Shown: one piece after another, positions 1-64,000 of the stretch
Layout: the number at the start of each line of letters is the position of its first letter
Position numbering within the stretch: the stretch's first letter is position 1
From: Armatimonadota bacterium
GTDB taxonomy: Bacteria; Armatimonadota; Fimbriimonadia; Fimbriimonadales; Fimbriimonadaceae
NCBI GenBank assembly: GCA_022563855.1
Contig: JADFMN010000009.1
Coordinates: forward strand, 62,001 to 126,000
Reading direction: 5' to 3'
Length of the DNA stretch: 64,000 nt
The notes under the pieces: generated by a model
What the model was told of the DNA's origin: nothing
Seen by the model: the letters and a program-made list of their open reading frames with translations, nothing else
Database searches by the model: none
Translations under genes and position numbers: made by a program

Positions 1-180
1 ATCGGAGTTGCAGAGACGTTCGACGTGCTCACGTTTTCTCCCGAGTGGCGAGAGCCCATGTCGACCGAGGATGCGCTCGATGAGATTCGGCGATGCTCCG
101 GCGCGCAGTTCGACCCGCAGGTCGTCGAGGCGTTCTGCGAAGTGCAGCCGCTAATCCAGCCTCTCGGGTTTGTGGACTAG
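1..180 (+). CDS. HD-GYP-type phosphohydrolase, C-terminal fragment
   Basis: Reading frame 1 is open from the window edge to TAG at 178-180, giving 59 residues of the end of a protein that starts upstream. The visible sequence has the C-terminal signature of HD-GYP domains: an Asp-Val-Leu-Thr stretch (usually FDALTS), then EWREPMSTEDALDEIRR and a 'GAQFDPQVVEAF' block. In this family that region follows the HHE and GYP metal motifs and closes the helical bundle. HD-GYP proteins hydrolyse cyclic-di-GMP and are often fused to response-regulator or GAF domains. Neither the catalytic residues nor any sensor domain lies in the window, so only family membership can be called. The next gene starts 33 nt downstream on the same strand. 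Confidence 0.7.
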   Translation: MGVAETFDVLTFSPEWREPMSTEDALDEIRRCSGAQFDPQVVEAFCEVQPLIQPLGFVD

Positions 181-213
181 GGCGCAGTTGTTGCGAACGG
201 TAACATCCCTAGC

Positions 214-1701
214 ATGTCGAACCTCGACGCCCTGAAGTCCAGGATGTACGACCTGAACGCGCTGGAGGCGTCCATGTCGATCTTTGGTTGGGACCAGCGG
301 TGCTTCATGCCGCCGGGCGCGACCGAGGCGCGCGCGAACCACCTCTCCATCCTCCACCGGATGCACCACGAGATGTTCACGTCCGACGAGACGGGGACTC
401 TGATCGACAAGGCTGCGGGTGAGGTCGGTGACGGTGGGGAAGACGGCGCGATGTTGCGCGTGGTCAAGCGCGACTTCGATCTGGCGACGAAACTGCCTGC
501 CGAGTTGGTCGCGAAGAAGAGCATGCTGGCCGCGCTCGCGCACGAAGAGTGGGTGGCGGCCCGCAAGAACAACGATTTCAAGTCCTTCGCGCCGACGCTC
601 GAGAAGATGTTCGAGATCTGTCGTCAAGAGGCAGAGTATCTAGGATACAAAGACCACATCTACGACGCGCTGTTCGATCTGTACGAAGAGGGCGCGACTC
701 AGAAAGACGCGGTGCAGATGTTCGACACGATCCGCCAGCCTTTGGTCGATCTGGTCAAGGAAATCCAGGAGAACGGCCGCAAGATCTCCAACGATTTCAT
801 GACCGGCGAGTGGGCGAAAGAGAAGCAGAGCGAGTTCACAGAGATGATCTCCAAGGCGGTCGGCTTCGACTTCGACCGCGGGCGGCAAGACACCGCGCAC
901 CACCCGTTCTGCGGCGGCTGGTCGGTGAACGACGTGCGGCTGACGACGCGTTTCCTTCCGTTCTTGGGGTCTGCAATCTTTGGCACTTTGCACGAGTCCG
1001 GGCACGGGATGTACGAGCAGGGAAGTCCGGTCGAATGGGATCGCACGCCGCTGGCGGGCGGCGTTTCGCTCGGCCTGCACGAGAGCCAGTCGCGGCTTTG
1101 GGAGAACATCGTCGGGCGGTCGAAGGCGTTCTGGCAGCGGTTCCTCCCGGATTTGCAAGAAACCTTCCCGACGCTATCTTCAATCAGTCTTGACGACTTC
1201 CACCGTGCCGTCAACAAGGTCGAGCCGAGCCTGATCCGCGTCGAGGCGGACGAGCTGACCTACAACCTGCACATCCTCATCCGGTTCGAGATCGAGTGTG
1301 GAATGCTCGAGGGTTCGATGCAGGTCAAGGACCTCCCCGAGATTTGGAACGCTAAGTACGAGGGGTATCTCGGCATCACCCCACCGACGGATTCTGACGG
1401 TTGCCTGCAGGACATCCACTGGTCCGGCGGCTCGGTCGGCTACTTCCCAACCTACAGCATGGGCAACCTTTTGAGCTACCAGATCTGGAAGACGCTGATT
1501 GACGACATCGGCGACCAGGACGAGAACATGGCGAGCGGTGACTTCTCAAAGATCCTCGGATGGCTAGGCGAAAAGATCTACTCGCAAGGCAAACGGTACA
1601 CGCCTAAAGAGTTAGTGCAACGTGTGACCGGCAAACCGATCGGCGCTGAGGATTACTTGACTGGCATCACCGCCAAGTACCGCGCCGTGTACGAGATCTG
1701 A
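214..1701 (+). CDS. M32 family (Taq-type) metallocarboxypeptidase
   Basis: A 495-residue protein, the usual length of M32 carboxypeptidases, which remove C-terminal residues from peptides in the cytoplasm. The zinc motif HESGH is at about residues 260-264. The downstream LHESQSRLWEN block, with the third ligand Glu near residue 290, is diagnostic of the family. Other family blocks are present, such as 'WSVNDVRLTTRF' and 'EADELTYNLHI'. No signal peptide is seen. The ATG at 214 sits after a short gap behind the HD-GYP gene. The extreme 3' end (residues TGITAKYRAVYEI) has a second, diverged copy about 230 nt downstream (see 1854-1928). Confidence 0.95.
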   Translation: MSNLDALKSRMYDLNALEASMSIFGWDQRCFMPPGATEARANHLSILHRMHHEMFTSDETGTLIDKAAGEVGDGGEDGAMLRVVKRDFDLATKLPAELVAKKSMLAALAHEEWVAARKNNDFKSFAPTLEKMFEICRQEAEYLGYKDHIYDALFDLYEEGATQKDAVQMFDTIRQPLVDLVKEIQENGRKISNDFMTGEWAKEKQSEFTEMISKAVGFDFDRGRQDTAHHPFCGGWSVNDVRLTTRFLPFLGSAIFGTLHESGHGMYEQGSPVEWDRTPLAGGVSLGLHESQSRLWENIVGRSKAFWQRFLPDLQETFPTLSSISLDDFHRAVNKVEPSLIRVEADELTYNLHILIRFEIECGMLEGSMQVKDLPEIWNAKYEGYLGITPPTDSDGCLQDIHWSGGSVGYFPTYSMGNLLSYQIWKTLIDDIGDQDENMASGDFSKILGWLGEKIYSQGKRYTPKELVQRVTGKPIGAEDYLTGITAKYRAVYEI

Positions 1702-2019
1702 TCCGAATTAGTCCCCTCCCCCTTGGGGCAGGGTTAGGGAGGGGGTGCTGAACGCGGTAGTTCGACGAGATGTGCCCCTCACCTCAATCCTCTCCCCAGT
1801 CCTTCGTCAGGCTCAGGATGACGGGGAGAGGAGGCTGCGTTCCAATTTGTTGAACCGGCAGACCGATGGGCGGCGAGGCTCTCCTGACCGGCATCACCGC
1901 CAAGTACCGCGCTGTGTACGAGATCTAGTTTGATCCCCTCCCCACTTGGGGGAGGGTTAGGGAGGGGGTGCTGAACGCCGTTAAGTTCTCCGAACTTTGT
2001 CCCCTTTCGCGAGGCCAGG
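1702..2019. repeat. Repeat-filled intergenic region after the M32 gene
   Basis: No intact gene is seen in these 318 bases. Two G/C-tract elements of one family, 'CCCCTCCCC...TTGGGG...AGGGTTAGGGAGGGGGTG', occur at about 1711-1748 and 1934-1970. Each lies directly behind a copy of the carboxypeptidase 3' end. Between them, at about 1790-1835, is a second repeat type, 'CTCCCCAGTCCTTCG...CAGGCTCAGGATGACGGGGAGAGG'. That type returns at 2435-2480 and 35217-35285. Confidence 0.75.
1854..1928 (+). pseudogene. Remnant of a second M32 carboxypeptidase 3' end
   Basis: Twenty-four codons plus TAG encode TGRPMGGEALLTGITAKYRAVYEI. The intact gene ends in TGKPIGAEDYLTGITAKYRAVYEI. The reading frame and stop position are kept. 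Differences are mostly conservative (K/R, I/M, A/G), so the fragment looks like the tail of a diverged paralogue or allele rather than a fresh tandem copy. The bases following both stops are also homologous because they carry the same G/C-tract repeat. There is no start codon and no other trace of the gene. Confidence 0.7.
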
Positions 2020-2352
2020 TTAGTTTCGTTCTACGGATATATCATCAACCACACCGTCTCTTAGCGAGACCGTAAGACTGAGCCCCTCATCTTTTTCATC
2101 GACATAGATCAGTCCCGCCATTTCAACACCATTGACCATGTTGTGCGTTGATATCATAGGTTCACCGAGGATCGCTATAACTTCACCTTCGGTCATGCCC
2201 TCGTGGACCATTGTCTCGCTGGCAGTGACGTCGATCGTGCTATCCAAATCCACATCAATGCCTGGCGGATAACAGCCGGATATGACTAGCATGGAAATCG
2301 GCAGACAACTTGCGACGAGCACGACAAGACTCCACTTGATTCCTTTCCTCAT
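2020..2352 (-). CDS. Small lipoprotein with SmpA/OmlA (BamE-like) motif
   Basis: A 110-residue protein with a basic start (MRKGIKW), a hydrophobic stretch and a lipobox ending ISGC at about residue 27, so it is probably a lipoprotein. The mature part carries GMTEGEVIAILGEP, the characteristic motif of the SmpA/OmlA/BamE fold, followed by a short beta-rich tail ('GLSLTVSLRDGVVDDISVERN'). In proteobacteria such proteins are outer-membrane lipoproteins; the role here is unknown. It stands alone, between repeat-rich gaps. It could also be a generic DUF-type lipoprotein that shares the motif. Confidence 0.75.
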   Translation of the reverse strand: MRKGIKWSLVVLVASCLPISMLVISGCYPPGIDVDLDSTIDVTASETMVHEGMTEGEVIAILGEPMISTHNMVNGVEMAGLIYVDEKDEGLSLTVSLRDGVVDDISVERN

Positions 2353-2490
2353 GATTATCGAAGTGTACCAACAATCTCCCAGCTCTCTTCCTCCTCCAGG
2401 GCAATAAGAAGGGAGATAATTCCCCTCACCTCAATCCGCTCCCCAGTCCTTCGACAGGCTCAGGATGACGGGGAGAGGAGGCTCTGTCGG
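2353..2490. repeat. Short intergenic gap with dispersed repeat
   Basis: At about 2428-2482 the gap holds another copy of 'CTCCCCAGTCCTTCGACAGGCTCAGGATGACGGGGAGAGG', nearly identical to the copy at 1790-1835. The two ends of the unit are partly self-complementary (CTCCCC and GGGGAG), so it can fold into a hairpin. Confidence 0.7.
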
Positions 2491-3462
2491 CTAATCCTTA
2501 AACCGCAACTCTCTGTTGCGGATCTCGGGCACGCAGGTCTCGGGGGTTACGTAGTCGTTCGCGTCCGGTGGGTAGCCAATGTCCCACATGCTGGGTTTGA
2601 CCCAGTCGGTCTTCATGCCGACGATGTCGAAACGGCCGTCCGCGTGCACTTCGCACGTCGCCCAGAGCGGGCCCTCGTAAGGGCTGGTGTAGGAGATGTA
2701 CGGGTGTGATTCTTCGATCGCGGGGCTGTAGCGTGCGCGGCGGTAGTCGCCGCCGAGCCAATGGTAAGACGCCGAGTTGATCTGGACGTACTGGATGCCG
2801 TTGATGAGTACTAGCTGGTCGATGTGGTGGTGACCGCAGAGCGACGCGAACACCTTGGTCCACCCTGCTTCTTCGTTTGCGTTCTCCAAAAGAGCCTGCA
2901 TCTCAAGCGTGTTGTCCAGCCCGCCCTCGCCTTCTTGCAAAGACTGGTGGCAGAACACGACCGTCGGCAGCTCAGTTCCTTTCAGGTCTTTCACCAACCA
3001 CGAGCGCTGCTCTTGCCCGACATGCCGCGGATAACCCGGCGGACGGCCTTCGTGCAGGTCGTTGCCGTCGAGCACGACAAAGTGCATGCCCTTGTGGTCG
3101 AAGGAGTAGGTCTGATCCGGCATGCTCCAGAATTCCTGCGTCTGCTCCTGCGAAAACCCGCCGTCGGTGTCGTGGTTTCCGAGCACGTGGTACTTCGGGC
3201 CGGGGAAGCCGTTCCACGCGTCCATGAACGGCTGGTTTTCCGGCTTGGGAACGCAGAAGTCGCCGAGCTGCATGATGAAATCGACCTCTTGCTCCTTCAT
3301 CGCTTCGATGAACGCAGTCAGCCGCTCGACCCCGTCGTGCATGACGTCCTGGTGCACGTCGGCGATCATGCCGAACGTGAAGCTCTCGCGCAGTCGCCAG
3401 CGAGGAGCGGTCGCTAGCGCTGCGGAGCCGATCACAAACTCGCGACGGCTTATCTTGAGCAT
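2491..3462 (-). CDS. Tat-exported metallophosphoesterase
   Basis: The start was set at the ATG giving MLKISRREFVIGSAALA, a clear twin-arginine signal (SRREF), rather than the longer open frame, whose first 63 codons look non-coding. The 323-residue product has the calcineurin-like motifs in order: IADVHQD, LGDFC, a GNHD box (VLGNHDTDG), FCHQS and CGHHH. Family members hydrolyse phosphomonoesters or phosphodiesters using two metal ions. A folded, metal-loaded export route fits the Tat signal. The substrate is not predictable. It is the last gene of a leftward run below glyQ. Confidence 0.88.
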   Translation of the reverse strand: MLKISRREFVIGSAALATAPRWRLRESFTFGMIADVHQDVMHDGVERLTAFIEAMKEQEVDFIMQLGDFCVPKPENQPFMDAWNGFPGPKYHVLGNHDTDGGFSQEQTQEFWSMPDQTYSFDHKGMHFVVLDGNDLHEGRPPGYPRHVGQEQRSWLVKDLKGTELPTVVFCHQSLQEGEGGLDNTLEMQALLENANEEAGWTKVFASLCGHHHIDQLVLINGIQYVQINSASYHWLGGDYRRARYSPAIEESHPYISYTSPYEGPLWATCEVHADGRFDIVGMKTDWVKPSMWDIGYPPDANDYVTPETCVPEIRNRELRFKD

Positions 3463-3512
3463 GACGAAATTATACCGACGCACTTCTGGAGAAGCGCAGC
3501 ACGATTTTGCGC

Positions 3513-4487
3513 CTACTTGTTCTTCTTGTACTTGGCGGTGTAAGCGAGGCAGCACGCGCGGACGCGGGCCCGGATGCGGTTGATGAACGCCGTGCGCTCG
3601 GTGGGCGAGACCGCGCCCCGGGCGTCGAGGAGGTTGAAGATGTGCGAGCACTTCAGCGCGAGGTCGAGCGCGGGGTAGACGAGGGATGTCGTGATCGGGG
3701 GAGCCGTGGCCTCCACCCCCTGGCCCCCTCCTCCATTTCGCTCCGCAACAATGGAGGAGGGGGAACTGGACAAGATTCCCTTCTCCTCATCCCAGTGCAC
3801 TTCAGTCTCGATCACCCGCTTCGACTCGGCCTCGTAAAGATCGAAGAGCTTGAACAGCAGATCAGTGTCGGCGACCTCGAAGTTATAGACGTTGTTCTGC
3901 ATCTCCTGCTCGAAGTCGACGTCCTTGTACGACAGCGACTCGCTCCACATCATCCCGTCCCAGAACGAGAACTGGTCGTTGAGCATCAGGCAGAGGCGCT
4001 CGGGGCCGTAAGTGATCTCGGCGCAGACGGGGTCGCAGTCGATGCCGCCCATCTGCTGGAAGAACGTGAACTGCGAGATCTCCGTGCCGTTCATCCAGAC
4101 CTCCCAGCCGACGCCAGCGGCACCGGCGGCCTGACTCTCCCAGTCGTCCTCGACCAGCCGCACGTCATTTTTCTTGGTGTCGAATCCGATCGCGTCTAGC
4201 GAGCCCATGTAGAGGTCGACGATGTCGTCGGGGCTCGGCTTCATGACGACTTGGTACTGGTAGTAGCGCTGGCTGCGCATCGGGTTGCGCGTGTAGCGGC
4301 CATCGGCGGGCCGTCGCGTTGGCTGGACGTAGGCGACGTTCCAAGGCTCGGGGCCGAGACAGCGCAGGGTCGTGGCAGGGTGCATCGTGCCCGCGCCGAC
4401 CTCGAGGTCGTACGGTTGCAGGATCGCGCAGCCCTGTTCGGCCCAATACTCGTTGAGCCGCCGGATCAGCTCTTGGAAGGTCATCAT
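3513..4487 (-). CDS. glyQ: Glycyl-tRNA synthetase alpha subunit with a repeat-derived insert
   Basis: Starting at MMTFQELIRRLNEYW, the protein matches the alpha subunit of the bacterial alpha2beta2 glycyl-tRNA synthetase throughout (EVGAGTMHPATTL, 'EPWNVAYVQPTRRP', 'LVEDDWESQAAGAAG', 'LKCSHIFNLLDARGA'). It charges tRNA-Gly in the cytoplasm together with GlyS. It has 324 residues instead of about 290. The excess lies at about residues 225-264, just before LVYPALDLALKCSH, and is low-complexity (ILSSSPSSIVAERNGGGGQG). The DNA there is a perfect 14-bp inverted repeat (3724-3737 and 3750-3763). No glyS gene is adjacent or elsewhere in the window. MM gives two possible starts, 4487 or 4484. Confidence 0.95.
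   Translation of the reverse strand: MMTFQELIRRLNEYWAEQGCAILQPYDLEVGAGTMHPATTLRCLGPEPWNVAYVQPTRRPADGRYTRNPMRSQRYYQYQVVMKPSPDDIVDLYMGSLDAIGFDTKKNDVRLVEDDWESQAAGAAGVGWEVWMNGTEISQFTFFQQMGGIDCDPVCAEITYGPERLCLMLNDQFSFWDGMMWSESLSYKDVDFEQEMQNNVYNFEVADTDLLFKLFDLYEAESKRVIETEVHWDEEKGILSSSPSSIVAERNGGGGQGVEATAPPITTSLVYPALDLALKCSHIFNLLDARGAVSPTERTAFINRIRARVRACCLAYTAKYKKNK
3724..3763. repeat. Palindromic element inside glyQ
   Basis: The arms CCCCCTCCTCCATT (3724-3737) and AATGGAGGAGGGGG (3750-3763) are perfect reverse complements around a 12-nt loop. The composition resembles the G/C-tract intergenic repeats elsewhere in the window. It is read in frame inside glyQ as SSSPSSIVAERNGGGG and would form a strong hairpin in the mRNA. 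Confidence 0.85.
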
Positions 4488-4516
4488 CGCCGCCAGGATT
4501 CTACTCTGCGCGCTGC

Positions 4517-4888
4517 TCAGTAGCTGGACTGCTTGAGGAAGAACGTGTTTCCGTCGGGGTCCTTGCCGTGGCAGAGGGTTGTGCCGGGGTGCGGTTCGGT
4601 GATCTCGCTCATCTCGACTCCCATCGAAATCACATGCGTCCGGGAGGCTTCGACGTCTGAGGTTGAAAACACGATCGCCGGTGCCAAGTCGCCGGTCGGT
4701 CCTGGCCCTCCGCCGTGCAAGGCGAGCGATCCGCCCTCTACGCCCAGAGTCGCCCAATGCTCGTTGAGCGGCTCGTCGCCGAACGGATAAGTCACAGTCA
4801 GCCCGAGCCGGTCTCGATAGAACGCGACGGATGCCGGAACATCGCTGACGTACAGGATCGTTTGGGACATCACAAGGTCAGAACTCAT
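4517..4888 (-). CDS. VOC (glyoxalase/bleomycin-resistance) superfamily protein
   Basis: A protein of about 123 residues with one vicinal-oxygen-chelate module pair: 'TILYVSDVPASVAFYRDRLGL' at the start and 'DPDGNTFFLKQSSY' at the end. The fold suggests a metal-dependent lyase, isomerase or binding protein; no specific substrate can be read. The start at 4888 (MSSDLVMSQ) was preferred over the longer frame because homology begins at SQTILYVSD. 4870 is equally possible, since neither start has a clear ribosome-binding site. It lies between the methyltransferase and glyQ, all leftward. Confidence 0.85.
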   Translation of the reverse strand: MSSDLVMSQTILYVSDVPASVAFYRDRLGLTVTYPFGDEPLNEHWATLGVEGGSLALHGGGPGPTGDLAPAIVFSTSDVEASRTHVISMGVEMSEITEPHPGTTLCHGKDPDGNTFFLKQSSY

Positions 4889-4972
4889 GCAGAAAGCATA
4901 TCTGATCTGCCCGGAGCGATAGTCGCCGGCTAGCGCACCAGCAACCCACGTCGAGCCCGTCACCTAGCCCTC

Positions 4973-5893
4973 CTAAGTTTTCTTGAAGACGTAGTGGCAC
5001 GCCGCTGTCCTCAAGTCGATAGGACTCGCCTGGCGGTAGCGTTTGTGCAGCTTTGAGCACCCTAAGAGGCCGCCCGTGACCTCTTCGTCCGACACGTACT
5101 TGCCACCCGGCAGCGTCAGTCTCCTCATAGCGATCTGCTCGAGCCCAGACTCACAGATGATTGCGTGGACTTGCGCTGGTAGCAAACGGTTGTGATACGT
5201 CAGCCTGTGCCCAAAGAGTAACCAGTAGACAGGCTCCGAGTAACGAAGGTGGTTCATCGGCTCGATCGACTTGTCCGCGTGGTAAAGATGGTCGCGGTGG
5301 TCGAAAACGTGCGAGCAGACTCCTCCTGGCCTCAGTATCCGCTTGCACTCTTTGAAAAACGCTCCGACGTTATGTTGTTTGAAGTGTTCGAGCACTCCGC
5401 CCGACTGGATCACGTCGACTGATGCGTCCTCCAACGGTAGGTGGCCGGGGTCGACCTCTCTGTGTTCGATAGCTCCGCACGCGTCCAGTACTTCGGACAC
5501 AGTGTGCGCCCAGCGGAGACGGTCGATCTCGCTCTTGCGCGATGGGAAGCGCTCGCCGAGGCTGGCCACGACCCCTCCCGCAGAGCGTGTTATGTACTGG
5601 GGGTCGAAGGCGCTCTCCAATTGCAGGTGATGGCTCTTGCCGCCGGTCACAAGTCGGCACGCCATCGGCCAGAAGCTCGTAACGCCGGGTTCTAATATCG
5701 CAATGTTCGCACGCTCTAGGTCGATGCCTGCGCCGCGCCAGACTTCAAAATAGCCCGGAGCGACGCGCGCAAGTTTATCGACGTGCGTTCGCTGTGTGCC
5801 GAGCCACTTTCTGGTCGCGCGACGGTAGAGCGCCGCACCGCCGGGAGTCCTGCCGAACACCCACAGGCCCGCCGCCTTCGCGACCGCGCGCAT
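4973..5893 (-). CDS. Class I SAM-dependent methyltransferase
   Basis: A 306-residue protein. The central and C-terminal half carries methyltransferase-11-type features: acidic strand-2 region 'HREVDPGHLPLEDASVDVI', strand-4 'VIQSGGVLEHF' and the post-motif 'ILRPGGVCSHVFDHRDH'. The N-terminal 100 residues are not recognised. Its ATG shares one base with the VanW stop (TGATG at 5893), so the two are translationally coupled. With VanW upstream, a cell-surface or lipid substrate is possible, but that is guesswork. Confidence 0.82.
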   Translation of the reverse strand: MRAVAKAAGLWVFGRTPGGAALYRRATRKWLGTQRTHVDKLARVAPGYFEVWRGAGIDLERANIAILEPGVTSFWPMACRLVTGGKSHHLQLESAFDPQYITRSAGGVVASLGERFPSRKSEIDRLRWAHTVSEVLDACGAIEHREVDPGHLPLEDASVDVIQSGGVLEHFKQHNVGAFFKECKRILRPGGVCSHVFDHRDHLYHADKSIEPMNHLRYSEPVYWLLFGHRLTYHNRLLPAQVHAIICESGLEQIAMRRLTLPGGKYVSDEEVTGGLLGCSKLHKRYRQASPIDLRTAACHYVFKKT

Positions 5894-6684
5894 CAGTCGT
5901 CACCGTCCCGGTCGTACAGCACGACCGCTTTGTTGTGCGCGATCTCTTCGTCCAGCAGGGTGTGTCCGTCCGGCAAAAAGATACGGCGCCGGATGCGGTT
6001 TTCGCGAAAGGTCTGGCCGTTCCTTTTCTCGAAAGAATGATCCGTTTCGTACACTTCAAAGCGTAGGCCGGGATCCTTCGTCGTCAGAAGCCGACCCACG
6101 AGATTCTCCTCGTCTACAGTCAGTGCGAGGAGGACAGGGATGTCGAGCGGATTCTCAAAGCGGAGGTCAGCCTGGTTGTAGAAAACCGTCGCGCCACAGG
6201 CGAAAGGCACGGTGCGACCGTGGTCGGGGAAGAGGTCGAGGCCGTGGCGGTGCCTCTCAGTGATCTTCATGCCCGCATTGATCGCGATCCAGTACAGCAG
6301 GTTTGAGACCGAGCACGTCCCACCTCCGAGCCCTTCTTCGAGCTTTCCTCTCTGCATCTCTGGGCCGAGGACGAAACCCCGTTTTTTTTTCGGCCTCCCT
6401 ACAAGCCCATGAAATGAGAAGCAGCCGAACGGTTCGATGACGATTCCGTCGAGGAGGCCAGCGACAAGACGGACGTTGGTCTCCTTGCCCCGCTGCATCC
6501 GCTCGTCGTAGGTCGTCGTCTTTCTTCTTAGCGGCGTTGCATGACTCGCGAGTTCATAAGAGTACGCACTGCGGTCTTTAGCCCTTTGTCTGCAGAATGT
6601 CCTGCGGACAATGATCATCTCTGGCTCTCTCCTGAGCCTCACGAGAGCCACTTTCAACGGATAGGGGACGAGCCTGCCGATCAC
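5893..6684 (-). CDS. VanW family protein
   Basis: A 263-residue protein with the VanW core: 'FSFHGLVGRPKKKRGFVLGP' followed by 'GLGGGTCSVSNLLYWIAINAGM' (conserved GGG-C), then 'ERHRHG', 'TVPFACGATVFYNQADLRF' and 'IPVLL'. VanW was named from vanB-type vancomycin-resistance clusters but is widespread and its biochemical role is unclear. No signal peptide is obvious. It heads a leftward run with the methyltransferase. There is no evidence for a resistance cluster here. Confidence 0.88.
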   Translation of the reverse strand: MIGRLVPYPLKVALVRLRREPEMIIVRRTFCRQRAKDRSAYSYELASHATPLRRKTTTYDERMQRGKETNVRLVAGLLDGIVIEPFGCFSFHGLVGRPKKKRGFVLGPEMQRGKLEEGLGGGTCSVSNLLYWIAINAGMKITERHRHGLDLFPDHGRTVPFACGATVFYNQADLRFENPLDIPVLLALTVDEENLVGRLLTTKDPGLRFEVYETDHSFEKRNGQTFRENRIRRRIFLPDGHTLLDEEIAHNKAVVLYDRDGDD

Positions 6685-6724
6685 TTTCTTCTCATTAACC
6701 CATAACGGTTGCGGCCCAAGGTCG

Positions 6725-7915
6725 TTACGTTTGCTTGCGTCCGGCGCGGAACGCTTGTTCCAAGTCGGCGATCAGGTCGGTCTCATGCTCCAGCCCGTTG
6801 TAGAGCCTTACGATCCACCGCTTCTCCGGCCAGTCCATCGGGTGGTACTCGAGCGGGACGCAGAGGCTCTCGTGGCCGCCCCAGCTGACTCCCAGCCGGT
6901 ACAGGCGCAACGCTTCGGTGAACGCGCGCAAGCGATCCGGGTCTTGATCCACCGGCTCGAACGAAATCAGCCCGGACGAGCTGCTCATCTGCTTCAGGAA
7001 CAGCTCGCGCTGCGGATGGTCCTCGAATCCTGTGTGGAACACCTGTCTGACTTCCGGCCGTTCGCGCAGCCATCGCGCAACGGCGTCGGCGGTCTTGGCG
7101 TGCTGCGCCATCCTGATGGGCAGCGTGCGGAGTGAGCGGAGAATCAACCACGATGGAAACGGGGGCAGCGACGCGCCGATGTACTCCACCTCGTTGGCCA
7201 TGATCTCCTTCATGATGTCGTTCGACGCACACAGCGCACCGGCCACAACGTCGCTGTGCCCACCAAGGTATTTGGTCGCGCTGTGAACCACGATGTCGAT
7301 ACCGAACTCTGCGGGCGTCTGAAAGATCGGGCTGGCGTAACTGTTGTCCACCGCAGTGCGAATGCCTCGGCTTTTCGCTTCCTGCGCAATGGTCGTCAGG
7401 TCTTGCAACCGATATATAATGCTGCTCGGCGATTCAAGGAAGATCAGAGAGGTCTCCGGTCGGATCGCGTCGAAAACCTCCTGAGGGTCAGTGCCTACGA
7501 CGAACGTCGTCTCCACGCCGAAGCGTGGCATATACTCCGCCAAGAACCTGCGGGTCGGACCGTAGCAAGTGTCGACGCAGACCACGTGCGACCCAGTTCT
7601 CGTGCTGGCCATGACGGCTGTGCTGATCGCCGACGCTCCGCTCGTGAACATCCGGGCGCACTCGGTCTTCTCCAAGGCGGCGACCTTCTTGCCGACCAGA
7701 TCGAGCGTCGGGTTGTTGATTCTGCTGTAGAAGCACTGCCCCTCGTCCGACAAGAGGTCGAACTGGTTTTCCTGCGCTTCATAGAACTGATCCCAAGTGT
7801 CGAAGATGAAGAGCGAAGTTTGGAAAATCGGCGGAACCACCGCGCCTAGAATGTGCGTCTCTTCTCCCAAGTGCTGCAGCATTGTTTCCAGCCTCTGATC
7901 CGACGGGTTGGACAT
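6725..7915 (-). CDS. PLP-dependent trans-sulfuration enzyme (cystathionine beta-lyase type)
   Basis: A Cys/Met-metabolism PLP enzyme of about 396 residues. Visible family features are the Tyr-Ser-Arg block ('CFYSRINNPTLDLVGKKVAA'), the phosphate-binding 'FTSGASAISTAVMA', 'LIFLESPSS' and the PLP lysine in 'VVHSATKYLGGHSDVVAG'. These enzymes cleave or form cystathionine or use O-acylhomoserine or methionine; the exact reaction (MetC, MetB, MetZ or Mgl) cannot be fixed by eye. The start at MSNPSDQRLETM was preferred over one nine codons upstream. It is transcribed leftward, with its 5' end 88 nt from rpoZ, which runs the other way. Confidence 0.9.
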   Translation of the reverse strand: MSNPSDQRLETMLQHLGEETHILGAVVPPIFQTSLFIFDTWDQFYEAQENQFDLLSDEGQCFYSRINNPTLDLVGKKVAALEKTECARMFTSGASAISTAVMASTRTGSHVVCVDTCYGPTRRFLAEYMPRFGVETTFVVGTDPQEVFDAIRPETSLIFLESPSSIIYRLQDLTTIAQEAKSRGIRTAVDNSYASPIFQTPAEFGIDIVVHSATKYLGGHSDVVAGALCASNDIMKEIMANEVEYIGASLPPFPSWLILRSLRTLPIRMAQHAKTADAVARWLRERPEVRQVFHTGFEDHPQRELFLKQMSSSSGLISFEPVDQDPDRLRAFTEALRLYRLGVSWGGHESLCVPLEYHPMDWPEKRWIVRLYNGLEHETDLIADLEQAFRAGRKQT

Positions 7916-8003
7916 GGCCCTGATTTTCGCAGATAGCGGCACTTTCGCGCTAGGCGCGCCAAGCTAGGACCCAGCCAGCCCTATCGATGCTGTCTGGTAT
8001 CAT

Positions 8004-8507
8004 ATGAGGTTGCTTATGGCTCCCGGCGACTCTATTTTTCCCCAGCCTGATATTCTCAACGAGCATGAGTTTGGCAGGTTCGTTCTGGCCAATCTAGCGG
8101 CCAAGCGGGCGCGACAGATCAAGGACGGTGCGCCCCCCCTGGTGCGGATCGACTCTAGCCACCCGCTGTCGATCGCGCTGGCCGAGATCGCAGCAGGGAA
8201 GATCAAGCCAGTATTCCCTGACGAAGCCGAGGCCGTAGAGGACGGAACCCTGGACATGGAGATCGCCGACACCGACGGCTTGCTCCTACCGAGCTTAGGC
8301 GATTCGGAGCTGTCGTACGACGATGTGGCTTTGGAATCAGACGCGGGGGACGACGGAGCGGTTTCAGTTTCGCCGGCATCGCTTCTGTCCGACTTGCTGA
8401 TCGGAGATGAGGCTGAAGAGGAGACTGAGGCCACGGACGCAGATGGAAACATGTCGCTCGACGATCTGGTCAAGCAGGAAGAGGCCGGAGAGTCCAAAGA
8501 GGGGTAG
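8004..8507 (+). CDS. rpoZ: RNA polymerase omega subunit with long acidic tail
   Basis: Residues of about 20-70 match omega: [16 protein letters not shown], then IKDGAPPLV, '[14 protein letters not shown]'. Omega wraps the beta-prime C-terminus and aids polymerase assembly. The protein has 167 residues where omega usually has 70-100. The last 95 are strongly acidic (many Asp/Glu, e.g. [15 protein letters not shown]) with no recognisable domain. It opens a rightward operon, with dnaJ starting 14 nt after the stop. An internal ATG at 8016 is an alternative start. Confidence 0.78.
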
Positions 8508-8521
8508 CGCTCGGTGCTCCG

Positions 8522-9640
8522 TTGACTGACCCCTACTCTTCGCTTGGCGTAGCGCGCGACGCCGAATCTGACCAGATCAAATCGGCCTACCGGCGACTCG
8601 CTCGCCAGTACCACCCGGACGTTAACCCCGACAACCCGGAGGCGGAGGAGAAATTCAAAGAGATCAGTCAGGCTTATGCGGTCTTGAGCGATCCTGAGAA
8701 GCGGTCGCGTTACGACCAGTCTGGGTCGATCGATGAGTCAGGCGGCTTTGGGGACTTTGGTCAGCACGTCGATCTGTCCGACCTGTTCGACGCTTTCTTC
8801 GGCGGCATGGTCGGAGGCCGGCGGGCCAGACGGATGTCAGGTCGAGACGGCGAGGACCTGCGGTCGCAGATCACCATTTCGTTGCGCGATGTGCTGACCG
8901 GCGTAGAGGAAAAGATTCGGTACAAGTTGATGGCGCGGTGCAGCGAGTGCGATGGCTCGGGTGCCGAGCCAGGCACCAGGCCAGAGACGTGCGGTACGTG
9001 CCAAGGCGCGGGCGTCGTCTCGCGCGTCCAGCAGACGTTCATCGGGAGCATGAGGACCAGCACGACTTGTCCGGCGTGCGCTGGCGCCGGGAAGACGATC
9101 GCCTCACCGTGCCACGAGTGTCACGGCAAGGGGCTGGCCGTCGAGGAGGTCGAGCTCTCGGTCACGTTACCGGCTGGCGTCGAGGACGGCGTAACGCTGA
9201 GGATTGCGGGGCACGGTAGCGCCGGACTCGGACAGGGTGTTGCGGGCGACCTGTACGTCGTCGTGCATGTAAGAGATGACGCCCGGTTCGAGCGACGGGG
9301 CAACGATCTCCTAGGGTCGGTCGATCTCACGTTTCCTCAACTTGCGCTCGGTGACCGAGTGAAGGTCGACGGGTTGACCGACGAGCTCGATCTTGAGATC
9401 AAGGCTGGCACTCAGCCTGGCAAGTTGTTCCGGCTGAGAGGAGAGGGGCTGCCGCGACTGCACGGTGGAGCACGGGGCTCTCTGTACGTCCGCGTTAACG
9501 TTGTGGTTCCGAAGAAACTGTCGAATGAGTCAGCGGAGTTGTTGCGAAAGTTTGCAGCGGAGTCCGGTGGTCCGGTGCCGCAGGGCAGCAGCGGGATGCT
9601 CGACAGTCTCTTTGGAAGGAAGAAGGGCAAGCAGAAGTGA
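8522..9640 (+). CDS. dnaJ: Chaperone DnaJ
   Basis: Full DnaJ architecture in 372 residues: J domain with HPD ([10 protein letters not shown]), a short G/F region (GGFGDFGQH) containing 'DLFDAFFGG', four zinc-finger repeats ([32 protein letters not shown]) and the two beta-barrel client domains. It stimulates DnaK ATPase and delivers unfolded clients. The start codon is TTG at 8522, giving (M)TDPYSSLGV, 14 nt after rpoZ. Its TGA stop overlaps the GTG start of prmA by 4 nt. Confidence 0.95.
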
Positions 9641-10482
9641 AGATTTGGACGCAGGTGATCGCACACCTGCCGTCGATTCCCGACGACTGGTCGATCTGGG
9701 CGGAGCGGTTCGGTCGGTTTGGCATTCAGGGCACGGTCCAGACAGACGAGCCGCCGACGATCAGCGGTTACGTTTGCGAGGAGATGAAGGTGGATGTCTC
9801 CGCGCTGTCGGACGAACTGAGATCGCTCGGCGCGGCGAAAGTGTCGACCATTGAAGTTTCAGATGAGGACTGGGCTGAAAGCTGGAAGCAGTTCTTTCGT
9901 CCCCATAAGATCGGAGATCGCCTGACCGTTTGTCCGTCGTGGGAAACGTACGCTGCAGAAGGCGATGAGATCGTGCTGGTCCTCGACCCCGGCCAGGCAT
10001 TCGGCACCGGCGATCACGCGTCAACCCGGATGTGCTTGGAGATCATGCAGCGGATGGAAATCGCGGATCGTTCGGTCGCGGATATCGGTTGCGGGAGCGG
10101 AATTCTGAGCGTGTTCGCGATGCAGACCGGAGCGGCGAAAGTCGACGCCGTCGACATCGATCCTGTTTCGGTGGCCGCGACTAGGGAAAACGCCCTGAAG
10201 AACGGCGTCGCGGTCACCGTGTACGAAGGCGACGGGTTTTCGCCTTTGCCCGATGCGGGTTACGAGGTCGTGCTGGCCAACATCATCAGCGAGGCGCTGA
10301 TTCATCTCGCTCCGGAGGCCAAGCAGAGAGTGAGCGCCGGAGGCCACTGGCTGGTCAGCGGCATCATCGCAGAAAACTGGCCGGACGTGGAGCGCTCTGC
10401 GACGGTACACGGCTTCGAGCTTGTGGAGGTCGAACGCGATGGTGAGTGGGTAGCGGCGCTCTTTCGCCGCCTGCCCGACTAA
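9637..10482 (+). CDS. prmA: Ribosomal protein L11 methyltransferase
   Basis: A 281-residue PrmA with the SAM-binding glycine loop [15 protein letters not shown] and the downstream '[16 protein letters not shown]', preceded by the family signature '[19 protein letters not shown]'. It trimethylates lysines and the N-terminus of ribosomal protein L11. The start is GTG at 9637, overlapping the dnaJ stop (GTGA), so translation is coupled. A gap of 132 nt without a clear gene separates it from rph. Confidence 0.93.
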
Positions 10483-10614
10483 TCAGGGCATTGATCCAAA
10501 GACGGAGCGCTTTTTGGCAGGCCTTGATAGCCTCTTCCTGCCGACGACGATTGCTGACGCCAGGCCTGCGGCAGCCGGACGGGCAAAGAATTTGCTGTAG
10601 GTAGAATCGCCGTT

Positions 10615-11328
10615 ATGCGATTGGACGGAAGACAACCGGACGAACTCCGGCCAGTAACCCTGGAGCGCGGGTTTTCCAAACACGCCGAAGGGTCATGCCT
10701 GATCAAACTCGGCGATACCCACATGCACGTTACGGCGACCGTCGAAGACAAGGTGCCGAGATGGATGCACCGGCAAGGGAAGGGCTGGTTGACCGCAGAG
10801 TACGCGATGCTGCCGCGCTCCGGACAGCGAAGAAACCAAAGGGACGGAACTCGCGGCCCAAGCGGGAGGTCTCAGGAGATTCAACGACTGATCGGACGGT
10901 CGTTGCGAGCGGTAGTCGATCTTGAGTCCATGGGCGAGCGAACGATCATCGTTGATTGCGACGCATTGCGGGCAGACGGTGGAACGCGAACGGCCTCGAT
11001 CACCGCCGCGTACGTCGCGGTGTACGACGCCATGACGTGGATGCAGGAGCAAGGCATGATCACAAAGAACTTGATCACCGAACCAATCGCCGCCGTCTCG
11101 CTGGGCGTCGTCCAGGGGGAAACGTTGTTGGATCTGTGCTACGAGGAGGACGCGCGGGCTCAGACCGACATGAACGTCGTGATGACTGCTTCCGGGGAGT
11201 TCGTCGAAATCCAAGGCACCGCTGAGTCGAAACCGTTTACTGCAGAGCAGTTGGGGAAAATGCTGTCGCTGGCAAAGAAGGGCGTCTTTGAACTGGTCGA
11301 ATTGCAGCGACAGACGTTAGGCGCATGA
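10615..11328 (+). CDS. rph: Ribonuclease PH
   Basis: A 237-residue protein of typical length for RNase PH, a phosphorolytic 3'-exonuclease that trims tRNA 3' ends. Family blocks include MRLDGRQPDELRP, 'GWLTAEYAMLPRSGQ', 'RSQEIQRLIGRSLRAVVDL' and 'DCDALRADGGTRTASITAA'. The phosphate-site arginines and the aspartates are in place. The stop TGA overlaps the rdgB start (ATGA at 11325-11328), matching the frequent rph-rdgB coupling in bacteria. Confidence 0.95.
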   Translation: MRLDGRQPDELRPVTLERGFSKHAEGSCLIKLGDTHMHVTATVEDKVPRWMHRQGKGWLTAEYAMLPRSGQRRNQRDGTRGPSGRSQEIQRLIGRSLRAVVDLESMGERTIIVDCDALRADGGTRTASITAAYVAVYDAMTWMQEQGMITKNLITEPIAAVSLGVVQGETLLDLCYEEDARAQTDMNVVMTASGEFVEIQGTAESKPFTAEQLGKMLSLAKKGVFELVELQRQTLGA

Positions 11329-11924
11329 TCGAACGGCTCGTCTTGGCGACGCACAATCGGAAAAAGGCCGGTGAGATGCGCGAGGTTCTGCTCGCGGTTG
11401 ATGCGGTCGGGCAGATTAAGACCTTGGCCGACTATCCCGGGGCTCCAGTGCCGGAAGAGACCGGAGCGACGTACTCGGAAAACGCGCTGATAAAGGCGCG
11501 CTCTGCCGTCGAGTTTACAGGCGAGTGGTGCTTGGCCGATGACGCAGGCTTGGAGATCGACGCCTTGCCGGGCGATCTAGGAGTGCACAGCAAACGGTAT
11601 GGAGGCGACAGCACGTTCGAGCAGAAGATCAGGCTCGTGCTCGAGCGGATGCAGTCGGTCGAAGACAGCAAACGGACAGCTCGCTTTCGATGTTGCGTCG
11701 CGCTCGTCTCCCCACAGGGCGAGCACTCGACCTTTGAAAGTCTGTGCGAAGGGAGGATCGCGCGCGAGCCAGCGGGATCGGGGGGATTTGGCTACGACCC
11801 GATCTTTTTTCTGCCGGAACTTCGTTGCACCTTGGCGCAGCTCACCCCAGAGCAGAAGCACGCTGTGAGCCATCGAGGGAAGGTTCTTCGTGAGCTTGCG
11901 AAAGTGCTTCCTTCGTTAAGCTAG
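11325..11924 (+). CDS. rdgB: Non-canonical purine NTP pyrophosphatase (Ham1/RdgB)
   Basis: A 199-residue enzyme that hydrolyses dITP, ITP and XTP to monophosphates, keeping deaminated purines out of nucleic acids. Motifs: THNRKKAGEM (substrate loop), 'CLADDAGLEIDAL' (metal-binding acidic pair), 'GGFGYDPIFF' and SHRGKVLREL. It is coupled to rph by a 4-nt overlap. Its TAG shares the tetranucleotide CTAG (11921-11924) with the stop of the convergent membrane-protein gene. Confidence 0.95.
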   Translation: MIERLVLATHNRKKAGEMREVLLAVDAVGQIKTLADYPGAPVPEETGATYSENALIKARSAVEFTGEWCLADDAGLEIDALPGDLGVHSKRYGGDSTFEQKIRLVLERMQSVEDSKRTARFRCCVALVSPQGEHSTFESLCEGRIAREPAGSGGFGYDPIFFLPELRCTLAQLTPEQKHAVSHRGKVLRELAKVLPSLS

Positions 11925-12289
11925 GGGAGCAATCCGAGTGATGCAATGTGGTAGATGACGAGCGCAACCATCACGCCGTTTGCAAAGCCGATGACGGTAC
12001 GGGTAATCGGCCGGTGCCACAGCTTGTATCCCACTACCACGACGAGCAGCGTGAGCGTCAACTTGACGAACTCGAATAGCCCAACGCCCTGAACATGCCG
12101 CAACAAGGGGTTCGCTTCTGTCGCGCCGTGCTGAAACGCGATAAGTGTGAATGCGAAGTCGGCGAGACTCAGCGCTCCGTAGAATATGAGGCCCGCGGGC
12201 AGTGCCTTTCTTAGCCGCTCAGGAAGTCGCAGCACCCGTCCCATACCTGAGTTAATCCATGTTGAACCTGATTTGAACCACGCCTCCAT
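11921..12289 (-). CDS. Small membrane protein, DUF5658-like
   Basis: A 122-residue protein with three to four hydrophobic segments: about residues 31-50, 68-90 and 97-120. Polar positions such as 'ATEANPLLRH' between the first two resemble the DUF5658 pattern (N-P after the first hairpin). No function is known. The true start may be the internal MGRVLRLP. Its stop interlocks with that of rdgB. Confidence 0.6.
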   Translation of the reverse strand: MEAWFKSGSTWINSGMGRVLRLPERLRKALPAGLIFYGALSLADFAFTLIAFQHGATEANPLLRHVQGVGLFEFVKLTLTLLVVVVGYKLWHRPITRTVIGFANGVMVALVIYHIASLGLLP

Positions 12290-12891
12290 AGTGGTTCCGG
12301 TAGAAATGCAGACATGGAGCCTGGCAGGTTGGTTCGGGACTCGGGACGTCCCATTGGAGGGTCGTCCTCCTGCGCGACCTCAGCTACCGCTCGCCACTAG
12401 CCTTCAACTGAGAACGCTCTACCAGAACGCCGGTGCTTTGATGGGAACGCGATCGCGGACAAACCCTCCAGGCCTGTCCGCGGCACGCGCGCCGGGGAGA
12501 GGAAGACGAGACAGACACAGTCCTGTCCTATTTTCAACATGCTGGCATCATGGGAAGTCCAATCGGAAAGGACTTTGTCGCTTGGACCCCTCACCCTAAC
12601 CCTCTCCCTCAAGGGGAGAGGGAATGGCCTGCGGTCCATGGAGGGTGGCGCTCCTGTGACACGGCGCTCGCGTTAGGATCCACCTCAGGAGAAGACGAAC
12701 GATATGTGTCGTTGGGAGGGCGAGCAGTCATCCTGAGCGGATCGAAGGACCTCGCGAGCCGCGCACGCTGCTGAAGCGATAGTTGGGAGGGCGAGCGGTC
12801 ATCCTGAGCGGGTCGAAGGACCTCGCGAGCAGCTGGTGTCAGACGCGCAGGTCGGGAGACCCGCAGCACAGTTTTCGGGGGAACTACTCGC
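12290..12891. repeat. Repeat-dense intergenic region before rho
   Basis: No gene is supported in about 600 bases. Recognisable units are: the 'GGAGGGTCGTCCTCCTGCGCGACC' element near 12349-12385 (also at 44789 and 54463); a 'CGGACAAACCCTCCAGGCCTGTCCG' hairpin at about 12460-12484; a 'CTCACCCTAACCCTCTCCCTCAAGGGGAGAGGG' unit near 12588-12622; and two tandem copies of 'GGGAGGGCGAGC(A/G)GTCATCCTGAGCGG(A/G)TCGAAGGACCTCGCGAGC' at 12714-12760 and 12784-12830. The last recurs at 51657-51703. The tandem copies end about 60 nt from the 3' end of rho. Confidence 0.75.
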
Positions 12892-14262
12892 TTAAACGGT
12901 CGTCTTCGATCTTGCTATGATCGTTTCGATGAACACCGCGTTGTTCGGGGTTCGGCGCAGCAGCTTGTTCAGCGACTCTGTCGCCTCGATCGCGTCCTGA
13001 GACTTCGCCAGCATGCGGTGAAGTTGGACGACCGCCTCTAGCTGCTCCGGATCGAACAGGTTCTCTTCGTGGCGCGTTCCCGAGCGTCTTACGTCGATGG
13101 CTGGCCAGATGCGTCTCTCGGCGAGGTCTCGATCGAGCACGATCTCCATGTTGCCGGTACCTTTGAACTCCTCGAAGATCGCATCGTCCATCTTCGACCC
13201 GGTGTCGATCAGTGCGCTTGCAATGATCGTCAGCGATCCACCTTCTTCGATATTCCGTGCCGCCCCGAAGAACCGACGCGGTCTGTAGAGCGCAGCCGGA
13301 TCAAGTCCGCCTGAGAGCGTGCGTCCGGAAGGGTTGATCGTAAGGTTGCTGGCCCGGCTGAACCGCGTGATCGAATCGAGGAGGATGACAACGTCGTGCC
13401 CAACCTCGACAAGGCGCTTGGCTTGCTCGAGGCACAGGTCGGCGACTCGCATATGGTTCTCTGCCGGTTCGTCGAACGTCGAGCTGATCACTTGCCCCTT
13501 GACTGAACGCCGAATGTCGGTGACTTCTTCCGGCCGTTCGTCAACGAGAAGAACGAGAAGCTTCACCTCGGGGTTGTTGATCGCGATCGAGTTTGCGATC
13601 GACTTGATGATCGTCGTTTTGCCCGCCTTTGGCGGCGATACGATCAGGCCGCGCTGGCCTTTGCCGATCGGCGCGATGAGATCGATGATTCGGCCGATGA
13701 TCCCTTCGTTCTCCGTCTCTTGCACGAGCTTTTCAGTGGGGAACAGCGGCGTTAGCTTGTCGAAGTCCCTTCGATTCTTGATCTCCTCCGCCCCAGTCGC
13801 GAAACCGTTGATGCCCTCTACGCGGAGCATTCCGTAGTACTTCTCGCCGTCTTTCGGCGCCCGAACGAGGCCAAATATGGTGTCGCCTGGGCGCAGTCCG
13901 AACCGCTTTACTTGGGACTGGCTGACGTAGACGTCGTCGTTCGACGGTCGGTACCCGTCATCGCGCAGGAAGCCCCATCCGTCCGGCAGGATGTCGAGCG
14001 TCCCAGTCCGGTACAGCGCACCTTGATCCGCGTTTGCGATCTGCAACAGCGCCTTGATCACTTCATGCCGGTCTTGATCTAAACCGATCGAGGCGGACTT
14101 CGCCTCCTTGGCGAGCGCAGTGGGAGACATCGAGTCGAAGTGGTTGTAGTCGATCTCGGGCAGATTGGATAGGTCTTCGTTGTCCTGGCGATGCGGGCGC
14201 CTGGGTCGACGTCCACCTTTGGAGCCGCTCTCGGACTTTCGAGGACGAAATGTATGGGTCAT
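12892..14262 (-). CDS. rho: Transcription termination factor Rho
   Basis: A 456-residue Rho. A basic, glycine-rich N-terminus ([20 protein letters not shown]) precedes an S1-like RNA-binding domain ('[19 protein letters not shown]', '[18 protein letters not shown]'). The RecA-type core carries Walker A (SPPKAGKTT), '[13 protein letters not shown]' and '[16 protein letters not shown]'. It is a hexameric RNA helicase that ends untranslated transcripts. It lies last in a leftward run after hpt (gap 90 nt). The abundance of Rho targets is plausible, since several convergent pairs here have no intervening terminator. Confidence 0.96.
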
Positions 14263-14352
14263 AAGACAGTTGTGAAACTATGTGGAGGTTGTGCGAGTCA
14301 AATCCCAGTCGTTGCGCGCCAAACACACAAGCGCAATTAAAGGGAAGGTCGA

Positions 14353-14871
14353 CTACTCGCGCAGAACGGCGACATACGGCAAATTCCGGTACCGTTCAGC
14401 GTAGTCTAATCCATATCCTACCACGAATTCGTCCGGTATATCAAATCCGACGTACTCGGCCCGGCCTCCATGCTGCAGCGCGGTGGGCTTTTGCAGCAGC
14501 GTCACTACCTGCAGACTTGCTGGCTTTCTGGTAGCAAACAGCTCGCGTAAGTGGGTGAGTGTAAGCCCGGTGTCGAGGATGTCCTCTACGACCAGTACGT
14601 GCCGTCCCTCGATGTTGATATCGAGGTCCTTTTTGATTCGTACGACGCCCGAGGAGGAGTTGCCAGGGCCGTAGCTGCTGACCTGGACGAAATCAATCTC
14701 CGTGGTCGGATCGAGCTGCCGCGCTAGATCGGACAGAAAGTGGATTGAGCCTTTGAGCACTCCGATGAGCAGAAGGTCCCTGCCGGAGTAGTGTTCGCGG
14801 ATCTTGCCGGCCAGCTCAGACACTTTCGCCTGGATTTCGTCCGCGGTGATGATCGTCTTCAGCTCGGGCAC
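14353..14871 (-). CDS. hpt: Hypoxanthine phosphoribosyltransferase
   Basis: A 172-residue purine salvage enzyme converting hypoxanthine or guanine plus PRPP to IMP or GMP. The PRPP-binding signature VLVVEDILDTGLTL is intact, with the family's 'LLLIGVLKGSIHFLSDL' and the C-terminal 'VGYGLDYAERYRNLPYV'. Its ATG is 8 nt from the queD stop, so the two are cotranscribed. Cytoplasmic; no unusual features. Confidence 0.95.
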   Translation of the reverse strand: MPELKTIITADEIQAKVSELAGKIREHYSGRDLLLIGVLKGSIHFLSDLARQLDPTTEIDFVQVSSYGPGNSSSGVVRIKKDLDINIEGRHVLVVEDILDTGLTLTHLRELFATRKPASLQVVTLLQKPTALQHGGRAEYVGFDIPDEFVVGYGLDYAERYRNLPYVAVLRE

Positions 14872-14879
14872 GGCTCATT

Positions 14880-15314
14880 CTATCCGAGATCGCCGACGTT
14901 TATCGTGTAGGTCGCACTTGTCTTCAACGTCTCGTAGACGTGGATGGAGAACGACCGCAGATTGCCGCGGGACGAGAACGACGGGTAAACCCGCTCGGCC
15001 AACCACTTTGCGATGTTCTCGGCAGTCGTCGGAAACGGCACGGTGACGTACTTCAAATTGCTCTCGCGCAGGACGTCTGACATCAGGTCGTCGGAAGAGT
15101 CGCAGAGGAACGCGTGATCGAGTTCGTCTAAGATCGGCCGCACGGCCCGCGAAATGTCGTGGTAATCGACGATCATCCCCGCGTCGTCCGGTTCGCCCTC
15201 GATCTCGACGACAAGCCGGTACGAGTGGCCGTGGATGTTGTTGCACCCGCCGTCGTGGTTCGGCAGACGGTGCCCCATCTCCCAGCGGAACTCCTTCGTG
15301 ATCTTGACCGGCAC
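14880..15314 (-). CDS. queD: 6-pyruvoyl-tetrahydropterin synthase / QueD family
   Basis: A 144-residue protein. Zinc histidines lie in 'EMGHRLPNHDGGCNNIHGHS', where the catalytic Cys precedes HGH, and the distal 'EHRK'-type region is represented by 'LDHAFLCDSSDD' and 'VYPSFSSRGNLRSFSIHVYE'. QueD converts dihydroneopterin triphosphate to 6-carboxytetrahydropterin for queuosine and 7-deazapurine synthesis. The paralogous PTPS function cannot be excluded, and no other que gene is in the window. It lies 15 nt downstream of the metallopeptidase-like gene. Confidence 0.88.
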   Translation of the reverse strand: MPVKITKEFRWEMGHRLPNHDGGCNNIHGHSYRLVVEIEGEPDDAGMIVDYHDISRAVRPILDELDHAFLCDSSDDLMSDVLRESNLKYVTVPFPTTAENIAKWLAERVYPSFSSRGNLRSFSIHVYETLKTSATYTINVGDLG

Positions 15315-15329
15315 AGAACCGAGTTTACG

Positions 15330-16112
15330 TCATCGGCTCAGAGAGCGGAAGTACTCTTCCGTCAAATCGCTGTTCAGGTGTCGGTAGAACTGGATCACGA
15401 TCATCGCCTTCGTGTGGACGCGCGGCCACAGATCGACCGCCTTCCAGAACTTCCGCTCGCCTAGGAAAATCGCTTCGGCAAACGTGTTGAAGTCCTCTTC
15501 GATGCTCGCGGTCGCGTATTCGTTGAGAAACCCTTGCGCGTGGAACTCCGGCCGGAACTTGGTGTCGGACCGGCCTGAGCGCACCGCCTCGGTACCGTCT
15601 GAGTGGTACGAGAACCCGGCTCGATTCGCGCCCGTCCACGCCAGGTAGTCGAACTCGTCTGAGAAATTCCGAAGCAGGATGCTGGAGAACTCATGGTGGA
15701 AGGCTGCTTCCAGAAACCTGTCCGTAAACCCGGCCCTGACGCCTCGGTTGGCGATATACACCGTGTCGAGCGAGTTCGTCCCGCCGTAGCTCAAGCCGTA
15801 GAACCGGAGTTTCTTGGCGAAGTGAATCGCAGTCAGGTTTTCCGTCAGGAGCTTTGCCGGATATTTCGCAAGCGCCTTGTCCATCGCGCGGACGCTGCGT
15901 GCCTTCTGGTCTCTTGCAATCGGTTCCGCTCGCGCATCGACCTCGCCTGAACGCCAGGAAACGGGAAACATCCTTGAGCTGATCTCGAACTTGACCGGGA
16001 TGCCCGCGTCGACCGTAACAACCGCCGGGGTCGCGAACGCTAGCTCGCTGGAAAGCGCGAGCAGGAAGACGGACGTACAAACCGACAGTAGGGCTGAGAA
16101 CGACCTAGGCAC
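15330..16112 (-). CDS. Secreted protein resembling zinc metallopeptidases, motif altered
   Basis: A 260-residue protein with a signal peptide (MPRSFSALLSVCTSVFLLAL...AFA). The middle reads FHHEFSSILLRNF, then W-x-G-x-N and 'GFLNEYATASIEEDFNTFAE', the layout of putative zinc-binding metallopeptidases in which HExxH is followed by a distal Glu in an E-D-F motif. Here the second His of HExxH is Ser (HEFSS), although another His precedes (HHE). It may be a subfamily with a different ligand set or an inactive protein. It opens the leftward run to queD, hpt and rho. Confidence 0.65.
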   Translation of the reverse strand: MPRSFSALLSVCTSVFLLALSSELAFATPAVVTVDAGIPVKFEISSRMFPVSWRSGEVDARAEPIARDQKARSVRAMDKALAKYPAKLLTENLTAIHFAKKLRFYGLSYGGTNSLDTVYIANRGVRAGFTDRFLEAAFHHEFSSILLRNFSDEFDYLAWTGANRAGFSYHSDGTEAVRSGRSDTKFRPEFHAQGFLNEYATASIEEDFNTFAEAIFLGERKFWKAVDLWPRVHTKAMIVIQFYRHLNSDLTEEYFRSLSR

Positions 16113-16641
16113 TCTCCTAATTTTCGGCTCCGGCCGACTCGTCGGCAGACGGCAAATTTGCGGGAAATCAGCGAGTTGTGTCCGCAGTCCGAGTTATTCG
16201 CTGCAAACTCCAAGGAATAGGAATCAGCTTCGTTTGCACTCGAACGTACGATCCGGAAGAAACCCCGGACGTAACCGAGGGCCTGCAAACTAGCGGAAGA
16301 AGATCAACAGGATAGCGAGCACGAGTACCCATTCCATGCTGACTTCGATCTTCGGGTCTCCCTTGCGAGTTCGTACTAACATTAGAAATGAGTTCGGCTC
16401 AACGCTTCGCAATTGCTGCCCAGTGGTTGTCTTTAGGCTCCCTCGAACCTAATACAGTAGAGATTCAGTGATAAATGCAAGGCTCCATCGTAACCCGATA
16501 AAGGGACTGGCAAGGAGGAAGTAGGCAAGTTCAAGAACCTGGCCGAAAGGCTTCCTCGATTACCAAGAGGGGAGCTTGAGGAAGCAAAGAGGAAAGATAA
16601 AGCGACAGAAAGACGCGGACAGGTGCGGCACCCGAAGCGCA
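16113..16641. other. Intergenic region, no confident gene
   Basis: About 530 bases, visibly richer in A/T than the flanks, between the signal-peptide gene and the Abi-like gene. Apart from the tiny membrane ORF at 16290-16382 I see no coding signal, no repeat of the families found elsewhere and no strong hairpin. The composition shift continues into the Abi-like gene, which hints at a transferred segment. Confidence 0.5.
16290..16382 (-). CDS. Possible 30-residue single-pass membrane peptide
   Basis: ATG at 16380-16382 to TAG at 16290-16292 encodes a charged N-terminus (MLVRTRKGDPKIEVS), then MEWVLVLAILLIFFR, a near-ideal short transmembrane segment ending in Arg. An internal ATG would leave a 15-residue peptide. 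It is too short for statistical support and no clear ribosome-binding site is visible. It lies just downstream of the Abi-like gene on the same strand. It could be chance. Confidence 0.3.
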   Translation of the reverse strand: MLVRTRKGDPKIEVSMEWVLVLAILLIFFR

Positions 16642-17340
16642 CTAATAGCTGTCAAATCGGATTCGTAGCGCGGCGTAGAGCCTGTACGGAGCGCTCCCTC
16701 GGCGGAAGGTTCGCATGAATCGACTAGTGCGGGCCTCGAGGGCTGCGTAGTCAGGTGAAATGTCGCCGAGCAGGTCAGTGATGAACCCGTATGTTTCTTG
16801 CAACGTTGGTATGTCGCAGATGCACTCGTGATGGGCGACTCGATTGCGAAGCTTGCGAATACGACCGAGCTTGTGGGCGATGTCTCCTCGTCGAAGCCTG
16901 GCCTTTCTGTGGGGGAATACGCTTGCGGAAATCTGATTATGTACATCGCTGGTGTAGTTGCTGCCGTAGATAGCGACCCAATAGTTGAACGGCAATGATG
17001 CGACGATTTGGTCAGCGGAGGAGCTTAGAGTGATGTTTCTGCGACTGCTTCGCAAGTCGCTAATCGCCCTCAATTCATGTCGTCCCATGAGGCTCTGGTC
17101 CTCAAACCAGAAGTCGTTGCTGTATCTGCGGGACATTTCCTGGTGTATTCGACTCCTGAGAACGACCTCTAGCGCCTGTATGGATGCATAAATGTCCCTA
17201 GAGAGCGCTAGGTTCCACAGATACATGGCGTAATGGTCAAGAGGATCCCGGTGCGACGAAGATTCGTACCGTCGAAATCGCAGCGGGGCCACGCTGGATA
17301 GCCCCTGCCAGGCCTGCTGGCCTCTGTCCTTTACTAGCAT
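16642..17340 (-). CDS. Abi-like (Abi_2 / HEPN) protein
   Basis: A 232-residue protein with the Abi_2/AbiD/F layout. The N-terminal helix region is 'HYAMYLWNLALSRDIYASIQALEVVLRSRI', a conserved Leu-Glu-Val-x-Leu-Arg helix. The HEPN ribonuclease motif RNxxxH is RNRVAHHE (R165, N166, H170). Members cause abortive phage infection or act as RNases in toxin-antitoxin pairs. No antitoxin is recognised beside it. The base composition is lower in G+C than its neighbours and a transposase remnant lies about 200 nt away, so recent transfer is likely. Confidence 0.8.
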   Translation of the reverse strand: MLVKDRGQQAWQGLSSVAPLRFRRYESSSHRDPLDHYAMYLWNLALSRDIYASIQALEVVLRSRIHQEMSRRYSNDFWFEDQSLMGRHELRAISDLRSSRRNITLSSSADQIVASLPFNYWVAIYGSNYTSDVHNQISASVFPHRKARLRRGDIAHKLGRIRKLRNRVAHHECICDIPTLQETYGFITDLLGDISPDYAALEARTSRFMRTFRRGSAPYRLYAALRIRFDSY

Positions 17341-17454
17341 TTGAACCTATTTGACCATTTTTGTTGAACATTGCGCCAATTTATGGCATCATTATAAGTG
17401 CAGATCCACGGTGACCACTGGCCCGAGAGGGTTTCACGTCCCGTTGGACAGTTT

Positions 17455-17479
17455 GGGAGCCGCCTATTCGGCGGCTCCC
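17455..17479. terminator. Strong hairpin in the Abi/IS patch
   Basis: GGGAGCCGCC (17455-17464), loop TATTC, GGCGGCTCCC (17470-17479): a perfect 10-bp stem. The downstream bases (GTCTATTTG) are only weakly T-rich. It could be a terminator for a rightward transcript, the end of an insertion sequence, or an RNA structure. Nothing convincingly coding surrounds it from 17341 to 17534. Confidence 0.5.
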
Positions 17480-17534
17480 GTCTATTTGCCAATCAACTTC
17501 CGCCACTTCAGCCGACACCCGACAACCTGAGCCG

Positions 17535-17717
17535 TCACGGTGGAGAACCTACCAAGTCGTCAGTCTTGCGGAAATTGTATCTAAAGGCCTGATCGACCGC
17601 GTATGCAATCATGTGCTTTGATCTTGGACAAACCCAGACTCCCGTGAATGGCCGTTTGAACACGCACCGGAAGTTCTCGATACTGTTGGTATCCATGTCG
17701 CCAATGCCCCACTGCGG
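17535..17717 (-). pseudogene. IS1595-type (ISXO2-like) transposase C-terminal remnant
   Basis: The frame opens right after the guaA stop and ends at TGA 17535-17537. It reads WGIGDMDTNSIENF, then FRCVFKRPFTGVWVC and KHMIAYAVDQAFRYNFRKTDD. That is the C-terminal signature of ISXO2-like DDE transposases: (H)TNSIE, a KR-x-x-x-G-V/T segment, KH-x-x-x-Y, and (E)-x-AFRYN-x-R. Only about 60 residues remain and the catalytic DDE core is absent. The first ATG in frame is at 17696. Confidence 0.7.
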
Positions 17718-19244
17718 TCACTCCCACTCGATCGTCGCAGGGGGCTTGCTCGTCAGGTCGTAAAGCACGCGGTTGACCCCCGGAACCTCGTTCACGATCC
17801 GTGTGCAGACGTGCTCCAAGAACTCAAACGGCAGCGGCGAGGCTTGAGCCGTCATCGCGTCCTCGCTCTGCACCGCGCGCAGCACGATGGCCTGCTCGTA
17901 CGTTCTTTCATCGCCCATAACTCCGACGCTGTGGACGTCTAGCAACGCAGCGTACGACTGCCAGATTTCGCGATGGAGCCCTTGCTCGCGCAGCTCGGTG
18001 CGGAAAATCCAGTCCGCCTCTTGCGTGATCCGAACCCGTTCGCGCGTGACCTCGCCGAGGATTCTGACGGCCAGTCCTGGGCCGGGGAACGGCTCGCGGT
18101 CGACTACATCGTCTGGCAGCCCAAGTTTGCGACCGACGTTGCGCACTTCGTCTTTGAACAGCATCCTCAGCGGCTCGATCACTTTCAGCTCCATCCAATC
18201 CGGCAAGCCGCCGACGTTGTGGTGCGTCTTGATCTTGGCCGCTGTCGCCGACCCCGACTCGATGACGTCCGGGTACAGAGTGCCCTGCGCGAGGTACTTG
18301 CAGTTGCTGATTTCGTCGGCGTGGTCCTCGAAGCAGCGCACGAACTGCTCGCCGATAATCTTGCGCTTCGCTTCTGGCTCGGTGACGCCTGCGAGCGCTT
18401 GAAAGAACTGGTCCTCCGCGTTGATCACGACAAGATGCGGATGAAAAACCTCGGTAAACATGGCGACGACTTGACGCGCCTCGTCCTTGCGCAACAGTCC
18501 GTGATCGACGAAGACGCACGTGACCTGGTCGCTCAGCGCCTTCGTCAGCAGCGCAGCAACGACGCTCGAATCGACGCCGCCGCTCACTGCGCAGAGCACG
18601 TGCTGGTCTCCGACTTCGGACTTGACCGCCGAGATAGCGTCGTCGATGAAGCTCGCGGACGTCCAATCACCTTTCAACCCGGCTGCGTCGAAGAGGAATC
18701 GGTGCAAAATCGTACTGCCGTCCTTGGTGTGGCTGACTTCTGGGTGGAACTGTACGCCATAGAGGTGCTCGGCACGGTTCTCGAATGCGGCCACGGTACA
18801 CGTGCTCGTCTTTGCGGTCACCGAGAATCCAGGCGGGACGCGAACAACTTGATCGCCGTGGCTCGTCCAGACTTGGTCGCTCGATAGGCTTCCGACGAGC
18901 GAGCCGTCAACGGTTTCGATCAAGTGCTGCCGTCCGTACTCGCGATCGGCGCTTCGCACGACCTCGCCTCCCATGCGTTGCGCCATCAACTGCAGGCCGT
19001 AACAGATCCCGAGAGTTGGAACGCCCTTGATCAGATCGAAGTCCAGGTTCGGGGCTCCGTCATCTAGAACGCTCTTCGGCCCGCCAGAAAGGATCACCGC
19101 GTCCGGACGTCGCTCTCGTAGACGCTTGCCAGCTTCGGGCCAAGGGATCATTTCGCTGTACACCCCGTGCTCTCGCACGCGGCGGACGATCAGCTGCGAA
19201 TACTGTCCTCCGAAATCTATGACGGCTACGAACTGGTGCTGCAT
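17718..19244 (-). CDS. guaA: GMP synthase (glutamine-hydrolysing)
   Basis: A 508-residue two-domain enzyme converting XMP to GMP. The N-terminal glutamine amidotransferase has its Cys nucleophile at about residue 81 (TLGICYGLQLMAQ) and the His/Glu pair in QFHPEVSH. The ATP-pyrophosphatase P-loop is AVSGGVDSSVVAALL. The C-terminal dimerisation domain ends in LYDLTSKPPATIEWE as expected. The start MQHQFVAVIDFGGQYS was chosen because the amidotransferase fold begins there; the longer frame adds 23 doubtful residues. It is downstream of gluQ (gap 65 nt). Confidence 0.96.
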   Translation of the reverse strand: MQHQFVAVIDFGGQYSQLIVRRVREHGVYSEMIPWPEAGKRLRERRPDAVILSGGPKSVLDDGAPNLDFDLIKGVPTLGICYGLQLMAQRMGGEVVRSADREYGRQHLIETVDGSLVGSLSSDQVWTSHGDQVVRVPPGFSVTAKTSTCTVAAFENRAEHLYGVQFHPEVSHTKDGSTILHRFLFDAAGLKGDWTSASFIDDAISAVKSEVGDQHVLCAVSGGVDSSVVAALLTKALSDQVTCVFVDHGLLRKDEARQVVAMFTEVFHPHLVVINAEDQFFQALAGVTEPEAKRKIIGEQFVRCFEDHADEISNCKYLAQGTLYPDVIESGSATAAKIKTHHNVGGLPDWMELKVIEPLRMLFKDEVRNVGRKLGLPDDVVDREPFPGPGLAVRILGEVTRERVRITQEADWIFRTELREQGLHREIWQSYAALLDVHSVGVMGDERTYEQAIVLRAVQSEDAMTAQASPLPFEFLEHVCTRIVNEVPGVNRVLYDLTSKPPATIEWE

Positions 19245-19309
19245 CCTGCGAACCACCAGTTTGCCCGTTCGCAGCGAGTCTGCGCAATGGGCCCAGTCTA
19301 GGCTTGAGA

Positions 19310-20137
19310 TCAAGAGGGAAACCTGCGGCGCACGTCTTCCGGGGTCGCTCCAGACTCGCGGATCGCCCGGAGAGTGACGGACTTGCTCCGCTTCGAGAGT
19401 CGCTCGCCCTGTTCGTCTGTGATCAGCGGATGGTGCCAGTATTCAGGGGTTGGCAGGTCGAGGAGCGCCTGCAGTAGCCGGTGGACGTGAGTCGATTCGA
19501 ACAGGTCGAGGCCGCGTGTGACGAGCGAGATTCCCTGCGCTGCGTCGTCCACCGTGACGCTCAGATGGTAGCTCGTCGGTACGTCCTTTCTGGCGAGGAC
19601 GACATCGCCGGCCAGGTCCATCGCACATTGCTGCTGCCCGCGCTCGCGGTCGTGCCAGGTCAGCTCGCCAACTGCTTTCATAGCCGCCTCTACATCCAGG
19701 CGAAGCGCGTGCGGCGCTCCGGATTTCAGTCGCCGTTCACGCTCAGTAGTGGATAGCGACCGGCAAGTGCCGGGGTAGGCCTGACCCATCGCCCCATGTG
19801 GAGCAGCGCCTGCGGACTTGATCTCTCGCCGGATGTCTGCGCGCGTGCAGAAACAAGGGTAGAGCAGTTCGGCTTCGCGCAGTTTGTTCAACGCCTCCTC
19901 GTAAGCAGGGAATCGCTCTGATTGGCGCATCACGGGAGATTCCCACGAGAGCCCCAGCCACTCCAAGTCCTCGTAGATCGCTGACACGAACCGCTCGTGC
20001 GATCTGCCCGAGTCGATGTCTTCGATCCGCAGAAGGAAGCGCTCGCCCTCGGCAGCTTGCTCAGAGAACCACGCTGAGTACGCGTGCCCGACGTGGAGCA
20101 GCCCGGTCGGACTTGGGGCGAAACGCGTTACGGCCAC
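19310..20137 (-). CDS. gluQ: Glutamyl-Q tRNA(Asp) synthetase
   Basis: A 275-residue truncated GluRS-like protein: RFAPSPTGLLHVGHAYSAW (HIGH = HVGH), a zinc site C-F-C ... 'AYPGTC', and the second class I motif LSKRSKS. It lacks the C-terminal anticodon-binding domain of true GluRS, the mark of GluQ-RS. That enzyme attaches glutamate to queuosine in the tRNA-Asp anticodon. Its presence agrees with queD nearby, suggesting a queuosine-modifying organism. It starts 17 nt after the large secreted orphan on the same strand. Confidence 0.9.
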   Translation of the reverse strand: MAVTRFAPSPTGLLHVGHAYSAWFSEQAAEGERFLLRIEDIDSGRSHERFVSAIYEDLEWLGLSWESPVMRQSERFPAYEEALNKLREAELLYPCFCTRADIRREIKSAGAAPHGAMGQAYPGTCRSLSTTERERRLKSGAPHALRLDVEAAMKAVGELTWHDRERGQQQCAMDLAGDVVLARKDVPTSYHLSVTVDDAAQGISLVTRGLDLFESTHVHRLLQALLDLPTPEYWHHPLITDEQGERLSKRSKSVTLRAIRESGATPEDVRRRFPS

Positions 20138-20154
20138 GCCCTGGATTGTAACCG

Positions 20155-22398
20155 CTACGGCGCGGGTGGGGGCTGCCTGCGTGATCCGACGCCGTACGTC
20201 CGCGTAGTGCGCATCCGTTCGCGCGCTTTAGCCAGCGCTTCGAGGAACGGCGCTGGCAGGTTGGCAAGCGTCAGTTTCTTCGACGACCGGCTGATCCGAG
20301 CGTCGCGGAACGTGGCGCTGCGATCGCCCATATCGCCAAGCTTGATAGTCAGCGTAACGTCGCCGATTTCGGCGGTTTGGAACTGGTTGTAGGTGATAAC
20401 GCTGCCAGCCCCGAAGCCGTTTCTGGCCATGGACTCATGCATCGCAAACTCCTGGGCTGTGAAGAACTTGCCGCCTCGCCGGCCTGTGACCGTGGCGAAA
20501 ATCCCATCTTCCACAGTACGAGCTACGACGATGGGCGTGTTCGTCGGCACACCGTTTGGCAGAGCCTCCGTCGGCTCGCTCATGAGCGTCGGGATTTGTC
20601 GCTCTTGTTCCGAGAGATTCAGCCTTCGTATCAACATCACATTGCCTACGCCGTAGCCGCCCGCGAATTGCAGGAAGCCGAACGCTCCCGGACGATAGAC
20701 GGCGCGCTGCGCGTACTGCCTTGCTTTGCCGTTCAGCTGGCCGTACAGTGTGGCTCCGCCAGCCTGCGAGGCATCGCTGACTTTGTACGGCAGGGTCGCA
20801 TACAGCCGCAGCAGGTCGAACTGTCCAGAAGTGTATTGGCTAAGAAGCTCGGCCACGTCGGGACTGATCATGCCCAAGTACACGGTGTCGAGGCTGCTGC
20901 TGGAGCGCAGCGGGGACATCTCGATAGAGTACGCGGCGAGCTCGTCAAGCGTCGCGAAACCGCGATTGGCCACAGCGCCGAACAGTTTCGCCGCGGCGAC
21001 CCTGTTGAACTGCATCAGTCGGGCGCTAGCGGGCCACGTCGGCCTCACGACGAGCCATCCATCGCTGATCGAACTCTCGGCGCCGTATGCGCTGCTGGTC
21101 GTGAGGAGTTCGTCGACGGTGAGCTTGCCGGACGTCAGTCGCCGGGCGAGGTCGATGACGATAGAATCCGGGAACGACGCGACGAGCGACAGATCGCGCG
21201 AAGCAGCGGCTTGTTCGAACGCTTGGCTGACGTACAGCGAGGTCGGATCGAATTTGTGCGGCTGCACTAGGAATCGCATCAGGTCTTCAGAAAAGTCCGG
21301 TGCTCCCTTGCTTTCTCCGGTAAAAAGGATGCTCGTCGGGTTTCCGGAGGAAGTGCTCACTGAAAACACCAGTCGCTCCGAGACAGTCCGCGCTGAGTCT
21401 TGCGAAAACAGCTGGGCCATCTCGCGGGCGAGCGGCGTGACGGTGATTTCTTCACCGCCTGGTTCGACTAGTGCTCGCTTGGCCTCCGGCCAAACCGGGG
21501 CAATATTAGCCCTGCCGCGCGAGACGATGACGCCCTGCTGATCCGCGACGACGACCTCTACCGAAACGGTGTCGGACCTGTACGACCTGGACAGAATGAT
21601 GAGGATCTTTCCGACTTGCTGGAGCGGTCGATCGTAACGCCCGGTGCCTGTGATAACCCGAACGTTGCTGTCGGTCTGCGTCCTGGACTTGGCATCGAGC
21701 ATCACGTTGTGGTTGAAAATAAAGTTCTTTGCGACGCTGTTCAAGCTGCCTAGGAACCGCTTCTGCATTCTGTTTGGGCGACTTGTATACACGATGCGAT
21801 CGCCCGGGCCGACGCTGGCGAGCAGTTTGGGTGGTATTTCCCCGAGCACTTGGCTGGCGGCCAATTGAGCTGGATTCTGGGACAGCATGCTGCTGCTAAT
21901 GATCTCAATGACGCTATCCTGTGAGTTCTCAGGCGCTCGAACGTAGGATTGGTAGGATTGTCCCGTCCGCGCCCGCTGCTCCATCATCTTCTCGAGCTCC
22001 CCCCGTGTCCACCTCTGCTGCGGCGATGTCTTCTTGTGCAGACCCTCCGCAAACGCGTTCGTTCTTCGCCTCGCCTCGCTCAATTCTTCGGACTTGCGCT
22101 TGCCGACATCATCGACGAGCCGGTACCCTTTCTCCTCCTTGATCCACTTCGCGGACAACGCTTCGGCGATCTTGTCCATCACTGCGCTGAGGGGCTGGTC
22201 TGTGACATGCAGCAGGAGCAGTTCGTCCTCAATAACGCCGTTCGTGTCCAAGTACAGGCCCAATTGGTTTCCAAGCTCTCTGACGACCTGCCTTGCGGGC
22301 CCAACCGAGCGCGAAAAAGTCACACTTTGATCGAGGTCTTGAGCGAAAACGGATGTGCAGACGAGGGCAGCGCATGCGCCGATTGCGAGTCGATTCAT
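20155..22398 (-). CDS. Large secreted protein with an STN-like N-terminal region
   Basis: A 747-residue protein with a signal peptide (MNRLAIGACAALVCTSVFAQ). Residues of about 30-100 ('GPARQVVRELGNQLGLYLD...PLSAVMDKIAEAL') resemble the small STN domain of secretins and TonB receptors, or a similar beta-alpha repeat. The rest is not recognised: a helical, Glu-rich linker and a long region with repeated Ser/Leu-rich stretches. No transmembrane barrel is evident. It is transcribed with gluQ and guaA but need not be related in function. Confidence 0.6.
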   Translation of the reverse strand: MNRLAIGACAALVCTSVFAQDLDQSVTFSRSVGPARQVVRELGNQLGLYLDTNGVIEDELLLLHVTDQPLSAVMDKIAEALSAKWIKEEKGYRLVDDVGKRKSEELSEARRRTNAFAEGLHKKTSPQQRWTRGELEKMMEQRARTGQSYQSYVRAPENSQDSVIEIISSSMLSQNPAQLAASQVLGEIPPKLLASVGPGDRIVYTSRPNRMQKRFLGSLNSVAKNFIFNHNVMLDAKSRTQTDSNVRVITGTGRYDRPLQQVGKILIILSRSYRSDTVSVEVVVADQQGVIVSRGRANIAPVWPEAKRALVEPGGEEITVTPLAREMAQLFSQDSARTVSERLVFSVSTSSGNPTSILFTGESKGAPDFSEDLMRFLVQPHKFDPTSLYVSQAFEQAAASRDLSLVASFPDSIVIDLARRLTSGKLTVDELLTTSSAYGAESSISDGWLVVRPTWPASARLMQFNRVAAAKLFGAVANRGFATLDELAAYSIEMSPLRSSSSLDTVYLGMISPDVAELLSQYTSGQFDLLRLYATLPYKVSDASQAGGATLYGQLNGKARQYAQRAVYRPGAFGFLQFAGGYGVGNVMLIRRLNLSEQERQIPTLMSEPTEALPNGVPTNTPIVVARTVEDGIFATVTGRRGGKFFTAQEFAMHESMARNGFGAGSVITYNQFQTAEIGDVTLTIKLGDMGDRSATFRDARISRSSKKLTLANLPAPFLEALAKARERMRTTRTYGVGSRRQPPPAP

Positions 22399-22573
22399 TA
22401 TCAGGCTCCTACTACGTAAGTAGTTTACTCTTACGACTGGTTACGGTGTTCTGGCCCGCCCGGTTAGCCCGCAAGGCAAGAAACCACGCGATGATCGCCC
22501 GCAAGGCAGTTCAAATCGAGGTTCTGGTCCGTCTTGGCAGGTAGCATCGAAATCTCGCACAGGTGATAAGAAC

Positions 22574-23242
22574 ATGAACATCCGAGCGTATTTGGCAGAG
22601 TTTATCGGCACGTTTGCCCTGGTTTTCGTCGGGGTCATGGCGATGATCCACCTAGGCCCCGGCTCCGGTGGTCTGCTCGGCGTCGCACTGGCGCACGGTC
22701 TGGCGATCGCCGTGCTTGTCAGCGCGACGATGGCGATCAGCGGCGGCCACCTGAATCCGGCTGTGACCCTGGCGATCTGGATGGCCCGCAGGATCAAGAT
22801 CGGCGACGCTCTGGCTTACATCGTGGCGCAGTGCCTCGGGGCTGTCGTTGCCGCCGCCTCGGTTTATCAAATTATGGGGTACGAAGCCCTCGCCCAGGGC
22901 ACGCTGGTCACGCGTTCTATAGAGCCGATGCCTGCGCTTGCGCTAGAGGCGATTGCGACGTTCTTCCTGGTGTTTGCAGTATTTGGCACTGCCATCGACA
23001 AGCGCGCACCCAAGGTGGGCGGGCTGTACATCGGCCTCTCGATCACGATGGGGATCCTTGCCATCGGCCCGATAACGGGCGCCGCTCTAAACCCCGCGCG
23101 CTGGCTCGGTCCGGCGCTTATCGGCAAGACGGAAATGCAGCCGATGATCTACATCGCTGGCCCGGTGCTTGGTGCATTGGTCGCGGCGCTGGTGTACCAG
23201 TACGTGATGATGGGTCGCGACCAAATACCGGAGCCGGAGTAG
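22574..23242 (+). CDS. Aquaporin / glycerol facilitator (MIP family)
   Basis: A 222-residue membrane channel with six hydrophobic helices and both half-helix motifs: SGGHLNPAVTLA (first NPA) and AALNPARWLGPAL (second NPA with the selectivity Arg). It starts MNIRAYLAEFIGTFALVFVGV, the classic first helix with conserved Glu. Water or small neutral solutes are the likely substrates; the length fits an aquaporin-type channel more than the longer GlpF. It stands alone, facing clpC convergently. Confidence 0.92.
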   Translation: MNIRAYLAEFIGTFALVFVGVMAMIHLGPGSGGLLGVALAHGLAIAVLVSATMAISGGHLNPAVTLAIWMARRIKIGDALAYIVAQCLGAVVAAASVYQIMGYEALAQGTLVTRSIEPMPALALEAIATFFLVFAVFGTAIDKRAPKVGGLYIGLSITMGILAIGPITGAALNPARWLGPALIGKTEMQPMIYIAGPVLGALVAALVYQYVMMGRDQIPEPE

Positions 23243-23252
23243 CGGATCGAAC

Positions 23253-25751
23253 CTAGTTCGGGATGATTTCGGCCTCTTCCTTCGCGGGGCCTTCGTCCGT
23301 GCCTTTTCGTCGGAACATTACGTTGCCGTCTTCATCCAGGTCCGCCAAGATCGCATCGCCCTCGCTAAAGTGGCTCAGCAGAAGCTCTTCGCTGAGGGGG
23401 TCTTCGATGTAGCGCTGCACCGCTCTTCTAAGCGGTCTCGCTCCGAGGTTCGGGTCGTAACCCTTGTCCACGAGCATGTCCTTCAGCTTTTCGCTCAGCT
23501 CGATTGAAATGCCGATTTCCTTGGCCTGCCGATTGATTCGCTCCATGTAGAGGTCGGCGACCTTAAGGATTTCGTCTCGCGTCAGATGCTGGAAAACGAC
23601 GATCTCGTCGACCCTGTTCAAGAACTCGGGTCGGAAGGTCTTCTTCATCTCGCTCATCATCCGCTTCTTCATCGTCTCATAAGTCTTCGGATCATCGGGG
23701 TCTAGGGTCACGTCGCGGAAACCAAGGCCCTTGTCCAGCTCGACCGGCCGGACGCCCACGTTCGAGGTCATGATGATGATCGTGTTCTTGAAGTCGACCG
23801 TTCTGCCCTGGCTGTCCGTCAGCTGTCCGTCTTCCATGACCTGCAGCAGCAGGTTGAACACTTCTGGGTGAGCTTTCTCGATTTCGTCGAGCAGAATGAC
23901 TGCGTAAGGGTTTCGCCGAACCTGTTCAGTGAGCTGACCGCCGTCGTCGTACCCTACGTAGCCAGGAGGCGCTCCAGTGAGCCGGCTGACGGCGAACCGC
24001 TCCATGTACTCGGACATATCGAGCCGGATCATCGAGGACTCTTTTTCGTACAGGTACTCAGCCAAGGCTTTCGCCAATTCCGTTTTGCCGACGCCGGTCG
24101 GCCCGAGCATGATGAAGCTCGCTATCGGTCGCTTCGGATCCTTGAGGCCGCTGCGTGCGCGGCGAATGGCGCGTGAGACGGCCGAGACGGCGACCGCCTG
24201 GCCGATGATTCGCTTATGCAGATCGTCCTCCATGCGGAGCAGCTTCTGGCTTTCGGCTTCTACCAAGCGGGTCACTGGAATACCGGTCCAGCTCTGCACG
24301 ATCGTAGCGATCTCGCCTTCGTCCACGACCGGTTCGGGCTTCTCCTCTGCGTGCCACGCCTCCTCGCGCTCCGAGACGGAGTCCTGCAACTCCTCGATCT
24401 CTGCCTCGAGCTTTTTCGCATCGTCGCCGTCTGGCGAGCGGCGCACGAGGTGTTCCAACTCCGATTTCATCTTGCCGATGCGGACCTTGTCCTGTCGAAC
24501 CTCGAACGGCGGGAGGCTCTGTTGCAGGCGGACCCTGCTGGCCGCCTCGTCCATCAGGTCGATCGCCTTGTCGGGCAGGGTTCGATCCGTGATGTACCGT
24601 TGCGCAAGCTGGACGGCCGCCACTAGGGCGTCGTTCGTGATCTCCACGTTGTGGTGGGCCTCGTACCGCTCTCTCAGACCCTTCAGGATGTCGATCGCCT
24701 CTTCCTCGTTGGGCTCTCGGATTTTTACGGACTGGAAGCGGCGCTCTAGCGCAGCGTCCTTCTCGATGTACTTTCTAAACTCTTCGTGCGTCGTCGCGCC
24801 GATGCACTGCAGCTCGCCGCGCGCCAAGGCCGGCTTCAGGATGTTGCTCGCGTCGATGGCCCCCTCTGCGGCGCCGGCCCCGACCAACGTGTGCAGTTCG
24901 TCGACGAACAGAATGATCTCTCCGTCAGCCCGCCGAACCTCGTCCATCACCTTCTTCATGCGCTCTTCGAACTCGCCGCGATACTTGGTTCCTGCGACGA
25001 GGCCTGCCAGATCGAGGGAAACGATGCGCTTGTCACGCAGCAAATCTGGAATGTCACCGCTGACGATTCGGAGCGCCAGCCCCTCGGCAACCGCCGTCTT
25101 GCCGACGCCGGGATCGCCGATCAGGCACGGGTTGTTCTTCGTTCGCCGGGTCAGGATCTGCATGATCCGCTCGATCTCCTGCTGCCTTCCGACAACCGGG
25201 TCGAGCTTTCCCTCCCTTGCCATTTCGGTCAGATCGCGCCCAAACTCGTCGAGCGTCTGCGTTTTGGCGCTTGTGGCGGCGCCACTGGCCGCCTTGCTTC
25301 CGCCGCGAACCGGCATGTCGTTGTCCTGAAGCGCCATGACCTCTCGCCTTGCCCGCTCTAACTCCACGCCCAGTTTGTTCAGCACGCGGCCAGCGAGGCC
25401 GTCGCCCTCGCGGATGAGCCCGAGCAACAGGTGCTCGGTGCCGATGTAGTTGTTGTTCAGGTTTCTCGCTTCGTCGTACGCTAGGTCGATGACGCGCTTT
25501 GCCCGAGGAGTGAGCGACATATCTTGCGGGGGCCTGGCGTCGCCGCGCGGCAGCTGCTTTTCGATCTCGGCGCGGATTCGGTTGAGCCCTACGCCCAACC
25601 GTTCCAAAACTCGCGCCGCCACGCTGTCGTTTTCACGCACGAGGCCCAGAAGCAGGTGCTCCGTCGAAACGTATCCTTCGCCGAACTTCTGTGCTTCTTC
25701 TTGCGCGAAGAAGACCACTTTTCTCGCTCGCTCTGTAAAGCGTTGCCACAT
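23253..25751 (-). CDS. clpC: ATP-dependent Clp protease ATPase subunit ClpC
   Basis: An 832-residue AAA+ unfoldase: two N-domain repeats ('[20 protein letters not shown]' and '[18 protein letters not shown]'), first Walker [14 protein letters not shown], a middle coiled-coil region of about 50 residues, second Walker [17 protein letters not shown], and a D2 sensor region. The short middle domain makes it ClpC rather than ClpB. It unfolds substrates for ClpP. A C-terminal Glu-rich tail follows the last domain. No ctsR or mcsAB genes are adjacent. Confidence 0.95.
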
Positions 25752-26050
25752 ACAATCTTGCTACCTTGCTTACCTTCAATCCGCGTTCGCCCGCAACCGT
25801 TCCGATGCTTTGCTCGGACCCGGTTGCTTGGCCTGTGCCTATTTAGACGCACTTGAAGCCCGGAATCGCTCCAAATGCCTATCAGCCACTTCACAAAAGC
25901 CTTCGGGCTCACTGAAATTGTCGGTTGTTCGAGTCCAGACAGATAGACCGCTCATGGCCTCAGGAGCCGTTCCGCACCACTCGAACGATACCTGCTCAGT
26001 TGATGAGAGATTCTTCAATGGCCCATTATCTGAGGGGCTACAATAGGACC
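25752..26050. promoter_or_regulatory. Divergent promoter region clpC / MCE gene
   Basis: About 300 bases separate the divergent starts. No repeat of the families described elsewhere and no recognised operator is visible. A ribosome-binding-like AGGA lies 6-9 nt before the ATG at 26051. The open frame continues upstream of that ATG but reads as non-coding. Confidence 0.4.
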
Positions 26051-27454
26051 ATGCAGTCAGCGTGGAAGGTGGGTTTGATGGTCGTGCTGTTCGGTGTGCT
26101 GTTGCTGGCGAGCTATGCACTGCTGCAGCGCAGTATGTTTGCCGAAGAGACGATCGAGTACTACGTGGAGTTTGAGGACGCCGGTGGACTGAGCGTAGGC
26201 GCCAGAGTTCTACTGTCAGGCGTTCAAATCGGCTCTGTGACCCGGGTCGAGCTCGTCAGGCCCGGACAGGCTCGAGCGACGCTGGCAGTTGGCAAGCGGT
26301 ACGAGATTCCGGAAGGTGTCACTGCGGTGCTGCCCACACCGTTCATCTCGATCGGCGACCGCCAGATTCAGCTAATTGTGCCGTCCGATTCGACCGGCGT
26401 GCTGTCGGCTGGCGCAGTGATTCCCGGCACGGTCTTCTCGCCGATGGAGACGATTCTGCCGGACAGCAACAAGACGCTGGAGGAGCTGAACCGCACGCTG
26501 GTTGCCCTGCGCGGGCTGCTGGAAGACGACGAGCTCAAGGCAGGGCTCTACGGCATGATCAGCGCCAGCGAAGAGTCGATTACGAGCTTTGGCAACCTCG
26601 CCAACAGGATGGACGGCATTCTTGCGCGGAACGCTGGAAAGTTCGACGAGCTGCTCGCCACGACGGCTAGAAGCCTGCTAAACCTCGAAGCGCTCAGCCT
26701 CGAAGTGCGCGAGCTTGCTGAGAGCGGTCTGCTGCAAGATAAAGCCGTCCTGCTGCTGGATAACTTGAACGAGGCAGTCCTTGCCGGGAAGGAGCTTATC
26801 GCCAGCTTGGACGTGCTTGCGACAAATCCTGAGCTGACGGCCGCGATCATGGAGACGGCGGCGAACGTACGCTCCATCTCCGACTCAGGCACTCGGATCG
26901 CCGTGAGCGCTGAGCTGATCGCAGAAAACGGCGTCATCGTCAGCGATGAGGCGATCAAGCTTGCCAGAAAGGCGAACGAGCTGGCGGACGAAGTCGGCGA
27001 ACTCTTGGATTCGCTCAAAGCGGCCATTGAGCGGTTTCAAATTGGTGGAACCGCCTTCACCGAGGGGCTCGAGGTCTCAACTGATCTGACGCGCGAGTTG
27101 TCGCACGGCAGGTTCAGGGCCGATGTCAACGTGACTCTGCCGGTCGGCGAGACTAAGGTCACGTTCGGCCTGTACGACGCCTTCGAGAGCAACAAGCTGA
27201 ACCTACAGCTTCACAACCAGCTCACGAATCGACTGGACCTTAGGTACGGTGTGTATGCGAGCAAGCCCGGCGTTGGGGTAGATTATGCGCTTGCGCCCAG
27301 GCTCGCGTTCCGCGGCGATCTGTTCGATCTGAACGACACGCAGTTGGACTTGAGGCTACGGTATCAGTTCACCAACACGATTCACGGCTGGTTCGGTATT
27401 GAGCGACTTCTCCGGCGGTCATCGCCATCGATTGGAGTCGGCATCAAGCAGTAG
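26051..27454 (+). CDS. MCE (MlaD-type) domain protein
   Basis: About 467 residues. MQSAWKVGLMVVLFGVLLLASYALL is a single N-terminal membrane anchor. The MCE domain follows ('VEFEDAGGLSVGARVLLSGV', 'GSVTRVEL', 'VLPTPFISIGDRQI'). A long helical region of about residues 150-360 is rich in Leu/Glu/Ala heptads and asparagines, consistent with a needle-like coiled coil. The C-terminal 100 residues look like amphipathic beta strands ('LDLRYGVYASKPG', 'QLDLRLRYQF'), perhaps an outer-membrane insertion element. MCE proteins bridge the envelope for lipid transport. No mlaE or mlaF homologue is in the window. Confidence 0.85.
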   Translation: MQSAWKVGLMVVLFGVLLLASYALLQRSMFAEETIEYYVEFEDAGGLSVGARVLLSGVQIGSVTRVELVRPGQARATLAVGKRYEIPEGVTAVLPTPFISIGDRQIQLIVPSDSTGVLSAGAVIPGTVFSPMETILPDSNKTLEELNRTLVALRGLLEDDELKAGLYGMISASEESITSFGNLANRMDGILARNAGKFDELLATTARSLLNLEALSLEVRELAESGLLQDKAVLLLDNLNEAVLAGKELIASLDVLATNPELTAAIMETAANVRSISDSGTRIAVSAELIAENGVIVSDEAIKLARKANELADEVGELLDSLKAAIERFQIGGTAFTEGLEVSTDLTRELSHGRFRADVNVTLPVGETKVTFGLYDAFESNKLNLQLHNQLTNRLDLRYGVYASKPGVGVDYALAPRLAFRGDLFDLNDTQLDLRLRYQFTNTIHGWFGIERLLRRSSPSIGVGIKQ

Positions 27455-27469
27455 GCAGGTTAATCGACG

Positions 27470-28153
27470 ATGAAAGTCATTTTGAAGCAAACCGTCCCGA
27501 AAGTAGGGAAGGAGGGGCAAGTCGTCAAAGTCAAGAACGGCTTTGCTCGCAACTTCCTCTTTCCGAGAGGCATGGCGACCGTCGCCGATAAGGCTCAGCT
27601 GAAGGTCTTGGAAGCAAGAAACAAGAAGTTGGAGTCGAAGCTGGCGGAGACGAAGGCTGCTGCTGATGCGATTGCGGAGAAGCTGAGCGGTGGCGAATTG
27701 AGGATCGAGGTTAAATCGGGAATTGGGGCTCGGCTTTTTGGAGCAGTGACCGCGCAAGACTTGGCCGATGCGATCAAGGAGCAGCTGGGTGTCGAGGTCG
27801 AAAAAAAGGCCGTCGGAATTTTACAGCCGATCAAGCAGCTCGGTAGCTTTACGATCGAGATCGACCTTCACCGGCAGGTCGACTGTAAAATCGTCGCCAA
27901 CATCATCGACCCGGTGAAGGAGCAACAAGCGGTAGCCGACGCGGCAGGGCTGGCTGACCAGCTGGCAGAAGATGAAACTGCTGAAGGCGAGTCCGCAGAG
28001 ACGACCTCAGAAGAGGCTGCGCCAGCTGAGACCGAGCCGGCAGAAGACGGAACTGCTGAAGTCGAATCCGCAGATTCGGATTCAGAAGAGGCTGCGCCAG
28101 CGGAGAGCGAGCCAGCAGAAGAACCCAGCCCAGAAGCCGCCAAAGAGTCTTAG
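27470..28153 (+). CDS. rplI: Ribosomal protein L9 with acidic repeat tail
   Basis: Residues 1-148 are a normal L9: MKVILKQTVPKVGKEGQVV, 'VKNGFARNFLFPRGMA', a central helix, and the C-domain with 'LGSFTIEIDLH'. The protein continues for about 79 more residues (227 in total). The tail is Glu/Ala/Pro/Ser-rich and made of two imperfect repeats, each reading roughly TAE-x-ESA...EEAAPAE-x-EPAE. No rpsF, ssb or rpsR is adjacent, unlike the usual operon. It is 15 nt downstream of the MCE gene. Confidence 0.93.
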   Translation: MKVILKQTVPKVGKEGQVVKVKNGFARNFLFPRGMATVADKAQLKVLEARNKKLESKLAETKAAADAIAEKLSGGELRIEVKSGIGARLFGAVTAQDLADAIKEQLGVEVEKKAVGILQPIKQLGSFTIEIDLHRQVDCKIVANIIDPVKEQQAVADAAGLADQLAEDETAEGESAETTSEEAAPAETEPAEDGTAEVESADSDSEEAAPAESEPAEEPSPEAAKES

Positions 28154-28217
28154 GTATTCCCGGCTGTTGAAAACTGACCGAATCGCATCACGGACTTGAA
28201 CAGTCTGAATTCATACC

Positions 28218-29459
28218 GTGCTTGCAGCAATCATTTTTCCGCTATTCGTCGCGTTCGGTCTCGTCCCAGTAGCGGACATGTCCACAGTCCCGACTGTCGC
28301 TGTGGTTGATCGGCTTGCGCACACGCCCGAGCTAGATGGAGTTTTGTCAGCGGACGAATGGGATCAGTTCGAGGCCGATTCCGGGATGCAGTGGGAGCCG
28401 GGCAAGCTGCACTGGTCAGCTGTAGTGCCAAGCGATTTCGACGTTCTGCTGAGCCTCGACCTCAACGCGGACGGCTGGCTGGTCGGAGACGACAACATCG
28501 AGGTGAGGATTTCGCGAACGGCATCCGGCACGATGGTGTCCACCTCCAGGCTGGACGCTACGAACAGGGACGGCCCGGTCTGGATTCCGTCCGCAATACC
28601 AGGCCACTTGATCGAAAGGGCGCAATCTGCCGCCGACTATCACTGGACGCTGGAAGCCTCGATGGACCTGGATCGCAAGCGGTTCATGAGGCAGGGCGAT
28701 ACGATCGGCGTTCGAATCGACGCCGTGCGGAGTGGCGCAAGTCTCGGACCTGCGTATGCGCCGCGGAGACTGGCGTACGTCAACCTCGTTCTCGATCAAG
28801 GGTTAAACGACGCCGACATTTCGTGGAAGGTAGGTGCGCGGTTTCGCGAGGTCGCGCGCGAGGACGGTTTGAAGATGCGGTTCGACCTGCAGCGCAGGGA
28901 CGGCTCCGACGTCGGCGTAGAGAGCGTCGATATACGGTTTGAAGGCGATCGTGGAAGCGACCTCGCCGCGATTTCACGACCGTTCGGACGATTTGACAGC
29001 CGAGGCAAGGCACGACTCGAGTACGAGAGCGCGATAGCCGGCGATGCCAGCACCGGGTACCGGATCCTGAAGGCGGAGCTAAAGCGATCTGATGGCAGCG
29101 TGACCGTCTTGCGCGCCAGTTTCCGCATCAACGACCTTGTCCAATTCGAGGTTTCGATACCACGCCAGGTCACGCAGTCACAGGTTGAACAGGTGGTCAA
29201 AGGGCATGTCTACATCCGGTCAACAGGGACCGGTCGCATCAAAGGTGTGTTCAGCGCACGTTGCGTCGATGGGTGGCAGATCAATCGCGGCGGCAACGAG
29301 GAGTTCTTGATCTTCCATCCGCGTGGCCGACAACGCATCCCGATAGAGATCACGATCCCGGCGTATGCGCTTGGCGCTTACCCGATCAGACTTGAGGCGA
29401 GGATCGGCGAGCGGGTGATCGAACAGATCGCGTACATCGAGGTCGCGGCGAGAGGTTAG
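28218..29459 (+). CDS. Secreted protein with a CBM9/DOMON-like N-terminal domain
   Basis: A 413-residue protein starting at GTG (MLAAIIFPLFVAFGLV...), an export signal. Residues of about 30-190 begin 'PELDGVLSADEWDQFE' and continue with beta-strand blocks ('DNIEVRISRT', 'HWTLEASMDLDRKRF', 'IGVRIDAVRSG'). This is the pattern of carbohydrate-binding family-9-like domains found on many extracellular proteins. The C-terminal half has Ig-like strands ('RIPIEITIPAYALGAYPIRLEARI'), suggesting one or two beta-sandwich domains. No catalytic domain is visible. Confidence 0.65.
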   Translation: MLAAIIFPLFVAFGLVPVADMSTVPTVAVVDRLAHTPELDGVLSADEWDQFEADSGMQWEPGKLHWSAVVPSDFDVLLSLDLNADGWLVGDDNIEVRISRTASGTMVSTSRLDATNRDGPVWIPSAIPGHLIERAQSAADYHWTLEASMDLDRKRFMRQGDTIGVRIDAVRSGASLGPAYAPRRLAYVNLVLDQGLNDADISWKVGARFREVAREDGLKMRFDLQRRDGSDVGVESVDIRFEGDRGSDLAAISRPFGRFDSRGKARLEYESAIAGDASTGYRILKAELKRSDGSVTVLRASFRINDLVQFEVSIPRQVTQSQVEQVVKGHVYIRSTGTGRIKGVFSARCVDGWQINRGGNEEFLIFHPRGRQRIPIEITIPAYALGAYPIRLEARIGERVIEQIAYIEVAARG

Positions 29460-29535
29460 CTCTCCCGAGCTTGGTCGCGGGGTATTCGGTTGGTTGAAGC
29501 GTTAGGAGTTGCTAGCCCGTCCCATCCCATGAGTC

Positions 29536-30318
29536 GTGGCACCTTTCGACAAAGTCATCGTTCCGCTGGTTACGCCGTTCACCGACGACACGGCGACGAT
29601 CAGTGAAGTAAGGCTTGCGCGCGAGATTCGTTTTCACATTGATCGCGGCGCTGCCGGCTTCTTGGTCTGCGGCGAGATCGGTGATTTCACGTCTTTGAGC
29701 GCATCGGAGCGCAAGACTGTGCTTGAGTGGACGATGCGGGACGCGCACGGCCTGCCCGTTTACGTCAACGCAACCGCGCAGACGACCGCCAGCGCAGCGG
29801 ACCTGTGTCAGCATGCTGCCCGGCACGGCGCGCGAGGAGCGGTGGTCGCTGGCCCGCCGACGGGGATCATTCACGCTTCCGAGCTTCGCATGCACTTCGC
29901 GGCAGTGATGAGGCACGGGAACATGCACGTCTCTTTTGTTGGTCCGCCCGGTTTTTTTGAATCCGTATCGGACTCCGCTGGGCCCGTGCTCGAACGGGCG
30001 ACTTCGTTGGCCAAAATGGGAGCGGGCGACTACTGCCTGATGCCCGACGTCCACACGGACGAAGTCGCTTTTGGCGATCTCGTCGCAACGCCGCTCGCAG
30101 TCTTTGGCGCCGACAAGCTGCCGCAACTGATCGACGGATGGGACACGTTCGGGCCGATCTTGATTTCGATGGTTGGTGAAGACGGTCTCAGCCGCTTTGC
30201 GCACGCCGCGCTGTCCGAATCTTCGCTCGACGTAGGCTACTCCCGTGGCCCGGTGCAACCGCTGGGGCCGGAACCTTCGAAGGCACTTGAGAGCATCGTT
30301 GCCGCAATTCAGGCCTAA
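29536..30318 (+). CDS. DapA/NAL-family-like protein lacking key catalytic residues
   Basis: A 260-residue TIM-barrel-like sequence (GTG start, MAPFDKVIVPLVTPFTDD) resembling dihydrodipicolinate synthase / N-acetylneuraminate lyase proteins. The usual GTTGE substrate loop reads GEIGD; the YN-x-P tyrosine block is replaced by SFVGPPGFFES; and no lysine is found where the Schiff-base Lys is expected (MGAGDYCLMPDVH). It is about 30 residues shorter than typical DapA. It is therefore probably not an ordinary aldolase. Its stop interlocks with the convergent gene (CTAA at 30315-30318). Confidence 0.7.
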   Translation: MAPFDKVIVPLVTPFTDDTATISEVRLAREIRFHIDRGAAGFLVCGEIGDFTSLSASERKTVLEWTMRDAHGLPVYVNATAQTTASAADLCQHAARHGARGAVVAGPPTGIIHASELRMHFAAVMRHGNMHVSFVGPPGFFESVSDSAGPVLERATSLAKMGAGDYCLMPDVHTDEVAFGDLVATPLAVFGADKLPQLIDGWDTFGPILISMVGEDGLSRFAHAALSESSLDVGYSRGPVQPLGPEPSKALESIVAAIQA

Positions 30319-31160
30319 CCGGGCTGGCGCTGCCGCCTCACGGCTACCTGTGCAAACGGGTCGTCGTCGCGCGGCTCCATGAGGAACTTATCGCCGTACG
30401 CTTCGTACTCATACGGCCCGTCGGTCTCCGGCGAAGCGAAAATTGCGTGAGACATATTCCGCAACAGGTCCGTGATCAGAACCTGTTGATCGGCCTCGGT
30501 CGGGTCGGTGCGGAGTTCGCGTCGCCCCACCTTGCGCAAGCCGCGCGTTTCGGCGAATCCGAGCCCCTCTTCTTCGTGGCGCCAAATCACCCGGACGTGA
30601 AAATCCGGGCGCTCCGCGTCACCGTTCGCCTCGAGACGGGATGTCAGCTCGGATGAGGTCATCAGCTCCTCCGCCATCCGGTCGTAAACCACGAGTCCGT
30701 CAACCAGGTGGCACACGGCGTCGGCGAGGTGCGGCATGAACTGTAAATGTCGCAAGTCCTTGAGCACCACCACAGACGCGTATCTGAGCTTGATCATCGA
30801 CGTCGTTTCTGGTAGACGCTCCAGGACTTCAGCGCTTGGTACGGCGGCCTGCTCGAACAGGTCCGGTCGGAAAACGTGCGGGTTCTTGGTGCGCAGGGCA
30901 AGGCCCATGTGCAACCGGACGTCGCTCATGACCAAGCCTTCGCGCGTTGTGATGCACGGCCCGCCATCGCGCAAGTACGGGTTCTCGGTGATCAGGCGCG
31001 TCATGATCGCCTTCTGGTCGGGCAGTTTTTCAGCGGTGCTGTAGATCCAGTATTCGCAGATCGCTTCGTAGCCGCTTTTTCGGCGGGCCGTCACTAGGCG
31101 GGCGGCTAAGATAGCAATGCCCAATCCGACAAGGACGATCGGAATCCACAGGCCACCCAT
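30315..31160 (-). CDS. Membrane-anchored protein of unknown function
   Basis: A 281-residue protein with one N-terminal transmembrane helix (MGGLWIPIVLVGLGIAILAARLV) and a large soluble domain, presumably cytoplasmic or periplasmic. Visible blocks such as 'RDGGPCITTREGLVMSDVRLHMGLALR' and 'LVVYDRMAEELMTSSELTS' match no family I recognise. Its ATG lies one base from the stop of the upstream small zinc-ribbon gene, so the pair is cotranscribed. Confidence 0.6.
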   Translation of the reverse strand: MGGLWIPIVLVGLGIAILAARLVTARRKSGYEAICEYWIYSTAEKLPDQKAIMTRLITENPYLRDGGPCITTREGLVMSDVRLHMGLALRTKNPHVFRPDLFEQAAVPSAEVLERLPETTSMIKLRYASVVVLKDLRHLQFMPHLADAVCHLVDGLVVYDRMAEELMTSSELTSRLEANGDAERPDFHVRVIWRHEEEGLGFAETRGLRKVGRRELRTDPTEADQQVLITDLLRNMSHAIFASPETDGPYEYEAYGDKFLMEPRDDDPFAQVAVRRQRQPG

Positions 31161-31161
31161 G

Positions 31162-31377
31162 CTAAGGTCCGACTCCCGCTAGCCACCGCTCGGCCAAACG
31201 CAGCTCTTCGTCATTCAAGAGCGCATGGCACAGATCGCACAGCGCCGCCTCGTTCACGCCCTTGGCGCGGCACAACAGGCAGGCGTTCTCTCGCCGCGCC
31301 TTCTTGACGAGGCGCTTTTGCGTGAGCGTCCACCGGAGCTGGTGGCGAGGGATGCCTTGCGCGTTGATTCGGTCCAC
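31162..31377 (-). CDS. Small CxxC/CxxC zinc-ribbon-like protein
   Basis: A 71-residue basic protein with two CxxC knuckles, CLLC and CDLC, 13 residues apart, preceded by a Lys/Arg-rich stretch (TQKRLVKKARRENA). The spacing suggests one bound zinc. The C-terminus is helical and acidic-basic mixed (EELRLAERWLAG). The function is unknown. It is directly upstream of, and nearly fused to, the membrane-anchored gene. It may be an adaptor for that protein. Confidence 0.6.
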   Translation of the reverse strand: MDRINAQGIPRHQLRWTLTQKRLVKKARRENACLLCRAKGVNEAALCDLCHALLNDEELRLAERWLAGVGP

Positions 31378-31399
31378 TGCGCCGATTCTACCAATGTTG

Positions 31400-32458
31400 C
31401 TAGCTCTCCCAAGCTTCGATCACGGCATTCATCAGCGCGCCGACGTCATGTCCGCCCGTGTTCGTCATCACGCAGTACACCAGGCCCGTCTTGCGATCGA
31501 CGTAAAGGTACGTGCGCGAGCCCTGCTGTGAACCGCCGTGAACCGGGTTGCCTTCGCCCGTCAGCGCCCAGCCCAGGCCGCGCCCTGTGTCGAAACCGCC
31601 GAAGAACTGGGCCGACCACATGAAGTCGACCGTCACCTTCTTCAAGAGTTTATTGTGCAAAACAGCGTCGCCGAATCGCGCCAGGTCGATCGGGCTCGAT
31701 TCCATCCCACCGCCTGCGTACTTCCAGCTGTTGTCTTCAACGCGGATCGGTAGTTGCCCAACCCCATTGCGGTCCTTCCCATACAGCTGGGATCTGTGCT
31801 TGTTCTCGATCTCTCGCTTCTCAAGCCGCAGCGAGCCGAGGCTAGCTCTCTCAAACACGTTGACCGTCAAGTACTCTTCGAACGTCATGCCGGACGCACC
31901 TTCGATCATCAGAGCGACTAGGGTGAAAGCGTGTGTGCTGTAGCGGTACCTCGTGCCAGGTTCGTACAGAAGGTCGTCGTCAGCAAATTTCTTGATTGCG
32001 TCGGACGTCTTATCAATCCGCTCGATACCGTTGTCCTGACGAGTTACGAGATAGTGCCGAATGCCCGCCGTGTGGGTGAGCAGATGGCGCAAAGTGAACG
32101 TGTACTCCTTCGTGGGAAATGCAGGGGCGTATCTTTGCGCATGTGCGAAAAGCGACATCTTCCCGCTTTCGACAAGCTGCAGGGCCGCGATTGTCGTCAC
32201 CGGTTTGCTGATAGACGCAAGTCGGTATACGGTGTCGCCCGTTGCTTCGATCTTTGCGTCCCGGTCTTGCCAGCCGAACCCGTCTGCGAACAGCACTTTG
32301 CCGTCCTTCACAATCGCTACTGAACCGCCGACAACCCCATTGTCGGCCATGTGCTTTTCAAAGGCTTCGCGGACGTCGGCGCCGTCGGCGAGGACGGCGC
32401 TTGAGATGCTCAGGATCCAAATGCAGACGGCGAAGAGGTGCGCGAATCGTGTCGTCAT
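31400..32458 (-). CDS. Secreted serine hydrolase (class C beta-lactamase / penicillin-binding fold)
   Basis: A 352-residue protein with a signal peptide (MTTRFAHLFAVCIWILSIS...A). The S-x-x-K catalytic motif is SISKPVTT, the Tyr motif is 'RYRYSTHAFTLVA' and a C-terminal HGG block is present ('NPVHGGSQQGS'), typical of the beta-lactamase-related serine hydrolases (esterases, D-aminopeptidases). Beta-lactam resistance should not be inferred. It diverges from xth across a 35-bp gap containing a palindrome. Confidence 0.88.
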   Translation of the reverse strand: MTTRFAHLFAVCIWILSISSAVLADGADVREAFEKHMADNGVVGGSVAIVKDGKVLFADGFGWQDRDAKIEATGDTVYRLASISKPVTTIAALQLVESGKMSLFAHAQRYAPAFPTKEYTFTLRHLLTHTAGIRHYLVTRQDNGIERIDKTSDAIKKFADDDLLYEPGTRYRYSTHAFTLVALMIEGASGMTFEEYLTVNVFERASLGSLRLEKREIENKHRSQLYGKDRNGVGQLPIRVEDNSWKYAGGGMESSPIDLARFGDAVLHNKLLKKVTVDFMWSAQFFGGFDTGRGLGWALTGEGNPVHGGSQQGSRTYLYVDRKTGLVYCVMTNTGGHDVGALMNAVIEAWES

Positions 32459-32464
32459 TGGCGA

Positions 32465-32486
32465 AGGTTACCCACAGTGGTAACCT
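32465..32486. promoter_or_regulatory. Palindrome in the divergent serine-hydrolase/xth gap
   Basis: AGGTTACC (32465-32472) and GGTAACCT (32479-32486) are perfect reverse complements around 6 bases. The 35-bp space between two divergent start codons is almost filled by it. The symmetry and position suggest a regulator-binding site. It is too close to both starts for a normal -35/-10 on either side, so it may instead be a leader hairpin. Confidence 0.5.
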
Positions 32487-32493
32487 CGGTTGC

Positions 32494-33270
32494 ATGAAGA
32501 TCGCGACGTTCAACGTGAACTCAGTCCGTGCGCGGCTGCCCGTCGTGCTGGACTGGCTGCGGTACCACGACCCCGACGTGCTGGCTTTGCAAGAGACCAA
32601 GGTGCCGGACGACGGATTTCCTGTGAAGGAGTTCGAGGAGCTTGGCTACCAGGTCGCGATGCACGGGCAGAAGAGCTACAACGGCGTCGCGATCATCAGT
32701 AAGGAGAAGGCGAAGGACGTACAGTTCGGCCTCGGCGACGAACAGCTCGACGAGGAGTGCCGGGTCATCCGCGCGACGTTCGACGGCGTCACGGTGATCA
32801 ACACGTACGTGCCGAACGGCAACGAGGTCAACAGCGAGAAGTGGGGATTCAAGATGCGGTGGCTCGACTGTTTTGCCGAGTTTTCTAAGGACTTTGCTAA
32901 GAGCAGCGAGCGTGCGATCTGGCTCGGCGACATCAACGTCGCCCCGACCCCGGGAGACGTTTACGATTCAGAGCGAATGGCGGGCGGGGTCGCGCACCAC
33001 CCGGACGAGTTCAAGCGTCTCAAGAAGATCGTCAAGACCGGGTGGAGCGACTGCTTTCTTGAGTTCTGCACCGCGCCGGGGCAGTACACGTTCTGGGATT
33101 TTCGCGTGCCAAACTCGGTCGGCCTGAACGCCGGATGGCGGCTCGATCACATCTACTGCACCGAGTCGATGCGCGAAAAGTGCCAGCGGTGCTGGGTGGA
33201 CAAAACCCCCCGGGAGGAAGAAAAACCGAGCGATCACACTCCGGTCGTCGCAGAGTTTGATACCATGTAG
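32494..33270 (+). CDS. xth: Exodeoxyribonuclease III
   Basis: A 258-residue AP endonuclease / 3'-5' exonuclease. Motifs: MKIATFNVNSVRARLPVV, 'LALQETKVPDDGFP', 'WLGDINVAP', 'WRLDHIYCTE' and SDHTPVVAEF, covering the metal site and catalytic Asp/His. The ATG at 32494 starts the conserved fold; upstream codons in the same frame are the shadow of the opposite gene. Its stop TAG ends at 33270, the first base of the GTG of the next gene, so these two are translationally coupled. Confidence 0.95.
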   Translation: MKIATFNVNSVRARLPVVLDWLRYHDPDVLALQETKVPDDGFPVKEFEELGYQVAMHGQKSYNGVAIISKEKAKDVQFGLGDEQLDEECRVIRATFDGVTVINTYVPNGNEVNSEKWGFKMRWLDCFAEFSKDFAKSSERAIWLGDINVAPTPGDVYDSERMAGGVAHHPDEFKRLKKIVKTGWSDCFLEFCTAPGQYTFWDFRVPNSVGLNAGWRLDHIYCTESMREKCQRCWVDKTPREEEKPSDHTPVVAEFDTM

Positions 33271-34040
33271 TGGTGTTACTCTGCTTAGCTTTGCTTGCAG
33301 TTCAGGACAAACCGGTGTTCGCCGACGGGTTCGAGAGCGGTTCGCTCGACGACTGGAGCGATCGCCGTGGCACGATTGTTTTCGACACGACGGAAAAGTA
33401 CGAGGGCGAGTACAGCCTGCGGTTCGAGGCGCGTCGGGGGAAGGGCACGGGCGCGAAGATCGTCCGCTGGTTCATGCCTGGGTACGACGAGATTTACATC
33501 CGGTGGGAGGTGAAGTTCAACAGCGACTTCGACCAGGGCCGGGGGATGCACCTCAGCTGGGTCGCAGGCAACCGCACGGACAACAAGTACTCGGCGTTCG
33601 GAAAAACTGGCAGGCGCCCGACCGGCACGGATTTCTTCTTGACCAAGCTCGAACCGTGGAAGGTCGCCGGGAAGTACTACGCGCCGGGTGCGCTCTCCTT
33701 CTTCTCCTACTGGCCGGACATGGCGACGGGTGCTCTCGGCGACTACGGCAACCTCCTGATGCCGAAGAACCCCGCCCGGGTTCCGCGGGGGCGGTGGGTC
33801 GGGATGTCGATGATGATCAAGCTGAATACGCCTGGCCAGTACGACGGAGAGCAGGCGTTTTGGATGGACGGTCGCCTCCGTGGGCGTTGGGAGAACATGC
33901 GCTTCCGCGATACGCTCGATCTGAAGCTCAACTCGTTCACGCTGGAGCTTTATATCCACGAAAACGCGAAGCGGAACGTGCTGTGGTACGACGACGTCGT
34001 GATCAGCACCGAGCCGTTCTCTTGGATGACGGACGGTTGA
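33270..34040 (+). CDS. Secreted concanavalin-A-like / polysaccharide-lyase-like protein (paralogue A)
   Basis: A 256-residue protein with a short signal peptide (GTG start, VVLLCLALLAVQ). It begins PVFADGFESGSLDDW and has blocks 'YDEIYIRWEVKF', 'FDQGRGMHLSWVAGNRTDNK', 'YWPDM', 'IKLNTPGQYDGEQAFWMDG' and 'VLWYDDVVIS'. This is an all-beta jelly-roll pattern seen in heparin-lyase-like and LamG-like secreted proteins. A close paralogue lies at 53511-54281. No catalytic residues can be asserted. It is coupled to xth by a 1-nt overlap, probably by chance of gene order. Confidence 0.7.
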   Translation: MVLLCLALLAVQDKPVFADGFESGSLDDWSDRRGTIVFDTTEKYEGEYSLRFEARRGKGTGAKIVRWFMPGYDEIYIRWEVKFNSDFDQGRGMHLSWVAGNRTDNKYSAFGKTGRRPTGTDFFLTKLEPWKVAGKYYAPGALSFFSYWPDMATGALGDYGNLLMPKNPARVPRGRWVGMSMMIKLNTPGQYDGEQAFWMDGRLRGRWENMRFRDTLDLKLNSFTLELYIHENAKRNVLWYDDVVISTEPFSWMTDG

Positions 34041-34058
34041 GAACCGCGTCGTGAATGT

Positions 34059-34091
34059 TGAGCGAGCCACGCTGACTGCGCGGCTCGCTCA
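34059..34091. terminator. Hairpin between convergent genes
   Basis: TGAGCGAGCC (34059-34068) pairs perfectly with GGCTCGCTCA (34082-34091) around a 13-nt loop. It lies between the ends of two convergent genes and can serve both directions. No long U-run follows on either strand. Confidence 0.6.
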
Positions 34092-34114
34092 GATTCTCGT
34101 ACGACGTTCAGAGA

Positions 34115-34759
34115 CTACTTGCCAGCCGAGATGTCGCCCATGCCTTTGACTTCCGGCGTGACGGTTGCCGGATCGCCGAAGTACGTGACGTCGCCGAAGC
34201 CCTGCACCGTCGCTGTGAGCGACTCGCTCGCATAAACGTCCACGTCGCCCGCGCCTCGCACGGTGACTGTTGCGTCTTTCGCGATCAGGTCCTTCGCATC
34301 AACGTCGCCTGCGCCGCTGACAGAGATCGTCGCTGTGTCAACTTCGCCGGAAACTTCGACATCGCCGGCGCCACGAACGGTCAGCTCGAAGCTCTCACCT
34401 GCAACGCCCTCGATGACCACGTCGCCCGCACCGCTCAGCGTGAACGCCGAGATCGCTGGCATCGTGATCCAAATCTCGATGCTTCCTGTCGTGAAAAGAC
34501 CCGTCGAATCTTCGCTGATCGTCAGGGTTCCGTCCTCGACGACCGTCGTGAGGTTCTCCAGCCGATCCTTCGGCCCCTCGATCTTCAAGTAGTAGTCGTC
34601 GCCGACCGTGACGTGGACGTCCGCAGCGCCTATCAATTCGATCGACGTGTACTCATCCACTGTCCGCTCGACTGTCTGCGCATGCGCCGAGACGTGCATG
34701 CATCCTCCTGCCATCACTCCACCAACTGCCATCGCGCTAATCTGTGCAATTCTATTCAT
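34115..34759 (-). CDS. DUF2807 (GIN-domain) secreted protein
   Basis: 214 residues starting MNRIAQISAMAVGGVMAGGCMH, an export signal with a possible but weak lipobox before Cys. The rest is a right-handed beta repeat of the auto-transporter-adhesin-head GIN type: 'SIELIGAADVHVTVGDD', then recurring 'GAGDV' turns (SGAGDVVIEG, RGAGDVEVSG, SGAGDVDAKD, RGAGDVDVYA). The regular GAGD repeats mark successive coils. Function unknown in this family. The longer open frame upstream runs into an intergenic repeat and was rejected. Confidence 0.88.
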   Translation of the reverse strand: MNRIAQISAMAVGGVMAGGCMHVSAHAQTVERTVDEYTSIELIGAADVHVTVGDDYYLKIEGPKDRLENLTTVVEDGTLTISEDSTGLFTTGSIEIWITMPAISAFTLSGAGDVVIEGVAGESFELTVRGAGDVEVSGEVDTATISVSGAGDVDAKDLIAKDATVTVRGAGDVDVYASESLTATVQGFGDVTYFGDPATVTPEVKGMGDISAGK

Positions 34760-35295
34760 GGTTCCACCCACGGTACCGATTCGAGATACGGCGTGGGTTG
34801 GTTGCGAGGTTCCAGCGAAAATGGGTCGGCGGTTAGGGCCAAGGGCCTGGGGTCTAGGGTCAAAACGAACTTGAAACAATCCCTCTCCCGCTCTCCTCGA
34901 TGTCGTCTTTCGATGAGCGTTATGAGTGGGAGAGGCAGGGTGAGGGCAGCGCAGGGCGAGGAATTGGCCCTCACCCAACCTCTCCCGCCCACGTGGTCAA
35001 GCTGCAAATGGAACGTCGTAGGTCGGGAGAGGGGTTGCATGCAACTGGTTGCAAAACGAATTCGCCCGGGATGTGCGAGATTTGGGGGTTCGGAAGCTGG
35101 GAGGTTCGGGTTTGTTCGGACTTGTTCGTAACTTGTTACTCAAGCCTAGACCCTTGACCCTCGCCCCTCACCCATCCACGTCGAACTCTCCACTGGAGAC
35201 TTCTTTGGCGGACCCTCCTCTCCCCAGTCCTTCGTTGCTTCGACAAGCTCAGCACAGGCTTAGCTCAGGATGACGGGGAGAGGGTGGATCGATCT
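34760..35295. repeat. Repeat-dense intergenic region
   Basis: More than 500 bases without a supported gene. Units seen: a pair of 'CCCTCTCCC...GGGAGAGG' elements around 34873-34945 and 34970-35035; a 'GTTCGGGTTTGTTCGGACTTGTTCG' run at 35105-35130 (the TTCGG family that also invades prpD); and a 'CCTCTCCCCAGTCCTTCG...AGCTCAGGATGACGGGGAGAGGG' copy at 35217-35285. In that last copy the middle carries an extra duplicated 'GCTTCGACAAGCTCAGCACAGGCTTA' stretch, longer than the copies near 1.8 and 2.4 kb. Confidence 0.75.
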
Positions 35296-36696
35296 CTAGT
35301 TGCCCTCGTCGATCTGCCTGGGCAGCATCGTGTCAGCGCACGCGAGGTTGTACGCTGTCACGGCAGCAGCTACGCTCGACTGGATCAAGTACGCGTTGAT
35401 CGCGGCCGTCAGCTTATCGTGCTGCGTGTGGTGGATGTACCGATAGTCGGCGACGCCGGTCTCGTTCCAAAAGAATCCCGGAACGCCTACTCGGTTGAAC
35501 GACGCGTGGTCGCTGCCGCCACCGCGGGGCATTCGCTCTGCCACGCGAATCGTCACGGGCATATTCGGGAACGCTTCGTTGAGCGGGTCCGTGGCCTCTC
35601 GCAGCATCGGGGCCATGCTCTCGATGCATCTGAGCCCTCCGCTGTAGTTCGTGCCGCCGTCGTCGACGAGCACCGCGCTGATCATGTCCATCTCATCGGC
35701 GTGCATGGCCACATATCGGCGCGAGCCGTGGAGGCCTTGCTCCTCACCGGTCCACATGATGAACCGGATCGTTCGCTTCGGCTTCGCTCCTGCCGCCATG
35801 AGAAGGCGCGCCGCCTCCAGCGCGACCATCGTTCCCGTTCCGTTGTCGCAAGCACCGGTCGATCCAGGGCCGTCCCAGCTATCGAGGTGGCCGCTGACGA
35901 TCACGACTTCGTCCGGCTTTTCAGTGCCCCGGATTTCGGCGATGACGTTGTAGTTGGCGATCGGTCCCTGTCGCATCGTCTGCCGGAGGTCGAACTCGAG
36001 AATCGTGATTCTGCCTGCGTCGACGTTTGCGGCTGCCGCTTCAAAGTCGCTTTTACGAACGGTGATGCTCACGTCAGTCGGGAGGTCGTCCCATTTGATG
36101 TTGTAGCTTCCGCCGGTGAGAACCAGTTCGTTTCGCGCGCTGGCGACCTTGCCCAGCGCGCCAGCCGCCTTCAGCGCCTGCCAGATTTCGTTTCGTACAT
36201 CACGCTCAGGAAGTCCCTCGGTGCCTCTCGGATTCATCAGTATCCACGCACCGTTGAACCGACCTGTGCGCCGCTTGGCGTCCTCGAGGGTGAGCGGCTC
36301 TCTCACAGTGCGTCCGACCAGCAGCCGGTTGGTGCCAGGCGTCCAAGATCGCGTGGTGAACTCAAAGTTGCGCTGCTCGGGGGCGGTCATGCGGCCGATG
36401 TGGCTCCTTCCGCGGTCGAATCCGACGGGCCACTCGCCCCACTGTTCAAGCTCGACGTTTTCCAGTCCGAACGAGCGGAACTGTGACGCGGTCCACTCGC
36501 ACGCCCTTTGAAGCGCCAGCGAACTCGTCAACCGCGCTCCGATCTGCTCGGTCAGATACTCCAGGTGAGCACGGGTCTGATTGCGGGTCTTGCCCTCGTC
36601 GATGATCTTTGCGATGACGTCTGGGTCGCCTTGGGCCAGGGCGCCAGCCGCCAGACAACTCAGCGCGGCTAGCGCCGCGACTCGAAAACGAACCAT
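35296..36696 (-). CDS. Secreted M28 family peptidase
   Basis: About 466 residues, starting MVRFRVAALAALSCLAAGALAQ (signal peptide). The M28 aminopeptidase/carboxypeptidase zinc ligands are visible: 'VVIVSGHLDSWD' (His, Asp), 'ACDNGTGTMVALEAARLL' (bridging Asp), 'MWTGEEQGLHGS' (Glu-Glu), 'GSDHASF' and 'YIHHTQHDK' (His). It probably acts on extracellular peptides. The longer open frame upstream is non-coding. The gene diverges from the recoded thioredoxin-like gene, with starts 46 nt apart. Confidence 0.93.
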   Translation of the reverse strand: MVRFRVAALAALSCLAAGALAQGDPDVIAKIIDEGKTRNQTRAHLEYLTEQIGARLTSSLALQRACEWTASQFRSFGLENVELEQWGEWPVGFDRGRSHIGRMTAPEQRNFEFTTRSWTPGTNRLLVGRTVREPLTLEDAKRRTGRFNGAWILMNPRGTEGLPERDVRNEIWQALKAAGALGKVASARNELVLTGGSYNIKWDDLPTDVSITVRKSDFEAAAANVDAGRITILEFDLRQTMRQGPIANYNVIAEIRGTEKPDEVVIVSGHLDSWDGPGSTGACDNGTGTMVALEAARLLMAAGAKPKRTIRFIMWTGEEQGLHGSRRYVAMHADEMDMISAVLVDDGGTNYSGGLRCIESMAPMLREATDPLNEAFPNMPVTIRVAERMPRGGGSDHASFNRVGVPGFFWNETGVADYRYIHHTQHDKLTAAINAYLIQSSVAAAVTAYNLACADTMLPRQIDEGN

Positions 36697-36742
36697 GTCC
36701 CGTTTTACCGCGAATCTGCATCCAGAGTTGCGAATGTGAATA

Positions 36743-37303
36743 ATGATTGGTATGAGACATCTCAAAATCGTTCTGTGTCTGGCAGTTGCATTGAGTGCCG
36801 CTGCGGCCTTTGCACAGGCCACTGCGACCGCTCCGCCGAGTTCGGATGAGTTGATGAAGAGCGCGACGGCGAAGGCCGTCAAAGAGAGCAAGAGCGTCTG
36901 GGTCATCTTTCACGCGTCGTGGTGAGGCTGGTGCAAACGCCTCGATAAGTTTATCGAGGAAAACAAGACTGCGCTGAACAAGTACTTTGTGATCGTCCAC
37001 ATCGATGTGCAGGAACGAGGCGAGAAGACAGCGCTGATGAACCCGGGCGGCGAAGAGTACATGATCGCGCTGAAAGGCGAACGCGCTGGCTTGCCGTTCT
37101 ACGCTTTCGTAGATATCAAAGGCAAGATGATCGTAAACGCCATGCAGATGAAGCGCGGCGAAACGATGGGCAACATCGGCCATCCGGTCTCGCCAGAAGA
37201 GGTGACCAACTTTATGAAGATCGTGAAGAAGGCCGCGCCGAAAATCAGCGACGCCGACGCGAAGAAGCTATCGGACTGGCTCCTGAATCAGGACATCGGC
37301 TAG
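36743..37303 (+). CDS. Exported thioredoxin-fold protein with in-frame TGA at the active site (probable selenoprotein)
   Basis: Read through TGA at 36923-36925, this is a 186-residue protein: signal peptide (MRHLKIVLCLAVALSAAAAFAQ), then a thioredoxin-like domain VWVIFHASW-U-GWCKRLDKF. TGA falls exactly where the first Cys of CGWC is expected; the second Cys (C64) is intact. Homology continues without shift to the end ('YFVIVHIDVQERGEK', 'GLPFYAFVDIKGK', the cis-Pro region). A 9-bp inverted repeat starts 14 nt after TGA (36940-36959). Sec is residue 61, or 58 if the better-looking ATG at 36752 is used. A nonsense mutation or sequencing error is the alternative. The stop TAG shares CTAG with convergent sodC. 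Confidence 0.75.
36940..36959 (+). promoter_or_regulatory. Candidate bacterial SECIS hairpin
   Basis: The stem arms CCTCGATAA (36940-36948) and TTATCGAGG (36951-36959) are perfectly complementary, with GT between them. Drawn with 8 pairs, the apical loop is AGUU with G in second position. The loop begins 22 nt after the UGA. Known bacterial SECIS elements have a loop 16-37 nt from UGA and a G among the first two loop bases. The element lies inside the coding sequence, as bacterial SECIS elements do. Confidence 0.65.
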
Positions 37304-37893
37304 CTGCCAGCCTTCGCGATGCCGATTACGCCGTAGCCGATCCGTGCGCCAGCGTTGCCGGTCGGCTGGCCACCGTCGTCCGGCAGCGCGTGGATAACGA
37401 CGCCTCGACCGACGATCGGGTTGACCATTCCTGCAACAGTGATGCCCTGCATCTCCGCCGAGTACTTCGCGACGCCATCAGAGTCTGCGACGAGGTTGCC
37501 CATATCGCCAGCGTGTCTCGTGGAACCGGGTAGAGCGTGCGCGGTGTTGGCTGGGTTGTAGTGACCGCCCATGCTCTTGCCGTCCGTGGAGGTCATGTCG
37601 CCAAGCTCGTGGATGTGGAAGCCGTGCTTCGATCCTGGCTTTAGCCCGCTGATCTCGGCCTCGATCCTAACTCCGCCAGGGACGTCGGTAAACCGCACGA
37701 CGCCAGAGGCCGTGTTGCCAGCAGTCGATTGGATTACGGCGACGGCGCTCGTAATCATTACGCGCTGGCGCCTGCTGGGGTCGATCGCTTGCTGCGCATC
37801 GGCGCTGCCGAAACTGGAGATCGCAGCCCCTACTCCAGCCGAGCCGGCGAGGAGCAGGGCAGTGACGAAACTGTTTGCATGGGAGAGCTTCAT
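37300..37893 (-). CDS. sodC: Cu,Zn superoxide dismutase without the disulfide cysteines
   Basis: 197 residues with a signal peptide (MKLSHANSFVTALLLAGSAGVGAA). All metal ligands and the guiding Arg are in place: H93 and H95 in KHGFHIHELGD, H111 (GGHYNP), H119, H127 and D130 (STRHAGDMGNL), H168 (VIHALPDDGG) and R184 (GNAGARIGYG). The two cysteines that form the structural disulfide in this family are both absent: the GDCT position is GDMT (M100) and the RLACGVIG position is RIGYGVIG (Y187). It dismutates superoxide in the periplasm. It is convergent with the thioredoxin-like gene. Confidence 0.93.
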   Translation of the reverse strand: MKLSHANSFVTALLLAGSAGVGAAISSFGSADAQQAIDPSRRQRVMITSAVAVIQSTAGNTASGVVRFTDVPGGVRIEAEISGLKPGSKHGFHIHELGDMTSTDGKSMGGHYNPANTAHALPGSTRHAGDMGNLVADSDGVAKYSAEMQGITVAGMVNPIVGRGVVIHALPDDGGQPTGNAGARIGYGVIGIAKAGS

Positions 37894-38110
37894 GATCCTG
37901 CCTGTTATTGTAATGTATGAGGCTCCGTGATCGCTCAAGTTCTTGCTGGTCCCCGGACAATGAGCCTCAGGGCCGGTGGCGCCCGACTTTCGGCGCAGAC
38001 CTGGCAAATATACGGGGGGAATTGGGAACGGCTATCGGGGCGGCGCGGTTGAATCGAATCTGGACGCATTTGTCATGGATGCCAATCGGTACGTCCGCGG
38101 AGAGGAAAGA

Positions 38111-38617
38111 ATGCATTCTATACGTTTAACGATAATTATTTTGGCGATCTCAATCGCAGGCGCCGCAAACGCTACAGTCTGGGTTTTCAACGACCCTGTC
38201 GACGCATCACAGGTAGTTCCGCCGACCGGCGAACTCGCGACCGGGACAGCGGTCGGCACCTACGACGACGTCACGAACATGCTCAACATCAACGTGGCTG
38301 TTGGGGTCTTTAACGCTATCTATCCACCGACTGCGGCGCACATCCACCGCGCCCCATTCGGCGCGAACGGCGGCGTATTCCATGTTCTCGGCGTTGCAGG
38401 CGGAGTCAACTACACCAACCCTAACACTAACTTTGTTCTGAACGCAGCTCAGGAAGTCGACTTCCTGAACAACCTGTACTACGTGCAGATTCACACTTCT
38501 CTCAATCCGGGAGGTGCGGTTCGGGGACAGCTCAACCCAGTTCCAGAGCCGGCAAGCCTGTTTGCACTGGGTATAGGTGCGTTGGTCCTAGCTCGACGTC
38601 GACGTCGCAAGGCCTGA
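38111..38617 (+). CDS. CHRD-domain protein with PEP-CTERM sorting tail
   Basis: 168 residues starting at ATG 38111, preceded by a strong ribosome-binding site (AGAGGAAAG). It has a signal peptide (MHSIRLTIIILAISIAGAANA) and a CHRD domain ('DASQVVPPTGELATGTAVGTY', 'AHIHRAPFGANG', 'YYVQIHTSLNPGGAVRGQL'). The exosortase-dependent tail is VPEPASLFALGIGALVLARRRRRKA: PEP motif, hydrophobic helix, basic end. The protein should be exported and processed by an exosortase encoded elsewhere. The longer open frame upstream was rejected. Confidence 0.92.
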   Translation: MHSIRLTIIILAISIAGAANATVWVFNDPVDASQVVPPTGELATGTAVGTYDDVTNMLNINVAVGVFNAIYPPTAAHIHRAPFGANGGVFHVLGVAGGVNYTNPNTNFVLNAAQEVDFLNNLYYVQIHTSLNPGGAVRGQLNPVPEPASLFALGIGALVLARRRRRKA

Positions 38618-38770
38618 CCACGGGCGTTTAGCCGGTGGCTTGGTCGTGGTGGTGCGGGTACCCACTCGCTTGAACTCGGGTGGGCGGCCACGCGGTTCGT
38701 CAGTGTCGGCGGTGCGTACCCTTGTGTTCCGGTCCTCGGGCCAACGCCGTCAGACGACTTGATTGGGAGG

Positions 38771-39826
38771 CTAACCGCCCACTGGAGATTCTAGTCGCTG
38801 CTCGATGAGCCGCAGTGCCGTTCTTGCCCAGCTCTCGCCGGTGAACGCTCGCAACAGCTCCGCGAGCGATCTCCATGACCACTTGAAGTTCGCAACGGCG
38901 TAAACCGGCTCCCAGCGATCCGGGCGCAGCTTGCGCTTGAACTGTTCGATCCCCTTGAAGTTGTAGACGGTGCCGCCGATCGCCTTCGCTCGCCGCAACG
39001 CCCACCGCACGCAGGGACTCGCATCGTCGCTCCACTCTTCGCAGTCAGCAAGCGGCGCGAGGCCGAGAGAGACTTCGCCAACTCCGAGGTCGGCGAAACG
39101 AATCATCGCCGCGTGGATCAACAGCTCGACTGCCCCGTTGGGAGCGGACGGGATGCGGGCGATCTGCTCTACGACCCAGGCGTTGCGCACCGGCACCTTG
39201 CTGGCGACGAGAAACGCGACGACTTGGCCGCTGACTTCTGCCCGCAGAATGAACTTGCCCTGAAGGTGGTCTGTGTCGACGGCCCGCCCCAAGAAGTGTA
39301 GCGGCGGGAGGCCCTGCCCTTCCAGCCATTCTTGTTGGCACTCAGCTAGCTGATTTTCGTCGCCAGGGCCTTCGCACAGGCTGGCGCCTTTGTGCCGTGC
39401 GCGTCGGATCTGTCGCCGCAGCGAGCGGTTTGACTGTAATTTCTGTCTCCAGAGCGCGGGCGACCAAATCGCCATCGCGCCGATGTGCAGCCTGTTCCAA
39501 TCGCCGAGTGCGGTTTGATCGGCGTTCAAGCCAAAGACGCAAATGCGGCGTTGACTTTGTGCAAGCGTGCTGCCCACGTCGGCTGTTGCTCCGGCAGTTA
39601 CGAACGCTCTTCCCATGCTGACCCCGACAGATATCGTTCCGCCGACGCTGAGGTACTGCATTCCTTCATCTCGCCACCTTGACGCGAACCAATTTGTTTC
39701 GCCGTCGATCGTCGGGCTGTGACGCGCGCTTTCTGAAGCGCGCGAGTGGGCGGTCGTGAGCGGCAGGCTCTCAGGTCTCAGCAAGGCGGCGGAAGACAGG
39801 GTGAGTTCGGACAACGGCATCTCCAA
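38771..39826 (-). CDS. DUF2156 / MprF-type acyltransferase-like protein
   Basis: A 351-residue soluble protein. The C-terminal half matches the GNAT-like DUF2156 domain of phosphatidylglycerol lysyltransferases: 'SLRRQIRRARHKGASLCEG', 'LEGQGLPPLHFLGRAVD', 'ILRAEVSGQVVAFLVASKVP', 'ARIPSAPNGAVELLIHAAM' and 'VSLGLAPLADCEEW'. There is no membrane domain, so it resembles stand-alone tRNA-dependent or acyl transfer modules. The substrate is unknown. The N-terminal 60 residues are poorly supported and the true start may be downstream. Confidence 0.75.
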   Translation of the reverse strand: MEMPLSELTLSSAALLRPESLPLTTAHSRASESARHSPTIDGETNWFASRWRDEGMQYLSVGGTISVGVSMGRAFVTAGATADVGSTLAQSQRRICVFGLNADQTALGDWNRLHIGAMAIWSPALWRQKLQSNRSLRRQIRRARHKGASLCEGPGDENQLAECQQEWLEGQGLPPLHFLGRAVDTDHLQGKFILRAEVSGQVVAFLVASKVPVRNAWVVEQIARIPSAPNGAVELLIHAAMIRFADLGVGEVSLGLAPLADCEEWSDDASPCVRWALRRAKAIGGTVYNFKGIEQFKRKLRPDRWEPVYAVANFKWSWRSLAELLRAFTGESWARTALRLIEQRLESPVGG

Positions 39827-39970
39827 GGGTTGTCACATTCGTCGCAAGCGAGGATCTCGCCGCTCAAACCGAAGTGCGTAACAAGGGTACCGCTACAAAG
39901 GCCCGAGGGCCAACCGTTTGATCGCTTGCACTGTGCGCCGTGGGACGTATGCCGACCAGGAGAATCGGCG

Positions 39971-40585
39971 CTAGCCGCCTTTGCCCCTACCCTTGCCTTT
40001 GCCCTTGCCGTTGCCTTTGCCGCTAGCCGCAGCGCCTGTAGTTGCTTTCGGTCTCGAAGCTAGCACGATGGTCACTGACGCTTCGAGTTTGTCCTTCTTT
40101 CCGTTGGACATCACGACGGCTGCGACGATCTCATCCCTTTTGAGTCCGCGCTTTGAGAGCTCGAAGAACGACCTCTCTGAAAAGCCGTACTTGTCGCCCA
40201 GCATGTTGATCCAGATGATGTTCTCGAAGTCGTTCCCTTTGACGCGCATCTTGTTGAACGTGCCAGGGTGCATTCCCATTCGCTTTGCCACGTTGCCCCA
40301 ACCCTCGCCTTTCGGCTTCTGTCTCAGCACGTCGTGCAGCGAGTATCCGCTGTGATGGCTGATGACGATTGCCGGACCGATGTTGTGGAGATGAACTCCT
40401 GAGTCGCGGCTGGCGCCGATGACCCACTCCACCTTGATTCCGAGGGCATTGCCGATGAGCACAGCGGCGGCGGCTTCGGTCGTGGTTAGCTTATGGTCCA
40501 AGCTGATCTTGGCCAGCAAACTTTCCTGGGCGGAGCCGGCGGTGCAGATCATGAGAGCGATCAAGGCGAGAGTGATGCGTCGCAT
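39971..40585 (-). CDS. Secreted protein of unknown function with Gly-Lys tail
   Basis: A 204-residue protein with a signal peptide (MRRITLALIALMICTAGSAQ). The middle contains 'GPAIVISHHSGYSLHDVLRQKPKGEGWGNVAKRMG' and 'FENIIWINMLGDKYGFSERS', which I do not recognise. The C-terminus is a low-complexity GKGNGKGKGKGRGKGG made by near-repeats of GGCAAA/GGCAAG. That stretch makes the tail length prone to slippage. Its promoter side abuts a hairpin belonging to the PEP-CTERM remnant. Confidence 0.7.
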   Translation of the reverse strand: MRRITLALIALMICTAGSAQESLLAKISLDHKLTTTEAAAAVLIGNALGIKVEWVIGASRDSGVHLHNIGPAIVISHHSGYSLHDVLRQKPKGEGWGNVAKRMGMHPGTFNKMRVKGNDFENIIWINMLGDKYGFSERSFFELSKRGLKRDEIVAAVVMSNGKKDKLEASVTIVLASRPKATTGAAASGKGNGKGKGKGRGKGG

Positions 40586-40597
40586 TCGGTTTCCTCA

Positions 40598-40620
40598 GCA
40601 GGGCGATTCTGGCGCCCTGC
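40598..40620 (-). terminator. Hairpin after the PEP-CTERM remnant
   Basis: GCAGGGC (40598-40604) pairs with GCCCTGC (40614-40620), with further partial pairing toward the loop. It lies about 30 nt past the TAG of the minus-strand remnant, so it looks like that gene's surviving terminator. It also sits in the promoter region of the next minus-strand gene. Confidence 0.5.
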
Positions 40621-40651
40621 CAAGGTTGTATTCCACATGCCGCAGACAAAT

Positions 40652-40882
40652 CTAAGCTTGTCGCTTTCGCCGTGTACGGGCCAATAAGATTGCACCGAGT
40701 GCGAGCCCCAGCATACTTGCGGGCTCGGTGACGGGGGATGCCCACAAGATAGTTCGTTCAGGCGATGTTCCAATACGGCTGGTCAGACGACTCCGGTAGC
40801 GGCGCCAGGGAGAATCCAGCAATTCACCGGGGAGAATTTGCGAGTAGACTCCGGCGCATTGTGAAGAGCTACCGATTGATCG
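40652..40882 (-). pseudogene. PEP-CTERM protein 3' remnant
   Basis: The minus-strand frame is open from 40882 to TAG at 40652-40654. It ends in SPVTEPASMLGLALGA then ILLARTRRKRQA, a textbook PEP-CTERM tail (E-P-A, hydrophobic helix, basic end). Upstream residues (GVYSQILPGELLDSPWRRY...) look like protein but have no start codon and run into a TAA. The 5' part overlaps the first codons of the metalloprotease gene, which is on the opposite strand. It is a truncated gene. Confidence 0.6.
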
Positions 40883-43332
40883 TTATATTTCTCATGGTTG
40901 TAACCGCGAGCATGTCGCTTGCGCAAGGTCGCAGAGGCGGTGGGCAGGGAGGGCCGGGGGGACAGGGAGGACCTGGAAACCAAGCCGAAGCGGCCGGCCA
41001 AATCAAGGACTACGGCGACGTCATCACCGACGAGGCCGAGACGAAGGAGGGCGTGTTCAAGACGCACATGGTCAAAGACAAGCTCTACTTCGAGATTCCG
41101 ACCAGCGAATACGGCAAGCCGTTTATTTTTAAGACGACCGTCGCGGGCACCCCAGAAGGCGGCTACAACGGGTCCGCTGCAGGCACGCGCACGATCTACT
41201 GGGAGCGGCACGACGACAAGATTTTTCTCAGAGAGTTGAGGACTGCCAACAGGGCGGTTGACAGCGAAGCGCTCGCACGCGGAGTTGCGTTCTCAAACGT
41301 TCCGCCGATCATCATGGCCTTCAACATCGAGGCGCTCGGCGACGGCGATGCGGCGGTCATCAACGTCACGAAACTCTATAACAGCAACCCGGCGGAGTTC
41401 AACGTTGCGCGTACATTGCGCGTCGGATCGCTCGACTCCTCGCGGTCTTATATCGCCGAGGTCAAGGCGTTTCCGATCAACATCGAGGTGCGGTCGGTTC
41501 TGACGTTCCGGCAGGGCTCCACTCCGACCGGCGGCACGGGCGGATTTCCTGGCTTTGGCGGCGGCGGAAGAGGCGGCCCGAGCAACACGGCGATCGTGAA
41601 CTACTCGATGGTCAAGCTGCCGGAGGAGCCGATGATGGGGCGACTGTTCGACGACCGGGTCGGCTACTTCAGCGAGAGGTTCACCGACTATGGAGCGCCC
41701 GAGGTGGTTGCGACCGAGCGGCGGTACATCACACGGTATCGGCTTGAGAAGAAGAACCCCGGCGCGGCAATGAGCGACCCTGTCAAGCCGATCGTCTACT
41801 ACGTCGGCCCTGGAGTGCCGGAGAAGTGGCGCAAGTACGTGAAGCTGGCGATCGAAGACTGGCAGCCGGCTTTCGAGGCCGCCGGCTTCAGCAACGCTAT
41901 CATCGCCAAAGAGCCGCCGGACGATCCCGACTGGGACCCGGAGGACGCGCGCTTCTCCGTCATCCGTTGGGCGCCTAGCACGACGATGAACGCGATGGGG
42001 CCGCACATCCACGATCCGCGCAGCGGCGAGATCATCTCGGCGCACGTGATCATGTGGCACAACGCGCTCAAGTTGGGTCAGCGGTGGTTCTTCACGCAGG
42101 CGTCGCCGAACCAAGCGAACGCGCAGCAAATTCCGATGCCAGATGAAGTGCTCGGGGAACTTTTGCGATACATCGTTTCGCACGAGGTTGGGCATACGCT
42201 CGGGTTCCAGCACAACATGAAGGCCTCGTCGAGCTACTCGATCGAGCAGCTGCGCGACTCGGACTTCTCGCAGAAGTGGGGCACCGAGGCGAGCATCATG
42301 GACTACGGCCGCTTCAACTACGTCGCGCAGCCCGGCGACAACGCAGGGCTGATCCCCAAGGTCGCGCAGTACGACCACTTTGCAGTGCGTTGGGGCTATA
42401 CGCCGATCCCTGGTGCGAAGACGCCGTTCGACGAGATTCCGACGCTTGACAGCTGGGCGGCGGAGCAGATTGACGAGCCGATGTTCCGGTTCGGCGTGAA
42501 CCGAAACGAGGATCCGAGCCAGCAGTCCGAGGATCTCGGCAGTGACACGATAGAGGCCACGCGCCTCGGCTTGAAGAACATCGACCGCGTCATGGAGTAC
42601 GTGGTCAAGGCGACGACCGAGAAGGGAAAGGACTACTCGCTTCTCGAGGAGTACTACGGCGCAGTCTGGAGCCAGCGCAACACCGAGTTGAACCACGTCG
42701 TCCGCGTCGTCGGCGGAGTCGTGATGACGAACTTCCACGCCGGGCGCGGCGGCGCGGTCTACACGCCGGTCAGTCGTGATCGACAGAGGGACGCGGTCAG
42801 TCTTCTAGTCGCAGAGTGCTTCGAGACTCCTTACTCGATGATCCGCGAGGACATCCTCGACAAGATCGGCCCGACCAACGTCGAGGGCCGGGTGACGAGC
42901 AGCCAGAGCCGGGTGCTGCGCGGCCTGCTCTCGGACTCTCGGATCGAGAAGATGCTGCAGCTTGAAGCCACGAACGGACGCCGCGCATACAGCGTCGGCG
43001 AGCTGTTCGAGGATATTCGACGCGGAGTCTGGCGCGAACTGAACGACACGAACCCGCGCATCGATCGGTACCGCATGGCGCTGCAGAACCTGCACGTGAC
43101 GACGCTCACCGGCAAGCTGGCGAGCGCGGCACCGGTGCGTTCGCTCGTGCGCATCGAGTTGTTCTCCCTTCGCAGCATGGTGTCGTCAAGGATCGACACC
43201 GCCGAGGATTGGAAGGTGCGGGCTCACCTGATGGATGTCAAGGCCGAGATCGAAAAGGCGCTTGAAGGCGGTGCCCCTGCCCCGGCTGCTCCCGCCACCA
43301 CAGGTGGAGGAAGGAGACCGCCCGGCGGCTAG
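40861..43332 (+). CDS. Secreted zinc metalloprotease (DUF5117/DUF5118 type)
   Basis: 823 residues from GTG 40861, giving MKSYRLIVIFLMVVTASMSLAQG, a clean signal peptide; the ATG at 40765 would add 32 non-signal residues. A Gly/Gln/Arg-rich stretch (GRRGGGQGGPGGQGG) follows. The catalytic site is HEVGHTLGFQHN (H441, E442, H445, third His after Phe-Gln), with 'SIMDYGRFNYVAQ' downstream as in related metzincin-like proteins. A second Gly-rich loop (GGFPGFGGGGRGG) and a Pro/Ala-rich tail are low complexity. It probably degrades extracellular protein. Confidence 0.9.
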   Translation: MKSYRLIVIFLMVVTASMSLAQGRRGGGQGGPGGQGGPGNQAEAAGQIKDYGDVITDEAETKEGVFKTHMVKDKLYFEIPTSEYGKPFIFKTTVAGTPEGGYNGSAAGTRTIYWERHDDKIFLRELRTANRAVDSEALARGVAFSNVPPIIMAFNIEALGDGDAAVINVTKLYNSNPAEFNVARTLRVGSLDSSRSYIAEVKAFPINIEVRSVLTFRQGSTPTGGTGGFPGFGGGGRGGPSNTAIVNYSMVKLPEEPMMGRLFDDRVGYFSERFTDYGAPEVVATERRYITRYRLEKKNPGAAMSDPVKPIVYYVGPGVPEKWRKYVKLAIEDWQPAFEAAGFSNAIIAKEPPDDPDWDPEDARFSVIRWAPSTTMNAMGPHIHDPRSGEIISAHVIMWHNALKLGQRWFFTQASPNQANAQQIPMPDEVLGELLRYIVSHEVGHTLGFQHNMKASSSYSIEQLRDSDFSQKWGTEASIMDYGRFNYVAQPGDNAGLIPKVAQYDHFAVRWGYTPIPGAKTPFDEIPTLDSWAAEQIDEPMFRFGVNRNEDPSQQSEDLGSDTIEATRLGLKNIDRVMEYVVKATTEKGKDYSLLEEYYGAVWSQRNTELNHVVRVVGGVVMTNFHAGRGGAVYTPVSRDRQRDAVSLLVAECFETPYSMIREDILDKIGPTNVEGRVTSSQSRVLRGLLSDSRIEKMLQLEATNGRRAYSVGELFEDIRRGVWRELNDTNPRIDRYRMALQNLHVTTLTGKLASAAPVRSLVRIELFSLRSMVSSRIDTAEDWKVRAHLMDVKAEIEKALEGGAPAPAAPATTGGGRRPPGG

Positions 43333-43598
43333 CTGTTCACTCCCTCCCCTCTTGCGCCGATGTTCGTGCGGCGGAGGATGGGGAGGGCTGGGGAGGGCTG
43401 GGGAGGGGAGGTTTCGCCCACCGGGAAGCACGGATGAAAACCTGGTGGACGAGCGACCCCGTGAGCCCTGCTTGTCCTTTTGTTTTGCTCTGCCGGAACC
43501 TCCATCCCCCAACCCCTCCTTCGATCCGCTCAGGACAGGCTTGCCTCCTCCCGAGCACGGACCTCTCGGCAAGACGAAGGGGGCTCCGAACATACTAG
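43333..43598. repeat. Intergenic G/C-tract repeats
   Basis: No gene is seen. From about 43335 to 43425 there are degenerate 'CTCCCCTCTTGCGCC...GGCGGAGGATGGGGAGGG' arms and three head-to-tail GGGGAGGGCT-like units. At 43505-43545 there is an 'AACCCCTCCTTCGATCCGCTCAGGACAGGC' unit related to the 'TCGAAGGA...CTCAGGATGA' family. Confidence 0.6.
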
Positions 43599-43604
43599 GT
43601 GACA

Positions 43605-44228
43605 ATGAAGCTCCTAACTCCTCGCCGAGTGACTTATGCCGTTAAGGCGTTGTCCGAGGATCCGATCCTCGGGCCGATCATCGCGCAGTACCCGAAGCCG
43701 GAGTTTCAGATGTCGAACTGCGTGTTCGCGTCTCTGTCGGGTGCGATCATCTCGCAACAGCTGTCGACCAAGGCTTCCGCGACGATCTACGGCCGCTTCT
43801 TGAAGCTGATCCGGAAGAGGAAGCCGGACGCGAAGGCTGTGAGCAAGTGCACGGTCGAGCAGTTGCGCGGGGTCGGCGTTTCGCGGCAGAAAGCCTCTTA
43901 TCTTCTTGATCTTGCGAACAAGACGCTGGACGGCGAACTGCACATCGACCGCCTTGCTGAAATGCCGAACGACGAGGTGATCGCGGAGATCACGAACGTC
44001 AAGGGGCTGGGCGAGTGGAGCGCGGACATGTTTCTGATGTTTGCCCTGTGCCGCCCGGACGTGTGGCCGGTCGGCGACCTGGGGATCCGAAACGGAGTGC
44101 GCGATCTGCTCGGCCAGGAGGAGAGACTCCCGATCGACGAGTTGCACGAGGTCGCCGAGGCTTGGCGGCCGTATCGCACCGTCGCGGCGCGGTATGTGTG
44201 GGACTCGCTCGACAACAAGCCGCTCTGA
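43605..44228 (+). CDS. DNA-3-methyladenine glycosylase (AlkA-type, HhH-GPD)
   Basis: 207 residues (209 if GTG 43599 is used). Helix-hairpin-helix: 'LRGVGVSRQKASYLLDLA'. The GPD catalytic region is 'VKGLGEWSADMFLMFAL', then 'DVWPVGDLGIRNGVRDL', where the Asp of PVGD is the catalytic aspartate. It excises alkylated purines in base-excision repair. The family's N-terminal TATA-like domain is absent, so this is the compact form. AGGTGA immediately before the ATG may serve as ribosome-binding site. DinB follows 16 nt later. Confidence 0.88.
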   Translation: MKLLTPRRVTYAVKALSEDPILGPIIAQYPKPEFQMSNCVFASLSGAIISQQLSTKASATIYGRFLKLIRKRKPDAKAVSKCTVEQLRGVGVSRQKASYLLDLANKTLDGELHIDRLAEMPNDEVIAEITNVKGLGEWSADMFLMFALCRPDVWPVGDLGIRNGVRDLLGQEERLPIDELHEVAEAWRPYRTVAARYVWDSLDNKPL

Positions 44229-44244
44229 GTGCCAGACTCACGGC

Positions 44245-44724
44245 ATGAGCGGATTTTCGGCAACGTACGAACTAACCCGCGCGCGCATGGTGCAGGCGAT
44301 CGACGGCCTGTCGGACGAACAACTGCGTTGGAGACCGCACAAGGACGCGCTTTCGGTTTTCGAGATGCTGATGCACGTCGCGGGCGGCGATACGTTCTTC
44401 TTCTTGCGTCTGCAAGAGCGGGAGGGGGACGACTTCGAGAAACGTCTGGAGCGTTGCGCCAGGGACAAGGTCATCAACGACGAGCCGTTCCCGTTCTCCG
44501 ACGACGAAGCGAGCATGGGCTTGCTTGTAAGGGCGCTGGACCACACTTACGCGATCCTAGGCCCGATGTTGCGCGAACCGGAGGAGTGGTTAGACAAGGA
44601 GATCGAGACGCCGCTCGGCCCGGTAGATGGCGCGTCCGGCATCTTCGCCCGCATCGCCCAGCATCCCGCGTACCACACCGGGCAGGTGTGGCTCTACCGC
44701 TTCGACCCGAGGTTTCCGGGGTAG
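44245..44724 (+). CDS. DinB family protein
   Basis: A 159-residue four-helix-bundle protein. The putative metal histidines are in 'EMLMHVAGGDTFFF' and 'HPAYHTGQVWLYR', the usual DinB/YfiT triad. Starts ATG (MSGFSATYELTRARMVQAI). DinB-like proteins may act as thiol-dependent transferases using bacillithiol or mycothiol or similar; the name reflects damage induction in Bacillus. It is downstream of the alkA-like gene, which may indicate shared regulation. Confidence 0.9.
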   Translation: MSGFSATYELTRARMVQAIDGLSDEQLRWRPHKDALSVFEMLMHVAGGDTFFFLRLQEREGDDFEKRLERCARDKVINDEPFPFSDDEASMGLLVRALDHTYAILGPMLREPEEWLDKEIETPLGPVDGASGIFARIAQHPAYHTGQVWLYRFDPRFPG

Positions 44725-45249
44725 ATCGGTTTTGTTCGGATTGGTTCGGGTTCGGACTCGGGACTCATGACTCAAGATTCGTGACTTCCCGATGGAGGGT
44801 CGTCCTCCTGGGCAACCTTGGCTGCACACATCGGACTAAGAGTCCGAAGGCCGAGATGTGGACTAGAAGTCCGCGCTCCGCTCCACACGGACAAACCCCT
44901 AGGGCCTGTCCGTTGCAAACGTCGCTCCCAATCCCTCTCCCGGCCTGCCAGCTAGCGTTCACGGCTGGCGCTCTTGGCCGGGGGAGGCTAGGAGGGGGCT
45001 TGGCGGCGTTCGGACTGAGTACTCCGCTCCACTCGGACGAGTCCTACGGGCCTGACCGTGGCACGCGGGACACGGTTCGGAGTCGTTCGGGTTTGTACCG
45101 GGTTGGCGGCAAGCCATCGGGCCGCGTGGCGCCCGCGAGTCTCCCCTCAGCGAGACGGGCAGTGGTGAACTAGCAAAAATAACAGGTAAAGGGCTTGGGT
45201 TCGCCAGGGCGCTTCGACCATACTGGAGACACATACACGTGGAGTAAAG
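44725..45249. repeat. Repeat-dense intergenic region
   Basis: No supported gene in 525 bases. Units: a TTCGG run at 44727-44765; 'GATGGAGGGTCGTCCTCCTGGGC' at about 44789-44815 (also near 12349 and reversed near 54463); 'CGGACAAACCCCTAGGGCCTGTCCG' at about 44888-44912 and its relative at 45036-45060; 'CCCTCTCCCGGCC...GGCCGGGGGAGGCTAGGAGGGGGC' at about 44933-45000; and another TTCGG run at 45075-45095. The order D-E-A-E-F resembles a composite cassette. A promoter for the next gene should lie in the last 70 bases. Confidence 0.75.
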
Positions 45250-46887
45250 ATGAAGAATTCACTAGCGTCGATCACCGGACTTTCTCTCGCTGTTGTGCTG
45301 GCATTTTTGCCGACCTCGTCCAACTCCAAGGTTGCTGTCCCTAGTAGCCCGCCTGAAAACAACTTGAACGTCGACTTGCTAGGGCATATCGGCCTCGCGA
45401 CGTTTGGTTACGGCGCAGGGAATGATTGCTGGGGTTACGTCTCGCCATCGGGCAGAGAGTACGCGATCATGGGCTTTCAGCGAGGACTGGCCGTTATCGA
45501 AGTGTCCGACCCGGACCGGCCTATCATCATCGGCCGGATACCGCACGCCGGCAGCACGTGGTGCGACATCAAGGTGTACGGCGAGTACGCGTACGCAGCG
45601 ACGGAAGTGCACAGATCCGGACTCCAGGTGATCGACCTGACACAAGTCGATTCAGGAATCGTGAGGCTTGCAAGAACCGTCATGACAATGGGCGATGCGC
45701 ACAATCTGGCGATCGACACTGACAGCGGTTACCTCTACGCTTGCGCTGTCAACACAGGCACTGGAACAACGATGTGCCTCGATCTCAGCGACCCGGCGAA
45801 TCCAACGCCCGTCGGTCGCGGTTCGATGACGACGAGCGGACAGCACGACATGCAGGTCGTGACGTACCACGACGGTCCGTACGCTGGCAGGCAGATCATG
45901 TTTGGCAGCTCCGGGGGGCGCGGGCTGCAGATCATCGACGTGACCGACAAGAACAACCCGTTCTATATCTCCGGATTGAGGTACCCCGGCCTTGAGTACA
46001 ACCACCAGGGTTGGCTCAGCGAAGACAAGAGGTACTGGTATATGGACGACGAGCTGGACGAGTACCGCGGGCGGACGCCCACGACTCGCACGCTCGTCGC
46101 CGACGTGAGCAATCTGTCGGCGCCATTCCTGGCCAGCACGTTCACGACTGGCTTGCCGGCTATCGACCACAACCTTTACGTAAAGTGCGGATTCGTGTTT
46201 GAATCCAACTACTCGAGCGGTTTGCACATCTTCGACGCGACCGACGACCGGTTGTCACCGACAGAAACTGGGTTCTACGACACATACCCCGCCAACGACA
46301 ACCCGACGTTCAATGGAACCTGGAGCAACTTCCCGTTCTTCCCGAGCGGAACAGTTATCTTGAGCGATCGACAGTCAGGATTGTTCGTTTTCGACGTTTC
46401 GGCGGCGACGGTGCGACCGATCACGGCCGACAGCCACCGGATGAACAGCGGCGCGCAGATAAGCGGCAATACAGCTAGCCTTGCGACTGCCGACGGCGAC
46501 TATCTCGTTCTCGGTCCCGGAATTACCCCATTCAGGGATGCACCTGACGGATCCGTGTCGGTCTTCGGCGCCGCCAGCTGCGAGCATGCGTCTAACCTGA
46601 CCTTGAGGGTCGCGGCGAACACCGGTTCTCCAGGACTCAGAGGAACGAGGATCCGACAAGAGATAGATGTTTACGATTGGCGTACACTAGAATGGGTGAC
46701 GGTTAGCATCACAATTCTGAATTCTGCGCAATTCACAGCGACCATCGAACTTGACGAACCAACGAGATTCATCCAAGCCGAAACAAACTTTGTTTCCGCG
46801 AGAGCGCGATACTATCTCCCTGCGATTAGGCCTCATTCCATCTGGTCGGTCCGGATCGACGAGCTTTCTTGGACGGTCAACCCTTAA
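45250..46887 (+). CDS. Choice-of-anchor B family (LVIVD repeat) secreted protein
   Basis: A 545-residue protein with a signal peptide (MKNSLASITGLSLAVVLAFL) and ribosome-binding site GGAG 7 nt upstream. Beta-propeller-like repeats of the LVIVD type recur: 'GLAVIEVSDPDRP', 'GLQVIDLTQVDSG', 'CLDLSDPANP', 'GLQIIDVTDKNNP' and 'GLHIFDATDDRL'. The region 'HNLAIDTDSGYLYACAVNTG' and 'NHQGWLSEDKRYWYMDDE' is typical of choice-of-anchor-B proteins. The C-terminus is an extra beta domain, not a PEP-CTERM or T9SS tail. Confidence 0.88.
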   Translation: MKNSLASITGLSLAVVLAFLPTSSNSKVAVPSSPPENNLNVDLLGHIGLATFGYGAGNDCWGYVSPSGREYAIMGFQRGLAVIEVSDPDRPIIIGRIPHAGSTWCDIKVYGEYAYAATEVHRSGLQVIDLTQVDSGIVRLARTVMTMGDAHNLAIDTDSGYLYACAVNTGTGTTMCLDLSDPANPTPVGRGSMTTSGQHDMQVVTYHDGPYAGRQIMFGSSGGRGLQIIDVTDKNNPFYISGLRYPGLEYNHQGWLSEDKRYWYMDDELDEYRGRTPTTRTLVADVSNLSAPFLASTFTTGLPAIDHNLYVKCGFVFESNYSSGLHIFDATDDRLSPTETGFYDTYPANDNPTFNGTWSNFPFFPSGTVILSDRQSGLFVFDVSAATVRPITADSHRMNSGAQISGNTASLATADGDYLVLGPGITPFRDAPDGSVSVFGAASCEHASNLTLRVAANTGSPGLRGTRIRQEIDVYDWRTLEWVTVSITILNSAQFTATIELDEPTRFIQAETNFVSARARYYLPAIRPHSIWSVRIDELSWTVNP

Positions 46888-46996
46888 CCGGCAGGTTGCC
46901 CTGGCCTTGGATCAGCAAGGACACCGCAAAGTTGCGTCACGGCGGTTGCACGCGTGCTTTCGTAGTGCCTCTGCCGGCAAACGCGCGCGGCTGAAC

Positions 46997-47635
46997 TCAG
47001 TCGCCAGCGATGAACATGACCATGTACCACGAGCCTCTCTTCTTTTCGAAGATCGCTCGGTAGCTGATCGGGCTGCGCACCGGGCCGCGCTCTACCCAGC
47101 CCGTCTTTCCGGATTCGTTCGGCAGCTCGATCTCGTGCCAGCCATCGACGTAATCGTTGGCGAAGCTCACCTTGACGATGTCGTAGCTGAGCGTTCCAAC
47201 TTGGCCGCTCTTCGTATCAGGTTTTGCGTACACGAGGACGCCCTTGTTCACAGCGACGACGTATTCGTATGCGTCGAACTCGTCGGGCCACGCGCTGAAC
47301 GAGTAGGGCGCGGTGAACGACTTCGTTCCCGGCTCTCCGTACTCGCCAAACTGACCGCCGAGTTTGAGCACTTGCAGAAGCTCGTCGTAGAACGTCTCTA
47401 TGCTGCTCTCCTCTTTCCATCGCTGCAGCAATGAGTCTCGACCTTCGCCACCGCCAAAGCTCCAATGAACGTCCTCGTCGATCCTGCTGTTGACGTAAGA
47501 GTAGTTCTTCTTCTTGATCGCGGCGATCATGTTGGTGCGGAACTCGAGGAACTGCTTGTCCTGCGGGGCTTCGTCGATCGGCTGGAGCTTGTCGAGGCCG
47601 ACTACGGCGAACGCGAGCACGAGACACGAAACCAT
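46997..47635 (-). CDS. Secreted SH3-like domain protein
   Basis: A 212-residue protein with a short N-terminal hydrophobic signal (MVSCLVLAFAVVGL). The C-terminal 90 residues form a bacterial-SH3-like block: 'VAVNKGVLVYAKPDTKSGQVGTLSYDIVKV', 'GWHEIELPNESGKTGWVERG', then a final pair of strands. The N-terminal helical half ('FLEFRTNMIAAIKKKNYSYVNSRI') resembles the non-SH3 half of similar envelope proteins. It is 26 nt from the iron-sulfur gene, same strand. Confidence 0.65.
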   Translation of the reverse strand: MVSCLVLAFAVVGLDKLQPIDEAPQDKQFLEFRTNMIAAIKKKNYSYVNSRIDEDVHWSFGGGEGRDSLLQRWKEESSIETFYDELLQVLKLGGQFGEYGEPGTKSFTAPYSFSAWPDEFDAYEYVVAVNKGVLVYAKPDTKSGQVGTLSYDIVKVSFANDYVDGWHEIELPNESGKTGWVERGPVRSPISYRAIFEKKRGSWYMVMFIAGD

Positions 47636-47661
47636 GTCGCCAATCTACCAGCAAACGCACC

Positions 47662-48702
47662 CTATGAGTTCTTGACTTTCAAAGGCGTCAACCTGCGCCG
47701 CGTAGTTCCAGGCACGAACAGTACGGTGCCTAATACGATGGCCGGGACCGCCAGAATCGCCCATCCCAACGCGCTGCTGAGCGCCCATGCCTCGACGATC
47801 TCCGGCACGACGCCGAGGTAGTAGAACGAATACGCCGCGATCGCAGCCGACAGGATCAGCGTCTTCTTGTTCACGCCAATCGCCCGCAGTCCGTGGAACA
47901 GGAGGAAGGTGACGAAGAACCCCGCTGCCATGCCGCCGTAAACGGTCAGAGCGTGGATTCCCATGTGCGCAGGGGCGTCGGTCGAGGTGCCGAAGAACAC
48001 GTGCTCGACGTTGCAGTAGTACAGCAGATCGAGCAGGAAGTACGCAGCGACGAAACCGGGAAAGCCGAAAGTCAGATGCAGCGCTAGCGGCAGTCTTGTC
48101 AGTTCGCCGTCGGCCTTTTCAGGCCGCAGCCGGATGCAGTGCGGGACGCACGCGTCGCATATCCGGCACATCTCGGGCCTGTTCCTTTCGCGCGCGAACT
48201 GCCCGTAGAGGACTTCGATCGGACGGATCGGGCACGCGCCGACGCACCAACCGCTCAGTGTGAAATAGAAAAGCCCCGCCCCGACGGCGACCAGAGTGAT
48301 CGCGATCGCAACGGAGGCCGTCGCCCAGCCGATGGTGTTGAACCAGAGGTGCCGCGTCGGGATGCCGACGAACATCAGCGCCCAGCCGAACGTCTGCAAC
48401 TTCGCCGAAACCTCCGGCGAGAGGCGCTTTCCGCCTTTCCAGCCGAGCTTTCGGCCGAGCGTCTGGAACGTCGAGATCGGGCAAATGCTGACCCACACGT
48501 TTGGCGCAGCCAACAGCACCATCGGCGCGAGCGGAATGACTAGAAACCAAAGGAAACGGAGCCCGAACTCGGGCCAAATCCAGATCGTCGGCAGCAGACC
48601 CGCGTAAATAATCGCGGCCAGGGCAGCGACGGCGAGAATGAGCTTATGGACCTTGTCCGAATACCGTCGGTCGATCAGTCCGTTCGTGCGTGCAGCGCTC
48701 AT
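47662..48702 (-). CDS. Membrane 4Fe-4S protein (NapH/NosR/CcoG-like)
   Basis: About 346 residues with some eight hydrophobic helices. Cysteine motifs: 'WVSICPIS', 'GWCVGACPIRPIEVLYG' and CRICDACVPHC, a CxxCxxCxxxC site for one [4Fe-4S] cluster. The CxxxCP pairs on the membrane face resemble NapH/NosR/CcoG polyferredoxins, which pass electrons across the membrane. Start chosen at MSAARTNGLIDRRY (48702). No partner reductase is in the window, so the electron acceptor is unknown. Confidence 0.8.
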   Translation of the reverse strand: MSAARTNGLIDRRYSDKVHKLILAVAALAAIIYAGLLPTIWIWPEFGLRFLWFLVIPLAPMVLLAAPNVWVSICPISTFQTLGRKLGWKGGKRLSPEVSAKLQTFGWALMFVGIPTRHLWFNTIGWATASVAIAITLVAVGAGLFYFTLSGWCVGACPIRPIEVLYGQFARERNRPEMCRICDACVPHCIRLRPEKADGELTRLPLALHLTFGFPGFVAAYFLLDLLYYCNVEHVFFGTSTDAPAHMGIHALTVYGGMAAGFFVTFLLFHGLRAIGVNKKTLILSAAIAAYSFYYLGVVPEIVEAWALSSALGWAILAVPAIVLGTVLFVPGTTRRRLTPLKVKNS

Positions 48703-48854
48703 GTAGATCCTCGAAGATGCGCGTCGGCCCCGTTGTGCCATGCCGGCAACGACGCCAACGAGGGCGCATCGGTACAGTCAGAATACTCGACCAAGCAAGT
48801 GAGTTGGTTGTATTGTCCTACAATTGATGCAGTACCTTTTCGTGCAGATAATCC

Positions 48855-48971
48855 ATGGCTTCTGGCGAGGACACGGCGTTGGAAAAGAGGCCGAAGATCG
48901 GCGAGATCGTGTGGCGCGACCTAACCCTTGAGAACGTTACTGGCGCGGTGCTCGCCTTGATCGAAGCGTGA
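48855..48971 (+). pseudogene. VOC-family N-terminal remnant
   Basis: A 38-residue ORF beginning MASGEDTALEKRPKIGEIVW and continuing RDLTLENVTGAVLALIEA. The 'IGEIVWRDLT' segment is the start of glyoxalase-type VOC proteins ('GEIGWVDLTV'). The remaining 100 residues of the domain are missing and the sequence stops 20 nt before the sulfatase gene. No second half is visible in other frames. Confidence 0.45.
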
Positions 48972-48991
48972 GATTAGACTAGAATCGCTTC

Positions 48992-50716
48992 ATGCTCTCG
49001 TTCTTGCTCTTGAGCACCATCGCGACACGGGCGCCCGACGGCCCAAACGTCATCATCGTCATGACCGACGACCAGGGGTACGGAGACTTTGGATTCCACG
49101 GCAACCCGCTCGTCGAGACGCCGAACCTCGACGCGATGGCGAGGGCGAGCGCGCGAATGACGAACTTCTACGTCAGCCCGGTTTGCACCCCGACACGGGC
49201 CAACCTGATGACTGGCCGCTACAACCACCGCACAAGGGCGATCGACACGTGGAAGGGTAGGGCGATGCTCGACCCGGACGAGGTTACGATCGCCGAGATT
49301 CTTCGCGACGCGGGGTACCGAACTGGCATCTTCGGCAAGTGGCATCTCGGCGACAACTACCCGGTGCGCGCGATCGACCAGGGGTTCGAGGAGGCGCTCG
49401 TCCACCGTAGCGGCGGGCTCGCGCAGTCCGCAGACCACGTCGATGCACCAAACCGTTATACGGATCCGATCCTCTGGCACAACGGCCGCCCGGTCCAGAC
49501 GGAGGGCTTTTGCACCGACGTTTTCTTTGACGCAGCACTGGAGTGGATGACGGAACAGCACGAGAACGGAGAGAAGTTCTTCGCGTACATACCGACAAAC
49601 GCTCCGCACGGGCCATTCCACGACGTCCCCGGCGATCTGTACGAGCACTACAAGAAGAAAGACCTGAGCAACAAGGTGTTCGAGGGAAGGGAAGGACACG
49701 CACTCCCCGACAACGTCAACGAAGATCAGCTGGCGCGCATCTTCGCGATGATTGCGAACGTCGATCAAAACGTCGGACGGCTGTTCGAAAAGGTGGAGGA
49801 GCTCGGAATATCCGATGACACGCTGGTCATTTTCCTGAACGACAACGGTCCGAACACGCGCCGTTATGTGTCGGGGATGCGCGGGATGAAGTCGGAGGTT
49901 TACGAGGGCGGTGTGCGCTCGCCGATGTGGCTGCACTGGCCGGGCCGGTTGGAGCCCGGGGCAGAATCACCCTGCGTCACAGCGCATTTCGACGTTCTTC
50001 CGACACTGCTGGAGGCTTGTGGAATCGACGTGCCAGAGGGCTTGCGGTTAGACGGGAGGAGCTTTTGGCAGGTCTTGACCGAAGAAGAGGCACCGTGGGT
50101 AGACCGGACCATAGTGATCATGGCCCATCGTGGAGACGAGCCGCAGCGGTATCACAACTTCCTCGTGCGAAACCAGAGATGGAAGCTTCTGCACAACAGC
50201 AAGTTCGGACGTGACCGCTTCGAAGGCGATGCGAACTTCGAGCTTTACGACATGGAGAACGATCCGCTCGAAACGAAGAACGTCGCCTCTGACCACCCGG
50301 AGATCGTGAATGAACTTCGACGGGCGTACGACAAGTGGTTCGACGACGTTGGATTGACAAGGCTTGATAACTACGGCCCAGTCCGGATCTGGACCGAGTC
50401 GCCTGATGGGTTGCCGATCGCGCTCCACCGGCATGAGTGGCGGGTGCCGCCCGACGATCAGAGCGCCGGCACCTGGCAGCTCCACGTGCCTGCGAGTGGC
50501 TCGTTCGACGTGAAGGTGTACTTCCGTACTCAAACGAATGGTGGTACGGCGACCCTCGTACTCAACGGCGAAGCCCACGAGTCGAAGACCGTCACAGACG
50601 GTTGGTTCAGATTTGAGCGAATAGAGCTCCGGGCAGGCGACCTCGCTCTGGGCTCGTTCATGCAATCCGGCGAAGAGATACAGCAAGCGTGGCAGATCGA
50701 GATCAGCCGGTCCTGA
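48992..50716 (+). CDS. Secreted sulfatase (formylglycine type)
   Basis: 574 residues: a short signal (MLSFLLLSTIATRA), 'NVIIVMTDDQGYGDFGFHGN' (metal-binding Asp pair) and the sulfatase motif C65-T-P-T-R in 'CTPTRANLMTGR', which must be converted to formylglycine. Then 'GKWHLG', 'HGPFHDVPG' and 'VIFLNDNGPN' complete the active site. The last 120 residues form an added beta-sandwich ('GTWQLHVPASGSFDVKVYF'). Substrates are sulfated carbohydrates or aryl sulfates. No sulfatase-modifying enzyme is adjacent. Confidence 0.93.
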   Translation: MLSFLLLSTIATRAPDGPNVIIVMTDDQGYGDFGFHGNPLVETPNLDAMARASARMTNFYVSPVCTPTRANLMTGRYNHRTRAIDTWKGRAMLDPDEVTIAEILRDAGYRTGIFGKWHLGDNYPVRAIDQGFEEALVHRSGGLAQSADHVDAPNRYTDPILWHNGRPVQTEGFCTDVFFDAALEWMTEQHENGEKFFAYIPTNAPHGPFHDVPGDLYEHYKKKDLSNKVFEGREGHALPDNVNEDQLARIFAMIANVDQNVGRLFEKVEELGISDDTLVIFLNDNGPNTRRYVSGMRGMKSEVYEGGVRSPMWLHWPGRLEPGAESPCVTAHFDVLPTLLEACGIDVPEGLRLDGRSFWQVLTEEEAPWVDRTIVIMAHRGDEPQRYHNFLVRNQRWKLLHNSKFGRDRFEGDANFELYDMENDPLETKNVASDHPEIVNELRRAYDKWFDDVGLTRLDNYGPVRIWTESPDGLPIALHRHEWRVPPDDQSAGTWQLHVPASGSFDVKVYFRTQTNGGTATLVLNGEAHESKTVTDGWFRFERIELRAGDLALGSFMQSGEEIQQAWQIEISRS

Positions 50717-50850
50717 GTGAATCGCCACCGTCTGAATTCGCCAGCCCGGGATTTTTTCGCACGATTCTGCCGAATCCGTCGAACACCGGCTAGTCGGTAA
50801 CGTTATCCCCTACTGGGTGGCTGGCTGTAGAGCGGTGCCCGAGGCGAAAG

Positions 50851-51525
50851 ATGAAGAAAATTTTGATTGTATGCGCGCTATTAGCGATGCTAACGGTGAT
50901 TGCAACCGCTCAGCGGGGCGGCCAGGGAGGATTTCGCAGGGGCTTTGCTGCGGGTGGACCCGGGATTTTGATGCGACCGGACGTCGTGAAGGAACTCAAG
51001 CTCACTGACAGCCAGGCTACGAAGATCGAATCGCTGCTCGAGAGCATGCGACCGCAAGGCCGAGGCGGCTTTGGCGGCGGCGGAGGCGGAGGCGGTGGCG
51101 GACGTGGCGGCGGCGGTGGAGGTCGCGGCGGATTTGGCCGTGGTGGAGACCCCGAGCAGGCCGCAGAGACCGACAAGAAGCTGAAGGAAATCCTGAACGA
51201 CGCCCAGTACAAGCGCTTCCATGAGCTAAGCCTGCAACAGGCTGGCGGGTTTGCGCTGAACCAACCGCGGGTCGCCGAGCAGCTCGAATTGACGAGTTCG
51301 CAGAAGAGCAAGCTCGAAGACCTGAGAACAGACATGGATGAAGAACGGAGGGATATGTTCTCAGGCGGTGGTGGCGGAGGCGATCGTGAGGCGATGAGGG
51401 CGGAGACGCGCCTCATGCGCACGGAGTACGGAAAGAAGATGCTCAAAGTGTTGAACGCTGACCAGAAGAAGAAGTGGGCCGAGATGGTTGGCAAGCCGTT
51501 CAAGTTTGCCAACGACGACCGTTAG
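50851..51525 (+). CDS. Secreted Spy/LTXXQ-like protein with polyglycine linker
   Basis: 224 residues with a signal peptide (MKKILIVCALLAMLTVIATAQ). Helical motifs 'VVKELKLTDSQATKIESLLE', 'LKEILNDAQYKRFHELSLQQ', 'VAEQLELTSSQKSKLEDL' and 'MLKVLNADQKKKWAEM' have the spacing of Spy/CpxP-type periplasmic chaperones (L-x-x-x-Q). A Gly/Arg-rich linker separates the first two. That linker DNA is a run of GGCGGNGGN repeats liable to slippage. It is followed by a terminator hairpin. Function is inferred from the fold only. Confidence 0.7.
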   Translation: MKKILIVCALLAMLTVIATAQRGGQGGFRRGFAAGGPGILMRPDVVKELKLTDSQATKIESLLESMRPQGRGGFGGGGGGGGGGRGGGGGGRGGFGRGGDPEQAAETDKKLKEILNDAQYKRFHELSLQQAGGFALNQPRVAEQLELTSSQKSKLEDLRTDMDEERRDMFSGGGGGGDREAMRAETRLMRTEYGKKMLKVLNADQKKKWAEMVGKPFKFANDDR

Positions 51526-51550
51526 TCGGCAAGACCTCTCCAATCCTCGA

Positions 51551-51577
51551 CGCGGCGTCCGCTTCCCGGGCGCCGCG
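51551..51577. terminator. Terminator hairpin after the Spy-like gene
   Basis: CGCGGCGTCC (51551-51560) pairs with GGGCGCCGCG (51568-51577) with one G-T wobble, followed by CTTCTTGTT. It is 26 nt past the stop codon. Confidence 0.6.
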
Positions 51578-51599
51578 CTTCTTGTTCGATCCTGGATTC

Positions 51600-51827
51600 A
51601 CTGGTTGTTAGGGTGCCACGGCTTGTCTTGCAAGCCGTGCGCGCTGCGGAGTTCCGGGAGGGCGAGCAGTCGTCCTAAGCGGATCGAAGGACCCCGCGAG
51701 CCGCGCCGTGCAGTCTTGCGCGGACTGCGAGTCCACTGGCCAGGATGCGGTCCTTCGACAGGCTCAGGAAGAGTCCGCGCTCCGAACTCCCCACCCGCTC
51801 GCCCGCGCCTGATACAATCAGACTCGT
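51600..51827. repeat. Repeats between the Spy-like gene and prpD
   Basis: A perfect hairpin CACGGCTTG/CAAGCCGTG lies at 51617-51639. It is followed by 'GGAGGGCGAGCAGTCGTCCTAAGCGGATCGAAGGACCCCGCGAGCCGCGC' (51657-51706), the same unit as the tandem copies near 12.7 kb, and a 'GGTCCTTCGACAGGCTCAGGA' piece at 51750-51770. Confidence 0.65.
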
Positions 51828-53444
51828 ATGTCCAGCGTGCGACTTTCGCCTGACTCTAACCAAGCTCTCGGCATTGGGCAGTTCGTCGTTGACTTTATGT
51901 CTGGTGCGCTTGGCCCTGGGCCGAGCGAGGCGGTCTTGGAGCGAACGCGGGAGTTCCACACGGACGCAGTCCTCTGTGGCCTTTCGGCTCTGGCTTTGAA
52001 GACCAACGCGCCGACCGTCCTGCGAGATGAGGCTCTGGGTTATCCAGATGCCGACGGCGCACGGGTGTTTGGCAGCGAGCAGCAGGTGAAAGCCGAGAAA
52101 GCAATCGTCGCAAACTGCGCAGCGGTGCGAGAGTGGGACAGCAACGGCACGAACTTTGGCTTCCGGCCTTCGCTCGGTCACACGGCAGGCGAGTTCGGGC
52201 ACAACGACTTCTATCCGGTCGCAATCGCCGCGTGCCAGCAGAAAGGACTAGACGGCGCGACGGCCTTACGCGCGATGGTTCTGCTCGACGAAATTCGAGG
52301 GCGGCTGGCCGAAGTATTCTCTCTGAAGAGCTACAGAATCGACCACGTAGTGCACGGCGCGATCGGCTCGGCGGCGACCTACGGCGCACTGCTCGGCGCG
52401 ACCGCCGAGCAGATCGAGTCGGCCATCGGCATGTTCGTCGCGCACTACATCCCCTGGCGCGCGATCCGCGCTGGCAAACAGCTTTCGGATTCGAAGGGCG
52501 CGTCGGCTGCGATCTCGACTGAGGCAGCGATCCTCTGCATGAAGCGCTCGATGAACGGCTTCGTCGGGCCTCGCGATATCTTCCGCAATCCCGAGGCGCT
52601 CTTCCGTTTCTTCGAGCCGACGACCGACGGCGCGGAGCGTTGGAGCGAGCAAGGCGACTCGCCGTTCGAGCTGGTTCTGTCGCACTCCGGCGACGACTTT
52701 GCGGTGATGGGGATGCACTTCAAGCTCGGGCTGTACGAGCATCAGTCGGCCGGCGCGCTACAGGGGATGATCGATCTGCTTGCGGCGAACCCTTCGCTTT
52801 TGGAGAACAACGGCGACAACATCCAGCGCATCACGATCCTCGCCTATGAGCCCGCGTTCGGCATCATCGGCAACCCGATGAAGAAGGACCCCAAGACGCG
52901 GCAGAGCGCCGATCACTCGATGGCGTACATCGTTGCGACTTTGCTCCGCAAGGCGATCGAGCGCGGCTCTCTTCCGAGCAGTACCGATGAGATTTGGAAG
53001 TCGCTGATGCTGACTCCGTTCGACTTCAAGGTCGACGAGTCGGCGATCTTCCACCCGTTGACGCGATCGTTGATGGAACGCATCGAGTTCCAGCACGGAG
53101 GCCCGGAGTACGACGCGAAGTACCCGGACGGGATTCCCACGTCCGTGAAGATCGAGGTCGCCTCAGACCAACCCGAACCAACCCGAACAAACCCGAACCA
53201 GCCCGAACAAATCCTGGACTCCGGCCTCGTCATGTATCCCGCCGGGCACGCGCGCAACACGACCGCCGACCTCCCCGACATCCTGGGGCACAAGTGGAAC
53301 ATGCTCGGCGAGATCGCACTGCCAGACGGCGGCGATACGAGAGCCTTGGTCGAGCGGCTAGAGTCGATCACGGATAGCGACGCCCACGAACTCAGTTCGT
53401 ACTACGACTTCGACATAGCCGAGCGACTGGGGTACGAAGAGTAG
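51828..53444 (+). CDS. MmgE/PrpD family protein with repeat-derived insertion
   Basis: 538 residues. MmgE/PrpD features include 'GQFVVDFMSG', 'AAVREWDSNGTNFG', 'HNDFYPVAIAACQQKGLDG', 'RLAEVFSLKSYRIDHVVHGAIGSAATYGA' and 'HSMAYIVATLLRKAIERG'. The family includes 2-methylcitrate dehydratase (propionate catabolism) and cis-aconitate decarboxylase; the reaction here is not settled. Residues of about 447-462 are a DQPEPTRTNPNQPEQ stretch encoded by tandem ACCCGAAC-type repeats, interrupting the conserved C-terminus just before DSGLVMYPAGHARNT. No prpB or prpC is nearby. Confidence 0.88.
   Translation: MSSVRLSPDSNQALGIGQFVVDFMSGALGPGPSEAVLERTREFHTDAVLCGLSALALKTNAPTVLRDEALGYPDADGARVFGSEQQVKAEKAIVANCAAVREWDSNGTNFGFRPSLGHTAGEFGHNDFYPVAIAACQQKGLDGATALRAMVLLDEIRGRLAEVFSLKSYRIDHVVHGAIGSAATYGALLGATAEQIESAIGMFVAHYIPWRAIRAGKQLSDSKGASAAISTEAAILCMKRSMNGFVGPRDIFRNPEALFRFFEPTTDGAERWSEQGDSPFELVLSHSGDDFAVMGMHFKLGLYEHQSAGALQGMIDLLAANPSLLENNGDNIQRITILAYEPAFGIIGNPMKKDPKTRQSADHSMAYIVATLLRKAIERGSLPSSTDEIWKSLMLTPFDFKVDESAIFHPLTRSLMERIEFQHGGPEYDAKYPDGIPTSVKIEVASDQPEPTRTNPNQPEQILDSGLVMYPAGHARNTTADLPDILGHKWNMLGEIALPDGGDTRALVERLESITDSDAHELSSYYDFDIAERLGYEE
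53166..53212. repeat. TTCGG-family repeat inside the prpD-like gene
   Basis: Four head-to-tail 'ACCCGAAC' units on the plus strand (reverse complement GTTCGGGT). It is the same family as the intergenic runs at 35105-35130, 44727-44765, 45075-45095 and 54530-54575. It is read in frame without disrupting the gene. Confidence 0.75.
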
Positions 53445-53510
53445 GATCAGGCGATGAACACGGGAGGATGACTGCTCGCCCTGCCCGAGAATGGATAGAA
53501 TAGTAGCAGC

Positions 53511-54281
53511 ATGCTGTCCTTAGTAGTCGCACTCGCGATCCAACAGCCCGTCATCTTCGCCGATGGCTTCGAGTCCGGCACGCTAGACGGTTGGGGCGAC
53601 AACCGGGGGACGATTGAGATCGTCACAGACGACCCGTACGAAGGGAACCGGTGCATCAAGTACACCGGCGAAGTCGGCAGGGAAGAGGGGGCGCACCTCG
53701 TCCACTGGTTCATGCCCGGCGTCGATGAGGTTGCGATCAGGTGGGCGGTGAAGTTCGCGGACGACTTCGACCAAGGACGGTTCATGCACCTCTGCGCTGT
53801 CGGCGGGAACCGCACGGACAACAAGTGGTCGTCGTTCGGGAAGGCAGGTCTAAAACCGAACGGCACTGACTTTTTTATCACGAATCTGGAGCCTACGCTG
53901 GGCAAGAGCACCCCGCCTGGAACGCTCGTGTTTTACTCCTACTGGCCGGACATGAAGCGCGATCCGGGTGGAAAGTACTGGGGCAACATGACGCACTCCG
54001 AACTCCAGGTGCCGCGTGGCAAGTGGGTCGTGATGTCTCTCTGGATCAAGCTGAATACGCCTGGGAAGAGCGACGGCGAGCAGGCGTTTTGGATGGACGG
54101 AAAGCTCGGCGCACACGTCAAAGGCATCCGCTTCCGCGACTCGAACGTCCTGAAGCTCAACTCCTTCTTCCTCGACCTTTATCTGCACGACTCGAAGAAG
54201 GTCAACGTCTGCTGGTTCGACGACGTGGTGATCTCAAGAACGCCGTTCGAGTGGATGAAAGGTGATAACGTAGGCCGATGA
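53511..54281 (+). CDS. Secreted concanavalin-A-like / polysaccharide-lyase-like protein (paralogue B)
   Basis: 256 residues, closely similar to the protein at 33270-34040: shared 'FADGFESGTLDGWGDNRGTI', 'FMPGVDEVAIRW', 'FDQGRFMHLCAVGGNRTDNKW', 'YWPDM', 'LNTPGKSDGEQAFWMDG' and 'CWFDDVVISRTPFEWM'. Signal peptide MLSLVVALAIQ. Both have the same length and jelly-roll-like pattern. It is downstream of prpD (gap 66 nt) and not next to any polysaccharide-utilisation gene, so its role is unknown. Confidence 0.7.
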   Translation: MLSLVVALAIQQPVIFADGFESGTLDGWGDNRGTIEIVTDDPYEGNRCIKYTGEVGREEGAHLVHWFMPGVDEVAIRWAVKFADDFDQGRFMHLCAVGGNRTDNKWSSFGKAGLKPNGTDFFITNLEPTLGKSTPPGTLVFYSYWPDMKRDPGGKYWGNMTHSELQVPRGKWVVMSLWIKLNTPGKSDGEQAFWMDGKLGAHVKGIRFRDSNVLKLNSFFLDLYLHDSKKVNVCWFDDVVISRTPFEWMKGDNVGR

Positions 54282-54613
54282 CGTGTGCCCCAGTCAGGCC
54301 CGACAAAGTTTATCCGTGTTGCGAATGCGAGCCCCAATCCCTCCCCCGGTCCAACTGAACAACGATCGCCGCAAACTTTCGTGGCCGGGGGAGGTTAGGA
54401 GGGGGCAGATGAGATCTCAGATCTCAGATCTCAGGTTTTAGAGTCGGAGGCCGTTGCTGTCGAAAGCTAAGGTCGCCCAGGAGGACGACCCTCCATGGGG
54501 AAGTCAAAAGTTCCCAGTCCCGAGTCTCGAACGAACCCGAACAAACCTGAACCAATCCGGACAAGACCGAGCAAATCCCGTGTGTCACGATTCGACTGCA
54601 TTTGGACGCACGA
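54282..54613. repeat. Repeat-dense intergenic region
   Basis: Contains 'CCAATCCCTCCCCCGG...GGCCGGGGGAGGTTAGGAGGGGGC' at about 54338-54407, three copies of AGATCTC at 54411-54434, the 'GGTCGCCCAGGAGGACGACCCTCC' element in reverse orientation at about 54463-54500, and a 'CGAACCCGAACAAACCTGAACC' run at 54530-54575. No gene is supported. The order mirrors the region at 44725-45100 read backwards. Confidence 0.75.
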
Positions 54614-55354
54614 TCACTCCGGCGAGTAGTCGCTGCGCAGCTTCAACGGTTTGACTTTCGGCCGCACGCGAAGGTTCAACATCTCGACGCCGATCGCAAA
54701 CGCCATCGCAAAGTACGTGTACCCCTTCGGGATGTGCTGGCCAAATCCCTCCGCAATCAGATTCACGCCGATGAGAACGAGGAACGACAGCGCGAGCATC
54801 TTGACCGTCGGGTGCCGCTCGACAAAGTTCGAAACAGGCGTCGCGAAAATGAGCATGACGATCACAGCGACGACGATCGCCGCTACCATCACGCCGATCT
54901 GCTTAGCCATCCCGATCGCCGTGATGACCGAGTCGAGCGAGAACACTATGTCCAGCACGAGGATCGTCGCGATCACTTGCGAGAACGTCGCCTTCACGGT
55001 CGCGTCCTTTCCGTGCTCCTCGCCCTCCAGCTTTCCGTGAATCTCCATCACCGCTTTGTAGATCAAGAACAGTCCCCCTCCCAACAAGATCAGGTCGCGC
55101 CCCGAAAAGCCGTGACCGAACGGGGCGAAGAGGTCAGTCTCCAGCCGCATGATCCAGGTCAGCGACAGCAGCAGCAGGATGCGCATGATGAGTGCAAGCG
55201 ACAGGCCGACCTGTCGCGCTTTCGCCTGCTGGCCCTCTGGCAGCTTGCTGCTCACAATCGAGATGAAGACGATGTTGTCGATCCCGAGAACGATCTCCAA
55301 GACGGTCAGCGTGAGAAACGCAGCCCAGATGCTGGGGTCCGTGATCCAGTCCAT
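54614..55354 (-). CDS. TerC family integral membrane protein
   Basis: 246 residues with seven predicted helices. The TerC pattern is clear: 'FLTLTVLEIVLGIDNIVFISI', where the acidic residues lie in the first helix, and the mirror element 'QVIATILVLDIVFSLDSVITAIG' in the second half. Members export metal ions such as manganese and help load secreted proteins; the tellurite name is historical. Start at MDWITDPSIWAAF, since the longer frame adds non-membrane residues. It is divergent from the next gene. Confidence 0.92.
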   Translation of the reverse strand: MDWITDPSIWAAFLTLTVLEIVLGIDNIVFISIVSSKLPEGQQAKARQVGLSLALIMRILLLLSLTWIMRLETDLFAPFGHGFSGRDLILLGGGLFLIYKAVMEIHGKLEGEEHGKDATVKATFSQVIATILVLDIVFSLDSVITAIGMAKQIGVMVAAIVVAVIVMLIFATPVSNFVERHPTVKMLALSFLVLIGVNLIAEGFGQHIPKGYTYFAMAFAIGVEMLNLRVRPKVKPLKLRSDYSPE

Positions 55355-55413
55355 AGCCGAATTCTGGCCGATGCTGGCGTTGGGCCGCCCAACACTAGCG
55401 TACAATACACTGT

Positions 55414-56565
55414 ATGTCCTGGGTTCGGCGAGCCGCCTTGATCTTCCTGGCGACCGTAGCTGCGGCTAGCGGCCTGGCTCAGAGCCACGCCCAAGAGTTT
55501 TGGCACTCCTCGCTGTCGAGCCTTGCTTTTCAGGAACAGACCGCCCTGCTGATCGACCTCGATTACTGGAATCCGCCTCCGGTATTCCAGTACCGGACGA
55601 GGCAGGGAGTCGCGGGCTTGAGCTTGTTTGGGCATTTCATCGGCAGATCGTACGTCCAGGTCGGCGGCGTGTCGGTTCTTCGGCGACAGATGTCGGTAGA
55701 CGACCTCCGTTCGCGAACGCCGTCGGATCAGATTCTTGACTGGCTAAGGGTGCAGAGCATGTCGACGTTGAAGCGGCTGGTCGATGGCACCTTCGATGCA
55801 TCGACTTTGACCGCCGAAGAGCTGCGGATGTTTCGATATGCGTCGGTGTCAGTCGGCGGTGAACTGGGGTACGTGATGTCAACCAAGTTCGCGGACGAGC
55901 TGGCTGTTCGACTCGTGTTCGTCCCGCAAGTCGAACAGATCGACGCCGAACCAATGCGGCTGTTGCGTCGCGAACCAACCCTGGAGTTTCAGAAGCTATC
56001 GGTTGCCGGACCAGTCGCATTTCCTGCGATGCCAGATGAGGGCATCGATTTTGGTCGGGGGGCCGTTATGACCCTAATGGCGCTGGCAGAGCGGCTTGGA
56101 GGCGACGTGCGGTTCGATCCTCGACTCGCGGGGAGCGTTTACTTTGTCGCCGGCCGAGCATCAAGGGAGGATTGGCTTGCGGCGGTCAACTCTGCCACGC
56201 AGACTCTGGAAACGCGCCCAGCGATCGCCCAAGAGCCGCGAACGAGCGATGTTTTGACCGTGATCGAGCGCGCCTACGTCGGTCGAGCCGACACCGTCAG
56301 CGTCCTAGGCTCTGCATCGGTCGCTGACTGCCTCGCGAGGAAGCAAGTTCAGTTGGGCGAGCTGTTCGACGAGCGATTCAAGGCGTCAACCGAGGTGTTC
56401 CTAGACGAATACGGATTGACTTTGGAGTCCAAGGTCACGCTTTCGCCAGGGTTGATGCTGGTCATCGGAACCCCCGGATTCTCACCCGTTGACACAGGCC
56501 AGCGCGACGCCGCCGGTTACCCGATCATCTTCAACACGCTGCACCGAGTGCGGATCTGGTTCTAG
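55414..56565 (+). CDS. Secreted protein of unknown function, STN-like C-terminal part
   Basis: 383 residues with a signal peptide (MSWVRRAALIFLATVAAASGLAQS). The segment 'RGAVMTLMALAERLGGDVRFDPRLAGSVYFVAG' has the helix-strand look of a small STN-like repeat, reminiscent of the larger orphan at 20155-22398. The rest, including 'LTAEELRMFRYASVSVGGELGYVMSTKFADELAVRLVFVP', is unrecognised. Its stop TAG interlocks with that of the convergent Asp-box gene (CTAG 56562-56565). Confidence 0.6.
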   Translation: MSWVRRAALIFLATVAAASGLAQSHAQEFWHSSLSSLAFQEQTALLIDLDYWNPPPVFQYRTRQGVAGLSLFGHFIGRSYVQVGGVSVLRRQMSVDDLRSRTPSDQILDWLRVQSMSTLKRLVDGTFDASTLTAEELRMFRYASVSVGGELGYVMSTKFADELAVRLVFVPQVEQIDAEPMRLLRREPTLEFQKLSVAGPVAFPAMPDEGIDFGRGAVMTLMALAERLGGDVRFDPRLAGSVYFVAGRASREDWLAAVNSATQTLETRPAIAQEPRTSDVLTVIERAYVGRADTVSVLGSASVADCLARKQVQLGELFDERFKASTEVFLDEYGLTLESKVTLSPGLMLVIGTPGFSPVDTGQRDAAGYPIIFNTLHRVRIWF

Positions 56566-59450
56566 TCGCGGATCTCCCATTCGATCGTCTTTTGGGTATC
56601 GCCCACCGTGATCTCGATCGTGTATTCCCCAGGCGGCAAGTAGCTTGGCCGCGAGTATGGATCAGCGAGCGCTTCTTGCAGCGTCTTCGGCTTCTCAATC
56701 TTCTTCGGGTCGGCTGACTCGCGCGCTTTCACCTGTAAGCCGAAAGTGAAGAAGTTGAACCCCGGTGTAACGACCAAAGCTTGCTCAACGACCGCCTTGC
56801 CGTCGCTGTCGAGCACTCGCAACGATCCATCGCCGCTAACACGCGACCAGAACCTGCCGTCCACCTCCGGCTCGCGCGGTTCCGACTTGTCCCACGGCTG
56901 TTTGCGATCGAACCCCCACCGCTCGCTGAACCGAAGAGAGTCGACTTCCCAAATGTACAAGTCGCTGCCGAGGATCTCGTCGGTAAGATCTGCCACGGGC
57001 TCCACGTCTACGATCCATACCGACCGTGCGTGCGTCGCGATCACCATTTCGCGCTCGCGCTCTTGAATGACGAGGTCGTGAACCGGAACGTGGGGAAGTC
57101 CGCCGCCATAAACCTGCCAGCTTTCACCGGAGTCCATGCTGAAGAAAACGCCCATGTCGGTGCCGACGTAGAGCACGTTCTCCAGGTCGGGGTCTTCACG
57201 GATCGTGTTGACCGGCTCGAACGGGAGGTTGCTCGCGATGCTCTCCCAGGTCTTGCCGTAGTCGGTAGATTTCCACACATACGGCGACCACTCGTCTTGG
57301 CGGTAGCCGTTCTGCGTGCAGTAGACGGTTTCCTCGTCGTGCCGGCTTGCGATGATGCGCGTCACCCATCGGTCGGTAGCCGTCGTCGGGATCGCATCCC
57401 AAGTTACGCCGCCGTCTTTCGTTACATGGATCGAGCCGTCGTCTGCGCCGGCGTAGATCACACCGAATTTGAACGGGCTTTCATCGAGCGCCGTGAGCGT
57501 CGAAAACGGCACGTCTCCTCGCGGCAGCTCTTTGGTCAGATCGGGGCTGATCGCCTCCCACTTCCGGCCCTGATTGAACGAGCGGTGAACGAACTGCGAG
57601 CCGATGTAGATGATGTCCGAGTGGTGCTTGCTGATCACGATCGGAGAGATCCAGTTGAATCGCAGCCCCCGCCCCGAAGGCCGCGCCGACCAGCGTCGCC
57701 CTGCCGCTTGATCGATCGCGCTGTGCGAGCCGAACTGCGACGCGACGTAAACAACGTCGCCGTCGTTGCGCGGATCGACGGCGATCATGCTGCCGTCGCC
57801 GCCGGCGATCCCTGTCCACCTGGTGATCGGGTCGATCCCCTGCCGGTAGTTGCTCGGCCCTTTGATCGTGCCGTTGTCCTGTAGGCCGCCGTAGATGTTG
57901 TAAGGGCTCTTGTTGTCTACAGCGATCGTGGTGTACTGGCCGACGGGCACGTTGTTCAAGTGTCGCCATGTTTTGCCCGCGTCCATGCTGAGGTACGGCC
58001 CCCCGTCGTTGCCGTCGATCATGCGATTCGGATTCCGATCGTCGATCCAGTAAACGTGGCGATCAACGTGGTTGCGCGGCGCGATGGATTCCCAAGACCT
58101 TCCTCCGTCCTCCGACTTCAAGAGGCGCGTGCCGGTGATGTAAAGCTCGTCGGGGTTCTCTGGATGTACCGTCACGCGACCGCAGTAGTAGCCGAGCATC
58201 GACCCGACCGTCGGCGATACCAGCTCCCAAGTCCGTCCGCCATCGTCGCTGCGCCAAACTTGGCTGTTGGTTCTGCGCAAGGCGAACAGGTTTGGATTCT
58301 CCTTCAGCAGCAGCTCTCCGAGTTCAACCACGCCAAGGTCGCCGTCCTTGATCTGCTTGATCACATCGTCGACGTCCTCATCATCCGGCAGCTTGTTTCT
58401 CAGGAAGGTCTTCAACTCATCTTCGGGGACTTGCTTGAGCAGGCCGTCGCTCATTCTGCGAAGGCGCCACGCCGTCAGCTTTCCGTCCGGCACGCGCTCG
58501 TCCATCCACTCAGTGTCTTCGTACGCCGACTGGTTGTCGATGTAGACGTAAACGACGTTCGGATCGCTAGCGCTGAACGCCACGCCGGTGCGTCCCATGG
58601 CGTCTCCCGATGGGAGGCCTTTGACCACCGCCCACGTATCGCCGCCGTCTTCTGACAAGTAAAGGGCGCTACCGGGGCCGGACTCCAACATGTTCCAAGC
58701 ACGTCGGTCGCGATGCCACGCCGCTGCAAATATGCGGTCGGGGTCGCTCGGATCGATCGCAAGATCGATGACGCCCGTCCATTCGTCGATTGCCAAGACG
58801 TGCTCCCAAGTTTCGCCGCCGTCCTTTGTTCGATAGACTCCACGGTCGTGGCCTTGGCTGTACAGCGCACCGTTGGCTGCGACGAAGACCGTGTTCGGAT
58901 CGTTCGGGTGGATCGTGACCCTGCCGATGTTATGTGTCTCCTCCAATCCCATGTGCTGCCACGTCGCGCCACGGTCTACGGATTTGAAAACGCCGGTGCC
59001 GCTGTAGTGCGTGCGCGCGCTGTTGTTCTCGCCTGTCCCGACCCAGATCGTCCGCCCGTCATCCGAAACATCGGTGTCCCCGATGGCGAAACTGCTTTCG
59101 AAATCGAACAGCGACGTCCACGTGATGCCGTCGTCCTCCGTGCGCCAGAGCCCTCCGCTCGCGTAACTGATGTAAAGCGTTGTCGGTTCGCTCGCAGGAC
59201 TGTCGACGTCGACGACCCGACCGCCCTGATGCTCCGATCCGACGCTCCGCCACATAATCTTCTGGAACGTTGAGCTGCGCTCCATCTCCATGCGCTTCTC
59301 AAACTCTCGAAGGCGAAGCTTCTGCGACATGCCGGTGACAGAAGGCGTGTGGTACTTCTCGATCTCCTCAGTTTTGGACATCGGGTAACTGACGGGAATG
59401 CGCTGTTGGACGGCGTTCAAGGCAGTAAGGAGGAGCAGGCCGCTAATCAT
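56562..59450 (-). CDS. Sortilin/VPS10-like Asp-box (BNR) repeat protein
   Basis: 962 residues with a signal (MISGLLLLTALNAVQ). At least ten Asp-box repeats (S/T-x-D-x-G-x-T-W) can be read: 'TEDDGITW', 'SVDRGATW', 'TKDGGETW', 'SEDGGDTW', 'SDDGGRTW', 'SEDGGRSW', 'SMDAGKTW', 'TKDGGVTW', 'STDYGKTW' and 'SMDSGESW'. Two propellers of the sortilin/BNR kind are implied, as in 'glycosyl hydrolase' annotated secreted proteins of many bacteria. A helical insert lies around residues 320-390, and a C-terminal PPGEYTIEI domain ends it. An enzymatic role is not shown. Confidence 0.9.
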   Translation of the reverse strand: MISGLLLLTALNAVQQRIPVSYPMSKTEEIEKYHTPSVTGMSQKLRLREFEKRMEMERSSTFQKIMWRSVGSEHQGGRVVDVDSPASEPTTLYISYASGGLWRTEDDGITWTSLFDFESSFAIGDTDVSDDGRTIWVGTGENNSARTHYSGTGVFKSVDRGATWQHMGLEETHNIGRVTIHPNDPNTVFVAANGALYSQGHDRGVYRTKDGGETWEHVLAIDEWTGVIDLAIDPSDPDRIFAAAWHRDRRAWNMLESGPGSALYLSEDGGDTWAVVKGLPSGDAMGRTGVAFSASDPNVVYVYIDNQSAYEDTEWMDERVPDGKLTAWRLRRMSDGLLKQVPEDELKTFLRNKLPDDEDVDDVIKQIKDGDLGVVELGELLLKENPNLFALRRTNSQVWRSDDGGRTWELVSPTVGSMLGYYCGRVTVHPENPDELYITGTRLLKSEDGGRSWESIAPRNHVDRHVYWIDDRNPNRMIDGNDGGPYLSMDAGKTWRHLNNVPVGQYTTIAVDNKSPYNIYGGLQDNGTIKGPSNYRQGIDPITRWTGIAGGDGSMIAVDPRNDGDVVYVASQFGSHSAIDQAAGRRWSARPSGRGLRFNWISPIVISKHHSDIIYIGSQFVHRSFNQGRKWEAISPDLTKELPRGDVPFSTLTALDESPFKFGVIYAGADDGSIHVTKDGGVTWDAIPTTATDRWVTRIIASRHDEETVYCTQNGYRQDEWSPYVWKSTDYGKTWESIASNLPFEPVNTIREDPDLENVLYVGTDMGVFFSMDSGESWQVYGGGLPHVPVHDLVIQEREREMVIATHARSVWIVDVEPVADLTDEILGSDLYIWEVDSLRFSERWGFDRKQPWDKSEPREPEVDGRFWSRVSGDGSLRVLDSDGKAVVEQALVVTPGFNFFTFGLQVKARESADPKKIEKPKTLQEALADPYSRPSYLPPGEYTIEITVGDTQKTIEWEIRD

Positions 59451-59474
59451 TGCTTTTAGTATGCCTGATCGAAC

Positions 59475-60479
59475 TCAAAGTTGCAGAAGCTCGGCGACAA
59501 CTCGTTCTGCCGCTGCCTTTCCTCGACCGCGAGGGCTCGGCAAATGTCGGTCAAAAAAGTGCGGCATGCCCCAGTCCGGCGGGATCGCATCCGGGATTTC
59601 GTCCGAGAACTCGATCCCGGCGAGCGTCATGACCGCCGCTGCCCACATCCGCGGTACGCAGGACTGCTCGTAGCCGCCCCCGCCGACGGCTACAGTCGGC
59701 AGGCCGAGGTCTTTTACTTGCTGCACGGCTGCCAGCCACTCCTGCGCCGAGACCTCGAGGTTGCCGAGCGGATCGAGAAAGTGCGCGTCGGTGCCCATTT
59801 GCAAAACGATCGCCTGCGGCTCAAACGCTTTCACGCGCGCGATCACTCCGTTTTCAAACGCCCAGAGCCACACGTCTCCAGTCGTCCCGGCTTCGAGCGG
59901 AACGTTCACCGCCGAGCCCTCCGCTCCGTGCTCGTGTACGAAGCCTGTGCCGGGGAACAGGCTTACGCCCGATTCGTGGATCGAACACGTCAAGACCGAC
60001 GGATCGTCATAAAAGACGCTTTGCACTCCGTCTCCGTGGTGCAGGTCGATGTCGATGTACGCAACGCGCTCAAACGAGTCGCGAAGTATCGAGCAAGCGA
60101 TCGCTGGGTCGTTGAAGACACAGAAGCCGCTCGCCGCCGATCTGTGCGCGTGGTGCAGTCCGCCAGCGATCCCAAACGCGAGACGCGCACCGTCGCGAAC
60201 GTCCGTTGCAGCGTTGACGGTTCCCGATACGTAAGCCCTCGAGGCGTTGTACATTCCGAGGAACGGCGGAGTGTCGGTGCTGTGAAACCCCCATTGGCCG
60301 AGGTTCCCGCGATCCAGGGCGTGTGTGTCTGCATCGAGCTGCCGCACAACGTCGACGTACTCGATGCTGTGCACCCGACAAATGTCCTCGCAGGTCGCCT
60401 GGCGGGGGAGCTGCGGCTCAAAGCCCGGCACGCACGCTCCCAGCACGGCCAGCGTTCGCTCCAGGCGCAACGGTCTCAA
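59475..60479 (-). CDS. AcuC-type histone-deacetylase-family protein
   Basis: 334 residues as called from TTG 60479. Metal-site motifs are 'GGLHHAHRSAASGFCVFND' and 'YIDIDLHHGDGVQ', with 'GGGGYEQSCVPRMWA' at the end. Zinc-dependent deacylases of this class act on acetyl-lysine proteins such as acetyl-CoA synthetase, or on small amides. The true N-terminus probably lies upstream: the frame continues to DPDSLLYDFGPDHPLRP, a conserved AcuC start region, but no ATG, GTG or TTG precedes it before TAG. The likely start triplet, if any, is ACG (60534-60536) or ATC (60549-60551). Confidence 0.85.
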   Translation of the reverse strand: MRPLRLERTLAVLGACVPGFEPQLPRQATCEDICRVHSIEYVDVVRQLDADTHALDRGNLGQWGFHSTDTPPFLGMYNASRAYVSGTVNAATDVRDGARLAFGIAGGLHHAHRSAASGFCVFNDPAIACSILRDSFERVAYIDIDLHHGDGVQSVFYDDPSVLTCSIHESGVSLFPGTGFVHEHGAEGSAVNVPLEAGTTGDVWLWAFENGVIARVKAFEPQAIVLQMGTDAHFLDPLGNLEVSAQEWLAAVQQVKDLGLPTVAVGGGGYEQSCVPRMWAAAVMTLAGIEFSDEIPDAIPPDWGMPHFFDRHLPSPRGRGKAAAERVVAELLQL

Positions 60480-60617
60480 CGGGTGGTCTGGGCCGAAGTC
60501 GTAGAGCAGCGAGTCCGGATCGAAATAGAATCTCGTGAGCGGGCCTGGGATGCGTTCATTCTAGCCGCAAACTTGCGGTCACGGGCTACTCGTGCACCGG
60601 GCAGTAAACTACGAACC

Positions 60618-61502
60618 ATGGCCGCACCGGCGCGCGGGTTCAACTCGCTGCGCACGTATCTGGAGATGATCAAGATCGAGCACTCGGTCTTCGCCTTGCC
60701 GTTCGCCATGGTCGGCATGGTTTGGGGCTCGGTGGCAGACGGCGGTTCCGGCTGGCCCGGCTGGCGAGTGTTCGGGCTGATCGTTCTGTGCATGGTCAGC
60801 GCTAGGAGCGCGGCGATGGCGTTCAACAGAATCGCGGATCGCGAAATAGACGCTAAGAACGAGCGCACCAAGAGCAGGGCGATTCCGGCAGGGCTGCTCA
60901 GCCTGAGGCACGCGAACCTCTTCCTCTACGCAAGCTGCGCCATCTTCTTTACTGGCGCGGCGCTGCTCAATCCGCTGACGCTCGCCCTGAGCCCGATCGC
61001 GCTGTTCACGATCCTTTTTTATTCGCGGACGAAGCTCTTTACGCCGCTTTGCCACTTCGTCTTGGGAGCGTCGCTTGGCATCACGCCAGCTGCGGCGTGG
61101 GCAGCTGTGACAGGGCGACTGGATTGGCAGATTCTGCCGGTTTGCCTCGGCGTGATGTTCTGGACCGCCGGTTTTGACATCATTTACAGCTTGCAGGACG
61201 AGGAATTCGATAGAGAGCAGAGGCTGCGATCTTTGCCTGAGACCCTGGGCAAGAGCCGGGCGCTATCCATCAGCCGATTGTGTCACGTCCTCGCCGTCGT
61301 ACTTCTTGGGTTGGGCGTTGCCATGATGGAGTCGGGTGCGCTGTCCTGGGTCGGCTTGGCGGTCGTGTGCGGGATTCTCATCTACGAGCAGAGCGTTGTG
61401 AAGCCGCACGACTTGAGCCGCGTCAACCTGGCGTTTATGACGCTGAACGGGTTTGTGTCGATCGGGTTCTTCCTCTTCGTCATGGTGGATTTATGGATGT
61501 GA
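60618..61502 (+). CDS. UbiA family prenyltransferase (menaquinone-type)
   Basis: 294 residues from ATG 60618; the open frame upstream is a shadow of the deacetylase. Eight to nine hydrophobic helices. The two Asp-rich motifs are 'NRIADREIDAKNERTKSRA' and 'YSLQDEEFDREQ', which bind the Mg-prenyl-diphosphate. It likely prenylates an aromatic ring for a quinone; the MqnP or UbiA role cannot be separated by eye. It opens a tight three-gene rightward cluster (3-nt gap, then a 4-nt overlap). Confidence 0.92.
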   Translation: MAAPARGFNSLRTYLEMIKIEHSVFALPFAMVGMVWGSVADGGSGWPGWRVFGLIVLCMVSARSAAMAFNRIADREIDAKNERTKSRAIPAGLLSLRHANLFLYASCAIFFTGAALLNPLTLALSPIALFTILFYSRTKLFTPLCHFVLGASLGITPAAAWAAVTGRLDWQILPVCLGVMFWTAGFDIIYSLQDEEFDREQRLRSLPETLGKSRALSISRLCHVLAVVLLGLGVAMMESGALSWVGLAVVCGILIYEQSVVKPHDLSRVNLAFMTLNGFVSIGFFLFVMVDLWM

Positions 61503-61505
61503 GTT

Positions 61506-61766
61506 ATGCCGAGTGAGTGGAGCGCGTATTTCCTTGGAGGGATCGTCATTTCGCTCATAATGACGGCGATCTGGTTGGCGCGTCTTAAGGCGAAGGGCAA
61601 GCGCGCAATAGTGATGGCCATGGCGTTTCTTGCATTCGCAGGGTTGCTGCAAGGGTTTCGGCTTGCGCTCTCTGGTACCGTCCTCTGGGTTCTGGGATCA
61701 GCGGTCGCGCTGTTGCTCGTGACAGACGTTGTATTGAGGTTAGCTGAGGAGCCGAGAAAAGAATGA
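61506..61766 (+). CDS. Small integral membrane protein
   Basis: 86 residues with three hydrophobic helices (about 7-25, 35-50 and 57-77) and positively charged loops (RLKAKGKRA). It ends in RLAEEPRKE. No family is recognised. It lies 3 nt behind ubiA and overlaps the next start by 4 nt (ATGA), so it is probably translated in this operon. Confidence 0.65.
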   Translation: MPSEWSAYFLGGIVISLIMTAIWLARLKAKGKRAIVMAMAFLAFAGLLQGFRLALSGTVLWVLGSAVALLLVTDVVLRLAEEPRKE

Positions 61767-63277
61767 TCAAGAATTTCGTGAACGCCAAGACGTTAGAGGG
61801 CGAGCCTCTGTCATTTGCGGTTGAACGTGGGAGATTCGTCTCAATCGGAGACCGCCAACCCGGCCAAGATGCCATTGATCTGCAGGGGGGAACTGTGCTT
61901 CCAGGTTTCATCGACGCGCACTGCCACATCATGCCGACCGGTCTTGACGAATTGCGGTTGCACCTCGGCGATTGCATGTCGCCAGAAGAAACCCTCGGCG
62001 CGATCCGAGATCGGCTGCCGACCATCGAGCCCGGGCAGTGGCTGATGGCCGTCCACTACGACCAGAATCGGTTCGAATCAGGCGATCACATTCACCGCGA
62101 CCAGCTCGACGAAATCTCTGCCAGCGTTCCGATCGTGCTGCGTCACGTCAACGGCCACGCGAGCGTTGTGAACTCCGCAGCGCTCCAGCACGCGAAAGTG
62201 GACGAGTCGGTCTCCGATCCGAAGGGCGGCACGTTCGTTCGAGACCAGGGCGGGCGACTGACCGGAGTGCTGCTAGAGCGAGCGCACGAGTACGTGAGCG
62301 ATCGAGCCCCAGCGCCGAGCCAGGAGCAGATGGTTGAGGCGATTCTGCGCGCGGCCCGTTCGATGAGCAAGTTCGGGATCACTTGCGCATCGGACATGAT
62401 GACCGGATACTGCAACCTTGAAAAGGAGCTGACTGCTTACCGTCTCGCTGCCGAAGCGGGTGCACCGATCCGTTTTCGGCTGTACGCGATGTGGTCCAAC
62501 GTCTTCGGTCCAAGGCCGTTGGAGCGGGATCGCTTGAAAGAACTGATCGACGCCATGGATCCCGAGCGATGCAAGGTGGCCGGAGCAAAGATATTCGCCG
62601 ACGGCGCAATCGCTTCCGCGACCGCCGCCATACACTGTGAGTTCGCCAAGGGCGGAAACGGCCAGCTGATCTACTCTCCAGATCGGCTGCAGGGGATGGT
62701 GTCCACCGCAGACGCGGAAGGCTGGGCCCTCTCCGTCCATTCGATCGGCGATCGAGCAACGGATCATGTGCTGGACGCTTTTGCCAAGACAACCGACCCG
62801 AGTCGGCACCGGATCGAGCACGCCATGATTCTAAGCGACGATCAGATCGGCCGGCTCGCGGACCTTCAGTGCCACACAGCGATGCAGCCGGAGTTTCTCA
62901 TGCGGCTCGGGCACGCATATCGCCGGCAGTTGCCCAGCGATGTCGCAGCGCGTTTGAAAAGGCTTGCGTCTGCGCTGCAAGCTGGCGTTAGGCTCTCGCT
63001 GAACTCCGACCGGCCCGTAGTGCCCGGCAACCCGTGGGACGGCATCGCATCGGCCTCACAACGACCCGCGGGCTTCGCGCCAGAGGAGAACATTCCAGAG
63101 CGCGAGTCCATCCGGCTCTATACAGAGGGGGGAGCTGACGCCAATGACGATCGTGGTGTGATGGGCGAAATCGACGTAGGGTGTCTCGCAGACTTCCAGG
63201 TTTACAACGAGCTTCCGAGGGCCGCAGATCCAAAGTTGCCGGACTCCGTTTACCTAGGAGGGGATTCCGTTCGCTAG
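61763..63277 (+). CDS. Amidohydrolase family protein (YtcJ/amidohydrolase_3 type)
   Basis: 504 residues. Metal-ligand motifs: 'LPGFIDAHCHIMP' (HxH), 'VLRHVNGHASVVN', 'AKIFADGAI' (carbamylated Lys region) and 'SVHSIGDRATDHVLDAF', 'HRIEHAMIL' (His ligands), ending in 'LSLNSDRPV' (Asp). The length and 'DGAIASATA' resemble YtcJ-type exoenzymes. No signal peptide, so it is cytoplasmic. The substrate is unknown. Downstream there is a bidirectional terminator hairpin. Confidence 0.88.
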   Translation: MIKNFVNAKTLEGEPLSFAVERGRFVSIGDRQPGQDAIDLQGGTVLPGFIDAHCHIMPTGLDELRLHLGDCMSPEETLGAIRDRLPTIEPGQWLMAVHYDQNRFESGDHIHRDQLDEISASVPIVLRHVNGHASVVNSAALQHAKVDESVSDPKGGTFVRDQGGRLTGVLLERAHEYVSDRAPAPSQEQMVEAILRAARSMSKFGITCASDMMTGYCNLEKELTAYRLAAEAGAPIRFRLYAMWSNVFGPRPLERDRLKELIDAMDPERCKVAGAKIFADGAIASATAAIHCEFAKGGNGQLIYSPDRLQGMVSTADAEGWALSVHSIGDRATDHVLDAFAKTTDPSRHRIEHAMILSDDQIGRLADLQCHTAMQPEFLMRLGHAYRRQLPSDVAARLKRLASALQAGVRLSLNSDRPVVPGNPWDGIASASQRPAGFAPEENIPERESIRLYTEGGADANDDRGVMGEIDVGCLADFQVYNELPRAADPKLPDSVYLGGDSVR

Positions 63278-63377
63278 GACCCAATGGAACATAAAGCGCC
63301 TCAAAGACGTTTATATAAGTGACGCAAATCCTCCTCTCCCAACGAGGACAGAGACAAGCAACGCTTGACTCACTCTA

Positions 63378-63406
63378 GCGCCCCCGTCTTTTCCCAGCGG
63401 GGGCGC
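63378..63406. terminator. Bidirectional terminator between convergent genes
   Basis: GCGCCCCC (63378-63385) pairs with GGGGGCGC (63399-63406) around a T/C-rich loop, just before the TAG of the minus-strand PilZ gene. It can stop both transcripts. The 100 bases upstream (63278-63377) hold no gene that I can see. Confidence 0.7.
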
Positions 63407-63411
63407 GAATA

Positions 63412-63996
63412 TTATAGATCGAGTCCAGAAAGCGGCTCGTCAAACCGAAGGCGAGTGCGGTAACCCAGGTAAGCATTGCCGGACTCCTCCCTAGAATTAA
63501 GCGACCAACCGTAGGCCTCGCCGCCATCCGGCAATTCTAACTTCACGGTGGTTCCAGGCCGGATGTACTTATCCGTTGCCAGGCAAGCCCCTCCAGCCGA
63601 AAGGTCCAGCATGGACACTTCGTTGCCGTTGAGCAACGCCGTACGCCCGCCGAAGGATTCGTCGCGCGGCTCCGATCTGCGATCGACCCGACGCAGATGC
63701 TGCGGCAGTTCGAGCGTCAGCTCTTTGGTGGCCTCGTCGCAAGAAGAGACGACTGAACGAAAGGTCATGAGGTAGCCATCGCTTGGAGCCTGCACGAGCA
63801 GTCGGTCGCCGACCTCGATCCGCGTGAAGCGATCGGCCTGCAAGGGGGAGGAGAAAACCAGCCCAGAAGAGTGCTTTCGAACGAAATGACACCGGTACAC
63901 ACCGCCCGGACCGACCATGCGAACTCTTGAATTGGGCTCGATGTCTACGTCGTAACGCCGGGCGGCAAAGTGCGCCGTCACGAAGTACGCGATCAT
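63412..63996 (-). CDS. PilZ-domain (YcgR-like) protein
   Basis: 194 residues. The c-di-GMP-binding motifs are RRVDRRSEPR (RxxxR-type) and DLSAGGACLAT (D-x-S-x-x-G), in the last 100 residues. The first 90 ('DIEPNSRVRMVG...GYLMTFRSVVSSCDEAT') resemble the YcgR N-domain. Such proteins sense c-di-GMP and modulate motility or exopolysaccharide. The start at 63996 is near the window edge and may not be the true start. With the HD-GYP fragment at the other edge, c-di-GMP signalling is used here. Confidence 0.85.
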   Translation of the reverse strand: MIAYFVTAHFAARRYDVDIEPNSRVRMVGPGGVYRCHFVRKHSSGLVFSSPLQADRFTRIEVGDRLLVQAPSDGYLMTFRSVVSSCDEATKELTLELPQHLRRVDRRSEPRDESFGGRTALLNGNEVSMLDLSAGGACLATDKYIRPGTTVKLELPDGGEAYGWSLNSREESGNAYLGYRTRLRFDEPLSGLDL

Positions 63997-64000
63997 CGCA

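Follow-up and report, generated by a model that had tools for sequence, protein, structure and literature searches.

Given that a single TGA interrupts an otherwise continuous reading frame at a thioredoxin-type active site, we questioned whether this codon ends the gene or is read as selenocysteine (Sec). The frame lies in the window, by which we mean the whole stretch of 64,000 nucleotides that was analysed, equivalent to C9:62001-126000 of the source genome, G000 (3.18 Mb in 22 contigs, 96% complete). Three features of the locus frame the question:

36743..37303, plus strand: predicted coding sequence of an exported thioredoxin-fold selenoprotein (Thioredoxin_7-like), 186 residues with a TAG stop, from translation with TGA as U, Pfam, the family alignment and AlphaFold.
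36923..36925, plus strand: in-frame TGA putatively read as selenocysteine, residue 61 and first position of UGWC, from alignment with the TGC/TGT codons of 67 relatives and with the TGA of six other genomes.
36932..36934, plus strand: codon (TGC) for Cys64, the resolving cysteine, invariant in the family.

The original prediction had described one continuous frame interrupted once, by a TGA where the first Cys of a CGWC site would stand, and direct reading and translation of 36743-37303 confirmed it: 186 codons precede the TAG, and the only TGA is codon 61, which replaces the first Cys codon of a thioredoxin WCGWC/CGWC site in the context HASW-U-GWCKRLDKF. Its statement that TGA otherwise serves as an ordinary stop in this DNA is consistent with the sequence, as at a histone-deacetylase-like gene that ends at 59477. 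A second ATG at 36752 (MRHLKIVL...) provides an alternative start, from which Sec would be residue 58; judging by the orthologues, which begin about there, this may be the true start. The frame continues for 125 codons beyond the TGA with no frameshift, and the portion downstream of the TGA is under selective constraint, with dN/dS after the TGA of 0.22-0.49 in related pairs and third-position change in excess. Identity to 13 aligned relatives is 32-50%, and invariant positions lie both upstream and downstream of the TGA. Standard gene callers would truncate such a gene at the TGA or begin it only from a GTG past the active site, so the protein is easily missed.

We then considered what the full-length product would be, for which two further features are relevant:

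36752..36814, plus strand: MRHLKIVLCLAVALSAAAAFA, a probable signal peptide with cleavage ahead of QA, read by eye.
37094..37096, plus strand: codon of Pro118 (GLPF), invariant in the family, the presumed cis-proline facing UGWC.

The protein matches the Pfam family PF13899 (Thioredoxin_7) with 43 bits against a cut-off of 27; PF00085 follows with 35 bits, and PF13098 stays below its own cut-off. An AlphaFold model made with an alignment of 33 sequences has a mean pLDDT of 91.5 and a thioredoxin-type fold, in which a strand spans residues 51-57 and a helix spans residues 62-73 directly after U61, and the best PDB matches found by Foldseek are the disulfide isomerase 3fk8 and DsbH (2ju5). From knowledge of the thioredoxin fold we take Pro118 to act as the cis-proline opposite the active site. 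The C-terminal half is family-specific (NIGHPxxPEE...). At the other end, the model places a hydrophobic helix at residues 6-23 with lower confidence and relatives share this N-terminal character, suggesting that the protein is exported and works outside the cytoplasm.

The locus is flanked by two genes on the opposite strand, which correspond to the divergent peptidase and convergent sodC that had been described from the sequence and which both have Pfam matches:

35296..36697, minus strand: divergent flanking gene for a peptidase of family M28 (PF04389, 118.8 bits), syntenic in the same-genus genome.
37300..38007, minus strand: convergent flanking gene for an exported Cu/Zn superoxide dismutase, sodC (PF00080, 131.2 bits), syntenic in the same-genus genome.

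The stop codons of the selenoprotein gene and of sodC overlap (CTAG). We considered whether the gene works together with sodC or the M28 peptidase and rejected the idea: these flanks are conserved only within the genus, and because synteny is seen only there, no function can be read from the neighbours.

To place the TGA in its family we read each locus of the 74 members in Armatimonadota, of which 67 have TGC or TGT at the active-site codon and seven have TGA. The seven belong to G000 (the window), G049, G031, G012, G098, G181 and G156 and represent several families of the phylum; in all seven the frame is otherwise intact and the resolving Cys is kept, and the codon is never TAA or TAG. The homologues thus bear out the earlier proposal that Cys should stand at this site, and a search for decayed frames among relatives returned either an intact TGA frame or Cys in the related genomes. 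A chance origin is excluded because TGA occurs in seven separate genomes at exactly one column, at which TGC or TGT stands in 67 members. The forms in G181 (locus L167) and G156 (locus L168) come from distant families within the phylum, and that of G156 reads UGLC rather than UGWC. One relative, G001, is a same-genus genome, the Fimbriimonadaceae MAG CRAIB_MAG79, by which G000 itself is assigned to Fimbriimonadaceae; the others are MAGs of Armatimonadetes, Fimbriimonas and Chthonomonas. Cys homologues (the FHASWCGWCKK family) extend beyond the phylum to Bacteroidota, Acidobacteria and other groups, as found with the pattern [HD]ASWCGWC, which recovers Cys forms and has Sec forms outside its reach.

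If the TGA is decoded as Sec, the genome should hold the corresponding machinery, and the search for selA, selB, selD and tRNA-Sec that accompanied the original prediction found all four in G000. The tRNA-Sec scores 74.2 bits and is called by ARAGORN as tRNA-SeC with anticodon UCA (tca); selB lies on C7 (345 bits, cut-off 242) and selD on C4 (359 bits, cut-off 125), and selA, at C9:60253-61563 (513 bits, cut-off 268), ends 438 bp before the window start on the same contig. An Rfam search over the 64-kb window gave no match, and the tRNA-Sec sits elsewhere in the genome. Across the TGA genomes, selB is present in seven of seven and selA in all five covered by the selA search, and six of the seven yielded a tRNA-Sec, the search of G049 (77% complete) having returned none. 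The association of TGA with selA is not significant (5/5 TGA versus 35/55 Cys genomes tested, Fisher p 0.12), its weakness arising from the many Cys users that are Sec decoders as well; the co-occurrence is consistent with Sec decoding and by itself no evidence for it. The selD gene (G000:C4:338766-339668, locus L017) has an in-frame TGA of its own in CAG-U-ASK, where SelD is known to carry Sec, and a strong hairpin follows this TGA. It is a second selenoprotein in G000 and acts as a built-in positive control.

Bacterial SECIS elements are usually intragenic. One would be expected within the coding sequence here as well, because the gene's stop overlaps that of sodC, and a hairpin of this type was located shortly after the TGA:

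36940..36959, plus strand: SECIS-type hairpin CCUCGAUA-AGUU-UAUCGAGG, from RNA folding, a constraint scan, synonymous recoding and pair counts.

The hairpin has an 8-bp stem and a 4-nt AGUU loop 22 nt past the UGA, with the loop G at position 2; the RNA folds with -16.4 kcal/mol (z -2.2) and the local segment with -11.2 kcal/mol. The published bSECIS model calls for a loop of 3-9 nt, a stem of 4-16 bp, a G in the first two loop positions, a spacing of 16-37 nt and an MFE of <= -7.5 (PMC13188914), and the hairpin of the window's gene satisfies all of these constraints. When TGA and Cys genes were scored under bSECIS-like constraints that permitted loops of up to 14 nt, the TGA genes scored higher (Mann-Whitney p 2.5e-5, uncorrected for relatedness). 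Synonymous recoding gave a clear signal for the window's gene, whose hairpin is more stable than 99% of recodings (p 0.010), and a modest one for the six other TGA genes (p 0.06-0.25, none significant alone).

Closer inspection of the seven hairpins showed two designs. The AGUU loop at +22 is common to G000, G049 and G031, and G012, G098, G156 and G181 have in common a stem of 6-7 bp that carries a UGGAY loop at +16. Compensatory pair changes occur in both designs, two of them in G181, as counted over few sequences that in part are the Cys orthologue, and shifting the partner by 1-3 bases destroyed the pairing in both designs, again with small counts.

These observations bear directly on other accounts of the TGA. 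If a Cys gene had suffered a nonsense mutation or been missequenced at this codon, the locus would be a young pseudogene or an artefact, and the TGC of the same-genus orthologue, a single base away, speaks for this; yet the exact codon is TGA in six other genomes whose intact frames are under constraint, it is never another stop, SECIS-type hairpins follow it, and selB is present in all TGA genomes. We therefore consider mutation or error very improbable, the independent TGA genomes having gone most of the way to refuting it. The UGA could instead be decoded by a suppressor or near-cognate tRNA that inserts, for example, Trp or Cys in place of Sec. Against the alignment of a catalytic Cys in 67 members, and with a dedicated UCA-anticodon tRNA-Sec, selA, selB and selD in the genome and a SECIS-type hairpin on the transcript, such decoding seems to us extremely improbable, even though near-cognate tRNAs are established to read through UGA at a low level.

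A further account accepts that Sec is inserted but sees the gene mainly as a selenium switch, in which a 60-residue truncated product is the normal one at low selenium and the full protein is minor. It is established that all UGA-Sec codons compete with termination; the truncated product would nonetheless be without the active site, and the part after the UGA is constrained, and we give this arrangement very little credence. We are thus left, with high confidence, with a gene for an exported thioredoxin-fold thiol/selenol oxidoreductase in which the UGA at codon 61 is read as Sec by way of the downstream hairpin. The computed frame, decoding machinery, Cys/Sec column, hairpin and fold underlie this conclusion, and the UGWC selenoprotein put forward at the outset is strongly supported by the machinery, the Cys/TGA column, the SECIS-type hairpin, the compensatory changes and the same-genus Cys orthologue.

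Under this reading as a Sec-containing oxidoreductase, the hairpin downstream of the UGA, inside the coding sequence, would recruit SelB with Sec-tRNA(UCA) and thereby place Sec at codon 61. The mature protein would reside outside the cytoplasm, where Sec61 of the UGWC centre may act as the attacking nucleophile and Cys64 as the resolving residue, so that disulfide bonds in exported proteins would be reduced or isomerised; both the direction in which the protein acts and its reaction partner are predictions. Recharging would probably fall to a DsbD-type membrane electron carrier, and G000 encodes a DsbD membrane domain (C1:241350, 138 bits).

The same-genus genome provides a close comparison for the Sec form. 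In G001 the orthologue (locus L023) shares the M28/sodC neighbourhood and has TGC at the codon aligned to 36923-36925, and the genome contains tRNA-Sec and pieces of selA. The stem of the hairpin is kept at 7 bp (CUCGAUG-UUUU-CAUCGAG) and the AGUU loop is absent. In the family tree G001 falls among G000, G049 and G031 (99% bootstrap, SH-aLRT 77), and G012/G098, G156 and G181 are placed elsewhere. Remnant SECIS structures have been described in Cys genes derived from Sec genes (PMC1794560), and owing to this precedent, the retained stem and the position in the tree, G001 likely represents a Sec-to-Cys change with a remnant SECIS.

The tree needs five state changes, of which at least three are forced by well supported branches. 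We lean slightly toward a history in which Sec was gained from Cys more than once in the Armatimonadota family, with two SECIS designs arising on the same protein stretch, and was lost again in the window's genus, in G001. If this is true, the family is a natural experiment in the change of a Cys codon to a Sec codon and back. Its close Sec/Cys pairs, one of them within a genus at the same locus, allow a direct test of the benefit of selenium to a periplasmic thioredoxin, as well as a test of how SECIS elements rise and fade.

UxxC thioredoxin-like selenoproteins are already known, and the PF13899-type subfamily is an addition to them. Among those listed are thioredoxin (PF00085) and thiol:disulfide interchange protein (PF13098) (PMC13188914), which share with the window's protein the thioredoxin fold, a CxxC motif whose first Cys is replaced by Sec, and a majority of homologues with Cys; the protein described here differs in having PF13899 as its best model, a C-terminal half of its own and an Armatimonadota host. 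The Trx7/PDZ (seleno)protein NF041199 likewise combines a Thioredoxin_7 domain with Sec, but it is a CxxU protein with a PDZ domain (PMC13188914), whereas the window's protein has the UxxC order, lacks a PDZ domain and reaches 11.2 bits where the cut-off is 300. With the TsoB rhodanese/DsbD fusion-like model NF045694 it shares similarity in the thioredoxin-like domain (28.8 bits), far from the cut-off of 805, and it has the thioredoxin domain only, with no rhodanese or membrane part and one Sec rather than two. DsbH (NF043050; 2ju5) and 3fk8, its best fold matches, are also thioredoxin-fold disulfide oxidoreductases but use Cys, not Sec, and against the DsbH cut-off of 190 the protein reaches 28.4 bits. 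The Cys orthologues in Armatimonadota, Bacteroidota and others are of the same family, near full length and about 35-53% identical, with TGC or TGT for TGA. None of the curated NCBIfam selenoprotein models accepts the protein, PF13899 is not named in the 2026 review (PMC13188914), and a literature search of papers outside subscription found none on selenoproteins of Armatimonadota or on a PF13899-type subfamily. With this gene, a poorly studied phylum gains an exported redox selenoprotein.

A read-through scan for further Sec genes in the window yielded only adjacent genes sharing a frame, or antisense frames, and these were rejected as candidates. At 56562-60470 on the minus strand, the histone-deacetylase-like gene, whose TGA stop is at 59477, has a sortilin/VPS10-like beta-propeller gene behind it in frame (both named by eye), and this stretch looks like two adjacent genes and not read-through. 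Outside the window, at G000:C9:22256-22486 (locus L056, frame 895-1884, plus strand), a TGA stands at the first Cys of FYADW-U-GFCKK in a protein with a DUF2092-type N-terminal part and a thioredoxin domain, a probable second thioredoxin-like selenoprotein in G000.
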